DNA of 64,000 nt from Actinomadura graeca (GTDB lineage Bacteria; Actinomycetota; Actinomycetes; Streptosporangiales; Streptosporangiaceae): assembly GCF_019175365.1 (NCBI RefSeq), contig NZ_CP059572.1:2356001-2420000 (forward strand), read 5' to 3'. Positions 1-64,000 of this stretch are shown here, piece by piece. Positions within the stretch are counted from its first letter, which is position 1, and every line of letters begins with the position of its first letter. The notes beneath the pieces were generated by a model. It saw nothing but the letters and a program-made list of their open reading frames with translations, was not told the DNA's origin and did no database searches. A program made the translations under genes and the position numbers.

Positions 1-1
1 C

Positions 2-301
2 GGGTTCCTGGAGGGGCTCGGGCTGCGGCCGGTGGAGCACCCGTCGGGCGCCGGGACGCACGTCCCGGCCGACGCCGCCGGGCGCACCGAGGTGCCCGGG
101 GTGTGGGTCGCGGGGAACGTCACCGACCTGATGGCGCAGGTCGGCGCGGCGGCCGCGGCGGGCGCCCTGGCCGCGGTGCAGATCAACGCCGATCTCGTCG
201 CCGAGGAGACCCGCGACGCGGTCGCCCGGCGGGGGTTCTCCGCCGCCTCCGAGGCCCGCAACTGCGAGCGGGTGCTGGGCGACCGCCGGCACGGCCTGTG
301 A
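2..301 (+). CDS. C-terminal fragment of a thioredoxin-reductase-like FAD/NAD(P) oxidoreductase
   Basis: The gene enters from the left edge in frame 2, so only about 99 C-terminal residues are visible. The stretch VPGVWVAGNVTD followed by an alanine/glycine-rich helix (AQVGAAAAAGALAAVQIN) is the second FAD-binding signature of the pyridine nucleotide-disulfide oxidoreductase family, in which an Asp of the A-G-D/N motif contacts the flavin ribityl chain and the following helix binds the pyrophosphate. Here the usual Asp is Asn (AGN), as seen in many single-domain thioredoxin-reductase-like proteins. The CxxC active site, if present, lies outside the window, so substrate is unknown. It ends 5 bp before the convergent pucR-type gene. 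Confidence 0.8.
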   Translation, partial: GFLEGLGLRPVEHPSGAGTHVPADAAGRTEVPGVWVAGNVTDLMAQVGAAAAAGALAAVQINADLVAEETRDAVARRGFSAASEARNCERVLGDRRHGL

Positions 302-305
302 GGGC

Positions 306-1949
306 TCAGCGCGGGGGGTCGCCGTGGGGCAGCAGGCGCAGCTGGAGCATGGCCGCGAACCGCGCGTCGGGGTCGGTGAGGTCGATCCCGCCGATCTCGG
401 CGAGCCGGCGCAGCCGGTAGCGGAAGGTGTTGTGGTGGACGTACATGGCGGCGGACGCGGCCGTGACGTCGCCGAACGCGTCCAGCCACGCGCGCAGCGT
501 CTCCACGAGGGAGGTCGCGTGCTCGGCGTCGTAGGCGGCCAGCCGGGCGAGCGGCCCGGCGGGGAGGTGGCCCCGCTCGGCCGCCAGGTCCCCCAGTTCG
601 AGCAGCATCGCCTCGACGTGCACGTCCGACAGGCACGCCACCCGGCGCGTCCCGCCGTGGCCGCGCAGCACCCGCAGGACCCGGTCGGCGCCGTCGCGTG
701 ACCAGGGCAGCGCCGCGCCGTCCGCGGCGGTGGGGCCGATGCCGACCAGCGGGCGCAGCCGCTCCCCGACGCGCTCCAGGAAGTCCGACGCGACGCGGGT
801 CACGCGCTCCTCGGCCCGGCCGTCGGCGTGCACCGGGAGGACGCCGTAGACGACGTCCCCGATCATCGCGGCGGCCGCGCGGGGGTGCACCGCGCTCAGG
901 TGCATCGCGAACGCGTCCGCGAGCCGCTGACGCTCGGCGGTGTGGCGGGCCTGGAGACCGGCGGACGCGGCGGACTGCACGTCGAACGGCGCCAGGGCCA
1001 GCACGACGGTCGCCTGCCCGGTGAGGCGCAGCCGGCCGAGGGCCTCCGGCGCGCCGGGGCCGCCCTCCAGCGCGGTCCCGACGAGGTCGGCGCGCAGCCG
1101 GCGTTCGACGTCGGCGCCGGCGCGCAGCCGCAGCATGTGGAGGGCGACCAGCTTGGCGGCCTCGCGCAGCGCCCGGTTCCGCTCCCGGCTCAGCGGCCCG
1201 GGGACGGCGGCCCAGATGGAGCCGAGCACCTCGTCCCCGGCGCGCACCGCGACCGCGGCGCGCGGCAGCTTGAACGTCTCCCACCCCGTCTCCGGCGGGT
1301 CCACGTGGACGGGTTCGTCGCTGCGGTACAGGGCCCTGAAGACGCCGCGGTCCTCCAGCATCCGGACGAACCGCTCGGGCACCTGGCGGCCCAGGATCGT
1401 CTCCACCCGGGAGGCGTCGGCCTCGTCCTGGCGGCCGGAGAAGGCGAGCACCCGCGAACTGCGGTCCTCGATCGTCACCGGCGCGTCCAGCAGCGCGGCG
1501 ACCGCATTGGCCAGCGCGAACAGGTCGCCCGACGGCATCCCGCCGAGGGTCTGCGGGCCGGCCTCGCCGATGTCGCCCTCGGCGAGGATCGAGCGGAGCA
1601 TCGCGGCGAGCTGCGACCAGGACGCGCCCCGCGTGAGGGTCAGCAGGCACACGCCCGCGCGGCCGGCCGCCTCCGCGACGTCCTCGCGGCAGGGCGCGGG
1701 GGCGCGGATCACGAGGGCGGCGGCGCCGCGGGCGCCGAGCTCGGTGAGCAGCCGCGGCACCTCCTCCCCGGTCACGCCGACGCCGAGGACCAGGGCCTGC
1801 CGGGGCAGCTGCGGCTGGTCGAGGGGATCGTGGATGACGACCCCGCCGATCGCGTCGGCCCCGTCGGGGTCGCCGCAGACGAGGTCGAGGAGGGTCGCGC
1901 CGAGGTCCTCCAGGATCCGTCCGAGGCTCGCTCGCGGACGGTCGGTCAT
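306..1949 (-). CDS. PucR-family transcriptional regulator
   Basis: A 547-residue cytoplasmic regulator. The N-terminal about 130 residues resemble the PucR ligand-sensing domain (TLLDLVCG, GGVVIHD, ALVIR), the middle is a GAF/GGDEF-like region, and the last 60 residues form the PucR C-terminal helix-turn-helix (FGDVTAASAAMYVHHNTFRYRLRRL), the clearest diagnostic block. Members of this family activate purine, amino-acid or proline catabolic genes, but the target is not deducible here. I chose ATG at 1949 (MTDRPRASLGRIL), because the extra 44 residues available upstream are low-complexity and overlap the next gene's 3' region. The downstream neighbour on the same strand is separated by about 135 bp, so co-transcription with the GNAT gene upstream is possible. 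Confidence 0.88.
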   Translation of the reverse strand: MTDRPRASLGRILEDLGATLLDLVCGDPDGADAIGGVVIHDPLDQPQLPRQALVLGVGVTGEEVPRLLTELGARGAAALVIRAPAPCREDVAEAAGRAGVCLLTLTRGASWSQLAAMLRSILAEGDIGEAGPQTLGGMPSGDLFALANAVAALLDAPVTIEDRSSRVLAFSGRQDEADASRVETILGRQVPERFVRMLEDRGVFRALYRSDEPVHVDPPETGWETFKLPRAAVAVRAGDEVLGSIWAAVPGPLSRERNRALREAAKLVALHMLRLRAGADVERRLRADLVGTALEGGPGAPEALGRLRLTGQATVVLALAPFDVQSAASAGLQARHTAERQRLADAFAMHLSAVHPRAAAAMIGDVVYGVLPVHADGRAEERVTRVASDFLERVGERLRPLVGIGPTAADGAALPWSRDGADRVLRVLRGHGGTRRVACLSDVHVEAMLLELGDLAAERGHLPAGPLARLAAYDAEHATSLVETLRAWLDAFGDVTAASAAMYVHHNTFRYRLRRLAEIGGIDLTDPDARFAAMLQLRLLPHGDPPR

Positions 1950-2085
1950 AACGGCGGGCACATCCCCGGGCGCCGGTGCCGCCGCCGTCGCTGTTCGTTC
2001 CGCACAACGGGATTCTGCTCGCGGCCCGGGGGATCCGACAAGGCGCACCCGCATCGGGATCGGCCCCTCGTCGGCCGTCACCGTG

Positions 2086-3066
2086 TCAGGCCCACCCGGG
2101 TCCGGGACGGCCGTGGCGCGCCGGCGTGCCCGGCCTCGACGCCGGCGGCCCCCATGACCCGTCCTCCCGTCCGAGGGTGTACCAGCCGGTGCGGTCGAAG
2201 CCGGTCACCCGCCACCCCTCCGCGAGCAGGCCGCCGAGCGCCTCGCGCACCGCGCCGCGCCAGTCCGCCGCGCGCGCCGGGTCGGACCGCCGGAGCACCT
2301 CGACGTCGTCGGGGACGGTGATGATGACCGCAGGGCCGTCCATCCGTTCCGGCAGCCGCCACGTGCCGGGGGCCTCGCCGGGCCCGGCGACGGCGCCCGC
2401 GGTCCCGGCCGCCCGGGCGTCCCCGTCCCGGCGGCGGCCGTGGCAGGCGGCGGCGACCTCGGAGGTGTTCAGCCGCCACCTGACCAGGAGCCGGTCGGTG
2501 TCGCCGCCGCCGTTGACGACGCCGTCCGCCCGGCCGTGGAAGTCGCGGAGGTACTCCACGGGCACGGCGGCCAGCTTGCCGATGGCGAAGTAGGCGTTGC
2601 GGCGGACGAGCGGGTCGAACGTCCACGACACGTCGGTGACGCCGCGCAGCAGCGCCCAGGCGCGCTGGTGGGTCTTCAGCGCGAACCCGATGCCGCGGCG
2701 GCGCGCCCGCGCCGGCACGCCCGCGATGTGGCTGTGCAGGATCTCGTCCGGGGGCGGGCCGAAGAACCCGACGCAGGCCCCGACCAGGTCTCCTTCATCG
2801 AAGGCGCCCGCGATGTAACCGCCCGCATTGGCCATCGCGCACAGCAGTTCCCTCGTCACCGGGACGCTTCCGCCGGACGGCCGGATCTCCTCGAACAGGC
2901 GGTGCACCGCCTCCAGCTCGGCCGGGCCGCCGACCGCGCGGACGCGGACGCCCGCCGCGGAGGCCGCCGCGTCGGCGGCGGCGACCGCGTCACCGGTGAT
3001 CCCCCCGGCCCGTCCGATGACGGCCGTCGTGACCCCGAGGTCCGCGGCGGCGGAGACGCCGGTCAT
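2086..3066 (-). CDS. GNAT-superfamily acetyltransferase (COG3375-like)
   Basis: Protein of 326 residues from ATG 3066. Residues about 40-170 carry a GNAT fold: an early helix-rich part (AELEAVHRLFEEI), the beta-4 strand segment GACVGFFG and the acetyl-CoA loop region AGVPARARRRGIGFALKTHQ, which matches the R/Q-x-x-G-x-G/A pyrophosphate loop. The W-x-F-D-P-L-x-R-x-N-A-Y-F block after it is characteristic of the 'predicted GNAT acetyltransferase' group COG3375, often found with amino-acid racemase or enolase-type genes. Substrate is not known. The C-terminal 130 residues form a second, less conserved domain. A longer start at 3231 exists but adds 55 residues with no domain similarity. Confidence 0.78.
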   Translation of the reverse strand: MTGVSAAADLGVTTAVIGRAGGITGDAVAAADAAASAAGVRVRAVGGPAELEAVHRLFEEIRPSGGSVPVTRELLCAMANAGGYIAGAFDEGDLVGACVGFFGPPPDEILHSHIAGVPARARRRGIGFALKTHQRAWALLRGVTDVSWTFDPLVRRNAYFAIGKLAAVPVEYLRDFHGRADGVVNGGGDTDRLLVRWRLNTSEVAAACHGRRRDGDARAAGTAGAVAGPGEAPGTWRLPERMDGPAVIITVPDDVEVLRRSDPARAADWRGAVREALGGLLAEGWRVTGFDRTGWYTLGREDGSWGPPASRPGTPARHGRPGPGWA

Positions 3067-3285
3067 CGGACGCACCCGCCCGGCTCGTTCACCCTCGGCA
3101 CAGGACACCCACCCCCCGGGTCGTCGAAGCGCGACATTCGGAACTGTAGGTCGGGCGTCCACGGCCCCGGTTCGTTGAGGAGCACAAGGAACGCGGCCCG
3201 GTTCGGTCGTCCCCAACGAAGAACGGTCCACGACGCTCCGGCCGCGGGGACGCGAAGCCGGGGTGTCAGATCCGGGGCTCGGCCG

Positions 3286-3945
3286 TCAGACCCGGCGCTG
3301 GGTCTCCTCCAGGTAGCGCAGGACGGCGGTGACCCTGCGGTCCGTCCGGTCCGTGGGCGCGAGGTCGAGCTTGGCGAAGATGTTGCGGATGTGCTTGTGG
3401 ACGGTGCCCTCGGTGACGTAGAGCCTCTCGGCGATGGCGGTGTTGCCCAGGCCCTCGGCCATCAGCGCGAGCACGTCCCCCTCCCGGGAGGTCAGCCGTT
3501 CCAGGGCGCTGTCGGGGCGGATGCGCGTCAGCAGCTGCGCGACGACGTCGGGGTCGATGGCGGTGCCTCCGGCGGCCACCCGGTGCAGCGCGTCGAGGAA
3601 CTGCTCGACGCGCCCGACCCGCTCCTTGAGCAGGTAGCCGAGCCGGTCGGCGCCGCCCGCGAGCAGCTCGGCGGCGAACGCGTGCTCGACGTAGGCCGAC
3701 AGCACCAGGACGGCCAGGCCGGGACGGCGGCGCCGCGCCTCGACCGCCGCCTTGATCCCCTCGTCGGTGTGGGTCGGCGGCATCCGCACGTCGACGACGG
3801 CGACATCGGGCTGGTGCGCGTCGACGGCCGCGAGGAACGTCGCCGGGGAGTCGGTGGTGGCCACCACGTCCAGCGCCTCCGCGCGCAGGAGCAGGGCCAC
3901 CCCCTCCCGCAGCAGCGGGTCGTCCTCGGCGATCACGATCCGCAT
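3286..3945 (-). CDS. NarL/LuxR-family response regulator
   Basis: A 219-residue two-component regulator. The receiver domain spans residues 1-120 with the acidic pair EDD at 7-9, the phospho-acceptor Asp at 52 (VVDVRMPP), the switch Ser in VLVLSAY and the conserved Lys in LLKERV. Residues 155-219 hold a LuxR-type helix-turn-helix (LTSREGDVLALMAEGLGNTAIAERL). It starts 13 bp inside the end of the histidine kinase gene, so the two are translationally coupled partners. The palindrome at 5258-5275, upstream of the kinase, and an identical one at 7066-7083 are the best candidates for its binding site (inference). Confidence 0.93.
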   Translation of the reverse strand: MRIVIAEDDPLLREGVALLLRAEALDVVATTDSPATFLAAVDAHQPDVAVVDVRMPPTHTDEGIKAAVEARRRRPGLAVLVLSAYVEHAFAAELLAGGADRLGYLLKERVGRVEQFLDALHRVAAGGTAIDPDVVAQLLTRIRPDSALERLTSREGDVLALMAEGLGNTAIAERLYVTEGTVHKHIRNIFAKLDLAPTDRTDRRVTAVLRYLEETQRRV

Positions 3946-5201
3946 GGCAGCTCCATTCGGAGGGTCGTCGGCCCGCCGGGAGGGCTGATCAGGGTGAGGC
4001 GGCCGTCGTGCGCCTCGATCCGGCTGCGGATGCCGGCGATCCCGGTGCCGGCCTTCTCCTCCGCGCCGCCGACGCCGTCGTCCTCGACCAGCAGCGTCAG
4101 GACGTCGCCGACTCGGCGGACGGTCACCTTCGCGCGCCGGGCCCGGCTGTGCCTGGAGATGTTGGTGAGCGCCTCGGCCGCCATGAAGTAGGCGGTGGCC
4201 TCGACGGACGCGGCGCAGCGGACGGGGACGTCGACGTCCACGCGGCACGGGATCCCGCAGTCCGCCGCGAGCCCGGCCAGCGCTCCGGCGAGCCCCCGGT
4301 CGGCGAGGACGGGCGGCAGGATGCTGCGCACCACCGTGCGGAGCTCGGCCAGCGCCTGCTCGGCGGCGTCCTGGGCGCGTTCGAGGACGGCCTCGGCGCC
4401 GGCGGGGTCGCGCGCCAGCGCGCGGCGGGTCGCGCCGAGCAGCACGGTGACCGCGACGAGCCGGTTCTGGGCGCCGTCGTGCAGCGAGCGCTCGATGCGC
4501 CGCAGCTCCGCCCCGTGGGCGTCCAGCGCGGCGGCCCGGGTCGCGGACAGCTGCGCGACCCGCAGGGCGAGGTCGGAATCGGCGGTGGGCACCAGCAGCC
4601 GCCGCCCCGGCAGCGCCTGCAACCAGGCCATGCCCGTGCCGAGCACCAGGAACGCGACGCCGAGCCCGACCCCGAGCAGCGACACCGCCACGGCGTCGGT
4701 GGTGTCGCGCACGGTCCAGAACACCAGGTTGGGGGTGGCCTTGCCCTCCGGCAGCAGCCTCCACCAGAGCGGGTAGGTGATGTCCTGCGCGGCGTTGATC
4801 GCGGTGGTCGCGCCGACCAGGCTGAGGAACAGGCCCAGCGTCCCGTGGGCGAACACCCAGCGGAGCTCCCGCCGGAAGACCGGATCCGCGAGCGCGGCGC
4901 GCGCGCGGGTGGCCGGAGGTCCCTCACAGATGATCTCGGGGCCCCACCGGGAGAGCCGTGCACGCTCCCGGTCGGCCGCGGTCCGCACGACGCGCGGCAC
5001 GGTACGCGCTAAGAGGAAGCCCACGCCGACGACGCACAAGAGGCCGACCGTGAACATCCACGTGAGGGCCGTGAGGGCGAGCATGGCCGTGCCGAGGCCG
5101 CCGACGAGGTGCTCAAGGGCGTCGAGGATGGCACGGGCACGCGAGATGGCGAACCCTCCGCCGCGCCGGGGAACGGCCGGTCCGGATTCGTTCACGAGCA
5201 T
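3933..5201 (-). CDS. Membrane sensor histidine kinase (HisKA_3 type)
   Basis: A 422-residue sensor kinase, partner of the overlapping response regulator. Residues about 35-200 contain four hydrophobic segments (around 36-65, 118-135, 167-192) forming an integral membrane sensor of the type found in actinobacterial NarL-class kinases. The dimerisation/phosphotransfer helix has the phospho-His at 241 (RIERSLHDGAQNRLVAV), with a leucine-rich second helix, followed by an HATPase_c domain: N-box AAEALTNISRHS, G1 box VEDDGVGG, G2 box GTGIAGI. The promoter region is shared with the divergent small membrane gene at 5365 and contains an 18-bp perfect-arm palindrome. Its association with a DD-peptidase-like gene and membrane proteins suggests cell-envelope sensing (inference). 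Confidence 0.92.
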   Translation of the reverse strand: MLVNESGPAVPRRGGGFAISRARAILDALEHLVGGLGTAMLALTALTWMFTVGLLCVVGVGFLLARTVPRVVRTAADRERARLSRWGPEIICEGPPATRARAALADPVFRRELRWVFAHGTLGLFLSLVGATTAINAAQDITYPLWWRLLPEGKATPNLVFWTVRDTTDAVAVSLLGVGLGVAFLVLGTGMAWLQALPGRRLLVPTADSDLALRVAQLSATRAAALDAHGAELRRIERSLHDGAQNRLVAVTVLLGATRRALARDPAGAEAVLERAQDAAEQALAELRTVVRSILPPVLADRGLAGALAGLAADCGIPCRVDVDVPVRCAASVEATAYFMAAEALTNISRHSRARRAKVTVRRVGDVLTLLVEDDGVGGAEEKAGTGIAGIRSRIEAHDGRLTLISPPGGPTTLRMELPCGS

Positions 5202-5257
5202 CTCCGCCTCCTCGTCCCGTGACGCCAGGACCGCGGATCGCCTGCGGCCACGGACGC

Positions 5258-5275
5258 GGTACAGCCTGCTGTACC
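5258..5275. promoter_or_regulatory. 18-bp palindromic operator, copy 1 (GGTACAGC-CT-GCTGTACC)
   Basis: Two 8-bp arms, GGTACAGC and GCTGTACC, are perfect inverted repeats with a 2-bp spacer. The site lies 57 bp upstream of the kinase start (minus) and 90 bp upstream of the small membrane gene (plus). The same arms recur at 7066-7083 in the next divergent promoter region. A twofold-symmetric site of this size fits a dimeric LuxR-type response regulator; the assignment to the adjacent regulator is inference. Confidence 0.7.
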
Positions 5276-5364
5276 GAAAACGGCTCGGTGGCTGGATCGC
5301 ATTCCGCCATCGCGGTTCCTAGCGTGTCTCCCGGCAATCGCATCATTGAATGAGGAGAACGCAA

Positions 5365-5604
5365 ATGACGGACCCCGACGATCCTTCCGAGACGTCATCC
5401 GCGCCCTCCTCCGCTCCGTCCGCGCGCACGCGGGGCGCCCTCTGCCGGCCCGTTCTGTGGGTGCTGCTGGTGACCGGCGCGGCCGGGGTGACGGCGACCA
5501 CCGGTCACGGCACCGCCGTCGCCGTGCAGGCCGCCTTCGCGTCGGCCACCGTCGCCTGCGGTACCGCTCTGATCATCCAGCATTACCGGAACCGCCGCCG
5601 CTGA
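5365..5604 (+). CDS. Small membrane protein, hypothetical
   Basis: Encodes 79 residues starting at ATG 5365, chosen over the in-frame ATG 5350 because GAGGAG lies 7-8 bp upstream of 5365. After a polar Ser/Pro-rich 25-residue N-terminus there are two hydrophobic stretches (about residues 32-48 and 53-70) and a basic tail (HYRNRRR), so it is probably a two-TM or hairpin inner-membrane protein with cytoplasmic ends. No family recognised. It is transcribed divergently from the sensor kinase, with the 18-bp palindrome in between, and ends at a bidirectional hairpin, so it is likely a monocistronic target or accessory of the two-component system. Confidence 0.7.
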   Translation: MTDPDDPSETSSAPSSAPSARTRGALCRPVLWVLLVTGAAGVTATTGHGTAVAVQAAFASATVACGTALIIQHYRNRRR

Positions 5605-5656
5605 CGGACGTCCGGAACACCGCGGTCCGGGCCGGACCGCGAGGACCACCACCGAA

Positions 5657-5676
5657 ACCGTCCACTTGTGGACGGT
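5657..5676. terminator. Bidirectional hairpin terminator
   Basis: ACCGTCCA and TGGACGGT form a perfect 8-bp stem around CTTG, between two convergent genes (stops at 5604 and 5735). There is no clear U-run, as is common for high-GC terminators. Confidence 0.6.
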
Positions 5677-5734
5677 CTCGGCGATGGTTCCGGCGCGCCT
5701 TTTTCTCGGGTGGCCCTATTTCGGCCGGACGCTT

Positions 5735-6934
5735 TTATTTCGATGGGGCCGCACACAACTCCTTGTCGATCAGGGCGTTCTGCGCGCGCAGGGTGGAGAG
5801 GTCCGAGTTGGTGCCGTCACCGGTCGTCTCCACCACGACGGAGCGCGCGCCGTCGTCGGTGATGCCGTTGCGGGTGGCGTAGCCCGCGACGTCACCGGGG
5901 TGGCCCCAGTAGCTCCCGCCGCAGGTCAGCGACGCCTGGAGCAGCCCGAGCCCGTAGCGCGCCCCGGGCCACACGACCTCCAGCTCCTCGGCCCGCACGG
6001 TGGTCTTCATCTCGGCCAGCTGGGCGGGAGGCAGCAGCTCGCCCTTCACCAGGGCGATGAAGAAGCGGTTCTGGTCCGCGGTGGTGGTGACCATCGCCCC
6101 GGCCGCGCCGCCGCCCGACGGGTTCCAGTCGCTGGTGTCGATCGCGTCCTCGACCGGCGGGTCCGGGTTCTCGGGGGTCGGGAAGGCGGAGTAGCCCCTC
6201 ATGTGGGGGGCGATGATGAAGGGCTGGTCATAGGGGGCGGAGGTGTTCCGCAGCCCCAGCGGCTGGATGATGCGCCGGGTCACCTCCTGGTACCAGGGCC
6301 TCCCGGTGATCTTCTCAATGATCATTCCGGCCAGGGTGTAGTTCGTGTTGGAGTACTTCCATTTGCTGCCGGGAGGGAATTCCGGCCGGTGCCGCATCGC
6401 GATGGCCACCAGCTGCTCCCCGGTCCAGGTCGTGAAACGGTTTTCCTCGAACGCCTTCTTGTCGGTCAACGGGGGAAAGTCGAAGGTGTAGTTGAAAATA
6501 CCGCTGGTGTGCTGGAGCAACTGCCGGATCGTGATCTTGGAGCCGTCGTTGCCGTTCCCCTTCACCACACCCGGCAGCCACCGCTCGACAGTGTCGTCCA
6601 AAGACAGCTTGCCCTCGCCGACCAGCTGGAGCACGACCGTGGCGACGAACGTCTTGGTGGTGCTGCCCGTCCGGTAGGCCTCGCCCGCCTCGACGGCCTC
6701 CCCGGTCTCCCGGTCGGACTTCCCGGCGGTGGCGTAACGCGATCCACCCGGCCCGATCGACTGGGCCTGCACCCCGACGACCGCCTTGGTCGCCTGGATC
6801 GCGTTCACGCGGTCCTGCAGCGAGTCGAGCCGCGGCGCGGGCGCCGCGGCGACCGGCTGCCCGAGGCCGACCCCGGCCGCCGTGATGGCGGCGAGTGCGG
6901 TGAAAGTAATCTTTTTGCCGATTCTCACGTGCAT
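5735..6934 (-). CDS. Secreted serine beta-lactamase-family hydrolase / DD-peptidase-like
   Basis: A 399-residue exported class C beta-lactamase-fold protein. Residues 1-31 form a signal peptide (basic start, hydrophobic core, AAA cleavage region). The nucleophile motif is S91-TTK94, the Tyr motif is Y194-S-N196 within KYSNTNYTLAG, and the third motif is H-P-G near the end (GHPGDVAGY), matching the HxG motif of Streptomyces R61 DD-carboxypeptidase rather than KTG. Likely acts on D-Ala-D-Ala peptides or related esters outside the cell. The Lys-rich, lower-GC codon use in the middle differs mildly from its neighbours. An 18-bp palindrome identical to that near the two-component genes lies 132 bp upstream. 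Confidence 0.9.
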   Translation of the reverse strand: MHVRIGKKITFTALAAITAAGVGLGQPVAAAPAPRLDSLQDRVNAIQATKAVVGVQAQSIGPGGSRYATAGKSDRETGEAVEAGEAYRTGSTTKTFVATVVLQLVGEGKLSLDDTVERWLPGVVKGNGNDGSKITIRQLLQHTSGIFNYTFDFPPLTDKKAFEENRFTTWTGEQLVAIAMRHRPEFPPGSKWKYSNTNYTLAGMIIEKITGRPWYQEVTRRIIQPLGLRNTSAPYDQPFIIAPHMRGYSAFPTPENPDPPVEDAIDTSDWNPSGGGAAGAMVTTTADQNRFFIALVKGELLPPAQLAEMKTTVRAEELEVVWPGARYGLGLLQASLTCGGSYWGHPGDVAGYATRNGITDDGARSVVVETTGDGTNSDLSTLRAQNALIDKELCAAPSK

Positions 6935-7065
6935 GAGTGACGAAACTCCCTCGCGAATCGGTGATCACACCGCTCATGCGATGCGCTCATCACCGTAGAA
7001 AGGGAAACGACGGCCCACGAGAGAGCGGGCGCCCATCTTCGGTGGGAGTGAACACGTATGCCCGT

Positions 7066-7083
7066 GGTACAGCCAGCTGTACC
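7066..7083. promoter_or_regulatory. 18-bp palindromic operator, copy 2 (GGTACAGC-CA-GCTGTACC)
   Basis: Identical arms to 5258-5275, only the two spacer bases differ. It sits between the divergent serine hydrolase (start 6934) and the NACHT operon (start 7183). Likely binding site of the response regulator at 3286-3945 (inference). Confidence 0.7.
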
Positions 7084-7182
7084 GGCTTCTGGACCCGCAG
7101 GTCACCGAACGGGAGACCCGGCCCGCCCGGGAAAACCGCCCGAGCGTGTCAAAGGACCGCGTGAGGACCGGACGGCTGACGG

Positions 7183-7563
7183 ATGATGGAGGGTATGGCA
7201 GGTCGCGTACTGGTTTGGGGCGGTGGTGGGGTCGCGGTGGCGGCCCTCGCCGGGATGGTGGCGTACTCGGCGGCGGCGGGCCTGGACAGGGCCGACAAGC
7301 TGGCGAGCGTCGTGGGGGCCTGCGTCGCCGTGGCGGGGCTTGCCGTCGCGGTGTACGGGCTGATCGTCGACCGCCGCGCGGCCGGGGGCGACACCGCCGC
7401 GCGGGCGGAAGGCTCCGGCGAGCGCTCCAACGCCATCGGCGGCGACAACAACGGGGTCGTGTCGTCGGGGGACGGCGCCACCGTCGTCCAGCAGCGGGCG
7501 CGGGCGTCGGGGAGGAGCCGGGTCTACCAGGTCGGAGGCGACCTGCACGTCGACGGGCGGTGA
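7183..7563 (+). CDS. Small two-TM protein with C-terminal YQVGGD motif, first gene of the NACHT operon
   Basis: A 126-residue protein (ATG 7183; ATG 7195 is possible but its GGAGGG is too close). Hydrophobic segments at about 8-28 and 39-60 predict two membrane helices. A Gly/Asn/Ser-rich linker (SNAIGGDNNGVVSSGDG) leads to the last 15 residues, which contain VYQVGGDLHV. The next gene, overlapping by 4 bp (GTGA), carries a related sequence, IFQVAGDMVV, near its N-terminus. Short Q-V/I-x-G motifs of this kind at effector C-termini and NLR N-termini are known as amyloid signalling motifs (RHIM/PP-like and bacterial BASS motifs). Inference: this is the membrane effector that is nucleated by the STAND protein. 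No catalytic domain is visible. Confidence 0.72.
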   Translation: MMEGMAGRVLVWGGGGVAVAALAGMVAYSAAAGLDRADKLASVVGACVAVAGLAVAVYGLIVDRRAAGGDTAARAEGSGERSNAIGGDNNGVVSSGDGATVVQQRARASGRSRVYQVGGDLHVDGR

Positions 7564-10500
7564 CCCGCCGCGAGGGCGAGGTGACCCAGCACGGGACCGC
7601 CTACGGTTTCGCGCGGATCTTCCAGGTCGCCGGGGACATGGTCGTCCACGAGGGCGGCGGGCCCGCCCGGGGAGCGCCGGGCGAACGCGTACGCCGCCGG
7701 TGGACCGTCCTGGCCTGCGGGTTCGTCCTCGTCGCGGCCCTTCTGCCCTTCGCGCCCCTACCCGCGTGGCCGCGGTACGGGACGGCGGCGGCGCTCGCGC
7801 TGGCGGCGGGCCTCGGCCGGTGGGAGATCGCGCGCCGGGCACGCACGCGCCTGCTCGGCGACCTGCTGTCGGTCGTCGCGCCGGGCGGGAGGCCGCCCGC
7901 GGCCACCGACGTCAACCCGTACCGGATCGGCGTGTCGCGCTCCCGATACGCCGGCGACGGGCCGCGGCTGGGCTACGTGCCGGAACGCGATACCTACATC
8001 CCCCGGCACCCGTTCGACGCCGATCTCGACGCGGCGATCACCGGCGCCCGCGACCACATCGTGCTGGTCGTGGGCGGCGCGAAGGCGGGCAAATCGCGCA
8101 CCGCCTGGGAGGCCGTGCGGCGGCTGCCCCGCGCCGCGGTCCTCGTCCCGCGGCCGGGACGGCTCGCCTCGCTGCGGCGGTGCGGGCGCCTCCGGGCGCG
8201 CCGCCGGGGCCCCCTGGTCCTGTGGCTGGACGACCTGGGCCTGTACCTGACCGGCGACGAACGCCTCACCGACGCCCTCCTCCTGTGGCTCCGGCGGCGC
8301 CACCCGGGGCTCGTCGTCGTCGCCACGATGACGAGCCGGGCCTACTGGGACGTCCTCGACCCCGACCCGGCGGCCCCCGCCGCCGACACGCTCAAGGTCG
8401 TCGAGGAGGCGACGGTGCTGAGCCTGTCCCCCGGCCTGACACCCGGTGAGCTGGAGCAGGCCAGGCGGCTCTACCCGGACGAGGTCTTCCAGCGCGGGCC
8501 GGGCGAGGAGCTCGTCGCGGCCTGGGCGCACGACGAGCTGTACGAGCTGGGCCCGGACGACCCGGCGCGGTGGGCGGTGATCCGCGCGGCGATCGACTGG
8601 CGGCGCGCCGGGATCGGCCGTCCCGTCCCGGGCCGGGCGCTGGCCCGGATCGTCCCGCACTACCTGGCGGCGGAGCGCGGCACGGACCGCTTCCCCGCGG
8701 CCGCCCGGCTGGAGGAGGGCCTGGCATGGGCCCTGACCGTCCCGAAGGACTCGCCGGCGAAGGCGCTGGAGCAGGTCGAGGAGGAACCCGAGCCGTCCTA
8801 CACCGCGTTCGACTATCTCGTCGAGCGGGCCGACCGGACCGGGTCGGCGGGCCGGGGACCGCTGCCTATCCCCGCGGCGGCCTGGGCGGAGATCGTGGCG
8901 CACGCCGCCCCGGAGGACGTGCCCGCCGTGATCCGGAGCGCGCGGCGGCGCGGGGCCGGGGAGGCGGTGCTGTCCGCGGCGCTGGAGCGGCTCCGCGCGC
9001 TGCGCCCCGGCGACACGGCACCGGAGCGGCTCCCCGGCGGGCTGGAGGAGCGGCTGCATGACTACCTCGGCCGGCTGGCGGGGCATCCCGACCTGCCGGA
9101 GCCGGAGCACGTGCCGCTGGAGCTGCCGGTCCGGCGGCGCACGGACCTGGACGTGCGGCTCGGGCTGGAGCCGCCCGCCGGGGTCCGCCCGCCCGAACGG
9201 CTCGGCGCCATCGCGGCCATCCGGGAGGCGCGGCGATGCGTCCTGCTGGGCGACCCGGGGTCGGGCAAGACGACGACGCTGCGAATCCTGCTGGACGCCT
9301 TCGCGGCCGAGTCCTCCGCGTCCGGGCACATCCCCGTCTACGTCTGGCTCCCCCGCGGCGGCGGGACAGGCGGGACGGCGTCCGAGCGCGTGGAGCGCCT
9401 CATCGGCGACGCGTTCCGCCGCACGCACCCGGGGATCACCGACGCGGACGTGCGGGCGCTGCTCGACCGCGGGCGGCTGGCGCTGCTGTTCGACGGGCTC
9501 AACGAGATCGGCGCGGCGCACGCCGGCGCGTTCCTCGACGGGCTCGCGGAGGTGCTGGACGGGCACGACGAGCACATCGTCATCATCGCCACCCGGACCC
9601 ACGGCTTCGAGTCGCGGTTCGCCGACCGCCCGTTCGGCGTCCTGCAGCTGCTGGAGCTGGACTACCCCGACGGCGTGCGCGCGTTCGTCGCGGCGCGGCT
9701 CGCGCCGGGCGACGCCGACGGGATGATGGCGGCCCTGGACGCGCGGGCGCCGCTGCGGCGGCTGGCGCTCAACCCGCTGCTGCTCCATCTGATGGTCACC
9801 GCCTACGGCACCGCGGGACGGCTCCCCGGGAGCCGCGCCCGGCTGCTCGACACGATCGTCCGGGAACTGCTGGACGACCCGGCCCAGCACGCGCTCCTCG
9901 CGAGGCTCGGGTACGAGATGCGGCTCAAGGGCCTGGAGCTGACGACCGGCCAGGCCGAGGAGACGTGCGGCGCCGCGCTCGGCGGCCTCGTCCGGACCCC
10001 GCTGCTGCTGCGGGACGCGGACACCGGCCGCGTCCGCTTCTGGCATCAGACGTTCCAGGAGTACTTCGCGGCGTCCCACGTCAGCGGCGACCTGCGCCGC
10101 TACCTGCGCCGGCACGGTCGCGACCCGGCGTGGCGGGAGGTGCTGGCGCTCGCCGCCGGGCTGCTGCCGGAGGACGACGCCTACCGCTGCGTCGTGCGGA
10201 TGTGGCGCCGGGACCGGCTCCTCGCGGTCACGGGCCTGAGCAGCATCGAACGCTACGACGGGCCCCGCTGGGACAGGCTGCGGCAGCGGTTCGCGGTGCG
10301 GCTGCGGCGGCGGATCACGGTCATCGTCGGCTGGCAGCGCGGCTACCCCTACGTGCTGACGGCCTGCTACGGCTCGGCGCTCTGGCTCGTCCCGGGCTCG
10401 GTGATCGACTCCCTGCCAGGCGGCGTGCTCACGGTCGTGCCGATCGGGCTCATCGCGCTCGTCGCGTTCTTCCGCCTCTACGCGTCCGTCCTGCTGCGCT

Positions 10501-11075
10501 TCGAAAAGGTCACGGTCAGGCGCCACATACGGCCGGGGATCACCGCGCTGCGCATGCTGGACGACGTCGGCGCCACCCGCCTGCTGACGGAGCTCAAGGC
10601 GGCCATCGCCGACGACTTCACGGTCGGGAAGCTGACCCGTGCCGCCCTCGCCAACCAGCTCTTGCCGCGCTCGCGGACGCTGCGGGAGCTGGAACTGCGG
10701 CTGGCCTCCCCCGAGACCCGGCTGGAGGCCGTCGAGCACCTCGGGGATCTGGCGTCACCGGCCGCGATGGGGATGTTGCGCGACCTGCTGGACGGCCCGG
10801 ACCTCGACGACCTCACCCACGCCGCCGTCATACGCGAGCTGCTCCGGTACGCGCGGACCACGGGCGAGCCGACCGGCGACCTCGAACAGCGGCTCCGCGA
10901 GCAGGCCGGAGGCGCGGGATCCTACGTCAGGCGCCGGCGGGCGTACCGGGCGCTGCGCGACCTCGGCGCCGACGCCGCCCCGCCGAGCCGGTGGGGCGAC
11001 CCGAGGCTGGCGGCTCTTCTGGCCGTCCTCGCCGTGGTGTCGGGCCTCTACTGGTACTGGACGGGAGTGCGTTGA
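7560..11075 (+). CDS. Membrane-associated NACHT-type STAND ATPase with two P-loops
   Basis: About 1,171 residues from GTG 7560, whose last bases overlap the previous stop; GTG 7581 has a better GAGG and is an alternative. Order: IFQVAGD motif at residues 20-26; hydrophobic segment about 47-80; first P-loop GGAKAGKS near 171-178 with Walker B LVLWLDDL near 220; long helical part; second, NACHT-type, P-loop GDPGSGKTT near 564 with Walker B LALLFDGLNE near 641; the NACHT-typical WHQTFQEYFAA near 830; two more hydrophobic stretches around 928-980; HEAT-like helices; and a terminal TM at about 1150-1168. STAND NTPases are signal-dependent switches in programmed cell death and defence. No fused nuclease or protease domain is seen, so the effector is probably the coupled small gene. 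Confidence 0.85.
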   Translation: MTRREGEVTQHGTAYGFARIFQVAGDMVVHEGGGPARGAPGERVRRRWTVLACGFVLVAALLPFAPLPAWPRYGTAAALALAAGLGRWEIARRARTRLLGDLLSVVAPGGRPPAATDVNPYRIGVSRSRYAGDGPRLGYVPERDTYIPRHPFDADLDAAITGARDHIVLVVGGAKAGKSRTAWEAVRRLPRAAVLVPRPGRLASLRRCGRLRARRRGPLVLWLDDLGLYLTGDERLTDALLLWLRRRHPGLVVVATMTSRAYWDVLDPDPAAPAADTLKVVEEATVLSLSPGLTPGELEQARRLYPDEVFQRGPGEELVAAWAHDELYELGPDDPARWAVIRAAIDWRRAGIGRPVPGRALARIVPHYLAAERGTDRFPAAARLEEGLAWALTVPKDSPAKALEQVEEEPEPSYTAFDYLVERADRTGSAGRGPLPIPAAAWAEIVAHAAPEDVPAVIRSARRRGAGEAVLSAALERLRALRPGDTAPERLPGGLEERLHDYLGRLAGHPDLPEPEHVPLELPVRRRTDLDVRLGLEPPAGVRPPERLGAIAAIREARRCVLLGDPGSGKTTTLRILLDAFAAESSASGHIPVYVWLPRGGGTGGTASERVERLIGDAFRRTHPGITDADVRALLDRGRLALLFDGLNEIGAAHAGAFLDGLAEVLDGHDEHIVIIATRTHGFESRFADRPFGVLQLLELDYPDGVRAFVAARLAPGDADGMMAALDARAPLRRLALNPLLLHLMVTAYGTAGRLPGSRARLLDTIVRELLDDPAQHALLARLGYEMRLKGLELTTGQAEETCGAALGGLVRTPLLLRDADTGRVRFWHQTFQEYFAASHVSGDLRRYLRRHGRDPAWREVLALAAGLLPEDDAYRCVVRMWRRDRLLAVTGLSSIERYDGPRWDRLRQRFAVRLRRRITVIVGWQRGYPYVLTACYGSALWLVPGSVIDSLPGGVLTVVPIGLIALVAFFRLYASVLLRFEKVTVRRHIRPGITALRMLDDVGATRLLTELKAAIADDFTVGKLTRAALANQLLPRSRTLRELELRLASPETRLEAVEHLGDLASPAAMGMLRDLLDGPDLDDLTHAAVIRELLRYARTTGEPTGDLEQRLREQAGGAGSYVRRRRAYRALRDLGADAAPPSRWGDPRLAALLAVLAVVSGLYWYWTGVR

Positions 11076-11782
11076 GTCCTACCACCCTGGCGTTCCGGGC
11101 GTTCGTGCTGAGCGTCGTGCTCGCCGCCGTGCTCGACATGCTCATCAGCCAGAAGCTGCGCCCACGCACGACGAGGCTCACCGGCCCGCACGCGTGGTGG
11201 GCGCTGGCCGGTCCGGTGCGGCTGCTGCTCGGGCCCACGGCGGCGGAGTTCATGCGGTCCCGGACGTTCCTCTTCCCCGTCACCGAGCTGCTGTTCGGCG
11301 GCGGGGTCCTGCTCGCCCTCCGGGTCCTCGGCCCGGGCCCCCAGTTCGCGCGCGCCGTGATCTTCCTTCTGCTCGCCGTCCCGCTCCTGGTGATCCCGGC
11401 GCTGGCCGAGCACGCCTGGACACCGTCCGCCCTCACGTACCCGGGGATCGCCGCCGGGATCGCCTCGGGCACCCTGCTCGGCGCGGACGGCCTCGTCAGC
11501 GTGTGCGTGGCCGCAGGGGCGGCGGCCGCCGTCATGGTCGGCCTGTTCCTGCTCCGCCCGGACGCCATCGGCCTCGGCGCGGTCAAGGCCACCGTCCTGG
11601 TGGGCGCCTTCTGCGGATGGCCCGGCGCGGCCGCCGCCTATGCCGCCGCCATCGCCATGGCCATGCTCACGACCCTCGCCCTCCTCCTCGCCGGACGGGT
11701 GACCGGCGAGAGCCAGATCCCGCTGACACCGTTCCTCATGGCCGGTGGATTCACCGCCCTCCTCTGCCTCCCCCCGGGCTAG
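11072..11782 (+). CDS. Prepilin-peptidase (A24)-like membrane protein lacking catalytic aspartates
   Basis: A 236-residue polytopic protein. TTG 11072 is taken as start because it overlaps the NACHT stop (TTGA) and has GGGAG 4 bp upstream; GTG 11105 is an alternative. Six to seven hydrophobic segments are visible. The second half follows the A24 prepilin peptidase pattern: TPSALTYPGIAAGI corresponds to the IPN/LTYP region, GLGAVKATVLVGAFCGWPG to the GxGDxK-G-GW block, and IPLTPFL to the terminal IPFGPFL. Both catalytic Asp positions are changed: the Asp seven residues before the Pro is Leu, and the GxGD Asp is Ala. It is therefore probably not a protease; a membrane scaffold or sensor role in the NACHT operon is inferred. 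Confidence 0.7.
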   Translation: MSPTTLAFRAFVLSVVLAAVLDMLISQKLRPRTTRLTGPHAWWALAGPVRLLLGPTAAEFMRSRTFLFPVTELLFGGGVLLALRVLGPGPQFARAVIFLLLAVPLLVIPALAEHAWTPSALTYPGIAAGIASGTLLGADGLVSVCVAAGAAAAVMVGLFLLRPDAIGLGAVKATVLVGAFCGWPGAAAAYAAAIAMAMLTTLALLLAGRVTGESQIPLTPFLMAGGFTALLCLPPG

Positions 11783-11795
11783 GATCCGCGTCAAG

Positions 11796-13202
11796 ATGGC
11801 CGTTCGCCGCCGCGCCTCACGGACGCTCGCCACCGGCTCCGCGATCTCGACCCTCGGGTCCGCAGGGATGGGTGTCGCGAGCCCGCTCCTCGTGCTGTTC
11901 ATGACGCGCTCACCGATCCTCACGGGCCTCACCGTCGCCGCAGGGCTCATCCCCCCGTTCCTCCTCGGCCCGCTGGCCGCGGCGATGGCGGACCGGGTGG
12001 ACCCCAGGAGATCGCTGGTCATGATCCATATGGCCCGCATCCTCACGTCACAGACGCTGGGCATTGCCTTTCTCTTGGTCGAAGAGCCGGTGTGGCCGCT
12101 CATCATCGCGACCTTCCTGAACGCGTGCTGGGAGTGCTTCCGCACGGCGGCGGAGGCGGAGGCGCTGAGGCAATTCATTCCGCAGGATGTCTTTCCGGAG
12201 GCCCTGGCCAGGAGTGAGATCTATCCCAAGGTCATGGCCATCCCGGGCCGCGTGCTCGGGGGCGTCCTCCTGAGCCTCAACGCCGCCCTTCCCGTCCTCT
12301 TCGACGCGGTGACGTCTCTCGCCTCCCTTGCGATCACCCTGCGGCTTTCACGCACCGGAGTCCGGCGGGCCTCTCTGCCTCACCGACCGGGCCGATCGTC
12401 GCGCGCCTCTCTGCCGGGGGCGGCGACGCTGGACGGTCTCAGGATCATCGGCCGCGACCCCTTTCTCGGCGCCGCCGCCATCGCCTGCTCGACGGCCGTG
12501 TTCCTCGTCCAGGCCGTCCCTCTGCTCCTGCTCGACACGGCCGTCCGGCAGACCATGCCGCCCGCGCTCATCGGCGTTCTTTTCGCCCTGCCCGCGGTCG
12601 CAGGAGTGGCGGGCTGGCTGGCCGCGCCGAGGATCCATCAGATCCTGCCGGAACGGTCGTTCCTCCTCGCCTGCTTCCTGACCTGGGCGCCGCTGCTGTT
12701 TGTGGTGAGCGGGACGCTTCGTCAACCTCTCACCGCAATGCTGGCCTGGGCGATGTGCAATTTCGTCGGAACGCAGATCAATGTGGTGCTCGCGGTCCAT
12801 CGGATCGCTTCGGTTCGGCCGGAACGTCTCGGCCGGGTGATGCGGGCCGACAGATTGCTGACCGCGGGGGCGACCGCCCTGGGCTCGCTCATCGCCGGAT
12901 ACGCCGTCGCCGGATTCGGCCCGCGGATGACCGCGCACATCGCGGCAGGCGGCACCTTCGCCATCGCCGTGCTGCTGGCGGTCTTCTTCCTCGCGTCCCG
13001 GTTCCTCGGGAACCGGTCGGCGGTTTCGGCGGTGGCACTGGTCCCGTCCGTGGTGCGTGCGCGCTGGAGGAGCGGGCAGGGCGAGGGCGGGTTCATCGTC
13101 GTCGGACGGCTCTGGCGGAGAGCGTCCGTCCCTCGCGCTTCGAGCATGGTGGGGGGCAGGGCGGCGGCTGATACGCCTGCCGTCAGGGCGTCACCGCTGT
13201 GA
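11796..13202 (+). CDS. MFS transporter (MFS_3-like exporter)
   Basis: A 468-residue permease beginning at ATG 11796, 13 bp after the preceding stop, hence probably the last gene of the NACHT operon. About 10-12 hydrophobic helices are present, with an MFS A-like loop MADRVDPRRSL between helices 2 and 3 and a charged central loop (residues 185-215). The closest family type is the MFS_3/enterobactin-exporter-like group, whose members export drugs or siderophores; substrate unknown. The last 60 residues are a polar, poorly conserved tail. Its 3' end overlaps the convergent MHYT gene by 12 bp. GC content in the gene middle is lower than in its neighbours. Confidence 0.8.
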   Translation: MAVRRRASRTLATGSAISTLGSAGMGVASPLLVLFMTRSPILTGLTVAAGLIPPFLLGPLAAAMADRVDPRRSLVMIHMARILTSQTLGIAFLLVEEPVWPLIIATFLNACWECFRTAAEAEALRQFIPQDVFPEALARSEIYPKVMAIPGRVLGGVLLSLNAALPVLFDAVTSLASLAITLRLSRTGVRRASLPHRPGRSSRASLPGAATLDGLRIIGRDPFLGAAAIACSTAVFLVQAVPLLLLDTAVRQTMPPALIGVLFALPAVAGVAGWLAAPRIHQILPERSFLLACFLTWAPLLFVVSGTLRQPLTAMLAWAMCNFVGTQINVVLAVHRIASVRPERLGRVMRADRLLTAGATALGSLIAGYAVAGFGPRMTAHIAAGGTFAIAVLLAVFFLASRFLGNRSAVSAVALVPSVVRARWRSGQGEGGFIVVGRLWRRASVPRASSMVGGRAAADTPAVRASPL

Positions 13203-14060
13203 CGGCGGGCCTCCGCCGAACCACTCGCCCGCCTGCCTCTCGCCGCCCGGCGGGACGCCCGGTGAGCGCGCGGGCGGCTGCGATGCCGCCCTCCGGTCGC
13301 GGAGCTGGCGTTCCAGCTCGGCCATGTAGGCGACCTCGTTCTCGCTCGGGTACACCGAGACGATCACCAGCAGGGCGACCGCCACGATGCTGACGCCGAC
13401 GATCAGGGGCATCAGCAGGTTCCCGGCCTGGGCGCCGGACGCCGGGTCCGCGCCCGGCAGCGACCGCACCCGCATGGCCGCCATCCCGGTGTAGTGCATC
13501 CCGGAGACGGCCACGCCCATGATCAGGGCGGCGCCGACGGTCGCGGCGGTGCGGCGGACCCGCAGGGTGAACCAGAGCGCGGCGCTGGCCGCCACGACGG
13601 CGATCACCACGGAGAGCAGCACGATGCCGGGCTGGTAGGAGACGTCCGCGGGCATGTTCATGGCGGCCATGCCGGCGTAGTGCATGCTGGCCACGCCGAG
13701 CCCGGTGATGATGCCCGCCGGGAGGATGAAGCGCGCCTTCTCGCCGCCGAACCCGACCAGGAACATCCCGACCCCGACGACCCCGATCGCGATGACGGCG
13801 CTGAACAGCGTGAGGGGGACGTTGTAGCGGATGTCCATGCCGCCCACGCTGAACCCGAGCATCGCGATGAAGTGCATGACCCAGACGCCGGTGCCGCCGA
13901 TGGACACCGCCGCGAGCGCCAGCCACGACGCCTGCGACCGTCCCGTGGCCACCCGCGCCCGGGACGTGCATTGCAGCCCGAGTAGCGCCCCGACGAAGGA
14001 CATCACGTAGGCGGCGATCGGGGTGAGCGGCCCATAGGTGAAGTGATGAACGTGTGTCAT
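13191..14060 (-). CDS. MHYT-domain integral membrane sensor
   Basis: A 289-residue membrane protein with seven predicted helices. The MHYT signature occurs three times: MHFIAM in the second helix, MHYAGM in the fourth and MHYTGM in the sixth. In characterised relatives the Met and His residues are thought to bind copper and sense oxygen, CO or NO. Unlike many MHYT proteins it has no fused GGDEF, EAL or kinase output domain; it ends in a charged coiled stretch (SENEVAYMAELERQLRDRR) and a Pro/Gly-rich cytoplasmic tail, so it probably signals through a partner. ATG 14060 (MTHVHHFTYG) is the start conserved in stand-alone MHYT proteins. Confidence 0.9.
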   Translation of the reverse strand: MTHVHHFTYGPLTPIAAYVMSFVGALLGLQCTSRARVATGRSQASWLALAAVSIGGTGVWVMHFIAMLGFSVGGMDIRYNVPLTLFSAVIAIGVVGVGMFLVGFGGEKARFILPAGIITGLGVASMHYAGMAAMNMPADVSYQPGIVLLSVVIAVVAASAALWFTLRVRRTAATVGAALIMGVAVSGMHYTGMAAMRVRSLPGADPASGAQAGNLLMPLIVGVSIVAVALLVIVSVYPSENEVAYMAELERQLRDRRAASQPPARSPGVPPGGERQAGEWFGGGPPSQR

Positions 14061-14451
14061 GAAGCGCGCCCCCGATGATTCCGTCCCGCGGCTGACGGTA
14101 AGCCCGCGCGAACTTGCCGAGAGGGTATCCGCGAATCCGGGCGGCCTAGCGTGGCCTATAGGGGACATTCGGTGACAGTAGGCAGGTAACGGTAACGTCA
14201 GAGCGTTCTGGACCGATACAAAGGGCTCGCATGACGCCCCTGGCGCCCGGACGGCGGCACCGCGGCGGGCGGCGGAACCCCATGGCACTGGGCGACCGGC
14301 GCTGAGCTGGCGAAACAGGAGTCCATTACGTCACACGGATATCGTTTCATCCAGCGGAACGGGCGTAACCCCCGCTGGCCGCTTCCGGCCTCCTGGCGGG
14401 TGGTGACCGGCCAGCTCAGGAATGATCTTGATGCGGGGTGTGCCGCTGTGG
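14061..14451. other. Intergenic region upstream of the MHYT gene
   Basis: This 391-bp gap lies between the MHYT start and the stop of the next minus-strand gene. I see no convincing gene in it. It has a short direct repeat (GGTAACGGTAACG around 14190) that may be part of a promoter or operator, and a dyad GCTGGCCG (14374-14381) / CGGCCAGC (14408-14415) that could act as a terminator for the upstream gene. Confidence 0.4.
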
Positions 14452-15549
14452 CTACTGTCCGCCGTCGTCCCTGAGCAGCAGGGTGGCCGCGCGGCCCTTC
14501 TCCCCGGCCGCCCAGCAGGAGCGGTCGGGCGCGCAGTCGACGGTGTCGAAGCTGCCGGTGTCGAAGCGCGTCCAGGTCCGCCCGGCGTCGAGCGTGCCGT
14601 CGCTGCCCGTCGGGCCCACCGCGAGCGCGGCCGGGCCCGTGTACACCGGCCACACCACGCCGGACCTGTACTCGGCCGGGGGACGCGGCGCCGGGCGCCA
14701 TGTGCGACCCCCGTCGGAGGTGGTCGCGGCCGCGGACGGGGACGGCTCCCCCGGGCGGTAGTCGCCGCCCACCGCGATCCCGTGCCGCCTGTCGCGGAAC
14801 GCGACCGCGAACACGCCCTGCGACGCGCTGCTCGGCAGGGGCGTGTCGGCCACGGTCCAGGTGCGGCCCCGGTCCCGGGAGTGGAACACCCGCGCCTTGG
14901 ACGCGCCCCCGGTCGCGAGCCACACGTCCCGCCGCCCCTGGCTCACCAGGCACTGCCCGCTGGCGGCGAACGCGGCCTCGCCCGGCAAGGCGTCCGGCAT
15001 GCCCGTGTTGGGGAGCACCTTCCAGCTGCGCCCGCCGTCGCGGGTGGAGATGATGCGGAAGCGCCCGTCGACGGGGTCGCTGACGGCGAGCCCGTGGCGC
15101 CGGTCGAAGAACGTCATGCAGTCGTAGAACGCGCGGGGCTCGTCGTTCTTGAAGGCGAGCTCCCAGGTCCGGCCGCCGTCGGAGGTCCGGTAGACGCGTG
15201 ACGCCTCGCCCTCGCCGATCGCCAGCACCACGGCCCGGTCGGCGCCGGACGCCTCGATGTCGCGGAACTCCAGCCCCGCGGCGTCGGGCGGGCCGGTCGT
15301 GCGCCAGGTGCGTCCGGCGTCGGTCGTCCGCAGGACGGTGCCGCCGCTGCCCGCCGCCCAGGCGACCTTCCGGCTGACCGCCGCGAGACCGCGCAGCCGC
15401 GAGTCCGTCCCGGTCGGCGTGGACCGCCATGTCGGCGCGGGACGGGCCGACGGCCCGGCGGAGGCGGCACCGGCGGTGCCGGGGACCGTGAGGGACGCCG
15501 CGATCACGCACACGCCGGCGAGGGAGGACATCCGGGCGATCGGCTTCAT
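14452..15549 (-). CDS. Secreted BNR/Asp-box beta-propeller protein (YCF48-like)
   Basis: A 365-residue protein from ATG 15549, with a signal peptide (basic start, hydrophobic core up to about residue 30, PGTAGAASA cleavage region). The mature part contains repeated Asp-box motifs of the form S/T-x-D-G-G-R-T-W (TTDAGRTW, TSDGGRTW, TRDGGRSW, SRDRGRTW, TSDGGRTW, TLDAGRTW), about six, typical of sialidase-type and YCF48/photosystem-assembly-factor-like propellers. The glycosidase catalytic residues of sialidases are not evident, so a binding or scaffolding role outside the cell is more likely than hydrolysis. Two Cys pairs are compatible with an exported fold. No operon partner. Confidence 0.85.
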   Translation of the reverse strand: MKPIARMSSLAGVCVIAASLTVPGTAGAASAGPSARPAPTWRSTPTGTDSRLRGLAAVSRKVAWAAGSGGTVLRTTDAGRTWRTTGPPDAAGLEFRDIEASGADRAVVLAIGEGEASRVYRTSDGGRTWELAFKNDEPRAFYDCMTFFDRRHGLAVSDPVDGRFRIISTRDGGRSWKVLPNTGMPDALPGEAAFAASGQCLVSQGRRDVWLATGGASKARVFHSRDRGRTWTVADTPLPSSASQGVFAVAFRDRRHGIAVGGDYRPGEPSPSAAATTSDGGRTWRPAPRPPAEYRSGVVWPVYTGPAALAVGPTGSDGTLDAGRTWTRFDTGSFDTVDCAPDRSCWAAGEKGRAATLLLRDDGGQ

Positions 15550-15617
15550 GGCCCGCAAGCTAACGAAAGATGATCAACCCGTCCAGCCCCGGAGCGGAGC
15601 GGTGGCGCGGCGGAGGG

Positions 15618-16418
15618 TCAGGCGGGGGCCGGGCGCTCGGCCAGGAGGGTGTACAGGACGGGAAGGTCGTGGCCGCTCACCCGCAGGCGGTGGCGTCCGC
15701 CGGGGCCGGGCGGACGTCCCCAGCCCGGGTCCAGGGGCGTGTCGAGATGCTCCTCCAGGCGGGTGACGCGCAGGCCCGCCGTGACCGCGGCGGTCACGAT
15801 CTCGCCCAGCGAGTGGGCGAACTCGACGGACGTCGTGGGTCCCGTCTCGGTGGCGTACGAGGCGGTCCCGCTGAACTCGTGGGGCCCGTCGAAGGCGTAC
15901 GGGAAGTCCAGGACGAGGGGGTCGAGACCGGCGATCATGCTCGCGAGCGGGTGGCCGTCGATCAGCACGAGGCGCCCGCCGGGCCTGAGCGTCGCGGCGA
16001 CCGAGCGCATCCAGGCGCCGGCGTCGGCGATCCAGCACAGGATGCCGATGGTGGCGTAGGCGAGGTCGAAGCGGCCGTGCAGCGCGGGAGGCAGCGCGGT
16101 GGCGTCGGCCTCGACGAAGCGGACGTCCACGCCGCAGCGGCGGGCCAGGTCGCGTGCCTTCTCCAGGGCCACGGGCGAGAAGTCGGCGCCGGTCACGCGG
16201 GCGCCCCGGCGGGCCAGGGAGATCGAGTCGAAGCCGAGGTGGCACTGGACGTGCAGGACGTCCAGCCCCGTCACGTCCCCGACGGCGGCGTCCTCCACGT
16301 CGGTCAGCGAGTCGGCGCCCGCCAGCAGCGCTTCGCCGTCGTAGTAGGCGTCCTGCCCGTGCGCGGCGGCCCAGACGTCCCAGTTGGCGCGGTTGATCGC
16401 CGCCGATTCGTCGGTCAC
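15618..16418 (-). CDS. Class I SAM-dependent methyltransferase
   Basis: A 266-residue soluble enzyme. Motif I is VLHVQCHLGFDSISLARRG (residues about 54-72) in which the canonical G-x-G-x-G is degenerate to Q-C-H-L-G-F-D, a variant common in the ubiE-like 'methyltransferase domain 25' proteins of actinomycetes. The acidic residue after motif I is in VTGADFSPVALEKA, motif II is FDLAYATIGILCWI and post-II is LRPGGRLVLIDGHP. Substrate unknown; related proteins act on small molecules. It stands alone on the minus strand, divergent from the HAD gene. Confidence 0.85.
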   Translation of the reverse strand: MTDESAAINRANWDVWAAAHGQDAYYDGEALLAGADSLTDVEDAAVGDVTGLDVLHVQCHLGFDSISLARRGARVTGADFSPVALEKARDLARRCGVDVRFVEADATALPPALHGRFDLAYATIGILCWIADAGAWMRSVAATLRPGGRLVLIDGHPLASMIAGLDPLVLDFPYAFDGPHEFSGTASYATETGPTTSVEFAHSLGEIVTAAVTAGLRVTRLEEHLDTPLDPGWGRPPGPGGRHRLRVSGHDLPVLYTLLAERPAPA

Positions 16419-16528
16419 GTGGCGCGAGCGTAGGGAGGCGGCGGCGCCGCGGGCAAACCCTTTTGAGGGCCGTCACGGGCCCGCCGTCCGCGCCCGGGGG
16501 CGGGGCCCCGTGATACAAGGGGGACGGG

Positions 16529-17260
16529 GTGCTCATGACGGGATTCGACGCGACCGCGGTGCGGGTGGTGGCCTGCGACATCTTCGGCACCACCGTCGAC
16601 TGGCGCACGGGCGTCGCCGGGCAGGTGGCCGCGGTGGCGGCCGAGCACGGCGTGGACCTGGACGGCGGGGTGTTCGCCGACGACTGGCGCGACCGGTACC
16701 TGCCGTCCATGCGGCGCGTCAACGACGGGCTGCGCGACTGGGCCTATCTCGACACGCTGCACCGCGAGTCCCTGGACGCCCTGCTCGGCGACCGCGGTCT
16801 CGCGGACGCGTTCGACGGCGCCGCGCGCGACCGCCTCGTCCGCGTCTGGCACCGCCTTCCCGCCTGGCCGGACGCGGCGGACGGCCTGGCGCGGCTGCGG
16901 CGGCGCCATGTCGTGGCCGCCCTGTCCAACGGCGGGTTCGCGCTGATGACCCATCTCATCAAGGCGGCGGGACTGCCCTTCGACTGCGTCCTGTCCGCGG
17001 AGCTGGCACGCGCCTACAAGCCCGCCCCGGAGGCGTACCTCACCGCCGCGCGGCTGCTGGACGTCGCCCCCTCGCAGATCCTCATGGTCGCCTGCCATAC
17101 GTGGGACATCGACGGCGCCCGGGCGGCCGGGCTCGCCACCGCGTTCCTGGAGCGCCCGCTAGAGAAGGGGCCCGCGCGGGAGGCGGACCGCGCGTCCGCC
17201 ACCACGAGCGATCTGACGGTCACCGGCTTCCCGCAGCTGGCCGACGTCCTCGGCTGCTGA
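16529..17260 (+). CDS. HAD-superfamily hydrolase, type II haloacid dehalogenase-like
   Basis: A 243-residue enzyme starting at GTG 16529, with AAGGGGG 5 bp upstream. The HAD motifs are clear: nucleophile Asp17 in CDIFGTTVDW, motif II ALSNGG, motif III Lys in AYKPAPEAY and motif IV in CHTWDIDGARAAG. The CDIFGT(T/V)VDWR and the W-D-I-D-G-A block place it with L-2-haloacid dehalogenases, where the Asp displaces halide from 2-haloalkanoates, though many members are phosphatases or unknown. No transporter or regulator flanks it, so the dehalogenase function is only family-level inference. Confidence 0.85.
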   Translation: MLMTGFDATAVRVVACDIFGTTVDWRTGVAGQVAAVAAEHGVDLDGGVFADDWRDRYLPSMRRVNDGLRDWAYLDTLHRESLDALLGDRGLADAFDGAARDRLVRVWHRLPAWPDAADGLARLRRRHVVAALSNGGFALMTHLIKAAGLPFDCVLSAELARAYKPAPEAYLTAARLLDVAPSQILMVACHTWDIDGARAAGLATAFLERPLEKGPAREADRASATTSDLTVTGFPQLADVLGC

Positions 17261-17333
17261 GCGCGGGCTCCCCCGGCCGCTGAGCGCGGGAACCCTCGGC
17301 CGCTGAACGCCGACGTCCTCGGCCGCCGAACGG
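17243..17333 (+). repeat. Degenerate tandem repeats spanning the HAD gene's stop codon
   Basis: Four imperfect units of 21-25 bp, each centred on CCTCGGCyGCTGA(G/A)CGC, run from the last codons of the HAD gene (17243-17260) into the intergenic region. The first unit includes the functional stop; later units keep in-frame-like TGA-containing copies. It looks like local slippage duplication of the gene end. Confidence 0.6.
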
Positions 17334-17677
17334 TGTCACTCCGGCCCTATCGCGCCCCGCGAGGCCGCCTTTTCCCATTCCCTGCCAACCGCCCCCCGGC
17401 ACCTTGTCATATTGTGCCGATTTTCGCCTTGGGCCTGGTGGTTCGGCCTTCTAGCTGGGGTGGTCGGACGGGCGTATGACCGCGAGCCCAAGAAGGGCTT
17501 GCCCGTCGGCTACGAGCTGGTTACTGTGCAGGCGAACTTATAGGAAACTTTCCTAATGATTCGAGGAGGAAGGTGGCCCGCTCTCCCCGCCAGCCGTGAT
17601 CCGTCCCCGCGCATCATGACCGAACTCGGGGTCCGGGGGATTCCCGCCGTGTCCGCATCTCCTACCCGGGAGCGAAA
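17261..17677. other. Chitinase promoter region
   Basis: A 417-bp gap holding the tandem repeats above, an AT-richer stretch (17400-17420) and the operator-like palindrome at 17541-17555. The rest shows no gene. The ribosome binding site of the chitinase is GGGAG at about 17668-17672, 5 bp before ATG 17678. Confidence 0.5.
17541..17555. promoter_or_regulatory. Palindromic operator TAGGAAACTTTCCTA
   Basis: Seven-base arms TAGGAAA/TTTCCTA around a single C, 123 bp before the chitinase start. Sites of the form AGGAAA-N-TTTCCT occur upstream of chitosanase and other secreted glycan hydrolases in streptomycetes, where a ROK-family repressor (CsnR type) has been described as binding. That the same type of regulator acts here is inference. 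Confidence 0.55.
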
Positions 17678-18682
17678 ATGAGAAGATTCCTGCCCGCACT
17701 CGCCGCGCTCTGCGCGCTGGACCTCGCCCTGATGGTCCCCGGCCAGGCCCACGCCACGCCGGCCTCCACCACCTCCGTCACCAAGCCGTCCGGGCCCTCG
17801 ACCTCCGCCGTCGGCGCCGCCGCCCCGTACCTGTACATGGGATGGGGCAGCCCGCCCAACCCGACCACGGTCATGAGCGCCAGCGGCGTCAAGTGGTTCA
17901 CGATGGCGTTCATCCTGTCCAGCGGCGGCTGCAACCCCGGCTGGGACGGCCAGCGCCCCCTGACCGGCGGCATCGACGAGAAGACGATCTCGCAGATCCG
18001 CGCGGCGGGCGGCGACGTGCTGCCGTCCATCGGCGGCTGGTCGGGCAACAAGCTCGGCCCGAACTGCACCTCGCCCGAGGCGCTCGCCGGCGCCTACCAG
18101 AAGGTGATCGACGCCTTCAAGCTCAAGGCCATCGACATCGACATCGAGAACACCGACGAGTTCGAGAACGCGACCGTCCAGGACCGCATCCTCGGCGCCC
18201 TGAAGATCGTCAAGCAGAAGAACCCCGGCATCCAGACGATCCTCACCTTCCCCACCCTGACGAGCGGCCCGAACGCCACGGGCAAGCGCCTCATCGACCA
18301 GTCGGCGAAGCTGCAGGCCGATGTCGACGTGTTCACGATCATGCCGTTCGACTTCAACGGCGGCGCGGACATGTACGCCAACACCATCAAGTCCTCCGAG
18401 GGCCTGCGCGACGCGCTCAAGTCGGCCTTCAAGTGGACCGACGAGGTCGCCTACAAGCACATGGGGATCTCCGGCATGAACGGCATGTCGGACCAGAACG
18501 AGCTTACCTCGACCGCCACCTGGACGAAGATCCGCGACTGGGCCAAGTCCAAGGGCCTCGTCCGTTTCACGTTCTGGTCGGTGAACCGCGACCGTCCCTG
18601 CCCGGGCGGTGGCACCACTGAGACCTGCAGTGGTACCGACCAGCAACCCTGGGAGTTCTCCAAGATCACGGCCGGTTTCTGA
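17678..18682 (+). CDS. Secreted GH18-family chitinase-like protein
   Basis: A 334-residue exported protein. Signal peptide residues 1-25 (AHA cleavage), then a Thr/Ser/Pro linker to about 45. The TIM-barrel begins at YLYMGWG. The strand-3 motif SIGGWSG and the strand-4 motif AIDIDIEN correspond to the SxGG and DxxDxDxE signatures; the catalytic Glu is kept, while the first Asp of the motif (normally D-G) is Lys. MPFDFNG is the strand-6 M-x-Y/F-D motif and FTFWSVNRD the C-terminal W motif. These features fit the actinomycete ChiC/ChiD-type GH18 group that hydrolyses chitin. A strong terminator follows immediately. Confidence 0.88.
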
Positions 18683-18703
18683 TCCGCCCCTGATCCCGCT
18701 CCC

Positions 18704-18744
18704 GGCGCGGCCTGCGTTCCCCTGCCCCGAACGCAGGCCGCGCC
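18704..18744 (+). terminator. Strong rho-independent-type terminator
   Basis: A perfect 16-bp stem (18704-18719 pairing with 18729-18744) with a 9-nt C-rich loop begins 22 bp after the chitinase stop, followed by a short pyrimidine tract (CTTCCC). Confidence 0.85.
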
Positions 18745-19095
18745 CTTCCCGTCCGCCCCACGTCCGCCCCACGTCCGCCGGAACACGGTCCCTCAAGGGA
18801 GACCACCGGCGGACGTGTCGCGTGTGCGGGCTTTCTCCGAGTTGAAAATCAGCGAATATTCAGTTGTCCCCGAGGACCCCTCGAATTTTCGCAGGTGGTC
18901 ATCCCTTCTCGTGCTGCGGTTCCTTCTGTTGGACCGGTTCACACGAAATCTGGAAATGGAAACTTCCAGACGGGTGGTCGATAGTCGGGTGACCGGTCGC
19001 GCTGCGCACCCGCTCCCAGAAGCGCCGCGCGGCCGGTGACCGGCAGGGCCCTGCGGCCGGCACGCCCCCCGCTCGCGTGAAAGGAACCCCCAGCC
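18745..19095. other. Protease promoter region with dyad
   Basis: About 350 bp without a gene. An AT-richer section (18830-18970) should hold the promoter, and an inverted repeat TCTGGAA (18949-18955) / TTCCAGA (18964-18970) with an 8-bp spacer, about 125 bp upstream of the protease ATG, may be an operator. The GAAAGGAA around 19078-19085 is the ribosome binding site. Confidence 0.45.
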
Positions 19096-19827
19096 ATGAG
19101 AACGCGCAGCCTGCTGACCGCCGTGCCCCTCGCCCTCCTCACCCTGTCCGGGACGCCGGTGGCGGGCGCCGAGCCGTCGCCCCCCGCCGGCATCGTCGGC
19201 GGCGTGCCCGCCACGGAGACCTACTCGTTCATGGCCTCGCTCCAGGGCGCCGGGGGCAACCACTCCTGCGGAGGCTCGCTCGTCGCCCCCCGCTGGGTGG
19301 TCACCGCGGGGCACTGCGGCCAGCCCGCCCAGGTGCGGATCGGCAGCACGACCTACAACGCCGGCGGCGAGGTCGTGAAGGTGGCCGCCCGGCGGGCGGT
19401 CGGCGGGGACGTCGCCCTGCTCCAGCTGGCCTCCGCCGCGACGTCGGCGCCCATCGAGATCGCCGACGGCGCGCCGGCCGGCGTGGCCACCCGGATCATC
19501 GGCTGGGGGCAGACGTGCGCGAGCCGCGGCTGCGGCGGCGCACCCGTCGACCTCCAGCAGCTCGACACCGGGATCGTCGAGGACTCCCGCTGCTCGGGGA
19601 TCACCGGCGCGACCGAGCTGTGCGTGGACGGCGGCGACGGCAAGGGGGCCTGCTACGGCGACTCCGGCGGACCGGCCGTCACCGGCGGGCCCGGCGCCTG
19701 GAAGCTGATCGGCGCGACCAGCCGCGGCACGTCCGAGCCCTGCGCGGTCTCCCCCGCCACTTACGGCGACGTCACCGCCTACCGCGCGCAGATCCTGCAG
19801 ATCATCGGCACCACAGCGGGCCGCTGA
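19096..19827 (+). CDS. Secreted trypsin-like serine protease (S1 family)
   Basis: A 243-residue preproenzyme. Signal peptide residues 1-25 (AGA/E cleavage), short propeptide, mature N-terminus IVGG at 33, which on activation forms the Ile-Asp salt bridge. Catalytic triad: His73 (TAGHC), Asp105 (GDVALLQ), Ser190 (GDSGGP). Disulfide Cys pairs typical of bacterial trypsins are present. The residue six before the Ser (GACYGDSGG, with upstream DGKG) keeps the family pattern, so trypsin-like specificity for Arg/Lys is plausible but not certain. Close to Streptomyces griseus trypsin in size. The 3' end overlaps the convergent GT87 gene by 26 bp. Confidence 0.92.
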   Translation: MRTRSLLTAVPLALLTLSGTPVAGAEPSPPAGIVGGVPATETYSFMASLQGAGGNHSCGGSLVAPRWVVTAGHCGQPAQVRIGSTTYNAGGEVVKVAARRAVGGDVALLQLASAATSAPIEIADGAPAGVATRIIGWGQTCASRGCGGAPVDLQQLDTGIVEDSRCSGITGATELCVDGGDGKGACYGDSGGPAVTGGPGAWKLIGATSRGTSEPCAVSPATYGDVTAYRAQILQIIGTTAGR

Positions 19828-20974
19828 CCTCTCCGGGAAGCCCTCCGCCGGCCGCCCGGGGAGCGGGCGGCCTAGGGACTCTCCTTAGTCGCAGCGACAT
19901 GTGGACGAGGAAGAGCACCCCCGCCACCAGGTAGCAGTTCGCGACCAGCGTCAGCGCTCCGTGGAAGCCGTACTGGCCCGGCGAGCCGTGGCTCGGCGTC
20001 CACCACAGCGGTGACAGGACGAAGAGCACATAACCGCCCGCGGCGAGGACCCGGCTCCCCTCGCGCAGCAACACCGCCAGCGCGGGCACGACCCAGACCC
20101 AGTGGTGCGCCCAGGAGATCGGGGAGACGAGCAGCCCGGTCACACCGGTCACCGCCGCCGCGCCCAGCCAGTCGTCTCTCCTGGCCCAGCGGACCGCCAC
20201 GAGAAGGCCGGCGACCGCGATCGCCGCCTGGAGGAGGGGGTACCAGCCGCCGATGTTGTCCTCGCCGCGCAGGATCCGGGCCGCCGCGCCGTAGGGCGAC
20301 TGGTTGCTGATGTACGGGACGCCCACCCGGGAGGTGTCGTAGAAGGTGTGGAGCCAGTACAGCCGGGAGGCACCCGGCGCGATGGCGTACGCGAGGAGCC
20401 CGCAGACGACGAAGGCCGCCGCCGCCGTGGCCGCCGCCCTGACCCGCCCGGCGGCCAGGAGCAGCACGACGAAGATCGCCGGGGTCAGCTTGACGGCCGC
20501 CGCGATCCCGATGCCGATCCCCGCCGGCCGTCCGTCCGAGACACGGCGGACGTCGGCCAGGACGAGCGCGAGCAGGAACAGGTTGACCTGCCCCAGGAAG
20601 ATCGTCTGCCACATCGGCTGGAGCGCCATCCCGGCGGCGGCCGCGGCGGCGGCCGACCGGCGGGAGACGCGGCGGCCCGCGAGCCTCAGCACCTCCGCGC
20701 AGGCCCACGCGAACGCCGCGACCGACGCCAGCTGCCAGCCGACCCGCGCCGCGGTGAGGGGGACCTCGGACAGCGGGACGAAGAGGGCGGCCATGAACGG
20801 CGTGTTGGTGAACCAGTGCTCCGCGAGGCGATCGGTGTAGAGCCGCGCGTCGCCGGTGACCGCCCGTCCGCCGAGCATGTAGATACGGAAGTCCAGGGAG
20901 TCGTAGACGACGGCGAACACCAGGACCGCCGCGGCCTCCGCCGCCAGCACACAGTAGACGCAGCGCTTCAGCAT
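19802..20974 (-). CDS. GT87-family polyprenyl-phosphate-mannose-type glycosyltransferase
   Basis: A 390-residue integral membrane protein with about ten helices and the GT-C features of DUF2029/GT87: the early acidic loop YDSLDFRIYMLGGRA after the first helix, then KLTPAIFVVLL and ISNQSPYGAAARIL in later loops, and WAHHWVWVVP. Mycobacterial PimE, an alpha-1,2-mannosyltransferase of phosphatidylinositol mannosides, belongs to this family and uses a polyprenyl-phosphate donor outside the membrane. The acceptor here is unknown. Start ATG 20974 places the first helix at residue 6. Its end overlaps the convergent protease. Confidence 0.85.
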   Translation of the reverse strand: MLKRCVYCVLAAEAAAVLVFAVVYDSLDFRIYMLGGRAVTGDARLYTDRLAEHWFTNTPFMAALFVPLSEVPLTAARVGWQLASVAAFAWACAEVLRLAGRRVSRRSAAAAAAAGMALQPMWQTIFLGQVNLFLLALVLADVRRVSDGRPAGIGIGIAAAVKLTPAIFVVLLLAAGRVRAAATAAAAFVVCGLLAYAIAPGASRLYWLHTFYDTSRVGVPYISNQSPYGAAARILRGEDNIGGWYPLLQAAIAVAGLLVAVRWARRDDWLGAAAVTGVTGLLVSPISWAHHWVWVVPALAVLLREGSRVLAAGGYVLFVLSPLWWTPSHGSPGQYGFHGALTLVANCYLVAGVLFLVHMSLRLRRVPRPPAPRAAGGGLPGEVSGPLWCR

Positions 20975-21095
20975 GGATCAACGGTTCCGCGGGCGGACGC
21001 GCGGGACATCGGGCCGCCGGCCACGGTGGATCGGCCCGCGGGCGTACGCCTGCGGGCCGATGCCCGCGTCCGGCCCCGCGGCTACGATCTGGCGC

Positions 21096-22241
21096 ATGGC
21101 CGCCGGACGGAGCTCCGCCTCCTCGCAGCGCCGGGCCCTCTGGACGGGTCTCGCGTGGACCGGCGCCGCCCTCTACCCGTCCGCCGTGTTCGTGATGATG
21201 AGCGGCTCCCGGTACGGCTTCACCGCCGTCAAGGTGGTCGTGTCGGCCGCCCTCACCGCCGTCGTCGCGCGCCTGCTGCGCCGGTGGCCGCTGCCCGCCC
21301 TCGGGGTGCTCGTCATCGCCTGGACCGGCGCCGTCCTCGCGCTGGACTCGTTCATGGCCGGCGCCCTGCAGATGCTGGTGACCGACCTCGCGGTGTGCTA
21401 CGTCGCGTTCGCCCACCGGCGCCGGACGTCCCTGGCCGCCGCGGGCATGGCCCTCGCCGCGCAGGCCGCCGCCACCGTGCTCGACCCCGGGACGGACGTG
21501 CTCACCAGGGCCGTCCTCGTCGTCGCGGCCCTCGTCGCCGCCTGGACGGTGGGCGGCTCGGCCCGCGAGCGGCGCCAGCACGCCGCCGAGATGGCCGCGC
21601 GCGCGACGTCCCAGGCCGTCGCCGCCGAGCGGCTCCGCATCGCCCGCGAGCTGCACGACATGGTCGCGCACAGCATCGGCGTCATCGCGATCCAGGCCGG
21701 TGTCGGCAGCCGCGTCCTGGACACCCGGCCCGGCGAGGCCCGCAACGCGCTGGACGCCATCGAGGCCACGAGCCGGGAGACCCTGTCGGGGCTGCGCCGG
21801 ATGCTGGGCGCGCTCCGCCACGCCGATCCCGGCCCCGGGTCCGCCGCGCCGCTCGACCCGGCCCCGGGCCTGGCCGACCTCGGCCGCCTCGTCGCGGCGA
21901 CCGGCGACGCGGGCGTCGCCGTGGACCTGCGCTGGCACGGCGAGCGCCGCCCGCTCCCCCCGGACATCGACCTGTCGGCGTTCCGCATCATCCAGGAGGC
22001 GCTCACCAACGTCGTCCGGCACGCGGGCACCCGCGATTGCGAGGTCCGCGTCGGCTACCGGGACGAGGAGCTGACGGTCGAGGTCCTCGACGACGGCCGC
22101 GGCCCCGCCGCGACCGGCGGCGGTTTCGGCCTCGTCGGCATGCGGGAGCGGGCGGGGCTGCTCAAGGGCGACCTCACCGCGGGCCCGCGCCCCGGGGGCG
22201 GCTTCCGGGTCGCGGCGCGGCTGCCGCTGGAGGCCCGGTGA
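21096..22241 (+). CDS. Sensor histidine kinase (NarL-type partner)
   Basis: A 381-residue kinase. Five hydrophobic segments between residues 15 and 150 form a membrane sensor without a large extracellular domain. The phosphotransfer helix carries His187 (RIARELHDMVAHSIGVIAI), typical of the DesK/LiaS-like HisKA_3 class. The ATPase domain has N-box IIQEALTNVVRHA, VLDDGRG and GFGLVGMRERA. ATG 21096 is chosen because earlier in-frame codons translate to Arg/Pro-rich sequence overlapping the promoter. The response regulator follows with a GTGA overlap. Ligand is not deducible. Confidence 0.92.
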   Translation: MAAGRSSASSQRRALWTGLAWTGAALYPSAVFVMMSGSRYGFTAVKVVVSAALTAVVARLLRRWPLPALGVLVIAWTGAVLALDSFMAGALQMLVTDLAVCYVAFAHRRRTSLAAAGMALAAQAAATVLDPGTDVLTRAVLVVAALVAAWTVGGSARERRQHAAEMAARATSQAVAAERLRIARELHDMVAHSIGVIAIQAGVGSRVLDTRPGEARNALDAIEATSRETLSGLRRMLGALRHADPGPGSAAPLDPAPGLADLGRLVAATGDAGVAVDLRWHGERRPLPPDIDLSAFRIIQEALTNVVRHAGTRDCEVRVGYRDEELTVEVLDDGRGPAATGGGFGLVGMRERAGLLKGDLTAGPRPGGGFRVAARLPLEAR

Positions 22242-22897
22242 CGGTCCGCGTCGTCCTCGTCGACGACCAGCCGCTGATCCGCGCCGGGCTCCGCGTCCTG
22301 CTCGGCGACCATCCCGACCTCGCCCTCGCCGGCGAGGCGGACACGGGCGCCGAGGCCGTCGCGCTGGCCCGCGACGTCCGTCCCGACGTCATGCTGATGG
22401 ACATCCGCATGCCCGGCCTGGACGGCATCGAGGCGACCCGGCGCATCACCGCCGCCACCGGCGCGCCCCGCGTCCTCATGCTCACCACGTTCGACGACGA
22501 CGAGTACGTCTACGGCTCGCTCCGGGCGGGCGCGAGCGGCTTCCTCGTCAAGGACATGGCCCTGGAGGAGATCCTCGGCGCGATCCGCGTGGTCGCCTCT
22601 GGGGACGCCCTGATCGCGCCCAGCGTCACCCGCCGCCTCATCGAGCACTTCGCGGCCCGTCCCGCCCCGCGCCGCGGCCGCGCCGGCGGCCCGCGCCTGG
22701 ACGCCGTCACCGGCCGCGAGCGCGAGGTCCTGACCCTCGTCGGCGGCGGCCTGTCCAACGCCGAGATCGCCGCCGCCCTGCACATCAGCGCCGCCACCGC
22801 CAAGGCCCACGTCGCCCGCCTCCTCACCAAACTCGACGCCCGCGACCGCGTCCACCTCGTGATCGCCGCCTACGAAACCGGCCTGGTCACCCCCTGA
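22238..22897 (+). CDS. NarL/LuxR-family response regulator
   Basis: 219 residues, start GTG 22238, overlapping the kinase stop by 4 bp. Receiver domain: DD at 9-10, phosphorylatable Asp55 (LLMDIRMPG), Thr in MLTTFDDD, Lys in FLVKDM. LuxR helix-turn-helix near residues 150-210 (LTGREREVLTL, SNAEIAAALHISAATAKAHV). The pair is a standard actinobacterial two-component module; no target gene is obvious nearby, since downstream lies the unrelated nucleotidyltransferase cassette. Confidence 0.94.
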   Translation: MTVRVVLVDDQPLIRAGLRVLLGDHPDLALAGEADTGAEAVALARDVRPDVMLMDIRMPGLDGIEATRRITAATGAPRVLMLTTFDDDEYVYGSLRAGASGFLVKDMALEEILGAIRVVASGDALIAPSVTRRLIEHFAARPAPRRGRAGGPRLDAVTGREREVLTLVGGGLSNAEIAAALHISAATAKAHVARLLTKLDARDRVHLVIAAYETGLVTP

Positions 22898-23018
22898 CCG
22901 CCGGAACAAATGGGGCCGGACGGGACGGGAAAGACCGTGCGGTGCGGCCCGCGTGACCGGGAAGGGCCAATCAACCCATCACATTGACCGCTGTCACGCC
23001 GCACGATAGAGATGTGAG

Positions 23019-23828
23019 ATGACCAGGAGCGTGGAGTCCGCTTGGCTCTCCTCATTCCTCGACGCCGCCGCGGCGACCGGACGGGTTCTCGGAATCGCCA
23101 TGGGCGGATCGTATGGCCGGGGAACAGCCGATGAATTCTCTGACATCGACCTCTTCTTCCTGATCGACCCGGACGAGCTGACCGCGCTCTTCAGGAAGCC
23201 GCCTTCCTTTCTCACGGATCTCCTCCCTGGTCGTGTGACTGAAACGTACGCCAGCCTCGTTCCAGAGTTCGGATTGAAGTACACCGTCCTGGGCAGCACA
23301 ATCGGTCTGTGTGATCTTTTCTTCGAGGATGCCGGCGGTTTTCCGACGCCACTCCGGGAGGGAACCGAGATGGTGTGGGATCCGGATGGCCGATTCAGCG
23401 CCCTCAATGACGCCCTCCTCGCGGAATGCCGGAATCCCCGAACGCGAAACGCTCATACGACCCGCATGGCCGTCCAGCTCGTCTCTGAGTACGCGGGAGC
23501 GACGAAGAGCGTCGCGCGAGGACGGGCGGTGCAGGCCCGCTACCGGATCTCCAAGATCGTCAACCTGCTGCTGGGGGTGCACGGCTCGGCCGACGACCAC
23601 TGGTGGTACGGACACTGCGTCGCCGACGACGCCCTGCGGGATCCCTCGGCCCTCCTCGCGGCGGGCGTCCACGAAGCCGTGGCGGAGATGTCACTCACCA
23701 AAGCCCACTGGATGCTGGGCCGCCTCTGCATCGAGGCGATCACGGTCGTGGAGGGGCTCGCGGCGGAGACGAGAGAGGCGATGATCGCACAGCTGAAGAC
23801 GTCGGCCGGACACGCCGAAGGCCGATGA
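23019..23828 (+). CDS. Pol-beta-superfamily nucleotidyltransferase-like protein
   Basis: A 269-residue protein with a nucleotidyltransferase core at the N-terminus: G30-S31 (MGGSYGRGTADEF) followed by D42-I-D44, the G-S-x10-D-x-D metal-binding pattern. A third acidic residue may lie in LCDLFFED (about 100-107). The C-terminal half is helical and resembles the four-helix support of aminoglycoside- and kanamycin-nucleotidyltransferase-type proteins. Candidate activity is NMP transfer to a small molecule, RNA or protein. The GC content falls below that of the flanking two-component genes. It is followed after 4 bp by the ParB-like gene, so the two form an operon that converges on the cyclase operon. 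Confidence 0.75.
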   Translation: MTRSVESAWLSSFLDAAAATGRVLGIAMGGSYGRGTADEFSDIDLFFLIDPDELTALFRKPPSFLTDLLPGRVTETYASLVPEFGLKYTVLGSTIGLCDLFFEDAGGFPTPLREGTEMVWDPDGRFSALNDALLAECRNPRTRNAHTTRMAVQLVSEYAGATKSVARGRAVQARYRISKIVNLLLGVHGSADDHWWYGHCVADDALRDPSALLAAGVHEAVAEMSLTKAHWMLGRLCIEAITVVEGLAAETREAMIAQLKTSAGHAEGR

Positions 23829-23832
23829 GGAC

Positions 23833-24390
23833 GTGCTGGAGAGAGTGGCGCCGGAAACCGTCCGCCCCGTGATCGCCTCCGCGCTGGCACGGATGTGGCC
23901 TGTCCCCTACGCGGGCGCGTCACTGACGTGGCACGAAGTCGAGATCAGCGGAGTGCGGTCGCTTGTCCATGTGGCGCGCTCTCAGAGGCTTCACGCCGCA
24001 GGCCGCCTTCTCGGCCGCTATCGCGCCGGGCGATTAGATCCCTACGTCCCTGCCCGCTCGGTCGGCGAGCCCGGGCCGTCCCTCATCATCCCCCCTGTCG
24101 CCGAACGACATGGGGACCGTCTCGTACTGGTGGACGGCGTTCACCGATCGCTGGCCGCGTACCGTGCCGGCATGCGTTCACTCCGGATGTTCGTCGTTTC
24201 CGGCGACTTGCCCGGGCCCCCGGGCGACGTCTGTGAGCTCGCCGCCATCGGGGTGAGCGTGACGCACCGAGAGCCGGGGGTGATGTTCCGCAACCTGCGG
24301 GAGGAAGACTTCCGGCGAGTCGGCGACAAGGGAGGGTTGGAGGGCGCGGTACGCCGGGAAATGGGCCTTCTGACGGACGGAGAGCGATAA
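23833..24390 (+). CDS. ParB/Srx-like domain protein
   Basis: A 185-residue protein starting at GTG 23833 (GAGG four bp upstream). The recognisable block is LVLVDGVHRSLAAYRAG at residues 97-113, with the D101-G-x-H104-R105 signature of ParB N-terminal/sulfiredoxin-fold domains, whose members bind or hydrolyse nucleotides (CTP, ATP) or cut DNA. No helix-turn-helix follows, so it is not a chromosome-partitioning ParB. Immediately downstream of the nucleotidyltransferase; stand-alone ParB-like proteins occur in several prokaryotic conflict and modification systems. Specific function unknown. Confidence 0.6.
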   Translation: MLERVAPETVRPVIASALARMWPVPYAGASLTWHEVEISGVRSLVHVARSQRLHAAGRLLGRYRAGRLDPYVPARSVGEPGPSLIIPPVAERHGDRLVLVDGVHRSLAAYRAGMRSLRMFVVSGDLPGPPGDVCELAAIGVSVTHREPGVMFRNLREEDFRRVGDKGGLEGAVRREMGLLTDGER

Positions 24391-24392
24391 CA

Positions 24393-24413
24393 TCCACCAA
24401 TGTCCTCGGTGGA
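24393..24413. terminator. Small hairpin between convergent genes
   Basis: TCCACC and GGTGGA form a 6-bp stem with a 9-nt loop in the 29-bp gap between the stops of the ParB-like and cupin genes. It may terminate both transcripts; no U-run. Confidence 0.4.
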
Positions 24414-24419
24414 GAAACC

Positions 24420-25172
24420 TCAGCATCCTTCGAGTACGCCTTCGAGAAGACGGCGAAGCGAATCCGACGACAGCAGGCTCGCTTTCTCCTCGACCGCGAC
24501 GGTACTGAAGGACCCTTCCCTTTCGTGAGGTCCGACCGAAACAGGCATGTAGACCCTGGTCGTGTCCCGGACCGGAGCGCCCTGAAGAAAGAGAGTCGCT
24601 GAAATATCCGTGTCCGCCCTGGTCACCCTATGCAGTTCGTTCTCCGACATGCGGAACGTCGCTCCAGCCGGAGCCGTGAACATGAAATCGCATTCTAATG
24701 GGACGCGGCGTTTCGGAAGCATCGCGTACCGGTCGGCGTCTCCCGGGCTTCGGTATTCGAATTCGATATGCGAGGGCTCGGCGGAGGGGTCACCGGAGAG
24801 CGAGTAGCTTTCCCAGCGCAGCCGGCCACAGACCAGAGTGCTCCAGAACGACCAGCGATGATCATGCACGTTCTCGCTGCGGCCCGCCGTTGACTCGTCC
24901 CATACGTGCATCACCAGCTTGTGACCGGCCAGTCCCGGCACCGACCACTCGTCCGCCGCTACCAGGATCAGTTTGAGGAAGCCGTTGGCATGGATGCGCC
25001 CGCGAGATCGCATCGGCGGATCCGCCCGCGAGCCGCCGCCCACACCGGCGAGGGCGGCGGTCTCCGCGACGAGATCCACGGCGAGGCCGCGGACATCGCC
25101 ATCGGACTCCAGGAGGGCACCGGCCAGTGATTCGGCCAGTCCGCACGGGAAGGAGCGAAGCCGGTGACTCAT
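24420..25172 (-). CDS. Three-histidine cupin-like protein, third gene of cyclase operon
   Basis: A 250-residue protein; ATG 25172 overlaps the cyclase stop as ATGA. Hydrophobic strands alternate as in a single cupin barrel. The first cupin motif is NVHDHRWSFWSTLVCGRL, with His103 and His105, and the second is ENELHRV with His181, giving a 3-His metal site like that of cysteine dioxygenase-type thiol dioxygenases, without the usual Glu. Upstream, residues 60-95 (HANGFLKLILVAADEW) form the leading strands. Substrate unknown: dioxygenase, isomerase, or a binding fold are all possible. Translational coupling to a nucleotide cyclase suggests it responds to or acts with the cyclic-nucleotide signal (inference). 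Confidence 0.65.
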   Translation of the reverse strand: MSHRLRSFPCGLAESLAGALLESDGDVRGLAVDLVAETAALAGVGGGSRADPPMRSRGRIHANGFLKLILVAADEWSVPGLAGHKLVMHVWDESTAGRSENVHDHRWSFWSTLVCGRLRWESYSLSGDPSAEPSHIEFEYRSPGDADRYAMLPKRRVPLECDFMFTAPAGATFRMSENELHRVTRADTDISATLFLQGAPVRDTTRVYMPVSVGPHEREGSFSTVAVEEKASLLSSDSLRRLLEGVLEGC

Positions 25173-26521
25173 GTCCCGGCCGCCCAGACCTCGCCGTGCC
25201 CCGCGAACTCCTTCGCCGAGAGGTCGATCTCCCCCAGATGCCGGTAGGCGACGTCGCGCGGCCGCCATCCGTCTCCGAGTTCCTGCCGCATCCCGGTACT
25301 GATGATCACATTGTGATCGCGGGAGACCAGCGCTCGCCCCGTCGGTGAACCTTCGGGCACGGTCCCCTCCCTCGCGGCGATCGCGAGCGCCTGCTCGAGC
25401 CGGGAGACCTCGATGATCGCCGCTCCGTCGAACGCCGGGGCGGAACTGCCGACCCCGCCGATACGTCCGTACTCGTACTCACCGAAATGCAACGCCATGC
25501 GCGAGCCGACCCGGTACGCGGGATTCTTGATCGCTTCGTTGAGCAGCCCGACCCGCTGAACGACCGTGCGCCACTCGGCGAGCAGTTCGTCGACCACGTC
25601 GCAGGCGGCGTCGAACGACCGGCGCGGAAAGGTGGCGAGGAAGCCGTCCCCGGCGGTCTGCACCTGCATCGTCCCCAGCCTCGCGAGCATCTGGTCGAAC
25701 TGGGAGGCGATGGACTTGCGGAAGGTCTCCTGGATGACGTTGGTCGTCTCACTGAAGGAGTGCATGTTCTCCCGCGCATACTTGAGGGCCGCTCCGTAGC
25801 CGGCGAGGTCGACCACGCAGAGGATCCCCGACTCCCGGCGGGAGAACATCGCCGGATCGATCTCGATCGCGGAGGCCGTCATCGTGCTGCGCGCGCCCTT
25901 GTCAGAGACGATGTGCTCCACGTCGCTGATGAGGGGCTTCCCCAGGAACCACCGCTCGGTACGGCCATGGAACGCGCTGTGGACCGGCCTGGTCATCTCC
26001 TCGTATCCGTCGAGCGGCAGGTAGACGTAGCCCCGCCGCATGTCCGGGTCCGCGAGATTGCGCTGGCAGGCCGCGTCCACGCCGACCAGGCCGTACCGGA
26101 CGATCTTGTATGCCTTGACGAGCTCCGGCGACCTGGGCGATCTCTTCAACTCGATGAAGCTGCCCCGATACTCCAGCTCGGTGTCCCGCAGGCCCATCTG
26201 GTAGGCGAGGTGGGACAGGTCTCCTGCAAGGTTCACGCTGTCGCAGCGTTCGGCCGCGGACCGTTGCAGCGAGCCCACTGTGGTCGGCGGGGAGAACGAC
26301 ATGGGGACCGGATAGGCGACGAAGGGAGGCGTCCAATACCCCTCGTCGTGCAATGGGGAATCGTTGCCGGTCTTCAGCGGGTAGCTGGGGAATGTGAGCA
26401 GGAGGTACGTCCGGCCGCCCTGCCTCACGGTGATTTCGAGGGAGGAGATCACCCAGATCTGTGACGGTGTCTCGGTGAGCCGCGTGTCGACATGGTCGGT
26501 GTCAATGATCTGATAGGTCAC
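25169..26521 (-). CDS. Class III nucleotide cyclase with N-terminal Nudix-like domain
   Basis: A 450-residue protein; GTG 26521 has AAGGAG 8 bp upstream. Residues about 15-205 form a domain that resembles the preceding gene product in several colinear blocks. Residues 230-450 are a class III nucleotide cyclase: metal-binding Asp238 in CVVDLAGYG and Asp292 in TAGDGFLATFP, transition-state Arg374 in EVSRLEQAL. The conserved Asn four residues before that Arg is Ile370, and the position of the purine-selecting Asp is Ala361. The enzyme may be inactive or have an unusual base preference, as in the pyrimidine cyclases of Pycsar anti-phage systems. No membrane segments. Second gene of a three-gene operon. 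Confidence 0.75.
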   Translation of the reverse strand: MTYQIIDTDHVDTRLTETPSQIWVISSLEITVRQGGRTYLLLTFPSYPLKTGNDSPLHDEGYWTPPFVAYPVPMSFSPPTTVGSLQRSAAERCDSVNLAGDLSHLAYQMGLRDTELEYRGSFIELKRSPRSPELVKAYKIVRYGLVGVDAACQRNLADPDMRRGYVYLPLDGYEEMTRPVHSAFHGRTERWFLGKPLISDVEHIVSDKGARSTMTASAIEIDPAMFSRRESGILCVVDLAGYGAALKYARENMHSFSETTNVIQETFRKSIASQFDQMLARLGTMQVQTAGDGFLATFPRRSFDAACDVVDELLAEWRTVVQRVGLLNEAIKNPAYRVGSRMALHFGEYEYGRIGGVGSSAPAFDGAAIIEVSRLEQALAIAAREGTVPEGSPTGRALVSRDHNVIISTGMRQELGDGWRPRDVAYRHLGEIDLSAKEFAGHGEVWAAGT

Positions 26522-26533
26522 CGACGCTCCTTA

Positions 26534-27169
26534 CTACTCTTTCGCGTTCAGCAGCTGGCGGAGGGCCACCGGAACGTTCGAGACTACCTCCTTGCCGTTG
26601 ATGTGCGTGGGAGAGGTCTCGACGTCACGGAAGTCCGATGCGTCCACCCAGATATGGTCGACCGCAACTTCGGTTACGGTCGGACTTGAGCGGTAGAACG
26701 CAAACCGATACGCGGTGTAGCTGTGCGAAGTCTGAGAGAACTTCAAGGAGTAGCTGGTGTAGAAGGGATCCCCCTGCCAGCCCCCGGTCAACTCGGGAAG
26801 CACATTGTTCAGATCCTGCTTGAGCGCCTGCCGGTACTCCTCTTGATAGACCGACGCCAGCTGGTCAAGCGCGTCGGCCAGCCTCTTGAGGGAATCACCA
26901 GGTGAGAGCTGCAAGAACTGAAGATCCGCACCGAGATCGCGGCCCCTCGCCCTCAGCGCCCCCTCCTCAAGGACCAGCGAGGAATAGGGCGTCATCCATG
27001 TATCCCAGGTGCCCGCCGGATGCGGGTCGACGAGAAGTACCTGCCGGCCGTCCTCACCACGCGTAATGATCTGCGTCGCGGTCAGTGCGACACGGTTGGG
27101 CAGCGTCTCCTCGGTCACCTCGACCTTGTGGGCGAGGCTGTCCGAGTGATCCCAGGCATAGTCCGACAT
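26534..27169 (-). CDS. Nudix-like domain protein, first gene of cyclase operon
   Basis: A 211-residue protein from ATG 27169, preceded by GGAGAGG about 11 bp upstream. The N-terminal strands (TATQIITR-GEDGRQVLLVDPHP, then TWMTPYSSLV) resemble the start of a Nudix fold, but the catalytic Nudix box (G-x5-E-x7-R-E-U-x-E-E-x-G-U) is not recognisable, so it would be a binding rather than hydrolysing domain. A helical middle (SLKRLADALDQLASVYQEE) and a C-terminal strand-rich part (SYSLKFSQTS, HIWVDASDF, GKEVVSNV) follow. Twelve bp separate it from the cyclase, whose own N-terminus looks related. Function unknown; ligand sensor or cyclase regulator is inferred. Confidence 0.6.
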   Translation of the reverse strand: MSDYAWDHSDSLAHKVEVTEETLPNRVALTATQIITRGEDGRQVLLVDPHPAGTWDTWMTPYSSLVLEEGALRARGRDLGADLQFLQLSPGDSLKRLADALDQLASVYQEEYRQALKQDLNNVLPELTGGWQGDPFYTSYSLKFSQTSHSYTAYRFAFYRSSPTVTEVAVDHIWVDASDFRDVETSPTHINGKEVVSNVPVALRQLLNAKE

Positions 27170-27524
27170 TTGTGAAGGCACCTCTCCGCTTATGCGCCGA
27201 TCCGAAAAGGAGTCGGCCGGGTCGCCTATGATAGGGCTCGTTCCCCGTCGCGGACCACAACGTCTTTTCAATTAACGCGATTCTGGCACAGAATCAGATC
27301 AATGTCCGGTTAATGACCAGGTGAGCCACTGCCCTCCTGTTGGGAGTTCTTCTCCTGCCCCGTCCTGCGCAACGATGTAATGCGAGGACGTGGCACAAGG
27401 CCATAAGCGCTGGTCATGCTCCCCCTACCGCAGAAGTTCCGCCATATTGACCTACAGTGGCCAATAGGCTCCGCGTGATCATCCGTCCTGCCCCGCCGGT
27501 ACCGCCATGTACCGCCCCGGGGGG

Positions 27525-28928
27525 TCAGGGGCGGGGGCTGGGGAGGAGGGCTACCAGGGCCGTGCCGGCGGCGGTGATGACGGCGGCCGCGCGGAAGGCC
27601 GTGGCGTAGCCGGCGGCGAGGTCGGCGCCGGAGCGGGCGGCGACCGTGGCGAGGACGGTGAGGCCGATGGCGCCGCCGATGGTGCGGGAGGTGTTGACGA
27701 TCCCGGCGACGGTGCCCGCCTCGGAGCGGGCGGTCCCGGCGGTGGACGCCTCCACCAGCGGGGTCATGAGGAGGCCGAACCCGGCGGCCATCACGACGCC
27801 GGGGCCGAGGATGGAGCCGAGGAAGGTGCCGTGGGCGTCCAGGACGGCGCTCTGCCAGCCGAAGCCCGCCGCGGCCAGGAGACCGCCGGTCCCCGCGAGG
27901 AGCCGGGCGTCCACGCGGGCCATCAGGACGGGGGCGAGCTTGGAGCCGGCGATGATGCCCGCGGTGTGCGGCAGGAAGGACAGGCCGGTGCGGACGGCGC
28001 TGTAGTGCAGGACGTTCTGCATGTAGAGCGAGAGCAGGTACCAGAGCGCGAAGCCCGCCATCGTGCTGACGAGGGTGGCGAGGTTGCCGGCCGCGACGCT
28101 CCGCAGGCGGAACAGCCGGAGGCGGACGAGCGGCTCGGCGACGCGGGACTCGACGGCGGCGAACAGGGCCAGCAGCAGCGCACCGGCGGTGAACGCGGCC
28201 GCGGCCGTCCGGCCGTGGGACTGTGTCTCGCCGATGCCGAAGGCGAGCAGGGCCACCCCGGCGGTGACGAGGAGGGCGCCGGGCAGGTCGAGGCGCGGGC
28301 GGGGCCCGGGGGCACGGTCGTCGCGCAGCCACAGGGCGGCGATCACGGCGGTCACGGCGCCGACCGGCACGTTGATCAGCAGGACCCAGCGCCAGTCGAG
28401 GTGGTCGGTCAGCAGCCCGCCGACGAGGCCGCCGGTCGCGCCTCCGGCGGTGCCGACGGCCGTCCACGTGGCGATGGCCCTGGTGCGGGCCGGTCCGGCG
28501 GGGAAGGTCGCGGTGATGAGGGAGAGCGTGACGGGCGCGAGGATGGCCGCGCCGAGGCCCTGCGCGGCGCGGGCGCCGATCAGCGTGCCCGCGTCCTGCG
28601 CGAGGCCGCCCGCGAGGCTGGCGGCGGTGAACAGGCCGAGGCCCGCGACGAAGACACGCCTGCGCCCGAAGAGGTCGGCGGCGCGCCCGCCGAGCAGGAG
28701 GAACCCCGCGAAGGTCAGCGAGTAGGCGTTGACGACCCACTGGAGGCCGGTGGCGCCGAGGCCGAGGCCCGCGCGCATGCCCGGCAGGGCGACGTTGACG
28801 ACGGAGATGTCGAGGACGACGAGGAACTGCCCGATGGACGCGGCGAGCAGCGCGGCCCAGCCGGGGGTGGATCCCGCCGCGCGTCCCACCGCCTTCGGGG
28901 ACGCTTCGGGCTCATGGGTCGTGGTCAT
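27525..28928 (-). CDS. MFS drug exporter, DHA2/EmrB-QacA family (14 TM)
   Basis: A 467-residue proton-driven exporter. Fourteen hydrophobic helices are distributed along the chain. Signature motifs: D1-like LDISVVNVALP in helix 1, motif A GGRAADLFGRRRVF in the loop between helices 2 and 3, and motif C-like region APVTLSLITATFPAGPARTRAI and GGATGGLVGGLLTDHLDWRWVLLINVPVGA in helix 5-6. Such proteins export antibiotics, dyes or pathway products. No TetR regulator is adjacent; the promoter lies in the 240-bp gap shared tail-to-head with metH. Substrate unknown. Confidence 0.9.
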   Translation of the reverse strand: MTTTHEPEASPKAVGRAAGSTPGWAALLAASIGQFLVVLDISVVNVALPGMRAGLGLGATGLQWVVNAYSLTFAGFLLLGGRAADLFGRRRVFVAGLGLFTAASLAGGLAQDAGTLIGARAAQGLGAAILAPVTLSLITATFPAGPARTRAIATWTAVGTAGGATGGLVGGLLTDHLDWRWVLLINVPVGAVTAVIAALWLRDDRAPGPRPRLDLPGALLVTAGVALLAFGIGETQSHGRTAAAAFTAGALLLALFAAVESRVAEPLVRLRLFRLRSVAAGNLATLVSTMAGFALWYLLSLYMQNVLHYSAVRTGLSFLPHTAGIIAGSKLAPVLMARVDARLLAGTGGLLAAAGFGWQSAVLDAHGTFLGSILGPGVVMAAGFGLLMTPLVEASTAGTARSEAGTVAGIVNTSRTIGGAIGLTVLATVAARSGADLAAGYATAFRAAAVITAAGTALVALLPSPRP

Positions 28929-29143
28929 ACGACCATGCTCCGCCGGGGGCGGCCCGGTCCGCGTCGGCCGCCGGACCGGTCCGGCACGTCCGATGGCCCT
29001 AGGACCTCTGCCGGGGTCGGCGGCGTGCCGCCGCCCTGTGGGAAGCGATCAGCGTATGACAGCGGAGGCGGCGGCACGCCGTATGGCGAAGTTACAGTCC
29101 CGGAAAAGGAACCATAAAACCACGGACGCCATTTGTTCGAATT

Positions 29144-29164
29144 GCCGGAAAAAGAATTTCCGGC
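29144..29164 (-). terminator. Hairpin terminator after metH
   Basis: GCCGGAAA and TTTCCGGC form a perfect 8-bp stem with a 5-nt loop, starting 7 bp beyond the metH stop, within an AT-rich stretch. Confidence 0.6.
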
Positions 29165-29170
29165 GGGGTC

Positions 29171-32764
<3,594 letters not shown>

Positions 32765-32788
32765 TGGCCACCTCCCGCTCATGGGAGG
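32765..32788 (-). promoter_or_regulatory. metH ribosome-binding site within a masking hairpin
   Basis: On the minus strand CCTCCC (32788-32783) can pair with GGGAGG (32776-32771), the Shine-Dalgarno sequence of GTG 32764, leaving a 6-nt loop. This would hide the site unless an upstream structure prevents it, giving a plausible expression platform for the adjacent riboswitch. Confidence 0.5.
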
Positions 32789-32810
32789 CGCCCTTGGTGT
32801 ACAGGGAGGA

Positions 32811-32874
32811 CGGCGCGCACCGCCCTTCGGGCCGAGCGTGGCGGGCTCCCAGCCCGTTGCAGCGCCTCTCGGCC
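32811..32874 (-). ncRNA. S-adenosylhomocysteine (SAH) riboswitch
   Basis: Read on the minus strand, GGCCGAG (from 32874) pairs perfectly with CUCGGCC downstream to form P1, enclosing GGCGCUGCAAC, the core of the SAH aptamer (GCGCUGCAA), and a GGGC...GCCC hairpin (P2). The GGCGC segment can pair with GCGCC near 32816-32812 to form the pseudoknot, as in the Ralstonia SAH aptamer. SAH riboswitches switch on SAH-recycling genes such as ahcY and metH when SAH accumulates. Position about 45 nt upstream of the metH start agrees with this role. Confidence 0.72.
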
Positions 32875-32967
32875 TGTTCCCGAGGTTACCGAACGATCCG
32901 GCGACCTGAAACGCTTATCGCCCCTCCAGTTCGGCCCGATGCCCGGTCGCCTCGGCCTCATGCGCCT

Positions 32968-34350
32968 TCAGTTCGGCCTGATGTTGTGGTTCAGGTGGAA
33001 CAGGTTGCCGGGGTCGTAGCGGGTCTTGACGTCCGCCAGCCTCTGATGGTTGCGGGCACCGAGGCCCGCCTCCACGCGCCCGCGGCCCTCGTCGCCGATG
33101 AAGTTCAGGTAGACGGCCCCCGTCGACCAGGGTTTGACCGCCGCCCGCACGTTGTGCACCCAGGCGATGGCGCGTTCGTCGTCCGCCTCGTCCTCCCAGA
33201 GGGCGAGCGGGTGGACGACCCACGGCGCGTTCCGCCACGGGATCGGGTAGTCGGAGCCGGAGGAGGCCATCGCCCCGCCGCCGGGGATCAGCGTGTGCAG
33301 CGACGGTGACGGCACGACCATCTCCCGCGCCCGCACCGTGAACGCCGCCAGCGCCTCGTCCGGGCACCCGTGCAGGTACTCCGCCGACCAGTAGTTCCGC
33401 AGGCCGGGCGGGTCGTCGAACATGCACTGCATGTCCGCGTACGGCATCTCCAGGACGACTCCGCCGGTGTGCCCGAGCTGCATCATCGGCGCCAGCGCCG
33501 CGTCGGCGTCCGCGCCCGTCCCCGCGTAGATGAGCAGGGTGGCGAAGGCCAGTTTGCCCACCATCTCCTCCGGAACGAACTCCTCCGGCGGCGGCGTGAG
33601 GTAGAGCGCCGCGCCGCCGAGCTCGTCCGGCGCGTCCGCCATGGTGTCGCGGTAGGCCGCCGCGATCTCCGGGCCGGCCTCCGGCGGCCACAGCAGGAAC
33701 GCGAGCGTCACCGTCGCCAGCTCGTGCAGGCGGAAGGTGAACGAGGTGGCCACCCCGAAGTTGCCGCCACCGCCGTGCAGGGCCCAGAACAGGTCCGGGT
33801 TCTCCTCGGCGGTCGCCCTGACCTTCTCACCGGCCGCCGTGACGACCTCCACCTCCAGCAGGTTGTCGCAGGCCAGGCCGTACTTGCGTTCGAGCCAGCC
33901 GGAGCCGCCGCCGAGCGTGAAGCCGCCGACGCCCGTGGTGGAGACCCGTCCGCCCATCGCGATCATGCCGTAGGGCTCGGTCGCGCGGTCCATCAGGGCC
34001 ATGGTCGCGCCGCCCCCGACGCGGACGGTCCCGGCCTCGGGATCGACGGTGATCGCGTTCAGCCGGCGCAGGTCGACGACCAGGCCGCCGTCGCTGAGCG
34101 CCGTCCCCGCGACCCCGTGCCCGCCGCCGCGCACGGCGATCTCCAGGCCGAGGTCCCGCCCGGTCCGGACCGCCCGTGCGACGTCGTCGTCGCTCGCGCA
34201 CTGGGCGATGAGGGCCGGGCGCCGGTCGATCATCGCGTTGAACAGCGTCCTGGCCTCGTCGTAGCCGGGATCGTCCGGCTGGATCACGTCGCCCGCGAAC
34301 CCGGCGTGCAGGTCCGTCACCGCGGCGGCGTCGATATGCGTGGAGGTCAT
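32968..34350 (-). CDS. FAD-linked oxidase, berberine-bridge/6-hydroxy-nicotine oxidase type
   Basis: A 460-residue flavoenzyme with a PCMH-type FAD-binding domain. The His of RGGGHGVAG (His78) and the Cys of YGLACDNLLEVEVV (Cys161) are the two residues that hold FAD bicovalently in berberine-bridge, glucooligosaccharide and 6-hydroxynicotine oxidases. GGFTLGGGSGWLERKYGLA is the second FAD contact. The C-terminus ends with the BBE motif (KTRYDPGNLFHLNHNI). No signal peptide, so it acts in the cytoplasm; substrate unknown, often an alcohol or amine of secondary metabolism. It precedes metH on the same strand, separated by the riboswitch. Confidence 0.93.
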   Translation of the reverse strand: MTSTHIDAAAVTDLHAGFAGDVIQPDDPGYDEARTLFNAMIDRRPALIAQCASDDDVARAVRTGRDLGLEIAVRGGGHGVAGTALSDGGLVVDLRRLNAITVDPEAGTVRVGGGATMALMDRATEPYGMIAMGGRVSTTGVGGFTLGGGSGWLERKYGLACDNLLEVEVVTAAGEKVRATAEENPDLFWALHGGGGNFGVATSFTFRLHELATVTLAFLLWPPEAGPEIAAAYRDTMADAPDELGGAALYLTPPPEEFVPEEMVGKLAFATLLIYAGTGADADAALAPMMQLGHTGGVVLEMPYADMQCMFDDPPGLRNYWSAEYLHGCPDEALAAFTVRAREMVVPSPSLHTLIPGGGAMASSGSDYPIPWRNAPWVVHPLALWEDEADDERAIAWVHNVRAAVKPWSTGAVYLNFIGDEGRGRVEAGLGARNHQRLADVKTRYDPGNLFHLNHNIRPN

Positions 34351-34593
34351 GTCCCTCCCCTTCTCGTCTCGTGCCCTGGAAAGGGCACGGCCTTTTCCGG
34401 CGCGGGAGCGAGGGGTTCGGATTCTTGTGACGGTATTGACCTGCCGTGATGGCCGTAGGCCCCATTCTGCCCTCCCCTTACCAGGATGAGAAGCGATTAC
34501 GCGAAGTAGACGCGCTCATCACCGTTCGTTTAAGGGCGGGAACGTCGAATGGGCGTCTGGGCGAAGGCGGTCTTCTCGCCTAGGCTGCGGGGC

Positions 34594-35568
34594 GTGAGCC
34601 CTTGGTCCGACGCGCGTCCCGATGTGCTGGGGCCCGGCTATGAGGCGATCGACCTGCCCATGGGCGAGGACGGCGAGGGGCCCGTGTGCGCGACCCTCGT
34701 CCGGCGGGCCGCACCGCGCGCGGGGACCGGCGCGGTGCTGTGCCTGCACGGCTACAACGACTATTTCTTCAACGTCGGGCTGGCGGATTTCCTCGCCGCC
34801 CGCGGACGCGACTTCTACGCCCTGGACCTGCGCAAGTGCGGCCGTTCCTGGCGTCCCCACCAGACCCGGCTCCACTGCCGGTCCCTTGGCGACTACATGG
34901 ACGACATCGACGCCGCCATGCGGGTGATCTCGGAGGTCGACGGGCATGACGACGTCCTGCTCGTCGGCCATTCCATGGGCGGTCTGGTCAGCGCCTTGTG
35001 GCTGGCGGAAAGGGGCGGGGACGGTCCCGTCTCCGCGCTGTGCCTCAACAGCCCGTTCCTCAGCAGCGGCGTGCCCCGCCCGCTGCGCGCCGTGATGGAC
35101 CCGCTGCTGGTCAGGGCCGCGGGCCGCCGCCCGCTGGCGGCCTTCCCGGGACGGCTGTCCCCCCGCTACCCGCGGAGCCTCCACCGGTCCCATCACGGCA
35201 CGTGGGACTTCGACGAGGGCTGGAAGTCGACGAGCGGCACCCGCCTGCGCCTGGGCTGGCTCGCCGCCGTCCACGCGGGGCAGCGGGCCGTGCGCGCGGG
35301 CCTCGGCGTCACGGTGCCCGTGCTGGTGCTGTGCAGCGACCGCAGCAGCGGGCGCCGGGCGCCGGCCGCCCTGCTGCGCCGCTCCGACTGCGTCCTGGAC
35401 GTCGCAGCGATCAGGAGGCTGGCGCCGCGGCTCGGCGCCGACGTCACCGTCCAGCAGGTGGAGGGCGCCGTGCACGACGTGTTCCTGTCCGGGGACGGGG
35501 CGCGGCGCGCGGCCTACGACGCCCTCGGCCGCTGGCTCTCCTCGCACCTGCCGCACCCGGCCGGCTGA
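34594..35568 (+). CDS. Alpha/beta hydrolase (lysophospholipase/monoglyceride lipase-like)
   Basis: A protein of about 324 residues. The oxyanion region LCLHGYNDYFF, acid strand YALDLRKCGRS, and the nucleophile elbow GHSMGG are those of serine hydrolases of the lysophospholipase/monoacylglycerol lipase group; a conserved VHDVFLS near the C-terminus supplies the catalytic His, and the Asp is likely in LVLCSDRSS. GTG 34594 (VSPWSDARPDVLGPGYE) matches the usual N-terminus of this group; ATG 34549 would add 15 residues. Stands alone on the plus strand. Confidence 0.85.
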   Translation: MSPWSDARPDVLGPGYEAIDLPMGEDGEGPVCATLVRRAAPRAGTGAVLCLHGYNDYFFNVGLADFLAARGRDFYALDLRKCGRSWRPHQTRLHCRSLGDYMDDIDAAMRVISEVDGHDDVLLVGHSMGGLVSALWLAERGGDGPVSALCLNSPFLSSGVPRPLRAVMDPLLVRAAGRRPLAAFPGRLSPRYPRSLHRSHHGTWDFDEGWKSTSGTRLRLGWLAAVHAGQRAVRAGLGVTVPVLVLCSDRSSGRRAPAALLRRSDCVLDVAAIRRLAPRLGADVTVQQVEGAVHDVFLSGDGARRAAYDALGRWLSSHLPHPAG

Positions 35569-35693
35569 CGGCGGCGGTGAACCCAGGACGGCCCGATGCG
35601 CGGCCGGGCCGCCGACGGCTTCCTCTTCGACGGGTACGTTCCAAGAGTGTATGAGAGTGGGGAAAAGCAGCGATAGCCAGCCGAGAAACGGAT

Positions 35694-36224
35694 ATGTGGA
35701 TGCGCATCCCGCGTTCCCCCGGACCGCCGAAGTTCCAGCCGCCCCCGGTGACCCCCGAAGCGGCGTTCCCCGCCTCGGTCGAGGCGTACGCGCTGAAGAT
35801 CCGCGATTTCTATGATCACCGGGCGCGGTGGCACCGGCGCTTCTTCCGGGTGACGAGCATCCTGGTGATCCTCATAGGCGCGGCCCTGCCGCTCGCCGCC
35901 GGCCTGCAGTACGAGGGCAAGTCGCTGACGCTCGCCCTGGCCGGCGTCACGATCTCGGTGCTGACCGCGCTGCGCTCCTTCTACCACTGGGACCAGCTCT
36001 GGGTCATGCTCCGCAACACCGAGATCGTCGTGCACGACGCCTACGTCACATGGAAACGCAAGGACGCCGACTTCGCGAGGTCGTCGGCGCCCGACGCGGC
36101 GGCGCTACGCGACCAGGCGGCCCAGGAACTCATGACGCTGCTCCTGGAGGTGCGGCGGGGAGAGGCCGAAACCTTCTTCCGCGCGCTCCTCAACTCCCAA
36201 CAGGCAGCCCGCGGATCCACCTGA
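35694..36224 (+). CDS. DUF4231/SLATT-like two-TM membrane protein
   Basis: A 176-residue protein with the layout of the DUF4231/SLATT group: a helical pre-domain with AYALKIRDFYDHRARWHRRFFR, two adjacent membrane helices (about residues 55-72 and 79-97), and a cytoplasmic helix containing FYHWDQLWVMLRNTEIVVHDAYVTWKRKDADF. SLATT proteins are described as pore-forming or membrane effectors in nucleotide-dependent conflict systems. It lies 175 bp before the double-STAND gene on the same strand, so it may be part of, or next to, that operon. No catalytic residues. Confidence 0.75.
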   Translation: MWMRIPRSPGPPKFQPPPVTPEAAFPASVEAYALKIRDFYDHRARWHRRFFRVTSILVILIGAALPLAAGLQYEGKSLTLALAGVTISVLTALRSFYHWDQLWVMLRNTEIVVHDAYVTWKRKDADFARSSAPDAAALRDQAAQELMTLLLEVRRGEAETFFRALLNSQQAARGST

Positions 36225-36399
36225 CCCTCCGGCCGGCCGTGCCCGCGAGCCGATCTTTCCGTGTCCCGGTTTCGGTCGTGGGCCGGACCCGGTCCCCCCG
36301 ACCCGAAATCACGCGATTTCCTGACAACCCTTCCCATGACGCTGACATACGGCTGCCGATGCCTCACCATTGGGTCACGATCGGACGACGGGGGTCCCG

Positions 36400-39300
36400 A
36401 TGAAACGACCGTTCGATGGCGGCCCTTATTCACGAAGTACGCGCTTGATGCTCGCCATCCCGGCGATCCCTTTGGGATTGCTCACGGTCCCCCCTCTCTC
36501 CCATGAGCGAAGCCTTTATTTCACCGCCGGGCTTGTGCTGGCGATGGCCGCCTCCGGTGGTCTCGCCGTCGTCCGGCGGATACAGGCCCTGAGAACGATC
36601 CTGCCCTTCGGCGCCGCCGAGGCCGGAGTGCCCGCGACCGCCTACCTCGTCCCACGGGAGCTGCCGCCCGCCCCGCCGGTCTTCGTCGGGCGGGCCGACG
36701 AGATCCGCAGGCTGAGGGACGAGCTGCCGCCCGCGCGCCGCTCCCGCACGTCGATCGCGATCATCCACGGGCCCGGCGGGATCGGGAAGTCGGCGCTGGC
36801 GATCACCTTCGCCCACCAGGTCGCCGGCAAGTTCCACGACGGCCAGCTCTACATCCGGGTGTGGGCGCAGGACGGCCCGCCCGACCTCACCGAGCGGATC
36901 CTGGAGAAGTTCGTCCGGGCGCTGAAGAAGCCCGAGGACGAGATGCCCTCGGGCGAGGCCGCCCTCAGGAAGCGCTACGCCGAGCTGACCTCGGGCCGGG
37001 TGCTGATCGTGCTCGACGATGTCGGCCCCGAGTTCGACCTCACGCCGCTGCTGCCGAGCGGCCCCCGGAGCCTGCTGATCGCGACCTGCCCGCGCAGGCC
37101 CCGGCTGGCGGGCTCCCCCGCCACCGACATCTCGCTCATGGCGCTCCGGCACGACGAGGCCCTGGACCTGCTGCGCACCACGATCGGCGCGCACCGCGTC
37201 GACAACGAGCTGGACCAGTCGGAGGCGCTCGCCCGCCAGTGCCAGGGGCAGCCGCTCGCGCTGCGCATGGCCGGCACCGCCCTGGCCAGCCGGCCGAACT
37301 GGGCCCTCCAGCTCGTCCTCGCACAGTCGCCGCACCCGGCCGGGGACCCGCTGTCCCTCGTACGGCGCGGCGACGACCAGGAGCCCCGCTGGTTCGACGC
37401 CGTCTACGCGCTGCTCACCAGGAACGAGCAGGCCGCGCTGGGGGCCCTCTACAGGCTGGAGCGCCCGCTCTTCACGCCGCGGATGCTCGGGCAGGCACTC
37501 GGGACCGACGAGCGGCACGCCGGGCGCCTCGCCGCGCGCCTGGCGGACGCCGGGCTGGTCGAACGCTACAACCCGAGTTCCGCCGCGACGTCGTACCGGG
37601 TGGAGGAGACCGTCCTCAGGTACGCGGCCCTGCTGCGCGGCACGCCGGAGCGGCATCGCATGCGGTGGGGCCGGCCGGGCGGGCGGACCGTGGGCCTGCT
37701 TCCCCGGCCGGCGCACGGCCGTATCCGCGGCCTCGACGAGCTGTTATGGGAGCACCGCGGGTTCACCCTGGCCATCTACGCCATGCGCGAGGCCATGGGG
37801 GCGGCGAGGGAGGACGGCGACCGCGCGGAGGAGGCCCTCGCCTGCGGCGCCCTCGCGGAGCTGTACGCCGAGCTGGGCGAGCTGCTCGTCGCCGAGGACC
37901 TGGCCTACCGCGCGCTGAACGACGCGGCGAGCATCACCCAGGCGCGGCGCTGCCTCAGCCGCATCGAACGGCACCGCAACCGGCCGGACGCGGCGGTCGG
38001 GCACGCGTCCGAGGCGGTGAAGATGGCGCGGGCCCTGGAGAACCGGCCCGAGCAGGTCCGCGCCCTCCTCGCGGACGCCATGGCGCTGTGCGTGCGCGGC
38101 GCCGCGGACGACGCGATCAACGCGCTCCAGTCCTGTATCGAGGCCAGGCGCCACTGCGAGGTCTACCAGGCGGAGTGCGGCCACCTGACGCCCGCGGTGC
38201 TGTGGACGTACGCGCGGGTGCTGTCCCTCGGAAGGGATCACCCGGCCGCCTCGAAGGCGCTGGACGAGGCCGCCGAGCACATCGCCAGGAGCGGCCGCCC
38301 GTCGCCGTACACCGCGTGGATCGGCCACCTGCGCGCGGTCATCGCCATCGAGCGCCTCGAACACGAGGACGCCGAGCGGCACGCACTCCAGTCCCTGGAC
38401 GCGTTCACGCAGCTCAGGCACCGCTTCGGCATGGCCCACTGCCACTACGAGCTCGGCCGCCTGTACCTGCGGACCGATCGGGCACGGGACGCGGTCCGCG
38501 TCCTGCGGCAGGCCGTGGAGACGTTCAGCAACTGCGGCGACCTGCTGATCTGGACGCACGCGAGGATGGAGCTCGCACTGGCCTACGAGGCGCGGGCACG
38601 CTTCGGGGACAGCCGCAGGCTGCTGCGCGCCGCCCGCAGGTCCTACGTCCAGCTGGGCTACGCGCCGGGATGGCAGCGGGTGTCCCAGGCGCGGCACCGG
38701 ACGCGGCTGTGGTTCGTCCGGCCCGGCAAGCTCCGGCTCTTCCTGGAGCGCAGGCGGCGACGGCGGCACGGCGACGGCGGCGCGCCCCGCCGCCGTCTTC
38801 TGCCGCGCCGCCCGGCCCTCAGGCTCTCGCCATGGCGGTGGGCCGTCCTCGCCGGGCTCCCCCCGGCGCTCGCCCTGCCCCTGCTGCTGCCCGACCAGTG
38901 GCTGCGGCTCACGGCGCTGGGCCTCGGCCTGTCCTGCCTGGTGCTCGTCCCACTCCGCAACCGGCGGCCCCCGGCCGTGCCGGTGGCCCGGCCGCAGCGG
39001 ATCGAGCTGCCGTCGTTCCACGGCCGGGAAGAGCAGCTCCGGGAGTTCACGGACCTCCACGACGCCCGGCGCCGCAACCCGCCCCCGGGCACACCTCTGA
39101 TCCTGGCGATCCACGGTCCGCCGGGGGTGGGGAAGACGGCGCTGGCGCAGCAGCTCGCTCTGCGCATCGGCCCGCACTACGGGAAGTGGCAGCTCTTCGC
39201 CAACATGGGCACCGCCGGAGGCCCCCGCCCACCACGGGACGTCCTGTACGACCTCCTCCGGCAGCTCGGCCGTTCCAAGGGCGAGCTGAAAGGTCTGGAC

Positions 39301-41868
39301 GCGCAGTCGCTCGCGGGGATGTTCCGCGCCATGACCGTTCACCGGGACATGCTGATCGTGCTCGACGCGGCGCGCAGCCTGGAGCAGGTCCTGGCCGTTC
39401 TGCCCGGGGAGAGCGGCTGCACGGTCATCATCACCAGCAGGGCCGGTTTCATGGCGGGCCGCGCGCAGCACACCGTGGCCCTGGGCGTGCCCAGCGAGGA
39501 GGAGGCGACCCGCATCTTCCGCTGGTCCGCCGACACCGACGACCCGCCGCCGCCGCACCTCGTCGCCGAGGCCGTCGAGCTGTGCGGCCGCCAGACGAAC
39601 GCGCTGCGGGTCGCCGCCGACCGGTCGCGCCGGCACGGCCTCGAGCCGACCCTCGCGCACCTGCGGGACGAGGGAAGGCGACTGGAATTCCTGCGCTACG
39701 GCGGCCGGGACGTCGCGGAGCGGTTCGAAAGCGAGTACGCCGACCTCGAGCAGGAGGAACGCGAGGCCCTGCTGCTGCTGACGATCCCCGAGTCGCGGAC
39801 GTTCGTGCCCTGGGTGCTCCAGCCGCTGCTCGGCATCGGCTCCGACCAGGCGGGGAACCTGATGACGTCCATCAGCAGGGTCGGGCTCCTGGACATCGAG
39901 GGCCAGGACGTCGCCGGATTCGCGCGCTACCACCTGAGCCCGCTGATGCGGCTGTTCGCCAGGCGGCAGATCGCGCGCGGCGACATCTCACGGGAGAGGC
40001 TCGCCCTCGCCCGGACGGCCTTCCGGCGGGCCTACCTGGCCGGATCACTGCGGGTGCTCGCCAAACTCGGCATCCCGGAGATCCAGCCGCCCTGGAGCGA
40101 CGACGCGCCCGACCACTGGTTCCCGGAGATCCCCGGCTGGGACTCGATGATCGCCGAGCACCTGCGCTCGTGGGTCCGTGCGGAGTTCGGGAACCTCGTC
40201 CGCACCGTCCACGAGGCGCACAGGCTCGGGGAGCACGCGGCCTGCAGGCACATCGCGGCGCGGATCGGCGACTGCTACGCCTCCCCCGTCCGGCACCAGA
40301 CCGTCCGCGAGGCGTTCGCCCTCGCCGTGGAGTCCGCGCGGGCGGAAGGCTCCGTCGAGGGCGAGATCGACGTCCGGATCGCCCGGGCGGGCTACCTCAC
40401 CACGGTCACGGATTATCCGATGGCGATCGGCGAGCTGCGGGCGCTGGAGGAGATGCCGCTGTCCGGGGCCCGCCGCGTCGAGGTGGGCCGCCGGCTCGGC
40501 CACGCGCTGCACGAGATCGGGCTGCACCGGGAGGCCGACGAGGCCGTCCGCGCCGTCTCCCCCACCGACGCCCACGCCGAGGTCGGCGCCGAAGGGCTGC
40601 TCCTATGCGCCGTGCATCACGAGGCCCGTGCGGGCCGCGGCACCGGGCACGGCGCCGGACGCTGGGTGTCCGGCGCGTCCGTTCCCGACCTCGGCGCCGA
40701 CGAGCCGCCCGCCTCGCGCATCCTCGCGGGGATGCTGGAGGCCAGGCGCGCCAGGCGGCGGCGGGACGTGACCGCAGCAGAGCGGGCGTTGGAGGCGGCG
40801 CGCCGGCTGTGCCGCGAGGAACTCGCCGACGGGGCCGCGCTCGACGGCGAGCGCGTCGAGCTGTACCTGCACTGCCGGACGCCAGGCCCCCGGGCCCACG
40901 GGAGGCCACCGGAGGCGGAGGACGTCACGGTTCTCGCCGGGCGCGCGGTGCGGTCGTTCGACCGCATCGGACGGCCGATCGGGCGGGTGCGCGCCCGGCT
41001 GGCCTACGCGCGGGCGCTTCTGTACGCCGGTCAGGCCGACGAGTGCGTGCGCCAGCTGGACGACGCCCAGCGGATACTGTGCGAGGTGCCCGACGTGGGC
41101 GCACGGCGGCAGGCCGCGGGCCTCGCGCAGATCCGGGGCGAGGTGCTGCTGCGGCTCGGCGAGCGGCGCGCCGCCCTGGCGTCCCTGGAGGGGGCCGGAC
41201 GGTGGTTCGCCGAGCACGAGCCCTATTCGTACGCCGTGACGCTGTCGCTGCTCGGCGAGACGTCCCGGCGGCTGGGCGACCTCTCCGGGGCGCTGGCCCG
41301 CTACCGCGCCGCGGAGCGCCTCTTCGCGCAGCACGGGGACGAGGTCGCGGCGCGGGCCATGCGCCGCTGCGTGTTCCGCACACGGCTCGCCCGGCGGACG
41401 GCCCCGCCGGGCCGCGTTCACGCCGACGCGCGGCGGCCGGGCGACGGCGCCCCAGCCCCAGCCCCTGCCACCGCCCCAGCCCCCGCTCCCGCTCCCGCCG
41501 GCGAGCTTCCCGGGCTCACCGTCGCCGTCCGCCGCGAGGACGGCGCGGCGATGGCGACAGGGGAGGACCTGACGCTCGACGTCGACGTGCGATGGCGCGA
41601 CGGCGCGGGCGCGGACCGGGTCCCCGGCGGCCTGCGGCTGCGGACGATCGTCCTGGCCGGAGATCTGCCGGTGAGCCCGGCCTCCGCCACGGCGACGCTG
41701 ACGCCCGACGGGATCGACCGGCCCCTGGCCTTCTCCTTCATTCCCGGGCGTCCCGGCGCGCTGGCCGTGTCCGTCAAGGTGTACGAGGCGCGGACGGGCT
41801 TCCTGCTGCACGAAGTCACCGGGGAACTCGACATCAGACCGGGAGCCAGAGCGAGTACGCCTCAATGA
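36400..41868 (+). CDS. Giant STAND protein with two tandem NB-ARC/TPR modules
   Basis: An 1,822-residue protein from ATG 36400 (GGGGG 6 bp upstream). Module 1: two TM helices (13-58), NB-ARC-type P-loop HGPGGIGKSALA near 124 with Walker B VLIVLDDV near 203, winged-helix part, then TPR-like helices to about 780. Module 2 repeats the plan: TM helices 814-852, P-loop HGPPGVGKTALA near 905, Walker B LIVLDAARS near 985 (second acidic residue replaced by Ala), winged helix, TPR-like repeats to about 1670. A Pro/Ala linker then leads to a strand-rich C-terminal domain of about 120 residues. Likely the ligand-sensing switch of the operon; the coupled CHAT protease is the presumed output. Confidence 0.85.
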   Translation: MKRPFDGGPYSRSTRLMLAIPAIPLGLLTVPPLSHERSLYFTAGLVLAMAASGGLAVVRRIQALRTILPFGAAEAGVPATAYLVPRELPPAPPVFVGRADEIRRLRDELPPARRSRTSIAIIHGPGGIGKSALAITFAHQVAGKFHDGQLYIRVWAQDGPPDLTERILEKFVRALKKPEDEMPSGEAALRKRYAELTSGRVLIVLDDVGPEFDLTPLLPSGPRSLLIATCPRRPRLAGSPATDISLMALRHDEALDLLRTTIGAHRVDNELDQSEALARQCQGQPLALRMAGTALASRPNWALQLVLAQSPHPAGDPLSLVRRGDDQEPRWFDAVYALLTRNEQAALGALYRLERPLFTPRMLGQALGTDERHAGRLAARLADAGLVERYNPSSAATSYRVEETVLRYAALLRGTPERHRMRWGRPGGRTVGLLPRPAHGRIRGLDELLWEHRGFTLAIYAMREAMGAAREDGDRAEEALACGALAELYAELGELLVAEDLAYRALNDAASITQARRCLSRIERHRNRPDAAVGHASEAVKMARALENRPEQVRALLADAMALCVRGAADDAINALQSCIEARRHCEVYQAECGHLTPAVLWTYARVLSLGRDHPAASKALDEAAEHIARSGRPSPYTAWIGHLRAVIAIERLEHEDAERHALQSLDAFTQLRHRFGMAHCHYELGRLYLRTDRARDAVRVLRQAVETFSNCGDLLIWTHARMELALAYEARARFGDSRRLLRAARRSYVQLGYAPGWQRVSQARHRTRLWFVRPGKLRLFLERRRRRRHGDGGAPRRRLLPRRPALRLSPWRWAVLAGLPPALALPLLLPDQWLRLTALGLGLSCLVLVPLRNRRPPAVPVARPQRIELPSFHGREEQLREFTDLHDARRRNPPPGTPLILAIHGPPGVGKTALAQQLALRIGPHYGKWQLFANMGTAGGPRPPRDVLYDLLRQLGRSKGELKGLDAQSLAGMFRAMTVHRDMLIVLDAARSLEQVLAVLPGESGCTVIITSRAGFMAGRAQHTVALGVPSEEEATRIFRWSADTDDPPPPHLVAEAVELCGRQTNALRVAADRSRRHGLEPTLAHLRDEGRRLEFLRYGGRDVAERFESEYADLEQEEREALLLLTIPESRTFVPWVLQPLLGIGSDQAGNLMTSISRVGLLDIEGQDVAGFARYHLSPLMRLFARRQIARGDISRERLALARTAFRRAYLAGSLRVLAKLGIPEIQPPWSDDAPDHWFPEIPGWDSMIAEHLRSWVRAEFGNLVRTVHEAHRLGEHAACRHIAARIGDCYASPVRHQTVREAFALAVESARAEGSVEGEIDVRIARAGYLTTVTDYPMAIGELRALEEMPLSGARRVEVGRRLGHALHEIGLHREADEAVRAVSPTDAHAEVGAEGLLLCAVHHEARAGRGTGHGAGRWVSGASVPDLGADEPPASRILAGMLEARRARRRRDVTAAERALEAARRLCREELADGAALDGERVELYLHCRTPGPRAHGRPPEAEDVTVLAGRAVRSFDRIGRPIGRVRARLAYARALLYAGQADECVRQLDDAQRILCEVPDVGARRQAAGLAQIRGEVLLRLGERRAALASLEGAGRWFAEHEPYSYAVTLSLLGETSRRLGDLSGALARYRAAERLFAQHGDEVAARAMRRCVFRTRLARRTAPPGRVHADARRPGDGAPAPAPATAPAPAPAPAGELPGLTVAVRREDGAAMATGEDLTLDVDVRWRDGAGADRVPGGLRLRTIVLAGDLPVSPASATATLTPDGIDRPLAFSFIPGRPGALAVSVKVYEARTGFLLHEVTGELDIRPGARASTPQ

Positions 41869-43142
41869 TCGAAGACCCCTCCTTCCGCCCCTCCTACGAC
41901 AACAGCACACGCCCCATCCCCTCCGACCGGCTCGGCCGCAGCCGCACCATCGACCTGCGCTTCGACGAGCTGGGCGACAGGCTCCGCCTGATCGCCAGGT
42001 GCGCCGACTTCGGCGAGGACGGCGGCGGTGAGCTGGAGGGCATGCTGCGCCGTCCCAGGGAGTTCATCGAGAACGCCGTCATGAGCATGTGCGAGACCTG
42101 GGACGAGCAGGTCATCTCCTACTACCAGGAGCAGCCGGCGGGATTCCCGTTCGAGGATCGGATCGACGTCTCCCCGATCATCCCGGTCGCCGCGCAGCGG
42201 AGGATGCGGCAGAGGCTGGCCTGGCAGGGGCACCTGCTCTTCGAGTTCCTCTTCCAGGACGGCGACGCCGGGCTGAGAGAGATCGCCAAGGTGCTCCGGC
42301 ACGCGCTCCGCAGCCGCCAGCAGCGCATCCGGATCCGCGCCGACATGCTCTCGGTGCCCTGGACCATGCTGTACACGGCGACGGACCCGGACGACGAGGT
42401 CGACGGCATCGACTCCGACTGCGATCCCGAGGGCTTCTGGGGGTGCCGCCACCTGCTGGAGCACGTGACGGAACGCGACTCGCAGTTCAGCTCGCGGCTG
42501 TGCCCGGCGGGAGACCTCCCCGTGGTCGGCATGAACGTCGATCCCCGGCTGGACGACCAGTACCCGCAGACCCCCTGCGTGGGGCCGATGATCGAATTCT
42601 TCCGGTCCCGTGCCCGGCAGACCGACGTCCGCATCGACAGGCACTCCCTGGCCCGCGCCTACCGGGACGGGCGGCTGGAGGACGAGATCAGCTACTTCGG
42701 CTTGCACGCCTCATCGAACGGCCACGGCGGCGTGGCGCCCACCAGGTTCGAGCTGGGCGACGGCGAGGCCGTGCGGGAGATCGACATCCTCGGCTGGCTG
42801 GGCGGGCAGCGGCTCGGCTCCGGGCCGGTGATCTTCTTCAACGCGTGCAAGGGCGGGCGGCTCGGCTCGATGTACCACCCGTCGTTCGGCAGGCTGCTGC
42901 TGGGCGCGGGCGCGAACTGCCTGGTCGGCCCCCAGGTCGACGTGACACCGCGGTTCGCGCGCGAGTACGCGATGGAGTTCTTCCGGCTGTTCTTCGAGCG
43001 CGGGACCCGCATCGGCGACGTCGTGCACCGGCTCGCGCGACGCCTGCTGCTGGACCACGCCAACCCACTCGGCCTGGCGATCTCGCTCTACCGCGGACTC
43101 GACACGCACCTGGCGCCCGCCGGGATCCTGGAGACCGCGTGA
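41865..43142 (+). CDS. CHAT-domain caspase-like protease
   Basis: A 425-residue protein whose ATG overlaps the STAND stop (ATGA). The C-terminal half is a CHAT/caspase-like clan CD domain with catalytic His281 in YFGLHASSNGHGG and Cys328 in VIFFNACKGGRLGSM, followed by GANCLVGPQVDVTPRFAREYA, as in TPR-CHAT and other CHAT proteases. The N-terminal about 200 residues form an alpha/beta region of unknown type. In known systems CHAT proteases are activated by a sensor and cleave a dedicated partner, for example gasdermins. Here the neighbours are a STAND sensor and an alpha/beta hydrolase. Confidence 0.88.
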   Translation: MIEDPSFRPSYDNSTRPIPSDRLGRSRTIDLRFDELGDRLRLIARCADFGEDGGGELEGMLRRPREFIENAVMSMCETWDEQVISYYQEQPAGFPFEDRIDVSPIIPVAAQRRMRQRLAWQGHLLFEFLFQDGDAGLREIAKVLRHALRSRQQRIRIRADMLSVPWTMLYTATDPDDEVDGIDSDCDPEGFWGCRHLLEHVTERDSQFSSRLCPAGDLPVVGMNVDPRLDDQYPQTPCVGPMIEFFRSRARQTDVRIDRHSLARAYRDGRLEDEISYFGLHASSNGHGGVAPTRFELGDGEAVREIDILGWLGGQRLGSGPVIFFNACKGGRLGSMYHPSFGRLLLGAGANCLVGPQVDVTPRFAREYAMEFFRLFFERGTRIGDVVHRLARRLLLDHANPLGLAISLYRGLDTHLAPAGILETA

Positions 43143-44119
43143 CCGTCCTGCTCGACCTCGACGAGCGGGGCTCGCTCCTGGACCCGGCCACCGGCGCCCC
43201 GGTCGGCGCCGCGGCGGTGCCCGACGCCCTCCACCGGCTCTTGCGCGTCCCGCGCGAGGCCACCGACATCGTCGTCTTCGTCCACGGATGGCGCACGTCC
43301 CGGAAAAAGGCGGAGCGGAAGGCGCGGCGGTTCTTCGGTGACGTGCTGGCGCACTGGGAGACGACCGGCGACCGGTACCCGGCCCTCCCCGCCTACCGCC
43401 CGTACAACGTGATCGTCCGCTGGCCCTCCATGAGCCCGTGGGGCCGCCGGGGGTACGAGCGGATCCGGGACCGCGCGCACGCGATGACCACGCGCGGGGA
43501 GGCCGCCGCCGTCATCGCGCAGCTCCTGGGCTATCTCAACCGGAACCGGCGGCCGCCGGGCCGCGGCCCCGCGCGCCTGCGCACCGCCGCGGGCCAGTAC
43601 CTTCACTGCGCCGGTCATTCGTTCGGCGGGCGTTTCCTCTGCCAGGCGATCCAGGAGGCGGCCGACCCGCGCCGTCCGCCCACACTGGACTGGCCGTGGC
43701 GCGACGCCGCCTACCCCTACACGGTCGACAGCCTGCTCGTCTTCCAGATGGCCGCGAGGCCCGACTGCTTCGCGACGATCTTCCCCAGGCTGCTCGGCGA
43801 CGCGCCGATCAACTGCCCGATCGTCCTGACGCGGTCCGACTCCGACCGGGCGGCCGGGCTCTGGCACCGGAGGGCGGAGGGCGTCGCGGGCATCGGCAGC
43901 GTGGGCGCCGACGCCCCGCCGGGCAGGATCGGCTCGATCCGGCTGCACCGCCTGGACGAGGACTACGGCCGGTCCGAGCTGGAGTCGCGGATCGTGAACG
44001 TGGACGCGAGCTGGCGCTACCGCGGCGGCTCCTGGCCGTCGTTCACCGGCGCGCACTCTGCCTTCTGGCACGCCGAGTCCATGCACCTCTTCCTCAGCCT
44101 TGTCGCGCTCGCCCGCTGA
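43139..44119 (+). CDS. Alpha/beta hydrolase, last gene of the STAND-CHAT operon
   Basis: A 326-residue protein from GTG 43139, overlapping the CHAT stop by 4 bp. VVFVHGWRTSRKKAERKARRFF is an oxyanion-hole strand, and CAGHSFGGRFLCQAI is the nucleophile elbow with Ser161. The catalytic acid and His are less certain (LTRSDSDR; GAHSAFWH). The fold resembles serine esterases/lipases. As the last gene of a tightly coupled operon it is a candidate effector (membrane-lipid attack) or a CHAT substrate; both are inference. No signal peptide. Confidence 0.8.
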   Translation: MTVLLDLDERGSLLDPATGAPVGAAAVPDALHRLLRVPREATDIVVFVHGWRTSRKKAERKARRFFGDVLAHWETTGDRYPALPAYRPYNVIVRWPSMSPWGRRGYERIRDRAHAMTTRGEAAAVIAQLLGYLNRNRRPPGRGPARLRTAAGQYLHCAGHSFGGRFLCQAIQEAADPRRPPTLDWPWRDAAYPYTVDSLLVFQMAARPDCFATIFPRLLGDAPINCPIVLTRSDSDRAAGLWHRRAEGVAGIGSVGADAPPGRIGSIRLHRLDEDYGRSELESRIVNVDASWRYRGGSWPSFTGAHSAFWHAESMHLFLSLVALAR

Positions 44120-44195
44120 GACATCAGGAACGCTGACGCGGGCGCAGGAAGGCGTGAGGCTTCAGCCGGGGGACGGCCCAGCCAGGAGACGGCGC

Positions 44196-44250
44196 GGGCG
44201 GGGGGGTGGCGTTGCGGGTTGGGGGCGGGCGTGGTTTTGGGCGGGGAGGG
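44196..44250 (+). repeat. Cluster of eight G-tracts (G-quadruplex candidate)
   Basis: Eight runs of three or more G (3, 7, 3, 5, 3, 3, 4, 3) occur within 55 bp, separated by 1-9 bases, enough for one or two intramolecular quadruplexes on the plus strand. It is 77 bp past the stop of the hydrolase, so it could affect transcription termination. Confidence 0.5.
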
Positions 44251-44382
44251 CAGAGATGTCTTTCTTTGACGCCAGCGATCCCTCACCGAACGTGTAGTGC
44301 TCTGGCGGAGTGGTCACGTGGGGTAGCCGTAGGGCGGTTCGGCGGGGCCGTCCTCGTGACCCGTCGGCCGGACATATCGCGC

Positions 44383-44424
44383 CGGGCGGGGATCGCGGTG
44401 CGGCGGGCGGGGATCGCGGTGCGG
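44383..44424 (+). repeat. 21-bp tandem repeat, two copies
   Basis: CGGGCGGGGATCGCGGTGCGG is present twice head to tail, with the start of a degenerate third copy. Confidence 0.7.
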
Positions 44425-44618
44425 CGGACGGGTCGGCGGGCCGGGGCCGGGGCTTCGGCCCACCGTCTGTCCCGTCCGAAGCGTGTGCCTCCGGTGCCCC
44501 TCGCCCGCAGGCGCGCGCCCGTGGCCCCCCGGGCCGGGATCGGCTGCGCCACCGCCCGAAAGCAGGGTTTGCGAAGCCCGAAAGGCATCCAAAACCGCAG
44601 CTCAGCGACTTCGCGCGT

Positions 44619-44640
44619 CGTCCGGCGGGTCCGCCGGACG
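44619..44640. terminator. GC hairpin, possible terminator
   Basis: CGTCCGGCGG and CCGCCGGACG form a perfect 10-bp stem with a GT loop. No gene ends nearby within 500 bp, so it may be a structural or attenuating element of a leader. Confidence 0.4.
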
Positions 44641-44722
44641 CCAGGCGGCGGGGGGTGCCCGCACCCGGCCAATGTCACGGATCAAGCACAGGGAGTGACT
44701 CTCCGCAGGATGGCGCAAGGCC

Positions 44723-44738
44723 CTTGCACGCGTGCAAG
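44723..44738. promoter_or_regulatory. 16-bp perfect palindrome CTTGCACG-CGTGCAAG
   Basis: A fully symmetric site 112 bp upstream of the ATP-binding protein gene. Its size and half-sites suit a dimeric helix-turn-helix regulator, possibly the one encoded at 46421. Confidence 0.5.
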
Positions 44739-44849
44739 TGCCGGTGACTCACCCCGGCGCCGTGCGTAAAAGTGACTGTCGTGTGGGCGCGGCTCTTCCG
44801 GCCCGCATGCAAGGGCCGATGTCCGACTCCCAGCAGGCCATTGGAAGCA

Positions 44850-45422
44850 ATGTTCGCTTACAGCCCGACACGGAGACGTGAAGCCGTCGCTGCCATGAAC
44901 GCACCAGACGCATGGTCGGGGACCCCGGTCCTGGTACCGGCCCCGGCGCCCGCCCCTTCGCTGGAAATCGCTACCTCGTCCGCCTGGAACAACGGAAAGT
45001 CCACCGGGCGCCTCCTTGGCGAGATCGACCTCGCCGCGACACCGGCGGCCGTCAGGCTCGGCCGCTCCTACGTCCGCGAACTGGTCGGCCAGTACTTCGG
45101 CGCCGGCCGGTCGGAGCTCGCCGACCTGGAGCTGCTGACCAGCGAGGCCCTCACCGGCTCGGTCCTGTACGCACGGCCGCGCCGGGACGGGACCGTCATG
45201 CTGTCAGCGCTGCACATCGACCGGTTCATCCGGGTCGAGGTCACCGACGGGGGTGGCCTGCGGGGGCACACCCGGTCGCCGGAGGAGCCCTCGCAGAACC
45301 ACACACGGGGGCTGGTTCTGATGCGGGCGCTCGCCGCCGACCACGGCACGCACCGCAACCGGAACGGCACGTCGACGTTCTGGTTCGGGGTGGCCGTCCG
45401 GGAAGGATGGCGATCCCCGTGA
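44850..45422 (+). CDS. ATP-binding protein, RsbW/anti-sigma-kinase-like
   Basis: About 190 residues from ATG 44850 (GGAAG just upstream); ATG 44895 is an alternative. The last 130 residues resemble the HATPase_c_2 domain of streptomycete RsbW-type proteins: VRLGRSYVRELVGQYF, LELLTSEALTGSVLYA (the N-box, where the usual Asn is Glu), VEVTDGGGLRG and RGLVLMRALAADHG. Such proteins are common in actinomycetes next to helix-turn-helix regulators and DUF574 methyltransferases, as here. Kinase activity is doubtful because of the N-box change. Overlaps the next gene by 4 bp. Confidence 0.75.
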   Translation: MFAYSPTRRREAVAAMNAPDAWSGTPVLVPAPAPAPSLEIATSSAWNNGKSTGRLLGEIDLAATPAAVRLGRSYVRELVGQYFGAGRSELADLELLTSEALTGSVLYARPRRDGTVMLSALHIDRFIRVEVTDGGGLRGHTRSPEEPSQNHTRGLVLMRALAADHGTHRNRNGTSTFWFGVAVREGWRSP

Positions 45423-46300
45423 ACTCCGGGTCGGTGCTCGACCTGAGCCGGTGGGCCGTCGCCTCCTTCGCGGAGGACGCCCACCGGCACCCGGGGTCTC
45501 CGGCCGGGCCCGCCTGGCCGGGGTCCCTGGACGGATCGAGCGCGCCGGCCCCGAGCGCCGCCAGGATGAACGACTACCTCCTCGGCGGCAAGGACAACTA
45601 CGCGGCGGACCGGGAGATGGCGGAGTGGGCGCTGCTGAAGGCGCCGGTCATCTCCCGGCTCGTCCGGGCGGGCCGGGAGTTCGCCCGGCACGCCGTCGGC
45701 CACCTCGCCCGGGAGGCGGGGCTGCGGCAGTTCATCGACGTCGGATGCGGGCTTCCCGGGACGGACGGCGTCGCCGGCGCCGTCCGCGCCTCAGGCGGGG
45801 CCTGCCGGGTCGGATACGTCGACAACGACCCGATGGTGATCGCGCACGCGCGGGCGCTGCTCGCCGTGGACGCGGGGACGTGCGCGGTCGCCGCGGACGT
45901 CCGTGACCCCGCCGGGCTGCTGGCCCATCCGGAGCTGCTGCGGGTGATCGACCCCGACCGGCCGGCGGGGCTGCTGCTGTTCGGCGTGCTGGACCACCTC
46001 ACCGACGAGGACGACCCCGGCGGCGTCCTCGCCGGGCTGGTGGCGGGCCTCGCCCCGGGGAGCCATGTGGCGCTCACCCATGCCGAGCGGACGCCCGCCC
46101 TGGACACCGTCGCGGTGCTCCTCCAGGAGGCGGGGGTGCCTTTCACGCCCCGCGGCCCGGACGAGATCGCCGGCATCTGCGCCGGCCTGGAGAAACGCGC
46201 CGGCCTGGAAATGCTGGACGACTCCGGCGAGCACCCGCCGATCATCTCCGGCGGGGACCCGCTGCCACTCACCGGTTTCATCGGACGCAAGCCAGAGTGA
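45419..46300 (+). CDS. DUF574-type S-adenosyl methyltransferase
   Basis: A 293-residue protein from GTG 45419, overlapping the previous stop (GTGA); ATG 45407 is possible. The family hallmark ARMNDYLLGGKDNYAADR is present, followed by the SAM-binding core IDVGCGLPG, CRVGYVDNDPMVIAHARALL, and LLLFGVLDHLTDED. This family (PF04672) is expanded in streptomycete-like genomes, and the natural substrate is not established. Coupled to the RsbW-like gene upstream and followed by a helix-turn-helix gene, a frequent arrangement. Confidence 0.88.
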   Translation: MNSGSVLDLSRWAVASFAEDAHRHPGSPAGPAWPGSLDGSSAPAPSAARMNDYLLGGKDNYAADREMAEWALLKAPVISRLVRAGREFARHAVGHLAREAGLRQFIDVGCGLPGTDGVAGAVRASGGACRVGYVDNDPMVIAHARALLAVDAGTCAVAADVRDPAGLLAHPELLRVIDPDRPAGLLLFGVLDHLTDEDDPGGVLAGLVAGLAPGSHVALTHAERTPALDTVAVLLQEAGVPFTPRGPDEIAGICAGLEKRAGLEMLDDSGEHPPIISGGDPLPLTGFIGRKPE

Positions 46301-46420
46301 CTCTCCGCCATGATATTAACGCTCAGTGATCGCAAGCCCACCCGCACCGGCGATCTGTTCCGCCCGTCTGAGGCTTCGCTAGGATCGGACTTCCACCAAG
46401 TCCAGGTCCAAGGGCGAGTC

Positions 46421-47467
46421 ATGACAACGGACGGCGAGCCGAGGTCTCTCTCCGAAATCACCAAGGACATGGGTCTCAACATGTCCGACGTCGCGGCCTT
46501 CTCCGGGCTGGACGAGAGCACCATTTTCCGACTTTGGGACAACACAGAATGGCTTGACAGGGTCAGCGGCAGATCCCTGCAGAGCCTCATGTCGTCGGTA
46601 CCGGGAATCGCCGAGTACTCGAAGGCGCACGCCGTCCGCAAACGCCGGGACGGGCTCGTGGCCGACCTGCACTCCGAGGGGCTCACGGTCGACCTGAAGG
46701 CGTTCGAGGAATCCACCGTCTCCCAGCAGCACCTGCTGAACGCCCTGGAGGCGGCGCTGTACATCATGCGCGGCGAGGCGACCCAGAAGACCTCCTCCTA
46801 CATCGCCCGCTTCTGGGGCCGTGAGCAGGACCGCGCACTGTCGGCCCTCTACTCCACCCAGCCCGGCGAGGGCCTGCTGGACGACCCGCAGAAGCTGTAC
46901 GAGTCGTCGATCGACCTGGCGCCCCGGCTGAACCGCAAGACCTACTCGTTCCATTCGATCCTGGCGCTGAACGTCCTCACGCACCAGGTCAGCAAAGTGA
47001 CCGGGGCGCTGGAGGCCGACCTCGGCTTCGAGGTGCCCGGCCGGCAGACCGCGTTCATGATGCGCGGCGTCGTCATGGGCTACCTCATCAGCTCCGGTGA
47101 CCTCGAACTCGCCGAGAGATACCGCAAGGAGCTCGACAACACCCCGGTGTACGCGGCCCTGGAGGAATGGGCCTTCCCCACCTACTCGCGCGATGGGCGA
47201 CTAAGCTCCGACTTCACACTGCCCAGCTCCCTGGTGCTCGTCAACACGGCACGAGAGGTCTTGCGGGAGATCGTCGTCTACAACGACGCCTATGTGTACT
47301 ACCTGGCGTCGACGTACATCCCGCTGGCCCTGAAACGCGACCCCACGTTCGGCGGGAAGCTCAAAGAGCTGATCCTGACGCTGGAACTGCGCGGGGCCGA
47401 CTGCCAGGACAGAAAAATCCGCGAAACCTGCCACGCACTGGTGAGGCGGCTCAAGGGCATGGTTTGA
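46421..47467 (+). CDS. Helix-turn-helix regulator-like protein, uncharacterised
   Basis: A 348-residue protein from ATG 46421. The first 60 residues look like a DNA-binding helix-turn-helix (ITKDMGLNMSDVAAFSGLDESTIFRLW), with the second helix marked by the DVAAFSGL turn. The remainder is mostly helical, without TPR consensus or membrane segments; I do not recognise the family. It lies behind a 120-bp gap that contains a 14-bp repeat (46295-46308) also found at 44693-44706. Likely regulates the local cluster (inference). Confidence 0.6.
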   Translation: MTTDGEPRSLSEITKDMGLNMSDVAAFSGLDESTIFRLWDNTEWLDRVSGRSLQSLMSSVPGIAEYSKAHAVRKRRDGLVADLHSEGLTVDLKAFEESTVSQQHLLNALEAALYIMRGEATQKTSSYIARFWGREQDRALSALYSTQPGEGLLDDPQKLYESSIDLAPRLNRKTYSFHSILALNVLTHQVSKVTGALEADLGFEVPGRQTAFMMRGVVMGYLISSGDLELAERYRKELDNTPVYAALEEWAFPTYSRDGRLSSDFTLPSSLVLVNTAREVLREIVVYNDAYVYYLASTYIPLALKRDPTFGGKLKELILTLELRGADCQDRKIRETCHALVRRLKGMV

Positions 47468-47493
47468 ACCCCCATGCCGAGGGAGGGGAGCTG

Positions 47494-48261
47494 GTGGAAA
47501 ACACGGCGCGAGCACTCGCGAACCTGACACACAAGAGATGGGAGTCCAATGCCGACTACTGGGTGAAGATCATTCGGGAGCGGCGGGACCGGTACCGCAC
47601 CGAGCTCACGGACGCGGCCGTCCTGGACGCGGTCGGCCCGTGCGAGGGGCTGCGGGTCCTGGACGCCGGGTGCGGCGAGGGCTACCTCGCCCGCACGCTG
47701 GCCTCGCGGGGCGCCGACGTCGTCGGCGTCGACGCCTGCCGGAGCCTGGTCGACGCGGCGGGGGCCGTCCACGCGGACGCGTCCGGGGGCTCGCTGGCGT
47801 TCACCTGCGCGAGCGTCGACGCGATGCCCGTGGACGACAAGGGGTTCGACCTGGTCGTCTGCAACCACCTGTTCAGCCATCTGCCGGATCCGACGGACGC
47901 GATCGTCGAGTTCGGCCGGGTGCTGAAACCCGGGGGGCGGCTGATCATACTCACCCTGCACCCCTGTTTCTATGTCGAGCACTCCGAGCGGGGCGCCATG
48001 CACGCCGTCCCGGCGGCGCAGTACTTCGCCGCACGCGGCATCGACCAGCACTTCCTGGTGGACGGCCTGGAGTCACCGGCGATGATCACATCGTGGCTCC
48101 GGCCGCTGGAATTCTACTCTGGAACGCTCCGAGACGCCGGTTTCGTCATCGCCGACCTGCGCGAGCCGCACCCGACGGAAGACCAGCTGGCGAACGACCC
48201 GTGGTGGCGCCGGGGCTTCCCGACGGCCATGTTCATGCTGCTCATCGCCGAGCGCCGCTGA
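47494..48261 (+). CDS. Class I SAM-dependent methyltransferase
   Basis: A 255-residue enzyme from GTG 47494, with GGGAGGGGAG just upstream. Core motifs: I, LRVLDAGCGEGYLARTLASRG; acidic loop VVGVDACRSLV; II, FDLVVCNHLFSHLPD; III, LKPGGRLIILTLHPCFY. The pattern is that of ubiE-like small-molecule methyltransferases, with a C-terminal cap (LRPLEFYSGTLRDAGF). Substrate unknown. It follows the regulator after 26 bp and may be in its operon. Confidence 0.88.
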   Translation: MENTARALANLTHKRWESNADYWVKIIRERRDRYRTELTDAAVLDAVGPCEGLRVLDAGCGEGYLARTLASRGADVVGVDACRSLVDAAGAVHADASGGSLAFTCASVDAMPVDDKGFDLVVCNHLFSHLPDPTDAIVEFGRVLKPGGRLIILTLHPCFYVEHSERGAMHAVPAAQYFAARGIDQHFLVDGLESPAMITSWLRPLEFYSGTLRDAGFVIADLREPHPTEDQLANDPWWRRGFPTAMFMLLIAERR

Positions 48262-48306
48262 GCGGCCCCGGCGGGCGCCCGCAGGGGCGGGCGTAGAGTC
48301 CGGCGC

Positions 48307-48906
48307 GTGGCCGACACGGACCGGACGCGGTGGAACACCAAGTACGAGGGAGGTGCGGACGCGCCGTTCACGGCGCATCCGCTGACGGCGCGCGCGCTGT
48401 CGCTCGCGCTTCCGGACGGCCCCATGCTCGATCTGGCGTCGGGGCCGTCCGGGAACGCACTGCTGGCCGCCCGGCATGGGCGCGACGTGCTCGCGGTGGA
48501 CATCTCCGACGTCGCCCTGCGGCGCCTCGACCAGGAGGCGCGGCGCCGCGGCGTCTCCGGCCTCGTCCGTACCGAGGAGGCCGATCTGGAGGTCTGGCGG
48601 CCCGAGGCGGGCGCCTTCGCGTTCGTGCTGTGCGCCGGCTACTGGGACCGCGCGCTCTTCGAGCCCGCCACCCGGGCGGTGATGCCCGGCGGGCTGCTCG
48701 CCTGGGAGGCGTTCACCCTGGACGCCAGGAGCGCACGCCCGTCGCTTCCGGGCGAGTGGTGCCTGGCCGAGGGCGAGCCCGCGTCGCTGCTCCCGGCCGG
48801 ATCCGCCGTCCTGGAGCAGGCCGACCTCCCAAAGAGCGGCAAACGCCGTCTCCTGGCCCGCCTGCCCGGTCAGCCGAGATCGACGTCGACGACCACGGGC
48901 GCGTGA
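48307..48906 (+). CDS. Class I methyltransferase, TehB/TPMT-like
   Basis: A 199-residue protein from GTG 48307. W-N-T-K-Y at residues 9-13 is the N-terminal marker of the tellurite-resistance/thiopurine methyltransferase-like group, followed by MLDLASGPSGNALLAARHG (motif I, degenerate G-x-G), VLAVDISDVALRRL and FAFVLCAGYWDRALFEPATRAVMPGGLLAWEAF. No further domain. The 3' end overlaps the convergent exonuclease gene by 37 bp. Confidence 0.83.
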   Translation: MADTDRTRWNTKYEGGADAPFTAHPLTARALSLALPDGPMLDLASGPSGNALLAARHGRDVLAVDISDVALRRLDQEARRRGVSGLVRTEEADLEVWRPEAGAFAFVLCAGYWDRALFEPATRAVMPGGLLAWEAFTLDARSARPSLPGEWCLAEGEPASLLPAGSAVLEQADLPKSGKRRLLARLPGQPRSTSTTTGA

Positions 48907-49724
48907 TCGGACGGGCCCTTGCCCTTGCGCGCCTCACGGTCCACATAGGCGGAGCGGACCTTTCCGGCGAGCGGCTCGCTCGCGTAGAAGAGATCGATGC
49001 GCATGCCCATGTTCTTGTGGAACATCCCGGCCCGGTAGTCCCAGTAGGTATAGGGGTGGGGGCCCTTCATCGGGGTGGGGACCACGTCGCGGAGACCGAG
49101 GTCCAGCAGGTCGGCCAGGGCCTGCCGCTCGGGGACGGTGACGTGCGTCGATCCCGTGAAGGCGGACGGGTCCCAGACGTCGGCGTCCGTCGGCGCCACG
49201 TTGTAGTCGCCACAGGCCACGAGCGGGCGGTCGTGCCGCAGTTCCTCCGCCAGCGCCGCCCGGAGGGCCGCGAACCAGTCGAGCTTGTAGGAGTAATGCG
49301 CCGATTCCGGGGTGCGGCCGTTCGGAGCGTAAAGGGACCAGACGCGCACCCCGCCACATGTGGCACCTATGGCCCGGGCCTCAGGGCCTGGCAGGACGGG
49401 CTCGGCCAGATCGGGGAGACGGGCCTGACCCGTCTTCTCGGCTTCGAGGTCCGCATCCTCGCCGCCGTAGCCGGGTTCGCCTGGGAAACCCCGTGAGACG
49501 TCCTCCAGGCCCACTCTGGAGAGCACCGCGACGCCGTTCCAGCGGCCATCGCCATGGGCCGCGGTCTCATAGCCCAGTTCCGCCATTTCTGCCGAAGGGA
49601 AGGCGCCCGCGTGACACTTGGTCTCCTGGAGGCACAGGACGTCCGGTCCCGCCTCTTCCAGCCAGGCCAGCAGGCGGGGCAGCCGTGCCTTCACCGAATT
49701 GACGTTCCATGTCGCGAGACGCAT
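48870..49724 (-). CDS. xthA: Exodeoxyribonuclease III (AP endonuclease family)
   Basis: A 284-residue DNA-repair nuclease from ATG 49724. Signature blocks of the EEP fold: MRLATWNVNSVKARLPRLLAWL (metal-binding Asn), DVLCLQETKC (Glu), YAPNGRTP, ACGDYNVAP (Asp, Asn), and SDHAPVVVDVDL (Asp-His). It repairs abasic sites and removes 3' blocks from DNA. In the middle, residues 78-110 are a lineage-specific insertion (EDADLEAEKTGQARLPDLAE) longer than in E. coli XthA. Confidence 0.92.
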   Translation of the reverse strand: MRLATWNVNSVKARLPRLLAWLEEAGPDVLCLQETKCHAGAFPSAEMAELGYETAAHGDGRWNGVAVLSRVGLEDVSRGFPGEPGYGGEDADLEAEKTGQARLPDLAEPVLPGPEARAIGATCGGVRVWSLYAPNGRTPESAHYSYKLDWFAALRAALAEELRHDRPLVACGDYNVAPTDADVWDPSAFTGSTHVTVPERQALADLLDLGLRDVVPTPMKGPHPYTYWDYRAGMFHKNMGMRIDLFYASEPLAGKVRSAYVDREARKGKGPSDHAPVVVDVDLG

Positions 49725-49958
49725 TCTCCCAGCCTGCCACCCCGCCAGGCCGCGGTGACGTGAGACCGCCGCCCCGCGGCAGTATCCTGGCGGCTCCCGT
49801 TCCCCTGCCATGTGCCCTCCCGGACCGGCACCGGCCATCGTTTTGACCGGTAGATTGCGGGTCGGCTACTTTGCTCGGTTTTCACGCTGCGCTTAGACCG
49901 GCGGTGGAAGGGTGGCCACAGTTCGTGATGTCGTCGAAGCCGGAGCGAGTGAGGAAAC

Positions 49959-51101
49959 ATGTCCGAGGATGACAAGCCCCGCGGCGAGCCGGCGGTCAAG
50001 GCGAAGGCGAAGATCCCGAACGCCAAGAGCATCCGCAGCCCGGAGTTCACCCCCCACGGCATCAGCGCCGGGCGCGGCAGCGGGCCGTCCCGGCCGTCCG
50101 GGCTGACCGCGGCCCAGGCCCGCAAGCGCCGGATCGCCTCGACCGCCGGGGTGGTCGTCGCGCTCGCCGCCATCATCGGCGGCACCGCCTACTGGGTGAC
50201 CCGCCCCGGCCCCGACATCTCGGTCAGCGGCAAGTTCGCCGCCGAGCCCAAGGTCAAGATCCCCAAGAGCCTCGAACCGGCGGACAAGCTCAAGGTGACC
50301 ACGGCGATCAAGGGCAACGGCCCCGCCATCGCCGACGGCGACACCATGTTCGTCAAGTACGTCTTCTACCAGTGGTCCGCGAAGACCTCCGACGACTCCA
50401 AGGACAAGAGCACCAGCAAGCAGCTCGGCTCGTCCTACCAGCAGCAGCAGGGGCAGCCCGACCGGCCGCTGGTCGTCGGCAAGAGCGGCGTCAAGGGCCT
50501 GGACAAGGGGCTGGTCGGGCAGACCGCGGGAAGCCGCGTGGTCCTGGAGATCCCGCCGTCGATGGGCTTCGGCGAGCAGGGCACGCAGCTCGGGCTCAGC
50601 AACAAGGACTCGGTCCTGTTCGTCGTGGACGTGCAGGCGACCGTCCACAAGAACGCCGCCCCGCAGGGCACCGAGAAGAAGCTCGACGACAAGAAGCTCC
50701 CCAAGGTCGAGGACAAGGGCGCCGGCAAGGCCCCCAAGGTCACGATGCCCAAGGAGGACGCGCCGTCCAAGCTCCAGGTCAAGACCCTCGTCGAGGGGAC
50801 CGGCCCGGCGCTGGCCAAGGGCGACGAGGCGGTCGTCAACTACCAGGGGCAGATCTGGAAGAACGGCAAGGTCTTCGACTCCAGCTGGACGTCGGGCCAG
50901 CCGGCGAAGTTCCCGATCGGGACCGGCGGCACCGTCCCCGGCTTCGACAAGGGCCTCACCGGCGCGAAGATCGGCAGCCGCGTCATGCTCGTGCTGCCGC
51001 CGGCCGAGGGCTACGGCAAGAACGGCAACCCGCAGGCTGGTATCAAGGGTGACGACACACTCGTGTTCGTCGTGGACATTCTGGCCAAGATGGCCAAGTG
51101 A
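49959..51101 (+). CDS. Membrane-anchored double FKBP-type peptidyl-prolyl isomerase
   Basis: A 380-residue protein. Residues 1-58 are cytoplasmic and basic, 59-80 is a TM anchor (STAGVVVALAAIIGGTAYWV), and the rest is extracytoplasmic. Two FKBP-like domains follow: one at about 115-225 (LVVGKSGVKGLDKGLVGQTAGSRV) and a complete one at 280-380 (YQGQIWKNGKVFDSSW, VPGFDKGLTGAKIGSRV). The FKBP consensus is better in the second domain; the first carries a polar insertion (SYQQQQGQP). Assists folding of exported proteins. The upstream ATG 49959 is preceded by GAGGA 6-10 bp away. Confidence 0.9.
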   Translation: MSEDDKPRGEPAVKAKAKIPNAKSIRSPEFTPHGISAGRGSGPSRPSGLTAAQARKRRIASTAGVVVALAAIIGGTAYWVTRPGPDISVSGKFAAEPKVKIPKSLEPADKLKVTTAIKGNGPAIADGDTMFVKYVFYQWSAKTSDDSKDKSTSKQLGSSYQQQQGQPDRPLVVGKSGVKGLDKGLVGQTAGSRVVLEIPPSMGFGEQGTQLGLSNKDSVLFVVDVQATVHKNAAPQGTEKKLDDKKLPKVEDKGAGKAPKVTMPKEDAPSKLQVKTLVEGTGPALAKGDEAVVNYQGQIWKNGKVFDSSWTSGQPAKFPIGTGGTVPGFDKGLTGAKIGSRVMLVLPPAEGYGKNGNPQAGIKGDDTLVFVVDILAKMAK

Positions 51102-51104
51102 CCC

Positions 51105-51130
51105 CCGCCGCCGTCAAGCCTCGGCGGCGG
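51105..51130 (+). terminator. Hairpin terminator after the FKBP gene
   Basis: CCGCCGCCG and CGGCGGCGG form a 9-bp stem around an 8-nt loop, beginning 3 bp past the stop. Confidence 0.6.
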
Positions 51131-51421
51131 CACCGGGGTGGAGGGAGCGGCGGGGCGTCCGGTAGGGGCGCCCCGCCGCTCGACGTCCGGGCCCGTCCCG
51201 GCGTCCGGCCCGCCGTACAGCCCGGCGTACAGCCCGCCGTACAGCCCGGCGTGCGGGAGCGCCTTCCGGCCGTGCGACGCGCGTCACGTCAACCTGACGG
51301 CGGCATCGATCGTCTTCCTATTGATGAGGCCGAGAGTGTGCCGTGCCCGCCTTCAATGAGACCCGCCCGACGCATGGACGCCCTCAGGTATCGTCGGTAA
51401 CGCATTAATCACGGGGGGCTT
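51131..51421. other. PBP upstream region
   Basis: About 290 bp with no gene. It contains the 12-bp repeats at 51206-51253 and an AT-richer stretch near 51310-51410 where the promoter for the PBP should lie; GGGGGG 4-5 bp before GTG 51422 is the ribosome binding site. Confidence 0.45.
51206..51253 (+). repeat. 12-bp tandem repeat, four units
   Basis: Four units alternating CGGCCCGCCGTA/CAGCCCGGCGTA types, each 12 bp, head to tail. Confidence 0.75.
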
Positions 51422-54007
51422 GTGAGCATCGGCAGAAAGGGCCCGGAGGGCGACGAGCCCCGCGGGCAGGGCGAAGTGAATCGCGACGACTCGGCGGCGC
51501 GGCCGCCCGAGGACGGCGGCGGGGCCGCCACGGAGACCACCGAGACCACGGGCGAGCAGGTCACGGCATCGGCGGAGGACGACGAGACGGCCGAGTCGCA
51601 GACCCCGGCGCGGCGGGCCACCGCCACGCTGACCGCGGACGATTCCGAGCGACCCGGCACCGATTCCCCCCAGGAATCGGAATTCTCCGGCGAAGACGAC
51701 AGATCTCGGAACGGCGACAAGGACGTCACCGAAGCGGGCCTGAACCAGTCGGCGCCCTCCCCCGATACAAAAGCCGTGAAGGCCACCGGAGGGAAGACGC
51801 CGGCCGGCGAAGCGGGCGGGCGGCCGCCGCGCGGGCCCGCCGGACGGGGCAAGGGCGGCGGGGGCGGCAAGAAGCCGCGCAGCCGCAAGGCGCGGTACGC
51901 GCGGCGGTTCCTGTTCATCGTGCTCGGGTTCATCGGCTTCTGCATCGCCGCGTTCGGGATCGCCTACCTGTTCACGCCGGTCCCCTCGCCGCAGGAGCAG
52001 GCCATCGCGCAGGGCCCCGCGTTCTACTACTCCGACGGCAAGACGCTCATCGCCAAGACGGGCGTCAACCGCGACGCGGTCACCCTCGACAAGATCCCCA
52101 TGGGCGTCCGGAACGGGGTCATCGCGGCGGAGAACCGCAGCTTCTACCAGGACCCGGGCGTGTCCGTGCAGGGCACCACGCGCGCGTTCTGGTCGACGGT
52201 GACCGGGGAACAGCTCCAGGGCGGGTCCACGATCACCCAGCAGATGGTCCGCAACTACTACGGCGGCATCGGCAAGGAGCGGTCCGTCACCCGCAAGCTC
52301 AAAGAGATCATGGTCTCCCTGAAGGTCGGCCGGGAGAAGTCCAAGAACTGGATCCTGGAGCAGTACCTCAACACCATCTACTTCGGGCGCGACGCCTACG
52401 GGGTGCAGGCCGCGGCCAAGGCGTACTACGGCAAGGACGTCTCGGAACTGACCCCGGCGGAGGGCGCCTACCTCGCCGCGGCGATCCAGCAGCCGAGCAA
52501 CTTCTCCGACCCCACCGGCGCGCACCGGCCCTACGCCGAGCAGCGGTGGCGCGCGGTCGTCGCCAACATGGTGCGCGACGGCGCGGTCACCCAGGCCGAC
52601 GCGTCCGCGATGCGGTTCCCCGTCCCGGTGAGGCAGAAGATCACCGACATCCTCAAGGGCCAGAAGGGCTACATGGTCAACGTGGCCAAGAAGGAGCTCG
52701 TCGAGCGCCGTGGCTACAGCGAGGACGAGATCAACCGCAGCGGCCTGAAGATCACCACGACGTTCGACAGGCGGCTGATGGACGCGGTGAAGCAGGCCGT
52801 CACCGCCAGCACCCCGGACGGGATGAGCAAGCGCATCCGGACCGCGGTCGTGTCGGTCGACCCGTCCACCGGGCAGGTCCTCGCCTTCTACGGCGGGCGC
52901 GACTACCTGGACGAGATGGCCAGCAGCGCCTTCTACGACACCGCGCAGGTCGGGTCCGGCTTCAAGCCGATCGCGCTGGCCGCCGCGCTGGACGACGGCA
53001 AGAGCCTGATGAGCACCTACGACGGCAGCTCGCCGCAGTACTTCAACAACACCGCGATCAAGAACGACAGCGGCGAGAGCTTCGGGCAGGTGGACCTCGT
53101 CACCGCCACCGAGCACTCGGTCAACACCGCCTACGTCAACCTCGGCCAGGACATCGGCACCCGGCGGATCGCCGAGATGGCGGAGAAGATGGGCATACCC
53201 GCCGACCAGATGACCCCGGCGCAGCGGGCCGCGCCCACGTTCCCGCTCGGCGTCGTGTCGCTGCACCCCGTCCAGCAGGCCGGGGTCTACGGGACGTTCG
53301 CGGCGGAGGGCGTCCACCGGACCCCGTTCGTGGTCAAGGCCGTGACCGACGACAAGGGCGAGGCGCGCACGTTCGCCGAGAAGGGCAACCGGGCGTTCAG
53401 CACCCAGGTCGCCCGCGACGCGACGTACGCCATGCAGCGGGTCGTGCAGAGCGGCACCGGACGCGCCGCGCAGCTGCCCGACGGCCGCGACGTCGCGGGC
53501 AAGACCGGCACCACCAACGGCGGCCGCGCGATCTGGTTCAACGGCTTCATCCCGCAGATGGCGACGTCCGTCGCGATGTTCCGCACCGACAACAAGCCGC
53601 TGAACATCCCCGGATACGGCGCGTACGGAGGCCAGCTCCCCGCGCAGATCTGGAACGCGTACATGGGCGACGCGGTGAACATCAAGGGGTACGAGCACAA
53701 GTCCTTCGGCTCGCCGTCGGTGCAGACCGGCGGCTACGACGGGCCGCCGTACGATGGCAGGCCGGGCGGGACGGAGCCTCCGCGCACGTCCCTGCCGCCG
53801 CGCGACCCGCCGACCGGGGAGCCCGACGGCCCCGACGACCCCACGCCGCCCAGCAGCGGTCCCACGACCGGCCCGAGCGAGCCCGGCGGCGGTGACGAGC
53901 CCGGAGGCGACGGGGACGACGGCGGGACCGGCGGAGGAGGCGGCGGCACCGGCGGAGGAGGCACCGGAGGAGGCGGTCTCCCGACCCGCCCCCGCTCCGA
54001 AAGCTGA
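51422..54007 (+). CDS. Bifunctional class A penicillin-binding protein
   Basis: An 861-residue cell-wall synthase from GTG 51422. A cytoplasmic Glu/Asp/Ser-rich N-terminus of about 155 residues precedes a TM helix (about 160-185). The GT51 transglycosylase domain has AAENRSFYQDPGVS (catalytic Glu) and GGSTITQQ. The transpeptidase domain has Ser of QVGSGFKP (SxxK), HSVN (SxN) and AGKTGTTNGGRAIW (KTG). The last 110 residues are Pro/Gly/Thr-rich, as in other actinobacterial PonA-type PBPs. Polymerises and crosslinks peptidoglycan outside the membrane. Confidence 0.95.
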   Translation: MSIGRKGPEGDEPRGQGEVNRDDSAARPPEDGGGAATETTETTGEQVTASAEDDETAESQTPARRATATLTADDSERPGTDSPQESEFSGEDDRSRNGDKDVTEAGLNQSAPSPDTKAVKATGGKTPAGEAGGRPPRGPAGRGKGGGGGKKPRSRKARYARRFLFIVLGFIGFCIAAFGIAYLFTPVPSPQEQAIAQGPAFYYSDGKTLIAKTGVNRDAVTLDKIPMGVRNGVIAAENRSFYQDPGVSVQGTTRAFWSTVTGEQLQGGSTITQQMVRNYYGGIGKERSVTRKLKEIMVSLKVGREKSKNWILEQYLNTIYFGRDAYGVQAAAKAYYGKDVSELTPAEGAYLAAAIQQPSNFSDPTGAHRPYAEQRWRAVVANMVRDGAVTQADASAMRFPVPVRQKITDILKGQKGYMVNVAKKELVERRGYSEDEINRSGLKITTTFDRRLMDAVKQAVTASTPDGMSKRIRTAVVSVDPSTGQVLAFYGGRDYLDEMASSAFYDTAQVGSGFKPIALAAALDDGKSLMSTYDGSSPQYFNNTAIKNDSGESFGQVDLVTATEHSVNTAYVNLGQDIGTRRIAEMAEKMGIPADQMTPAQRAAPTFPLGVVSLHPVQQAGVYGTFAAEGVHRTPFVVKAVTDDKGEARTFAEKGNRAFSTQVARDATYAMQRVVQSGTGRAAQLPDGRDVAGKTGTTNGGRAIWFNGFIPQMATSVAMFRTDNKPLNIPGYGAYGGQLPAQIWNAYMGDAVNIKGYEHKSFGSPSVQTGGYDGPPYDGRPGGTEPPRTSLPPRDPPTGEPDGPDDPTPPSSGPTTGPSEPGGGDEPGGDGDDGGTGGGGGGTGGGGTGGGGLPTRPRSES

Positions 54008-54011
54008 CGCC

Positions 54012-54055
54012 GGACGGCCCGGCGCGCGGAAACACCTCCGCGCGCCGGGCCGTCC
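54012..54055. terminator. 19-bp-stem bidirectional terminator
   Basis: A perfect 19-bp inverted repeat (54012-54030 with 54037-54055, 6-nt loop) 5 bp after the PBP stop and 56 bp from the stop of the convergent lipoprotein gene. A part of it (GCCGGGCCGTCCGCG) recurs at about 54096-54110. Confidence 0.85.
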
Positions 54056-54110
54056 GCGCGCCGGACCCTCCTCCGCACCGGCTCCTCGGCGTGCCGGGCC
54101 GTCCGCGTGA

Positions 54111-54497
54111 TCAGTCGCAGGCCCTGCCGATCCGCGCGGGCGTGTCGCTGATCACCGTGTTGAGCTGGGAGGCGTCGCCCGTGCCGACGGCCGTGGCGGC
54201 GGCGCGCAGCCGGACCGCCTCCGCCGTCAGCGCCTTCTTCAGGTCGCCGTCGCCGGTCTTCCCGGCGAGCCCGTCCAGGCGTCCCGCCAGCTGCTCGGTC
54301 GCCTGCCTCCACTGGCCGGGTTCGGCCGCCGACACGGTCCGCACCTGCGTGACGTACTGCTCGAACGCCTTCCTGGTGTCCGCGCACACCTGGGCCGTGC
54401 CGCCACCTCCGCCCAGCACCCCGCACCCTCCCAGCAGGACGGACGCGCCGAGCGCCGCCACACCGCCCGCAAGCGCCCGGGCCACCCCGTACCGCAT
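54111..54497 (-). CDS. Small lipoprotein, hypothetical
   Basis: A 128-residue exported protein with a lipoprotein signal (hydrophobic core, lipobox VLLGGC around residues 20-25; Cys becomes the lipidated N-terminus). The mature part is helical (ADTRKAFEQYVTQVRTVS, QLAGRLDGLAGK) and ends in ARIGRACD. No known family; helical lipoproteins of this size are common in actinomycetes. Convergent with the PBP gene and divergent from the riboswitch-controlled aminotransferase. Confidence 0.75.
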   Translation of the reverse strand: MRYGVARALAGGVAALGASVLLGGCGVLGGGGGTAQVCADTRKAFEQYVTQVRTVSAAEPGQWRQATEQLAGRLDGLAGKTGDGDLKKALTAEAVRLRAAATAVGTGDASQLNTVISDTPARIGRACD

Positions 54498-54565
54498 CGC
54501 CCACTCCCTCTCGACTTCCGACGGGCCCTTCTGATCCCCGACAGGCTCCGCATATACTTCCGCAC

Positions 54566-54660
54566 TAGGTCATGAGTGCCAGCGCAAAGCCCCGGCTTGC
54601 TGGCCGGCAACCCTTCGTCCGCGATGGGGTGCCCCGGGTGAGGACCTGGCCGGGCGCGAC
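54566..54660 (+). ncRNA. SAM-IV-type S-adenosylmethionine riboswitch
   Basis: The sequence from AGGTCATGAGTGCCAGC at 54567 to the pairing GGACCT at 54642 matches the SAM-IV class found in Actinomycetales: P1 AGGTC/GACCT, the core GTGCCAGC, CCCCGGCTTGCTGGCCGG-like hairpin, CAACCC, and the downstream GGGGTGCCCCGGGTGA element that forms the pseudoknot. It ends about 60 nt before ATG 54719. SAM binding normally turns such genes down; the 3' GC-rich segment 54660-54710 is the likely expression platform. Confidence 0.85.
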
Positions 54661-54718
54661 TCCGCGCCCCGGCAAGCGCGGACCCGTCCCCCGGGTCCCT
54701 GACCCGGAAAGGTCCTGC

Positions 54719-56041
54719 ATGTCCACGCTCGCCCCCGTCCGTTCCCCGCTCACTGTGACGCACGGTCCCGGGGTCCGGGTTCGCCCGAAGGTCATCGGAG
54801 CCGACGCCCTCGTCCCCCTCGCCGACGGACGCCGCGTCCCCTACGCCAACCTCGACTACGCCGCGAGCGCCCCGTGCCTGGAGGCGGTGCACGAGGCCGT
54901 CACCCGCGCACTGCCCTACTACAGCAGCGTCCACCGCGGCGCGGGCCACGCTTCGCAGGTGACGACCGACGCCTACGAGGCGGCGCGCGACACCGTCCGC
55001 GGTTTCCTCGGCGCGTGGCGGCGCGCGGCGGTCGTCTTCACCCGCAACACCACCGACGCGATGAACCTCCTCGCGCACGCCGTGCCGCGCGGCACGACGG
55101 TCGTGGTGTTCGAGACCGAGCACCACGCGTCCCTGCTGCCGTGGCGGCGCGCGGTCCGCCTCCCGGCCCCCGCGACGCCCGCGGAGGCGATCGGGCTCGC
55201 CGACCGCGCGCTCGCCGGCTCCCCCGCCGGGCCGCGGCTGCTCGTCGTCACCGCCGCGTCCAACGTCACCGGCGAGCTGTGGCCGGTCCACGAGCTCGCC
55301 CGGGTCGCGCACCGGCACGGCGCCCGCATCGCCGTGGACGCCGCGCAGCTCGTCCCGCACCGGCGGCTCGACATGACCGCGCTCGGGCTGGACTACGTCG
55401 CGTTCTCCGGCCACAAGCTGTACGCGCCGTTCGGCGCGGGCGTCCTCGCCGGGCGGTCGGACTGGCTGCGCGCCGCCGACCCCTACCTCAAGGGCGGGGG
55501 CGCCAGCGCGTCCGTCACCGCGTCCCGCACCCGCTGGGCGCCCGCCGCCGAGCAGCGCCACGAGGCGGGGACCCCCAACGTCCTCGGCGCCATCGCCATC
55601 GCCGCCGCCTGCGAGGCCCTCACCCCGCACTGGGACGCGCTCGCCGCGCACGAGGAACGCCTCCTGGTCCGGCTGCGCTCGGGCCTCGCCGCCATCCCCG
55701 GTGTGCGCGAGCTCACACTGTGGGGACGCGGCCCCCGCGTCGGCATCGTCTCCTTCACCGTGGACGGCGTGCCCGCCCGCGAGGTCGCCCTGGCCCTGTC
55801 GGAACGGCACGGCATCGGCGTCCGCGACGGCAAGTTCTGCGCGCACCCTTTCGTCAGGCACCTGCTGTCGGTGAACGGCACCGAGGCGGGCGGCGGGACC
55901 CCGGCGGGCGATGGCACCGCCGTCCGCGCCAGCTTCGGTCTTGGGACGACCAAGGAGCACATCGACCGTCTGCTCGCCGCGCTCGGCCGTCTGGCCAGCG
56001 AAGTCGCCGACACGGACGATTGGTCCTCTTCGCCCATGTAG
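54719..56041 (+). CDS. Class V aminotransferase, cysteine-desulfurase-like
   Basis: A 440-residue PLP enzyme from ATG 54719 with GGAAAGG 6 bp upstream. N-terminal LDYAASAPC and YSSVHRGAGHASQ, and TRNTTDAMNLLAHA, resemble the SufS/CsdA group; the PLP Lys is in VAFSGHKLYAPFGAG, with HHAS and DAAQ upstream. The C-terminal Cys of desulfurases may be in DGKFCAHPF. Because it sits behind a SAM-IV riboswitch, it probably belongs to sulfur amino-acid metabolism, mobilising sulfur from cysteine or acting on a related substrate. An in-frame ATG at 54572 lies inside the riboswitch and is not used. Confidence 0.87.
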   Translation: MSTLAPVRSPLTVTHGPGVRVRPKVIGADALVPLADGRRVPYANLDYAASAPCLEAVHEAVTRALPYYSSVHRGAGHASQVTTDAYEAARDTVRGFLGAWRRAAVVFTRNTTDAMNLLAHAVPRGTTVVVFETEHHASLLPWRRAVRLPAPATPAEAIGLADRALAGSPAGPRLLVVTAASNVTGELWPVHELARVAHRHGARIAVDAAQLVPHRRLDMTALGLDYVAFSGHKLYAPFGAGVLAGRSDWLRAADPYLKGGGASASVTASRTRWAPAAEQRHEAGTPNVLGAIAIAAACEALTPHWDALAAHEERLLVRLRSGLAAIPGVRELTLWGRGPRVGIVSFTVDGVPAREVALALSERHGIGVRDGKFCAHPFVRHLLSVNGTEAGGGTPAGDGTAVRASFGLGTTKEHIDRLLAALGRLASEVADTDDWSSSPM

Positions 56042-56093
56042 CGTAGGCAGTTCCGCTCCGGCGGGCCGGGGAAAGCAAGACAGGAATCAGGGG

Positions 56094-59000
56094 GTGCCGA
56101 CCGTGGCCGACGCCTGGCGACCCACGTCGGACTTGGAGCGCCGACTTCAGGAGAGCGTCCGGACCGGGGACCAGGAGGGCTTCTTCCGCCTCCTCGCCGA
56201 CAGCGAGCTCGTGGTCCCCGTCCCGCCGGAGCTCGTCGACGGCGTGCTGGCGAACGAGGCCCAGCCCTCCTGGCCCACCCGGGAGGAGGACGGCCGCGTC
56301 CACGTGCTGGCCTACACCTCGGCCTCGGCGATGCGCGCCTGCCTCGGGCCGTCGTACCGGCACTACCTCACGCTCCGTTTCACGGCCCTGGCCGAGAGCT
56401 GGCCCGACGCGCGCTGGTGGCTCGCCGTCGACGCCACCGGCCAGGACGCGCCGGGCCATGGCACCGCCGGGCCCCTGCCGATCGAGGCGCGCCTGCCCGC
56501 CTGGTTCGTCCGCCAGGTCGCCGAGGGCGACGTCCGCCCGCCCCGCGCCGGACGCCCCGAGCTCATGCCCCCACCCGCACCCGCGGCCGACGCGCCCGCG
56601 CCCGACGCGCCCGACGCGCCCGCGGCCGACGCGCCCGGGGCGCACGCCGAGGCGGCCGAGCGGGTGCGGCAGGACGTCGCGCGGCACGCGGCCCACGATC
56701 CGCGGACCGTCATTCCATCCCAGGACGTCCCTCCTGCACAGGACCCGTCGAGAACGCGGACCGATCACCTCGCCCAGGAGGTTCCCGCTGCGGACGGCGG
56801 CGCCGCCGGGCTGGGCGGCCCCGCGTCCACGAGCGGCGCGTTCCCCCACCTCGCGGCCCCCGCCCAGGACGAGCGCGTGGCCCAGGACACCCCAGGGCCG
56901 TCCGGTCACGTCCCGCAGGTCGGCACGCCCCCGCAGGAGAGGCCGCCCGCAGAGGACGTACCCGAGGCGCCATCCGTGGCCGAGCCCGCGCAGAGCGGGA
57001 CGGCGGCGACCACCGGCCCGCCCCCGAGCGGGCCGTCCGCCCAGAGCGGGCCCGTGCCGCAGGACGCGCTGACGACGCGGGCCGACCTTCCGTCCGGCGA
57101 CTACACGGTCCCCGCAGGCCCGGCGACGCAGCCCGACCGGCCCGTGCAGCCCGTGCGGCCTGAGCAGGCCGCACGCCCCGAACAAGCAGTGCACCCCGAA
57201 CAAGCAGTGCACCCCGAACCGGCGGTGCACGCCGACCCGGCCGGGCCGGCGGCGGCGCCCGAGCCGGACGACTCCGGCTGGGAGGAGTTGCAGGCGCAGC
57301 ACCGGGAGCTGGCGCGGGAGGAGCCCCGCCCGGCGTTCCAGCCGGCCAACGAGGTCGAGCGGGAACTGCTGCGCGCGGCGGCGAACAACGACCACGACCT
57401 GTTCCTGCAGACCATGGCCGGCGCCGAGGTGCTGCTGCCCACGCCCGAGGACATGGACTACACGCTGCGTCCTGGCCGCAGCGGGTTCCCCTGGCAGACG
57501 CGGGAGGTGGACGGCGCGACGGTCGTGCCGGTGTTCACCTCGGCGGAGCGGCTGGTCGAGGCGGCCGGGGCGGGGACCGAGTACATCAAGCTCCCGTTCA
57601 CGGTGGCGCTGCGGTACTGGCCCGACCCCGAGTGGGTCCTGGCGATCAACTCGGGCTCCCCGGCGGGCGGGACGATCCTGGCCCAGCAGCTGCCGGGGCT
57701 CGCCCGGTGGGCGGACCAGCGCGCCGCGCAGCGGATGACGGAAGGGTTCGAACCGCAGAACGACGTGGAGCAGCGGCTCTTCGACGCGGCGCTGCGGCGC
57801 GACACCGACACCTTCTTCAAGGTGCTGCTCGGCGCGCAGGTGCTCGTCCCCGCCGAGCAGGAGACGCCCTGGGGCATCGCCCCGGACGACGCGGACTTCC
57901 CGTGGCGGCCGGTGGCCGTCCACGGCGAGGTGTGCATCCAGCTGTTCACGTCGCTGAAGTGGATGAACGAGGCGATCGGGTCGTCGCGGTTCGTCATGCC
58001 GAGCCTGCTGGAGATGGTGTCGGCGTGGCCGGACGCGAACTGGACGCTGGTCCTCAATCCCGGCACGCCGATCGACGCGGCCATGCCGGGCGCGCAGGTG
58101 CGGGCGCTGAGCGGGCCGTCCAAGGGCATGCCCGAGGACGTACCGGAGCCCGCGGCGGCGGCACCGGCCGTGGCGGAGACGCCCCCGCCTGCGGTGGCGG
58201 AGGTCCCGGCACCGGACGCCGCTCCCCGGCCCGCCGTTCCCCAGCCCGCCGCCCAGATCCCCGCGCCCGGCCAGGTCCCCGCGTCCGCCGCGGTGCCGCC
58301 CGGCCAGATCCCCTCGCCCGCCGAGGTGCCGTCCGCCGCCGCGGTGCCGCCCGCACAGTCGCCCCCGGCGGACATTCCGCCCGCGGGCGCCGTCGAAGTG
58401 CCGCCCGCGGCCGACGCCCGGCCCGAGGCAGAGCTGCCGTCCGCCGCAGCAGAATCGATCGGCCCCCGAGCCGGGGCGAACGCCCCTGCTCCCGACCCTG
58501 ACCCGGAGCCGGTACCCGCGCCGAGGCCGCGTCCTGCGGAGCCCGACTTCGAGCCCGGTAACCGCATCGACCAGGAGCTGTACGAGGCCACGCTGGGCGG
58601 GGACTCCGACTCCTTCCTGCGAGTGCTGCTCAACGCGAACGTGCTGGTGCCCATCCCGCAGGACGCGCCGCTGGAGGTCACGCCGGTCCAGCGGGAGTTC
58701 CGGTGGGAGGCGGCGCTCCAGGACGGGTCGTCCGTGCAGGTCTTCACGTCCCTGGTGCGGCTGCGGGAGGTGCTGCCGGAATCGCGGTTCGTGTACGCGG
58801 ACTTCCGGGAGCTGATCGGCGCGTGGCCCCGGGAGGACTGGGCGATGCTGCTCAACCCCGGCACGCGCATAGGGGCCTCCCTGCGCGGCGACCAGGTGCG
58901 GGAGCTGAGCGAGTGGGCGTCGCGCGTCGGACTCGTCCAGCCCAGGTCCGAGGCCCCGCTGCCGCCCGAGCCGTCGGCCGAAGCACGGCCCGAGCCACGG

Positions 59001-59672
59001 CCCGGACCGTCGCCCGCCGCCACGCCCCTGCCGCCGCCCGCGCAGAACGGCGTGCACGACGGTGTGCACGACAGCGCATACGACGGCGTGCACGACGCGG
59101 TGACGTCAGCCGCGTTCACCGAGTTCGAGACCGACCGGGTGGCGCAGCCGACCATCATGCAGAAGGTCGTCCCGCACGGCCATGTCGGCTGGTACCTGGA
59201 GCAGGGCTATGACCGGATCGGCGGGTTCGTCCACCCGACGAACGACGTCGCCGAGTTGCAGACGCCCGTGCAGCTCTACGAGGCGCTGGGCCTGCTGTAC
59301 GAGGATTCGTCGTTCGCACCGGGAGACGAGGGCGTCTACGTGATCCGGTGGCCCGCGTACTGCCCCGACCTGTACAGGGTCCCGTTCGGCGGACGGGACG
59401 AGGAGGAGATGGCGACCTGGGGCGAGGCCGGTTGGGTGATCGAGCGGCCGCCGTTCCTCGGGACGGGGTTCGCGCCGGGCAGCGCCGGTTCCATCCGCGA
59501 GTACAAGGTGGACAGCGTCCGGCTCCCCTACGGTGCGGAGATGTACTACCTCGGCTCGGACCGGACCGAGCGGTTCATCGCCATGTACGACCCCGACAGG
59601 CTGGCCTGGCTGCGCCCCGACGCGGCGGCCGGTCCCGACGGCCGCGACGGGCGGACGGGAGCGGCGCAGTGA
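56094..59672 (+). CDS. Quadruple SseB-domain protein with unknown C-terminal domain
   Basis: A 1,192-residue soluble protein (GTG 56094; GTG 56103 possible). Four SseB-like N-terminal domains of about 120 residues are recognisable: near 8-140, 418-545, 555-670 and 822-945. Each starts with a helix of the type (V/I)EREL-x-A, then (V)LVP, a W-P/W-R/W-E strand, VFTS, and a P-W/A-W-P-x-x-x-W strand ending in LNPGTP/INSGSP. Linkers are Pro/Ala-rich, with repeats such as HPEQAVHPEQAVHPEP. A unique C-terminal domain (about 1020-1180; YLEQGYDRIGGFVHP, YVIRWPAY, YKVDSVRLPYGAEMYYLGSD) is unrelated to SseB. The small next gene overlaps by 4 bp. Role unknown. Confidence 0.7.
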   Translation: MPTVADAWRPTSDLERRLQESVRTGDQEGFFRLLADSELVVPVPPELVDGVLANEAQPSWPTREEDGRVHVLAYTSASAMRACLGPSYRHYLTLRFTALAESWPDARWWLAVDATGQDAPGHGTAGPLPIEARLPAWFVRQVAEGDVRPPRAGRPELMPPPAPAADAPAPDAPDAPAADAPGAHAEAAERVRQDVARHAAHDPRTVIPSQDVPPAQDPSRTRTDHLAQEVPAADGGAAGLGGPASTSGAFPHLAAPAQDERVAQDTPGPSGHVPQVGTPPQERPPAEDVPEAPSVAEPAQSGTAATTGPPPSGPSAQSGPVPQDALTTRADLPSGDYTVPAGPATQPDRPVQPVRPEQAARPEQAVHPEQAVHPEPAVHADPAGPAAAPEPDDSGWEELQAQHRELAREEPRPAFQPANEVERELLRAAANNDHDLFLQTMAGAEVLLPTPEDMDYTLRPGRSGFPWQTREVDGATVVPVFTSAERLVEAAGAGTEYIKLPFTVALRYWPDPEWVLAINSGSPAGGTILAQQLPGLARWADQRAAQRMTEGFEPQNDVEQRLFDAALRRDTDTFFKVLLGAQVLVPAEQETPWGIAPDDADFPWRPVAVHGEVCIQLFTSLKWMNEAIGSSRFVMPSLLEMVSAWPDANWTLVLNPGTPIDAAMPGAQVRALSGPSKGMPEDVPEPAAAAPAVAETPPPAVAEVPAPDAAPRPAVPQPAAQIPAPGQVPASAAVPPGQIPSPAEVPSAAAVPPAQSPPADIPPAGAVEVPPAADARPEAELPSAAAESIGPRAGANAPAPDPDPEPVPAPRPRPAEPDFEPGNRIDQELYEATLGGDSDSFLRVLLNANVLVPIPQDAPLEVTPVQREFRWEAALQDGSSVQVFTSLVRLREVLPESRFVYADFRELIGAWPREDWAMLLNPGTRIGASLRGDQVRELSEWASRVGLVQPRSEAPLPPEPSAEARPEPRPGPSPAATPLPPPAQNGVHDGVHDSAYDGVHDAVTSAAFTEFETDRVAQPTIMQKVVPHGHVGWYLEQGYDRIGGFVHPTNDVAELQTPVQLYEALGLLYEDSSFAPGDEGVYVIRWPAYCPDLYRVPFGGRDEEEMATWGEAGWVIERPPFLGTGFAPGSAGSIREYKVDSVRLPYGAEMYYLGSDRTERFIAMYDPDRLAWLRPDAAAGPDGRDGRTGAAQ

Positions 59673-60037
59673 TCCGGGACGGCTACGTCGCGCGCTGGCT
59701 CGGGCGGGACTTCGAGGCCGCCCCGGGCGCGGACGGCGAGATCCGGCTGTACGCGCCCGAGGTCACCGACGGGTTCGAGGAACTGCGTCCGGGACGGTTC
59801 CGGCGCATCGTTCCGGCGTCGGAGGTCGAGGAGCTACGCTACGTCCGGACGACGTGCACATGGCGAGGCGAGAGGTTCGTCATTGTGGGCGAGCACGAAA
59901 CCTGGTTTCGGGTGGAGTATTCCGGTGGACGCGCCCCGGTGGCCGAGCGTCTCGGCCTGGAGCGCATCGACCAGGGGATCTGGCAGGCATGGGCTCCGGG
60001 TTCGGAGATCGAGGACCTGCGCGAGGAGTTCGCCTGA
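59669..60037 (+). CDS. Small protein coupled to the SseB gene, hypothetical
   Basis: A 122-residue protein from GTG 59669, overlapping the SseB stop by 4 bp (GTGA). It is acidic (DGYVARWLGRDFEAAPGADGEIRLYAPEV, EVEELRYVRTTCTWRGERF), single-domain, strand-rich, with no signal peptide or membrane helix. No family recognised. Translational coupling to a large multi-domain protein is typical of a dedicated partner; an immunity-like or chaperone-like role is only inference. Confidence 0.65.
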   Translation: MIRDGYVARWLGRDFEAAPGADGEIRLYAPEVTDGFEELRPGRFRRIVPASEVEELRYVRTTCTWRGERFVIVGEHETWFRVEYSGGRAPVAERLGLERIDQGIWQAWAPGSEIEDLREEFA

Positions 60038-60168
60038 CTGCCGTGATGGTCCCCCCGGGGTTGCCTTGACCGGTTGATCCGTGTTCGCATGATTCCGGTG
60101 TGGACACCCCGGGGTAAAGTCAACGGGGCTCAGGCGCTCAATGACGATGCGGCGGAGGTGCGGCGACG

Positions 60169-61212
60169 GTGGCCAATCGATCGGCGACGAAACCGATCCT
60201 GCTGGGTATCGGCACGGCCGCGGTCCTCGCCGCGGGCTCCGGCTCCGCGATCGCCTACGGCTCGGCGTCCCCGTCCACGTCGCCCAGCCCGACCATCACC
60301 CCCGCCCCGACCTCGACGTCGACCGCGCCGCCGGCGGATCCGCCGGGCAAGCTCATCGTGAGCGTGGACCCCGTCGACAGTGACGTGACGCTCGGCGAGC
60401 GCGTCCAGGTGAACACGCACGTGTCGGCCAAGGGCGGCACCGTGACGGGCGTCAAGGTCCTGGGCATCCAGGTCAACAACACGAAGGCCGTCCTGGGCGG
60501 CGAGTGCAAGAAGCCGTTCACGATGAGCGCCTGCACCGTGGGGACTCTGAAGGACGGCGAGCGCGACACCGTCATCTCGACGCTCCTCGTTCCGGAGTCG
60601 GTCAAGAAGAAGCTGACGGTGACGCTCACCGTCACGGTCGGCGCGACCGGGACGAAGTCCCTTCCCGTGCCGGCGAAGGTCACCTACAAGCCCAAGCCGA
60701 AGCCCACGCCGACGCTGTCGCCCGGGAAGGGCGAGGGCCCATCGGACGGCAAGAGCGGCAAGGACAAGGGCGGGTCGGGCTCCGGCGGGTCCGGAGGCGG
60801 CACCGGCGGGTCCGGGTCGGGCGGAACCGGCGGCACCGGCGGAGGCGGCCCCGCGGCGAACCCCGGCGGCTACGTCCCGCCCGCGCCGAACTCCTCGTTC
60901 GACCCGAAGAACCCGCAGGTGGCGCTGCCGCCGATCGCGGCGCCGAACCCGTCGGTGGCGCCGAGCCCGCAGCCGGCCGCACCGGCGAGCCGGCTGCGCA
61001 ACAACAAGTCGCCCGTCGCGCAGGAGCTGACGTTCGACCGGATGGCCAGCACGCAGATCGCGTGGCTCGCGGCGCTGATGGTGGCGTTCTTCCTGCTGAT
61101 GACGCAGCTGCGGCTCGGCCGCCGCGACGCGCCCCGCTCCGCCGCGGCCGCGCGGGCACGGCGGGTGAAGGGCACGCACCGGCGCGCGAGGCGCGGCACC
61201 TTCGCCAAGTGA
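60169..61212 (+). CDS. Exported Ser/Pro/Gly-rich membrane-anchored protein, hypothetical
   Basis: A 347-residue protein from GTG 60169, with GGAGG 11 bp upstream. Signal peptide or N-terminal anchor at residues 9-29, then an Ser/Pro/Thr-rich stretch, a strand-rich domain (about 60-175: KLIVSVDPVDSDVTLGERVQVNTHV, CKKPF-CTVGTL) resembling bacterial Ig/CARDB-like or DUF11 domains, a Gly/Ser linker (GSGGSGGGTGG), and a TM helix near 297-315 followed by a basic cytoplasmic tail (RRDAPRSAAAARARRVKGTHRR). The arrangement is that of a wall- or membrane-tethered surface protein. Confidence 0.75.
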   Translation: MANRSATKPILLGIGTAAVLAAGSGSAIAYGSASPSTSPSPTITPAPTSTSTAPPADPPGKLIVSVDPVDSDVTLGERVQVNTHVSAKGGTVTGVKVLGIQVNNTKAVLGGECKKPFTMSACTVGTLKDGERDTVISTLLVPESVKKKLTVTLTVTVGATGTKSLPVPAKVTYKPKPKPTPTLSPGKGEGPSDGKSGKDKGGSGSGGSGGGTGGSGSGGTGGTGGGGPAANPGGYVPPAPNSSFDPKNPQVALPPIAAPNPSVAPSPQPAAPASRLRNNKSPVAQELTFDRMASTQIAWLAALMVAFFLLMTQLRLGRRDAPRSAAAARARRVKGTHRRARRGTFAK

Positions 61213-61268
61213 CCTCGGCCGGCCCGCACCCCTGCCGCGGCGCCTGACGGCGTCATGTGGTCATGTGG

Positions 61269-62093
61269 TCACAGGCGAGGTGTGTGGACGAGCGAGTAAC
61301 AGGCGATCGCCGCAGCGGCGACGACGTTGAGGGAGTCCACGCCCGCCGAGGTGGCGTCGGGACTCATGGGGATGCGGACGGCCTCGTCCGCCTCGTGCAG
61401 CCAGCGGGAGGAGAGCCCGTCGCCCTCAGAGCCGAGCATCAGCGCGGTCTTCTCGCCCGCGGGGGCCTTGTCCAGGGGGACGGCCGACGGATCGGGTGTC
61501 AGCGCCAGGAGGGTGAAGCCCGCGGCGCGGAGGTCGGCGAGGCCGCCGTGCCAGTCGTCCATGCGGGCGTAGGGGATGGCGAAGACCGCGCCCATCGAGA
61601 CCTTGACGGAGCGGCGGTAGAGGGGGTCCGCGCAGCGCGGCGACAGGACGACCGCGTCGACGCCGAGCGCGGCGGCGCACCGGAAGATGGCGCCGACGTT
61701 GCCGTGGTCGACGAGGTCCTCCAGGACCAGCACGCGCCGTGCGCCCGCGACGAGCGCACCGGCCTGGGGCAGCGGCAGCCGCTCCAGGGACGCCAGGGCC
61801 CCGCGGTGGACCTGGAAGCCGACCAGGCCCTCCATGGTGGCGTCGTCGACGATGTAGACGGGGACGTCCAGACCGTCCAGGAGGTCCGACAGCGGACCGG
61901 CCCACCGGCGGGCCATGAGGAGGGAGCGGACGGGGTGCCCGGCGGCGACCGCGCGGCGGATCACCTTCTCGCCCTCGGCGACGAACAGCCCGTGCTCGGC
62001 CTCCAGGCTCTTGCGGAGGTTCACGTCCCGGAGCCGGACGTAGTCGGCAAGGCGGGGGTCGGCGGGGTCGGCGACGGGTACCAGGCGGGCCAT
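61269..62093 (-). CDS. TrmH/SpoU-family RNA 2'-O-methyltransferase
   Basis: A 274-residue protein from ATG 62093. Three SPOUT motifs are present: LEDLVDHGNVGAIFRCAAALG (motif 1, catalytic Asn and Arg), LMLGSEGDGLS (motif 2) and IPMSPDATSAGVDSLNVVAAAAIA (motif 3), which bind SAM in the trefoil knot. The N-terminal 100 residues (FVAEGEKVIRRAVAAG) are the substrate-binding domain of the TrmH-like rRNA/tRNA group. Position of methylation (for example a 23S rRNA or tRNA ribose) cannot be told from sequence. Confidence 0.92.
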   Translation of the reverse strand: MARLVPVADPADPRLADYVRLRDVNLRKSLEAEHGLFVAEGEKVIRRAVAAGHPVRSLLMARRWAGPLSDLLDGLDVPVYIVDDATMEGLVGFQVHRGALASLERLPLPQAGALVAGARRVLVLEDLVDHGNVGAIFRCAAALGVDAVVLSPRCADPLYRRSVKVSMGAVFAIPYARMDDWHGGLADLRAAGFTLLALTPDPSAVPLDKAPAGEKTALMLGSEGDGLSSRWLHEADEAVRIPMSPDATSAGVDSLNVVAAAAIACYSLVHTPRL

Positions 62094-62317
62094 GCCCCCC
62101 ATTCTAGGAAATGGATCATGATTGGCCCGGCGGCGCATCACGGTACCGTAAAGTACCGCTCCGATCGCGGGGCGTCACAGCAACCCGAGATGCCGGGGTT
62201 GTCGGGACATAAGCGCATGACCTGCGTCATCATCAGTTTTGAGTTCTTTGTAACCTCTGGTTCGTACTACTACAGTGCCGGGGAACATCGGCGGGTTTCT
62301 GGTGAATCGAGGCAGCC

Positions 62318-64000
62318 ATGAGCGGACGTCATCGCAATGACTTCCCCGACGGCGCGGACGACGACGGTCACGACCCCGGCACACCCGTCTTCGGCCCTGC
62401 CAACGACGGGTCGTCCGACTGGTTCGCCACACGTGACAGCCAGCGCTCGGCCTATGCCGAACCACCGCAGGGGCCGCCCGTCCCCGGCCCGCCGCCCGGC
62501 CCCTACGCGGCGCCCTATGCACCGCAGGGCGGCCCCGCGGCCGATTCCGGTGAGACGCCTCACTGGTTCACGCCACGGCACTCGTCCGAGGAGGCCGTCT
62601 ACGGGTCGCCGTCCGGTGAGTACAGCGGCCCGGCGGGCACCGGCGGCTTCGGGACGTTCGGGCAGACCGGCTCCTCGGCGTATCCGGCCGTGCCGCCGGT
62701 GCCGCCCATGCAGGGCCCCGCCCGGGGCCCCGGCTTCTCGTCGGCCGGGACCGGATACGGCGAGTACGACTCCATCCGCAGCTCCGACGGCGGCCCGACC
62801 GGCTTCTTCGGCGGACGCGCCGGGCCCTCGGAGGGCGGTGGCGCGGCCGGTGCCGGAGGATCCGGCGGAGGCGGCCCCGGAGGACCGGGCGGGTCCGGCG
62901 GGTCCGGCGGGTCCGGGGGGCATGGCACAGGCGAGCACGGCACCGGCGGGCACGGCCGGCGCAAGCGCAAGCGGAGCGCCGCCGCGCTGATCGGCCCGAT
63001 GGCCGGCGCGGTCGGCCTGGCACTGCTGCTCGGCGTCGGGGTGTACGCGTTCGCCGAGAGCGGCGGCGGCTGCGGCGGCGACGGCGCGCTGACCCTGTCG
63101 GTCGCGGCGGCGCCCGACATCGAGCCGGTCATCGTCAAGGCCGCGGAACGCTTCAACGGCGGCAAGCACGAGGTCGGCGGCCGGTGTGTCCGCGCGGAGG
63201 TGCACAGGGCCGAGCCGGCGTCGGTGGCGACGCTGCTGTCCGGGCAGGGCGTGGCGAACCCCTCCAACCGCAGCCCGGACGTGTGGATCCCCGACTCCTC
63301 CCTGTGGACGGCGCTCGCCCAGGGATCGGGCGGCGACGCCCGCAAGGTCGTGCCGACGAAGACGTCCGTGGCGTCCAGCCCGATCGTCGTCGGCCTCCCC
63401 GAGACGCTCGCCGGGCGGCTGAGGCAGCAGGGCGTCACCGCCACCCCGTCCTGGGACAACCTGCTGAAGGCCGCGGGCGGTGTCGCCGGCGGCGCGGTGA
63501 CCAAGAACCAGATGATCCCGGCCGGGTCGGTGCGGCTGCTCGTGCCGGACCCGACGCGGAACGCGGCCGGGATGGGCTCCCTGATGATCACCAACGCGCT
63601 GCTGGCGAACGACCCGAACCGGGAGTCGATCTTCACGGGCATCGTCCGGACCGTCCGGGAGAGCACCGTCCCGACCGTGCCGGAGGAGTTCACGCACTTC
63701 CGCAAGGACCGGCCGGGCAAGCAGCCGATCTCGCTGTCCTCGGAGCAAGCGCTGTGGAGCTACAACCGCGGCCGCCCGGCCGAGCCCGCGGTGGCGCTGT
63801 ATCCGATCGAAGGCACCCTGTCGCTGGACTATCCCTTCACCGTGACCAGCGACGACGGCGACAAGCAGAAGGCCGCCGGGATGCTGGAGCGGGCGATGGG
63901 CACCGAGCGCACGCGCGGTGACGTCCGCGACGCGGGGTTCCGGTCGTCGGACGGCAAGGCCCCGAGCGGGTTCGGCCCGAAGGCGGGCGTGAGCCCGGCG
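62318..64000 (+). CDS. Membrane-anchored solute-binding protein (VWA-linked type), partial
   Basis: At least 561 residues; runs off the right edge. ATG 62318 is preceded by GAGG 6 bp upstream. A long polar Pro/Gly-rich cytoplasmic part (1-225, with SGGSGGSGGSGG runs) precedes a TM helix at about 227-247 (ALIGPMAGAVGLALLLGVGVYA). After it comes a type-1 extracellular solute-binding domain: LTLSVAAAPDIEPVIVKAAERFN, PDVWIPDSSLW, SPIVVGLPETLA, and ELFT-like VPEEF. Actinobacterial proteins with this start usually continue into a von Willebrand A domain; that part would lie outside the window. Ligand unknown. Confidence 0.8.
   Translation, partial: MSGRHRNDFPDGADDDGHDPGTPVFGPANDGSSDWFATRDSQRSAYAEPPQGPPVPGPPPGPYAAPYAPQGGPAADSGETPHWFTPRHSSEEAVYGSPSGEYSGPAGTGGFGTFGQTGSSAYPAVPPVPPMQGPARGPGFSSAGTGYGEYDSIRSSDGGPTGFFGGRAGPSEGGGAAGAGGSGGGGPGGPGGSGGSGGSGGHGTGEHGTGGHGRRKRKRSAAALIGPMAGAVGLALLLGVGVYAFAESGGGCGGDGALTLSVAAAPDIEPVIVKAAERFNGGKHEVGGRCVRAEVHRAEPASVATLLSGQGVANPSNRSPDVWIPDSSLWTALAQGSGGDARKVVPTKTSVASSPIVVGLPETLAGRLRQQGVTATPSWDNLLKAAGGVAGGAVTKNQMIPAGSVRLLVPDPTRNAAGMGSLMITNALLANDPNRESIFTGIVRTVRESTVPTVPEEFTHFRKDRPGKQPISLSSEQALWSYNRGRPAEPAVALYPIEGTLSLDYPFTVTSDDGDKQKAAGMLERAMGTERTRGDVRDAGFRSSDGKAPSGFGPKAGVSPA

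Follow-up and report, generated by a model that had tools for sequence, protein, structure and literature searches.

A candidate amyloid-type signaling pair with a two-transmembrane effector in Actinomadura graeca

In the BASS systems of filamentous actinobacteria (Dyrka et al. 2020, as summarized in PMC7889193 and PMC8086366), two adjacent genes share a motif that lies at the C-terminal end of a small effector and at the N-terminal end of an NLR. The BELL effector is described in PMC7889193 as a small helical bundle with one hydrophobic transmembrane (TM) helix, and published BASS motifs in such a placement are described as giving aggregates, fibrils, or prions (PMC7889193 among the sources). 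In the fungal pair HET-S/NWD2, HET-S has two repeats and NWD2 has one motif, with a motif charge of 23.6% and 12.7%, respectively (PMC4344463). SLATT proteins are predicted pore-forming effectors with two TM helices (2TM) that belong to NTP-dependent conflict systems and respond to nucleotide signals (PMC7159879), and EADs are the same module present on an effector and its STAND partner (PMC8195603, PMC10907252).

The window, a stretch of 64,000 nucleotides from the genome of Actinomadura graeca, contains two adjacent genes, P0001 and P0002, which overlap in the sequence GTGA. An earlier note on this DNA reported VYQVGGDLHV at the end of P0001 and IFQVAGDMVV within the first 26 residues of P0002. 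Both strings were found, at residues 114 to 123 of P0001 (nt 7522 to 7551) and residues 20 to 29 of P0002 (nt 7617 to 7646), so that the second extends slightly past the span given. The common motif was also confirmed, but with a length of ∼22 residues instead of 10. Local alignment of VQQRARASGRSRVYQVGGDLHV with VTQHGTAYGFARIFQVAGDMVV had a score of 48, compared to 24.2 ± 4.5 for shuffled sequences, and this score was equaled in 1 of 5,000 double shuffles. Similar motifs at the C-terminal end of an effector and the N-terminal end of an NLR, encoded by adjacent genes, are one mark of a BASS pair and are present here. With a probability of roughly 60%, P0001 and P0002 are a two-gene amyloid-type signaling pair of the BASS type in which a 2TM hairpin replaces BELL.

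Features of the P0001/P0002 locus (positions in the window)
Feature	Position	Strand	Remarks
P0001, proposed effector, 126 aa	7183..7563	+	two-TM; 2TM profile match
TM helix 1 of P0001	7198..7275	+	AF2 helix residues 6-31; hydropathy peak 9-27
TM helix 2 of P0001	7300..7383	+	AF2 helix residues 40-67; hydropathy peak 43-61
R1, first tail motif of P0001, GERSNAIGGDNNGVVSSGDG...	7411..7491	+	unmatched by P0002; matched by two other receptors of the genome
R2, C-terminal type-A motif of P0001, VQQRARASGRSRVYQVGGDLHV	7486..7560	+	local alignment with P0002
P0002, NACHT/STAND-like receptor, 1171 aa, GTG start	7560..11075	+	4-bp overlap with P0001
Type-A motif of P0002, receptor side, VTQHGTAYGFARIFQVAGDMVV	7581..7655	+	local alignment with P0001
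Predicted TM segment of P0002, residues 49-67, directly past motif	7704..7760	+	hydropathy
First Walker A pattern of P0002, GGAKAGKS, 172-179	8073..8096	+	region common to TPR and trypsin-type proteins
NACHT domain of P0002 (558-683), Walker A GDPGSGKT at 564	9231..9608	+	Pfam
Predicted TM segment of P0002 (955-973)	10422..10478	+	hydropathy
HEAT-repeat-like stretch of P0002 (1047-1132), weak, possible sensor part	10698..10955	+	E 0.024, below cut-off
Predicted C-terminal TM segment of P0002 (1150-1168)	11007..11063	+	hydropathy

P0001 may alternatively start at the ATG at 7195, which yields the 122-aa protein of database entry P0003. Its AF2 model, of low confidence (mean pLDDT, 54.9), consists of the two helices and a disordered, Gly-rich tail with no further fold, and was too simple and too weak for a fold search. 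Searches of P0001 against Pfam, PADLOC, and NCBIfam gave no match, and SLATT profiles matched neither P0001 nor 22 members of its family (E up to 1; best 25 of 27 families). A 2TM profile was found in 38 of 65 genomes of the genus at E ≤ 1e-5, the source genome included. A plasmid search gave one partial match, in an 11.8-Mb record labeled Nonomuraea gerenzanensis. BELL has one hydrophobic TM helix in a helical bundle, whereas the low-confidence model of P0001 has two TM helices. The suggestion that the effector is of a new type is supported at the sequence level, as a non-BELL effector with no Pfam match; the concept of a two-TM effector is not entirely novel, the predicted SLATT pore-formers being already in print (PMC7159879).

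P0002 has the NACHT domain and P-loop that mark a STAND NTPase or NLR, with Walker A patterns at residues 172 and 564. The Pfam NACHT match (E, 8.3e-6) scored 26.2 bits, 0.5 bit short of the curated cut-off of 26.7, and the database entry of the same protein (P0025) carries a precomputed NACHT annotation. NCBIfam yielded only a partial match to the antiphage protein EruA, at 35.2 bits versus a cut-off of 1,000. There was no full-length homologue among the matches listed (7,992 candidates scored), in which at least 15 nonself matches at E ≤ 1e-10 were confined to residues 9 to 485. A scan of genome contigs for relatives of P0002 found one distant locus (L004), which was left out of the analysis.

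In order to evaluate the pairing of motifs across the 2TM family, effector tails were compared to the N-terminal 80 residues of the downstream partner at 52 nonredundant loci, 28 of which have a 4-bp gene overlap by called starts. The mean score was 58.2 in true pairs and 32.1 in mispairs (z = 17.1; 0 of 20,000 permutations). Scores were ≥38 in 44 pairs and <38 in 8. About eight motif types (A to H, sorted by eye) vary among loci and agree inside most pairs, and 12 type-A pairs, also chosen by eye, gave z = 5.1 by themselves (0 of 20,000). P0001/P0002 ranked 13th of the 52 with no special match within type A: for 9 of the 11 other type-A partners, the P0001 tail gave a higher score than it did with P0002. 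Of 44 matched pairs, 20 had a second copy of the matched motif in the effector and none had one in the partner; P0001 itself has no second R2 copy. Motif charge was also greater on the effector side (30% versus 19%; n = 12; P = 0.006), with two pairs equal and one reversed. In blastp at E ≤ 0.01, P0002 matched the type-A partners L188, L189, and L194 only inside residues 2 to 39, and the motif is therefore a mobile module.

The type-A motif was also present on six helical proteins (L259, L260, L261, L264, L271, and L272) that we take to be BELL-like from the description of BELL rather than from a profile. The next gene had a matching motif in five of these cases. For two of the five (L259 and L264) it is a long, receptor-like ORF of TPR/nSTAND5-like character, with an nSTAND5 match below the cut-off and an N terminus resembling that of P0002. 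The partner of L261 is divided between two ORFs, L271 and L272 each have only a short ORF as partner, and no partner motif was seen for L260. BASS3-like BELL genes (L052 and L058) occur separately in the same genus. The motif was found to be conserved among homologues, and the BASS-like placement and coupling proposed earlier were further supported by the covariation of tails with partner N termini and by the motif on BELL-like effectors. At 25 loci the 2TM domain was joined in cis to a long protein, with a NACHT match in 18, an NB-ARC match in 4, and both in some; 20 of the 25 lacked a motif by eye. Since the domain occurs fused to NACHT, mostly with no motif in sight, and also as a separate protein that shares a motif with its partner, the motif may be a substitute for a covalent bond.

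P0002 is predicted to be a membrane-tethered tandem-NTPase receptor, the NACHT part of which would oligomerize upon a trigger and cluster the N-terminal motifs. The clustered motifs could then adopt a beta-arch or solenoid amyloid fold and template the matching, disordered tail of P0001. Templating in this direction would pack the 2TM hairpins together in the membrane, where they might form pores and breach or depolarize it, with death of the cell or compartment as the outcome of a presumably immune function.

The resemblance might instead be due to chance or to composition, the genome being rich in G+C and the protein ends in Gly, Ala, and Val. Composition does contribute to the pairing score, because controls with reversed N termini (z = 3.5; 12 of 20,000 permutations) and with 90 ordinary adjacent gene pairs (z = 4.0; 5 of 20,000; mean, 25.4 versus 23.3) exceeded zero, two low-complexity ORF pairs topping the latter. 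However, the z value of true pairs compares to 0.4 for the neighboring stretch, partner residues 81 to 160 (6,673 of 20,000), and the excess over mispairs was about 26 points in the 2TM family versus 2 in ordinary neighbors. Together with the rarity of shuffles that match the P0001/P0002 score and the concordance of motif types inside pairs, this makes a chance origin scarcely credible. It is very unlikely that P0001 is a toxin bound through motif pairing by a NACHT antitoxin or inhibitor. A small hydrophobic ORF overlapping a large partner gene would suit such a system, but NACHT fusions in cis are common, and the explanation was rejected mainly because there are copies without a partner gene: the closest relative of P0001 (L035; 79% identity), which has the motif and no adjoining receptor, the paralogue L040 in the A. 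graeca genome, and 26 of 92 short-tailed copies have none called.

The pairing data and the cis fusions also fit a homotypic adaptor, in which a short beta motif binds the receptor in fixed stoichiometry to a 2TM anchor, without prion-like templating, and the 2TM protein is a tether or scaffold rather than a killer. EADs provide a precedent for this principle (PMC8195603, PMC10907252). We consider the adaptor rather unlikely, since P0002 has predicted TM segments of its own and would need no tether, the P0001 tail is Gly-rich and is disordered in the weak model, and the extra copies and charge on the effector side resemble those of HET-S/NWD2 (PMC4344463); published BASS motifs so placed also aggregate or form fibrils or prions.

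R1, which was overlooked in the earlier note, is of a different type than R2. Two NB-ARC/TPR receptors encoded at other loci of the genome (L285 and L286) match it. L258, a TPR protein also located elsewhere in the genome, has an R2-type motif at its N-terminal end. L258 was rejected as an NTPase receptor; Pfam gave TPR alone at E ≤ 0.001. No motif-bearing effector gene was found beside L258, L285, or L286. Because R1 is matched by L285 and L286 without such a gene beside them, P0001 may be a two-input effector. We tentatively suggest a hub at which R2 would be read by P0002 and L258 and R1 by L285 and L286, several sensors converging in trans on a single membrane hairpin by motif identity alone. 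More generally, the 2TM domain would serve widely as a membrane executor. Sensors would be linked to it either by covalent fusion or by exchangeable prion-like motifs, and some of its partners would not be NLRs.

PMC7889193 asks whether NLR-independent pathways of fungi and bacteria have signaling amyloids, a question on which three partners without evident NLR character (L059, L067, and L185) bear. If the proposed pairing is correct, bacterial amyloid signaling gains a very simple membrane effector, with motif and effector exchanged independently. Substitution of a motif for a covalent bond is directly testable, and two motif types in one tail would make receptor networks based on prion-like codes testable in a single bacterium.

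The core of RHIM is V/I-Q-V/I/L/C-G. Like RHIM, fungal PP, and BASS3, the motif described here has Q-V-G inside its core and the NLR/effector placement. However, the proposed kinship with RHIM or PP was not supported: the RHIM core was found in 0 of 24 family motifs and 0 of 38 motif strings, two of the latter having I before Q and then A, and membership in RHIM, BASS3, or PP was rejected. The published BASS3 peptide is of another type than the P0001/P0002 motif.

No paper in the open-licence literature searched combined the string QAGRD with Streptomyces, and none among the matches listed there described a 2TM effector with such motifs. P0001 resembles SLATT in its two TM helices and predicted role as a membrane effector but differs in profile and in having a tail motif, where SLATT has nucleotide signals (PMC7159879). 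The locus shares with BASS/BELL, as described in the sources above, adjacent genes, motif placement, a filamentous actinobacterial host, and a type-A motif that also occurs on BELL-like effectors; it differs in its two-TM hairpin, which takes the place of the BELL helical domain. From HET-S/NWD2 it differs in having a 2TM hairpin in place of the HeLo domain, with no sequence relation claimed, and in the unlike types of R1 and R2. As in Podospora, an NLR gene adjoins the gene of a putative membrane-acting effector, and both biases of HET-S/NWD2, extra motif copies and greater charge on the effector side, recur in the 2TM family (PMC4344463).

The small two-TM (2TM) protein P0001 and the NACHT/STAND-like receptor P0002 are encoded by genes that overlap by 4 bp (GTGA). 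The ten-residue motif that the earlier note had placed at the tail of P0001 and near the N-terminus of P0002 is present on both sides, but the match is wider, since local alignment pairs 22 residues (VQQRARASGRSRVYQVGGDLHV in P0001, VTQHGTAYGFARIFQVAGDMVV in P0002) with a score of 48. When both sequences were shuffled, pairs scored 24.2 ± 4.5 and 48 was reached by 1 of 5,000, so the claimed similarity is real.

Coordinates of the features discussed (nucleotides of the window, residues of the proteins, or positions in the A. graeca genome)
Feature	Position	Strand	Detail
P0001 gene	7183-7563	+	126 aa
P0001 hydrophobic stretches	peaks 9-27, 43-61
P0001 modelled helices	6-31, 40-67		tail disordered
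P0001 motif VYQVGGDLHV	114-123
P0002 gene	7560-11075	+	1171 aa
P0002 motif IFQVAGDMVV	20-29
P0002 predicted TM segments	49-67, 955-973, 1150-1168
P0002 Walker A patterns	172, 564
P0002 NACHT match	558-683		26.2 bits; cut-off 26.7
P0002 weak HEAT-like stretch	1047-1132		E 0.024
Prepilin-peptidase-like gene	11072-11782	+	Peptidase_A24, E 0.0086, under cut-off
L285, NB-ARC/TPR receptor	C1 about 8.30 Mb		R1 match at N-end, 45; 2/3000 shuffles
L286, NB-ARC/TPR receptor	C1 about 5.16 Mb		R1 match at N-end, 52; 1/3000 shuffles
L258, TPR protein	C1 about 8.33 Mb		R2 match at N-end, 62; 0/3000 shuffles
L287, BELL-type pair	C1 about 2.676 Mb		R1 score 29; 301/3000 shuffles
L040, P0001 paralogue	C1:8841658	-	R1 alone

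Searching 121 sequences (120 fetched loci and part of the window) with the 2TM profile located 117 distinct occurrences of the 2TM domain. In 25 of them the C-terminal part is long (at least 200 residues beyond TM2); the other 92 have shorter tails, and a co-directional ORF was called downstream of 66 of these. Fifty-seven pairs passed the pairing rules (tail of 25-199 aa; ORF of at least 150 aa starting within 60 bp), and 52 were retained at <70% identity. True pairs scored a mean of 58.2 versus 32.1 for mis-pairs (z 17.1; 0 of 20,000 permutations), and the tail's own partner ranked first of 52 in 21 pairs and within the top three in 30. Partner residues 81-160 of the same 52 pairs gave a z of 0.4, reversed partner N-termini a z of 3.5, and a control set of 90 ordinary adjacent gene pairs at these loci a z of 4.0 (mean, 25.4 versus 23.3). 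Of these 90, the two best-scoring pairs consist of low-complexity ORFs, and the next, a TIR-type pair, may be a real case. In this pair (L072), a protein that is TIR-like by look and carries a C-terminal motif adjoins one whose N-end is similar (score 46).

About eight motif types were distinguished by eye, as in the pairs GERSVVAQDISGIVVTGD/GARSVVAETISGTVITGD (L055), GDNIQIGR/GHNIQIGR (L056), and RDAYVAETQYFG/RDAYVAQSQYFG (L157). Pairing was still specific inside type A, the class to which the window motif belongs (z 5.1; 0 of 20,000; 12 pairs). The window pair is unexceptional (rank 13 of 52), and eight of the 52 pairs scored below 38 (L070, L154, L161, L163, L177, L191, L206, and L208).

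That the 2TM protein and its partner are linked either covalently or by the motif is the strongest pointer to a coupling role, which the motif would then serve. Among the 25 fused cases (NACHT match in 18, NB-ARC in 4, some with both), no motif separates TM2 from the following domain in 20, as judged by eye. A type-A motif is retained in fusion L039, and BASS3-like stretches occur in L049, L052, and L058; L223, whose 2TM match is the poorest (E 4e-5), carries a different kind of motif. In L052 and L058 three genes cluster: one encodes a 2TM domain with a long fused part, another a TM protein containing ..YRTAFL[IV]D.SL.., and a third, small gene has an end resembling BASS3 (QGVQVGDNARQVNNFG in L052). 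Pfam matches among the 52 downstream proteins, window included, were TPR_12 (27), AAA_16 (22), NB-ARC (14), and NACHT (5); no Pfam family matched partners L051, L059, and L067, and some partners are not evident NLRs. The type-A-paired partners of L059, L067, and L185 are proteins of 375-402 aa with a hydrophobic segment, none an evident NLR.

No Pfam family matched P0001 at E values up to 1. A protein search returned 22 entries at E ≤ 1, including the window's own, with names from Actinomadura, Nonomuraea, Microbispora, and Sphaerisporangium, and the AF2 model (22 sequences) has a mean pLDDT of 54.9. In the family alignment, the best-kept part is the inter-helix loop GLDxADKxASVxG, and many tails carry one or two motif copies. 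The 2TM profile matched 38 of 65 genus genomes (E ≤ 1e-5), 43 of 120 genomes and 27 of 68 genera in a family sample (E ≤ 0.001), and 10 of 118 genomes in a class sample, a count that includes same-family genomes. The nearest relative locus, L035 (G019:C18:185000-194500), keeps the 2TM gene and motif as well as neighbours that look like a beta-lactamase-like protein, an MHYT-type sensor, and a methyltransferase; no NACHT gene was called beside its 2TM gene.

With its two Walker A patterns, P0002 looks like a tandem NTPase, and its HEAT-like stretch may be a sensor. Among the matches listed at E ≤ 1e-10, 16 in number and one of them P0002 itself, the 15 others are confined to residues 9-485, a region common to TPR and trypsin-type proteins; the NACHT region matches, among others, 2TM-NACHT fusion proteins (blastp against the other loci). 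Judged by sequence comparison, the motif is a module common to otherwise dissimilar receptors, because the matches of P0002 to partners L188, L189, and L194 are confined to its residues 2-39, the stretch surrounding the motif (42-50% identity; blastp, E ≤ 0.01). The gene overlapping the P0002 stop codon encodes GLGA where a prepilin peptidase is expected to have the GxGD motif, so its product may be inactive.

The type-A motif profile matched 23 of 65 genus genomes (E ≤ 0.01). Besides 2TM proteins, the motif ends six small helical proteins (L259, L260, L261, L264, and the close relatives L271 and L272), which we take to be BELL, the usual helical effector domain of bacterial amyloid signalling motifs (BASS). 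In five of these six cases the product of the next gene carries a matching motif at its N-terminus: in L259 and L264 it is a long TPR protein with a sub-threshold nSTAND5 match, in L261 it is split across two ORFs, and in L271 and L272 it comes from a short ORF; no such motif was found for L260. Near its N-terminus, the protein adjoining the L259 gene carries FQHAVASGFARVFQAAGDMVVYGG, which resembles the P0002 motif. With type A on BELL-like proteins that have matching next genes, a 2TM hairpin seems to stand in place of a BELL-type partner in the window. The BELL label follows the wording of an excerpt of PMC7889193, in which BASS motifs occur mostly but not exclusively with BELL, CHAT and TIR are named, and no 2TM protein is mentioned.

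The P0001 tail carries an additional motif, R1 (GERSNAIGGDNNGVVSSGDG), ahead of the type-A motif R2, an order also seen in members L037, L038, and L170; R1 is also found on the BELL-like proteins L260, L271, and L272. P0002 does not match R1 (score 21; shuffles, 23.7). Elsewhere in the A. graeca genome, R1 is matched by the receptors L285 and L286, which do not match R2, and R2 by L258, which has no NTPase match. The 8.5-12 kb fetched around each of these three contain no other 2TM, R1, or R2 profile match of at least 14 bits and therefore no such effector beside them. We propose that several receptors could drive P0001. For a fourth receptor, in L287, which has its own BELL-like partner, the R1 match is at chance level. 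In L287 the BELL-like gene, which ends with GERSIAAHTISGVASTGDG, precedes the gene for a 1356-aa NB-ARC/TPR protein that begins with GDRSVAAREISGTVLTGN. No partner gene was called downstream of the paralogue L040.

The best explanation, with a probability of roughly 0.6, is that NLR signalling of the amyloid type acts on a 2TM effector; for the P0001/P0002 pair we infer an amyloid fold, templating, damage to the membrane, and a defence role. The 2TM/partner family resembles the fungal effector/receptor pair HET-S/NWD2 in having both extra motif copies and more charge on the effector side. Of 44 matched pairs, 20 (the window pair not among them) have the matched motif a second time in the effector, and none has it a second time in the partner. 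Charged residues made up 30% of the effector side and 19% of the partner side in the 12 type-A pairs (P = 0.006; two pairs equal, one reversed). Two positions past the core Q, G occurs in 16/16 effectors versus 5/16 partners (Fisher, 6.8e-5; rows include close relatives), the remaining partners having A (9), L (1), or F (1). According to an excerpt of PMC4344463, HET-S has two repeats versus one motif in NWD2 and 23.6% versus 12.7% charge, and charges aid stacking of the effector repeats and might impair motif-on-motif stacking of the receptor. By this remark, low receptor-side charge would favour receptor-receptor nucleation in 2TM/partner pairs.
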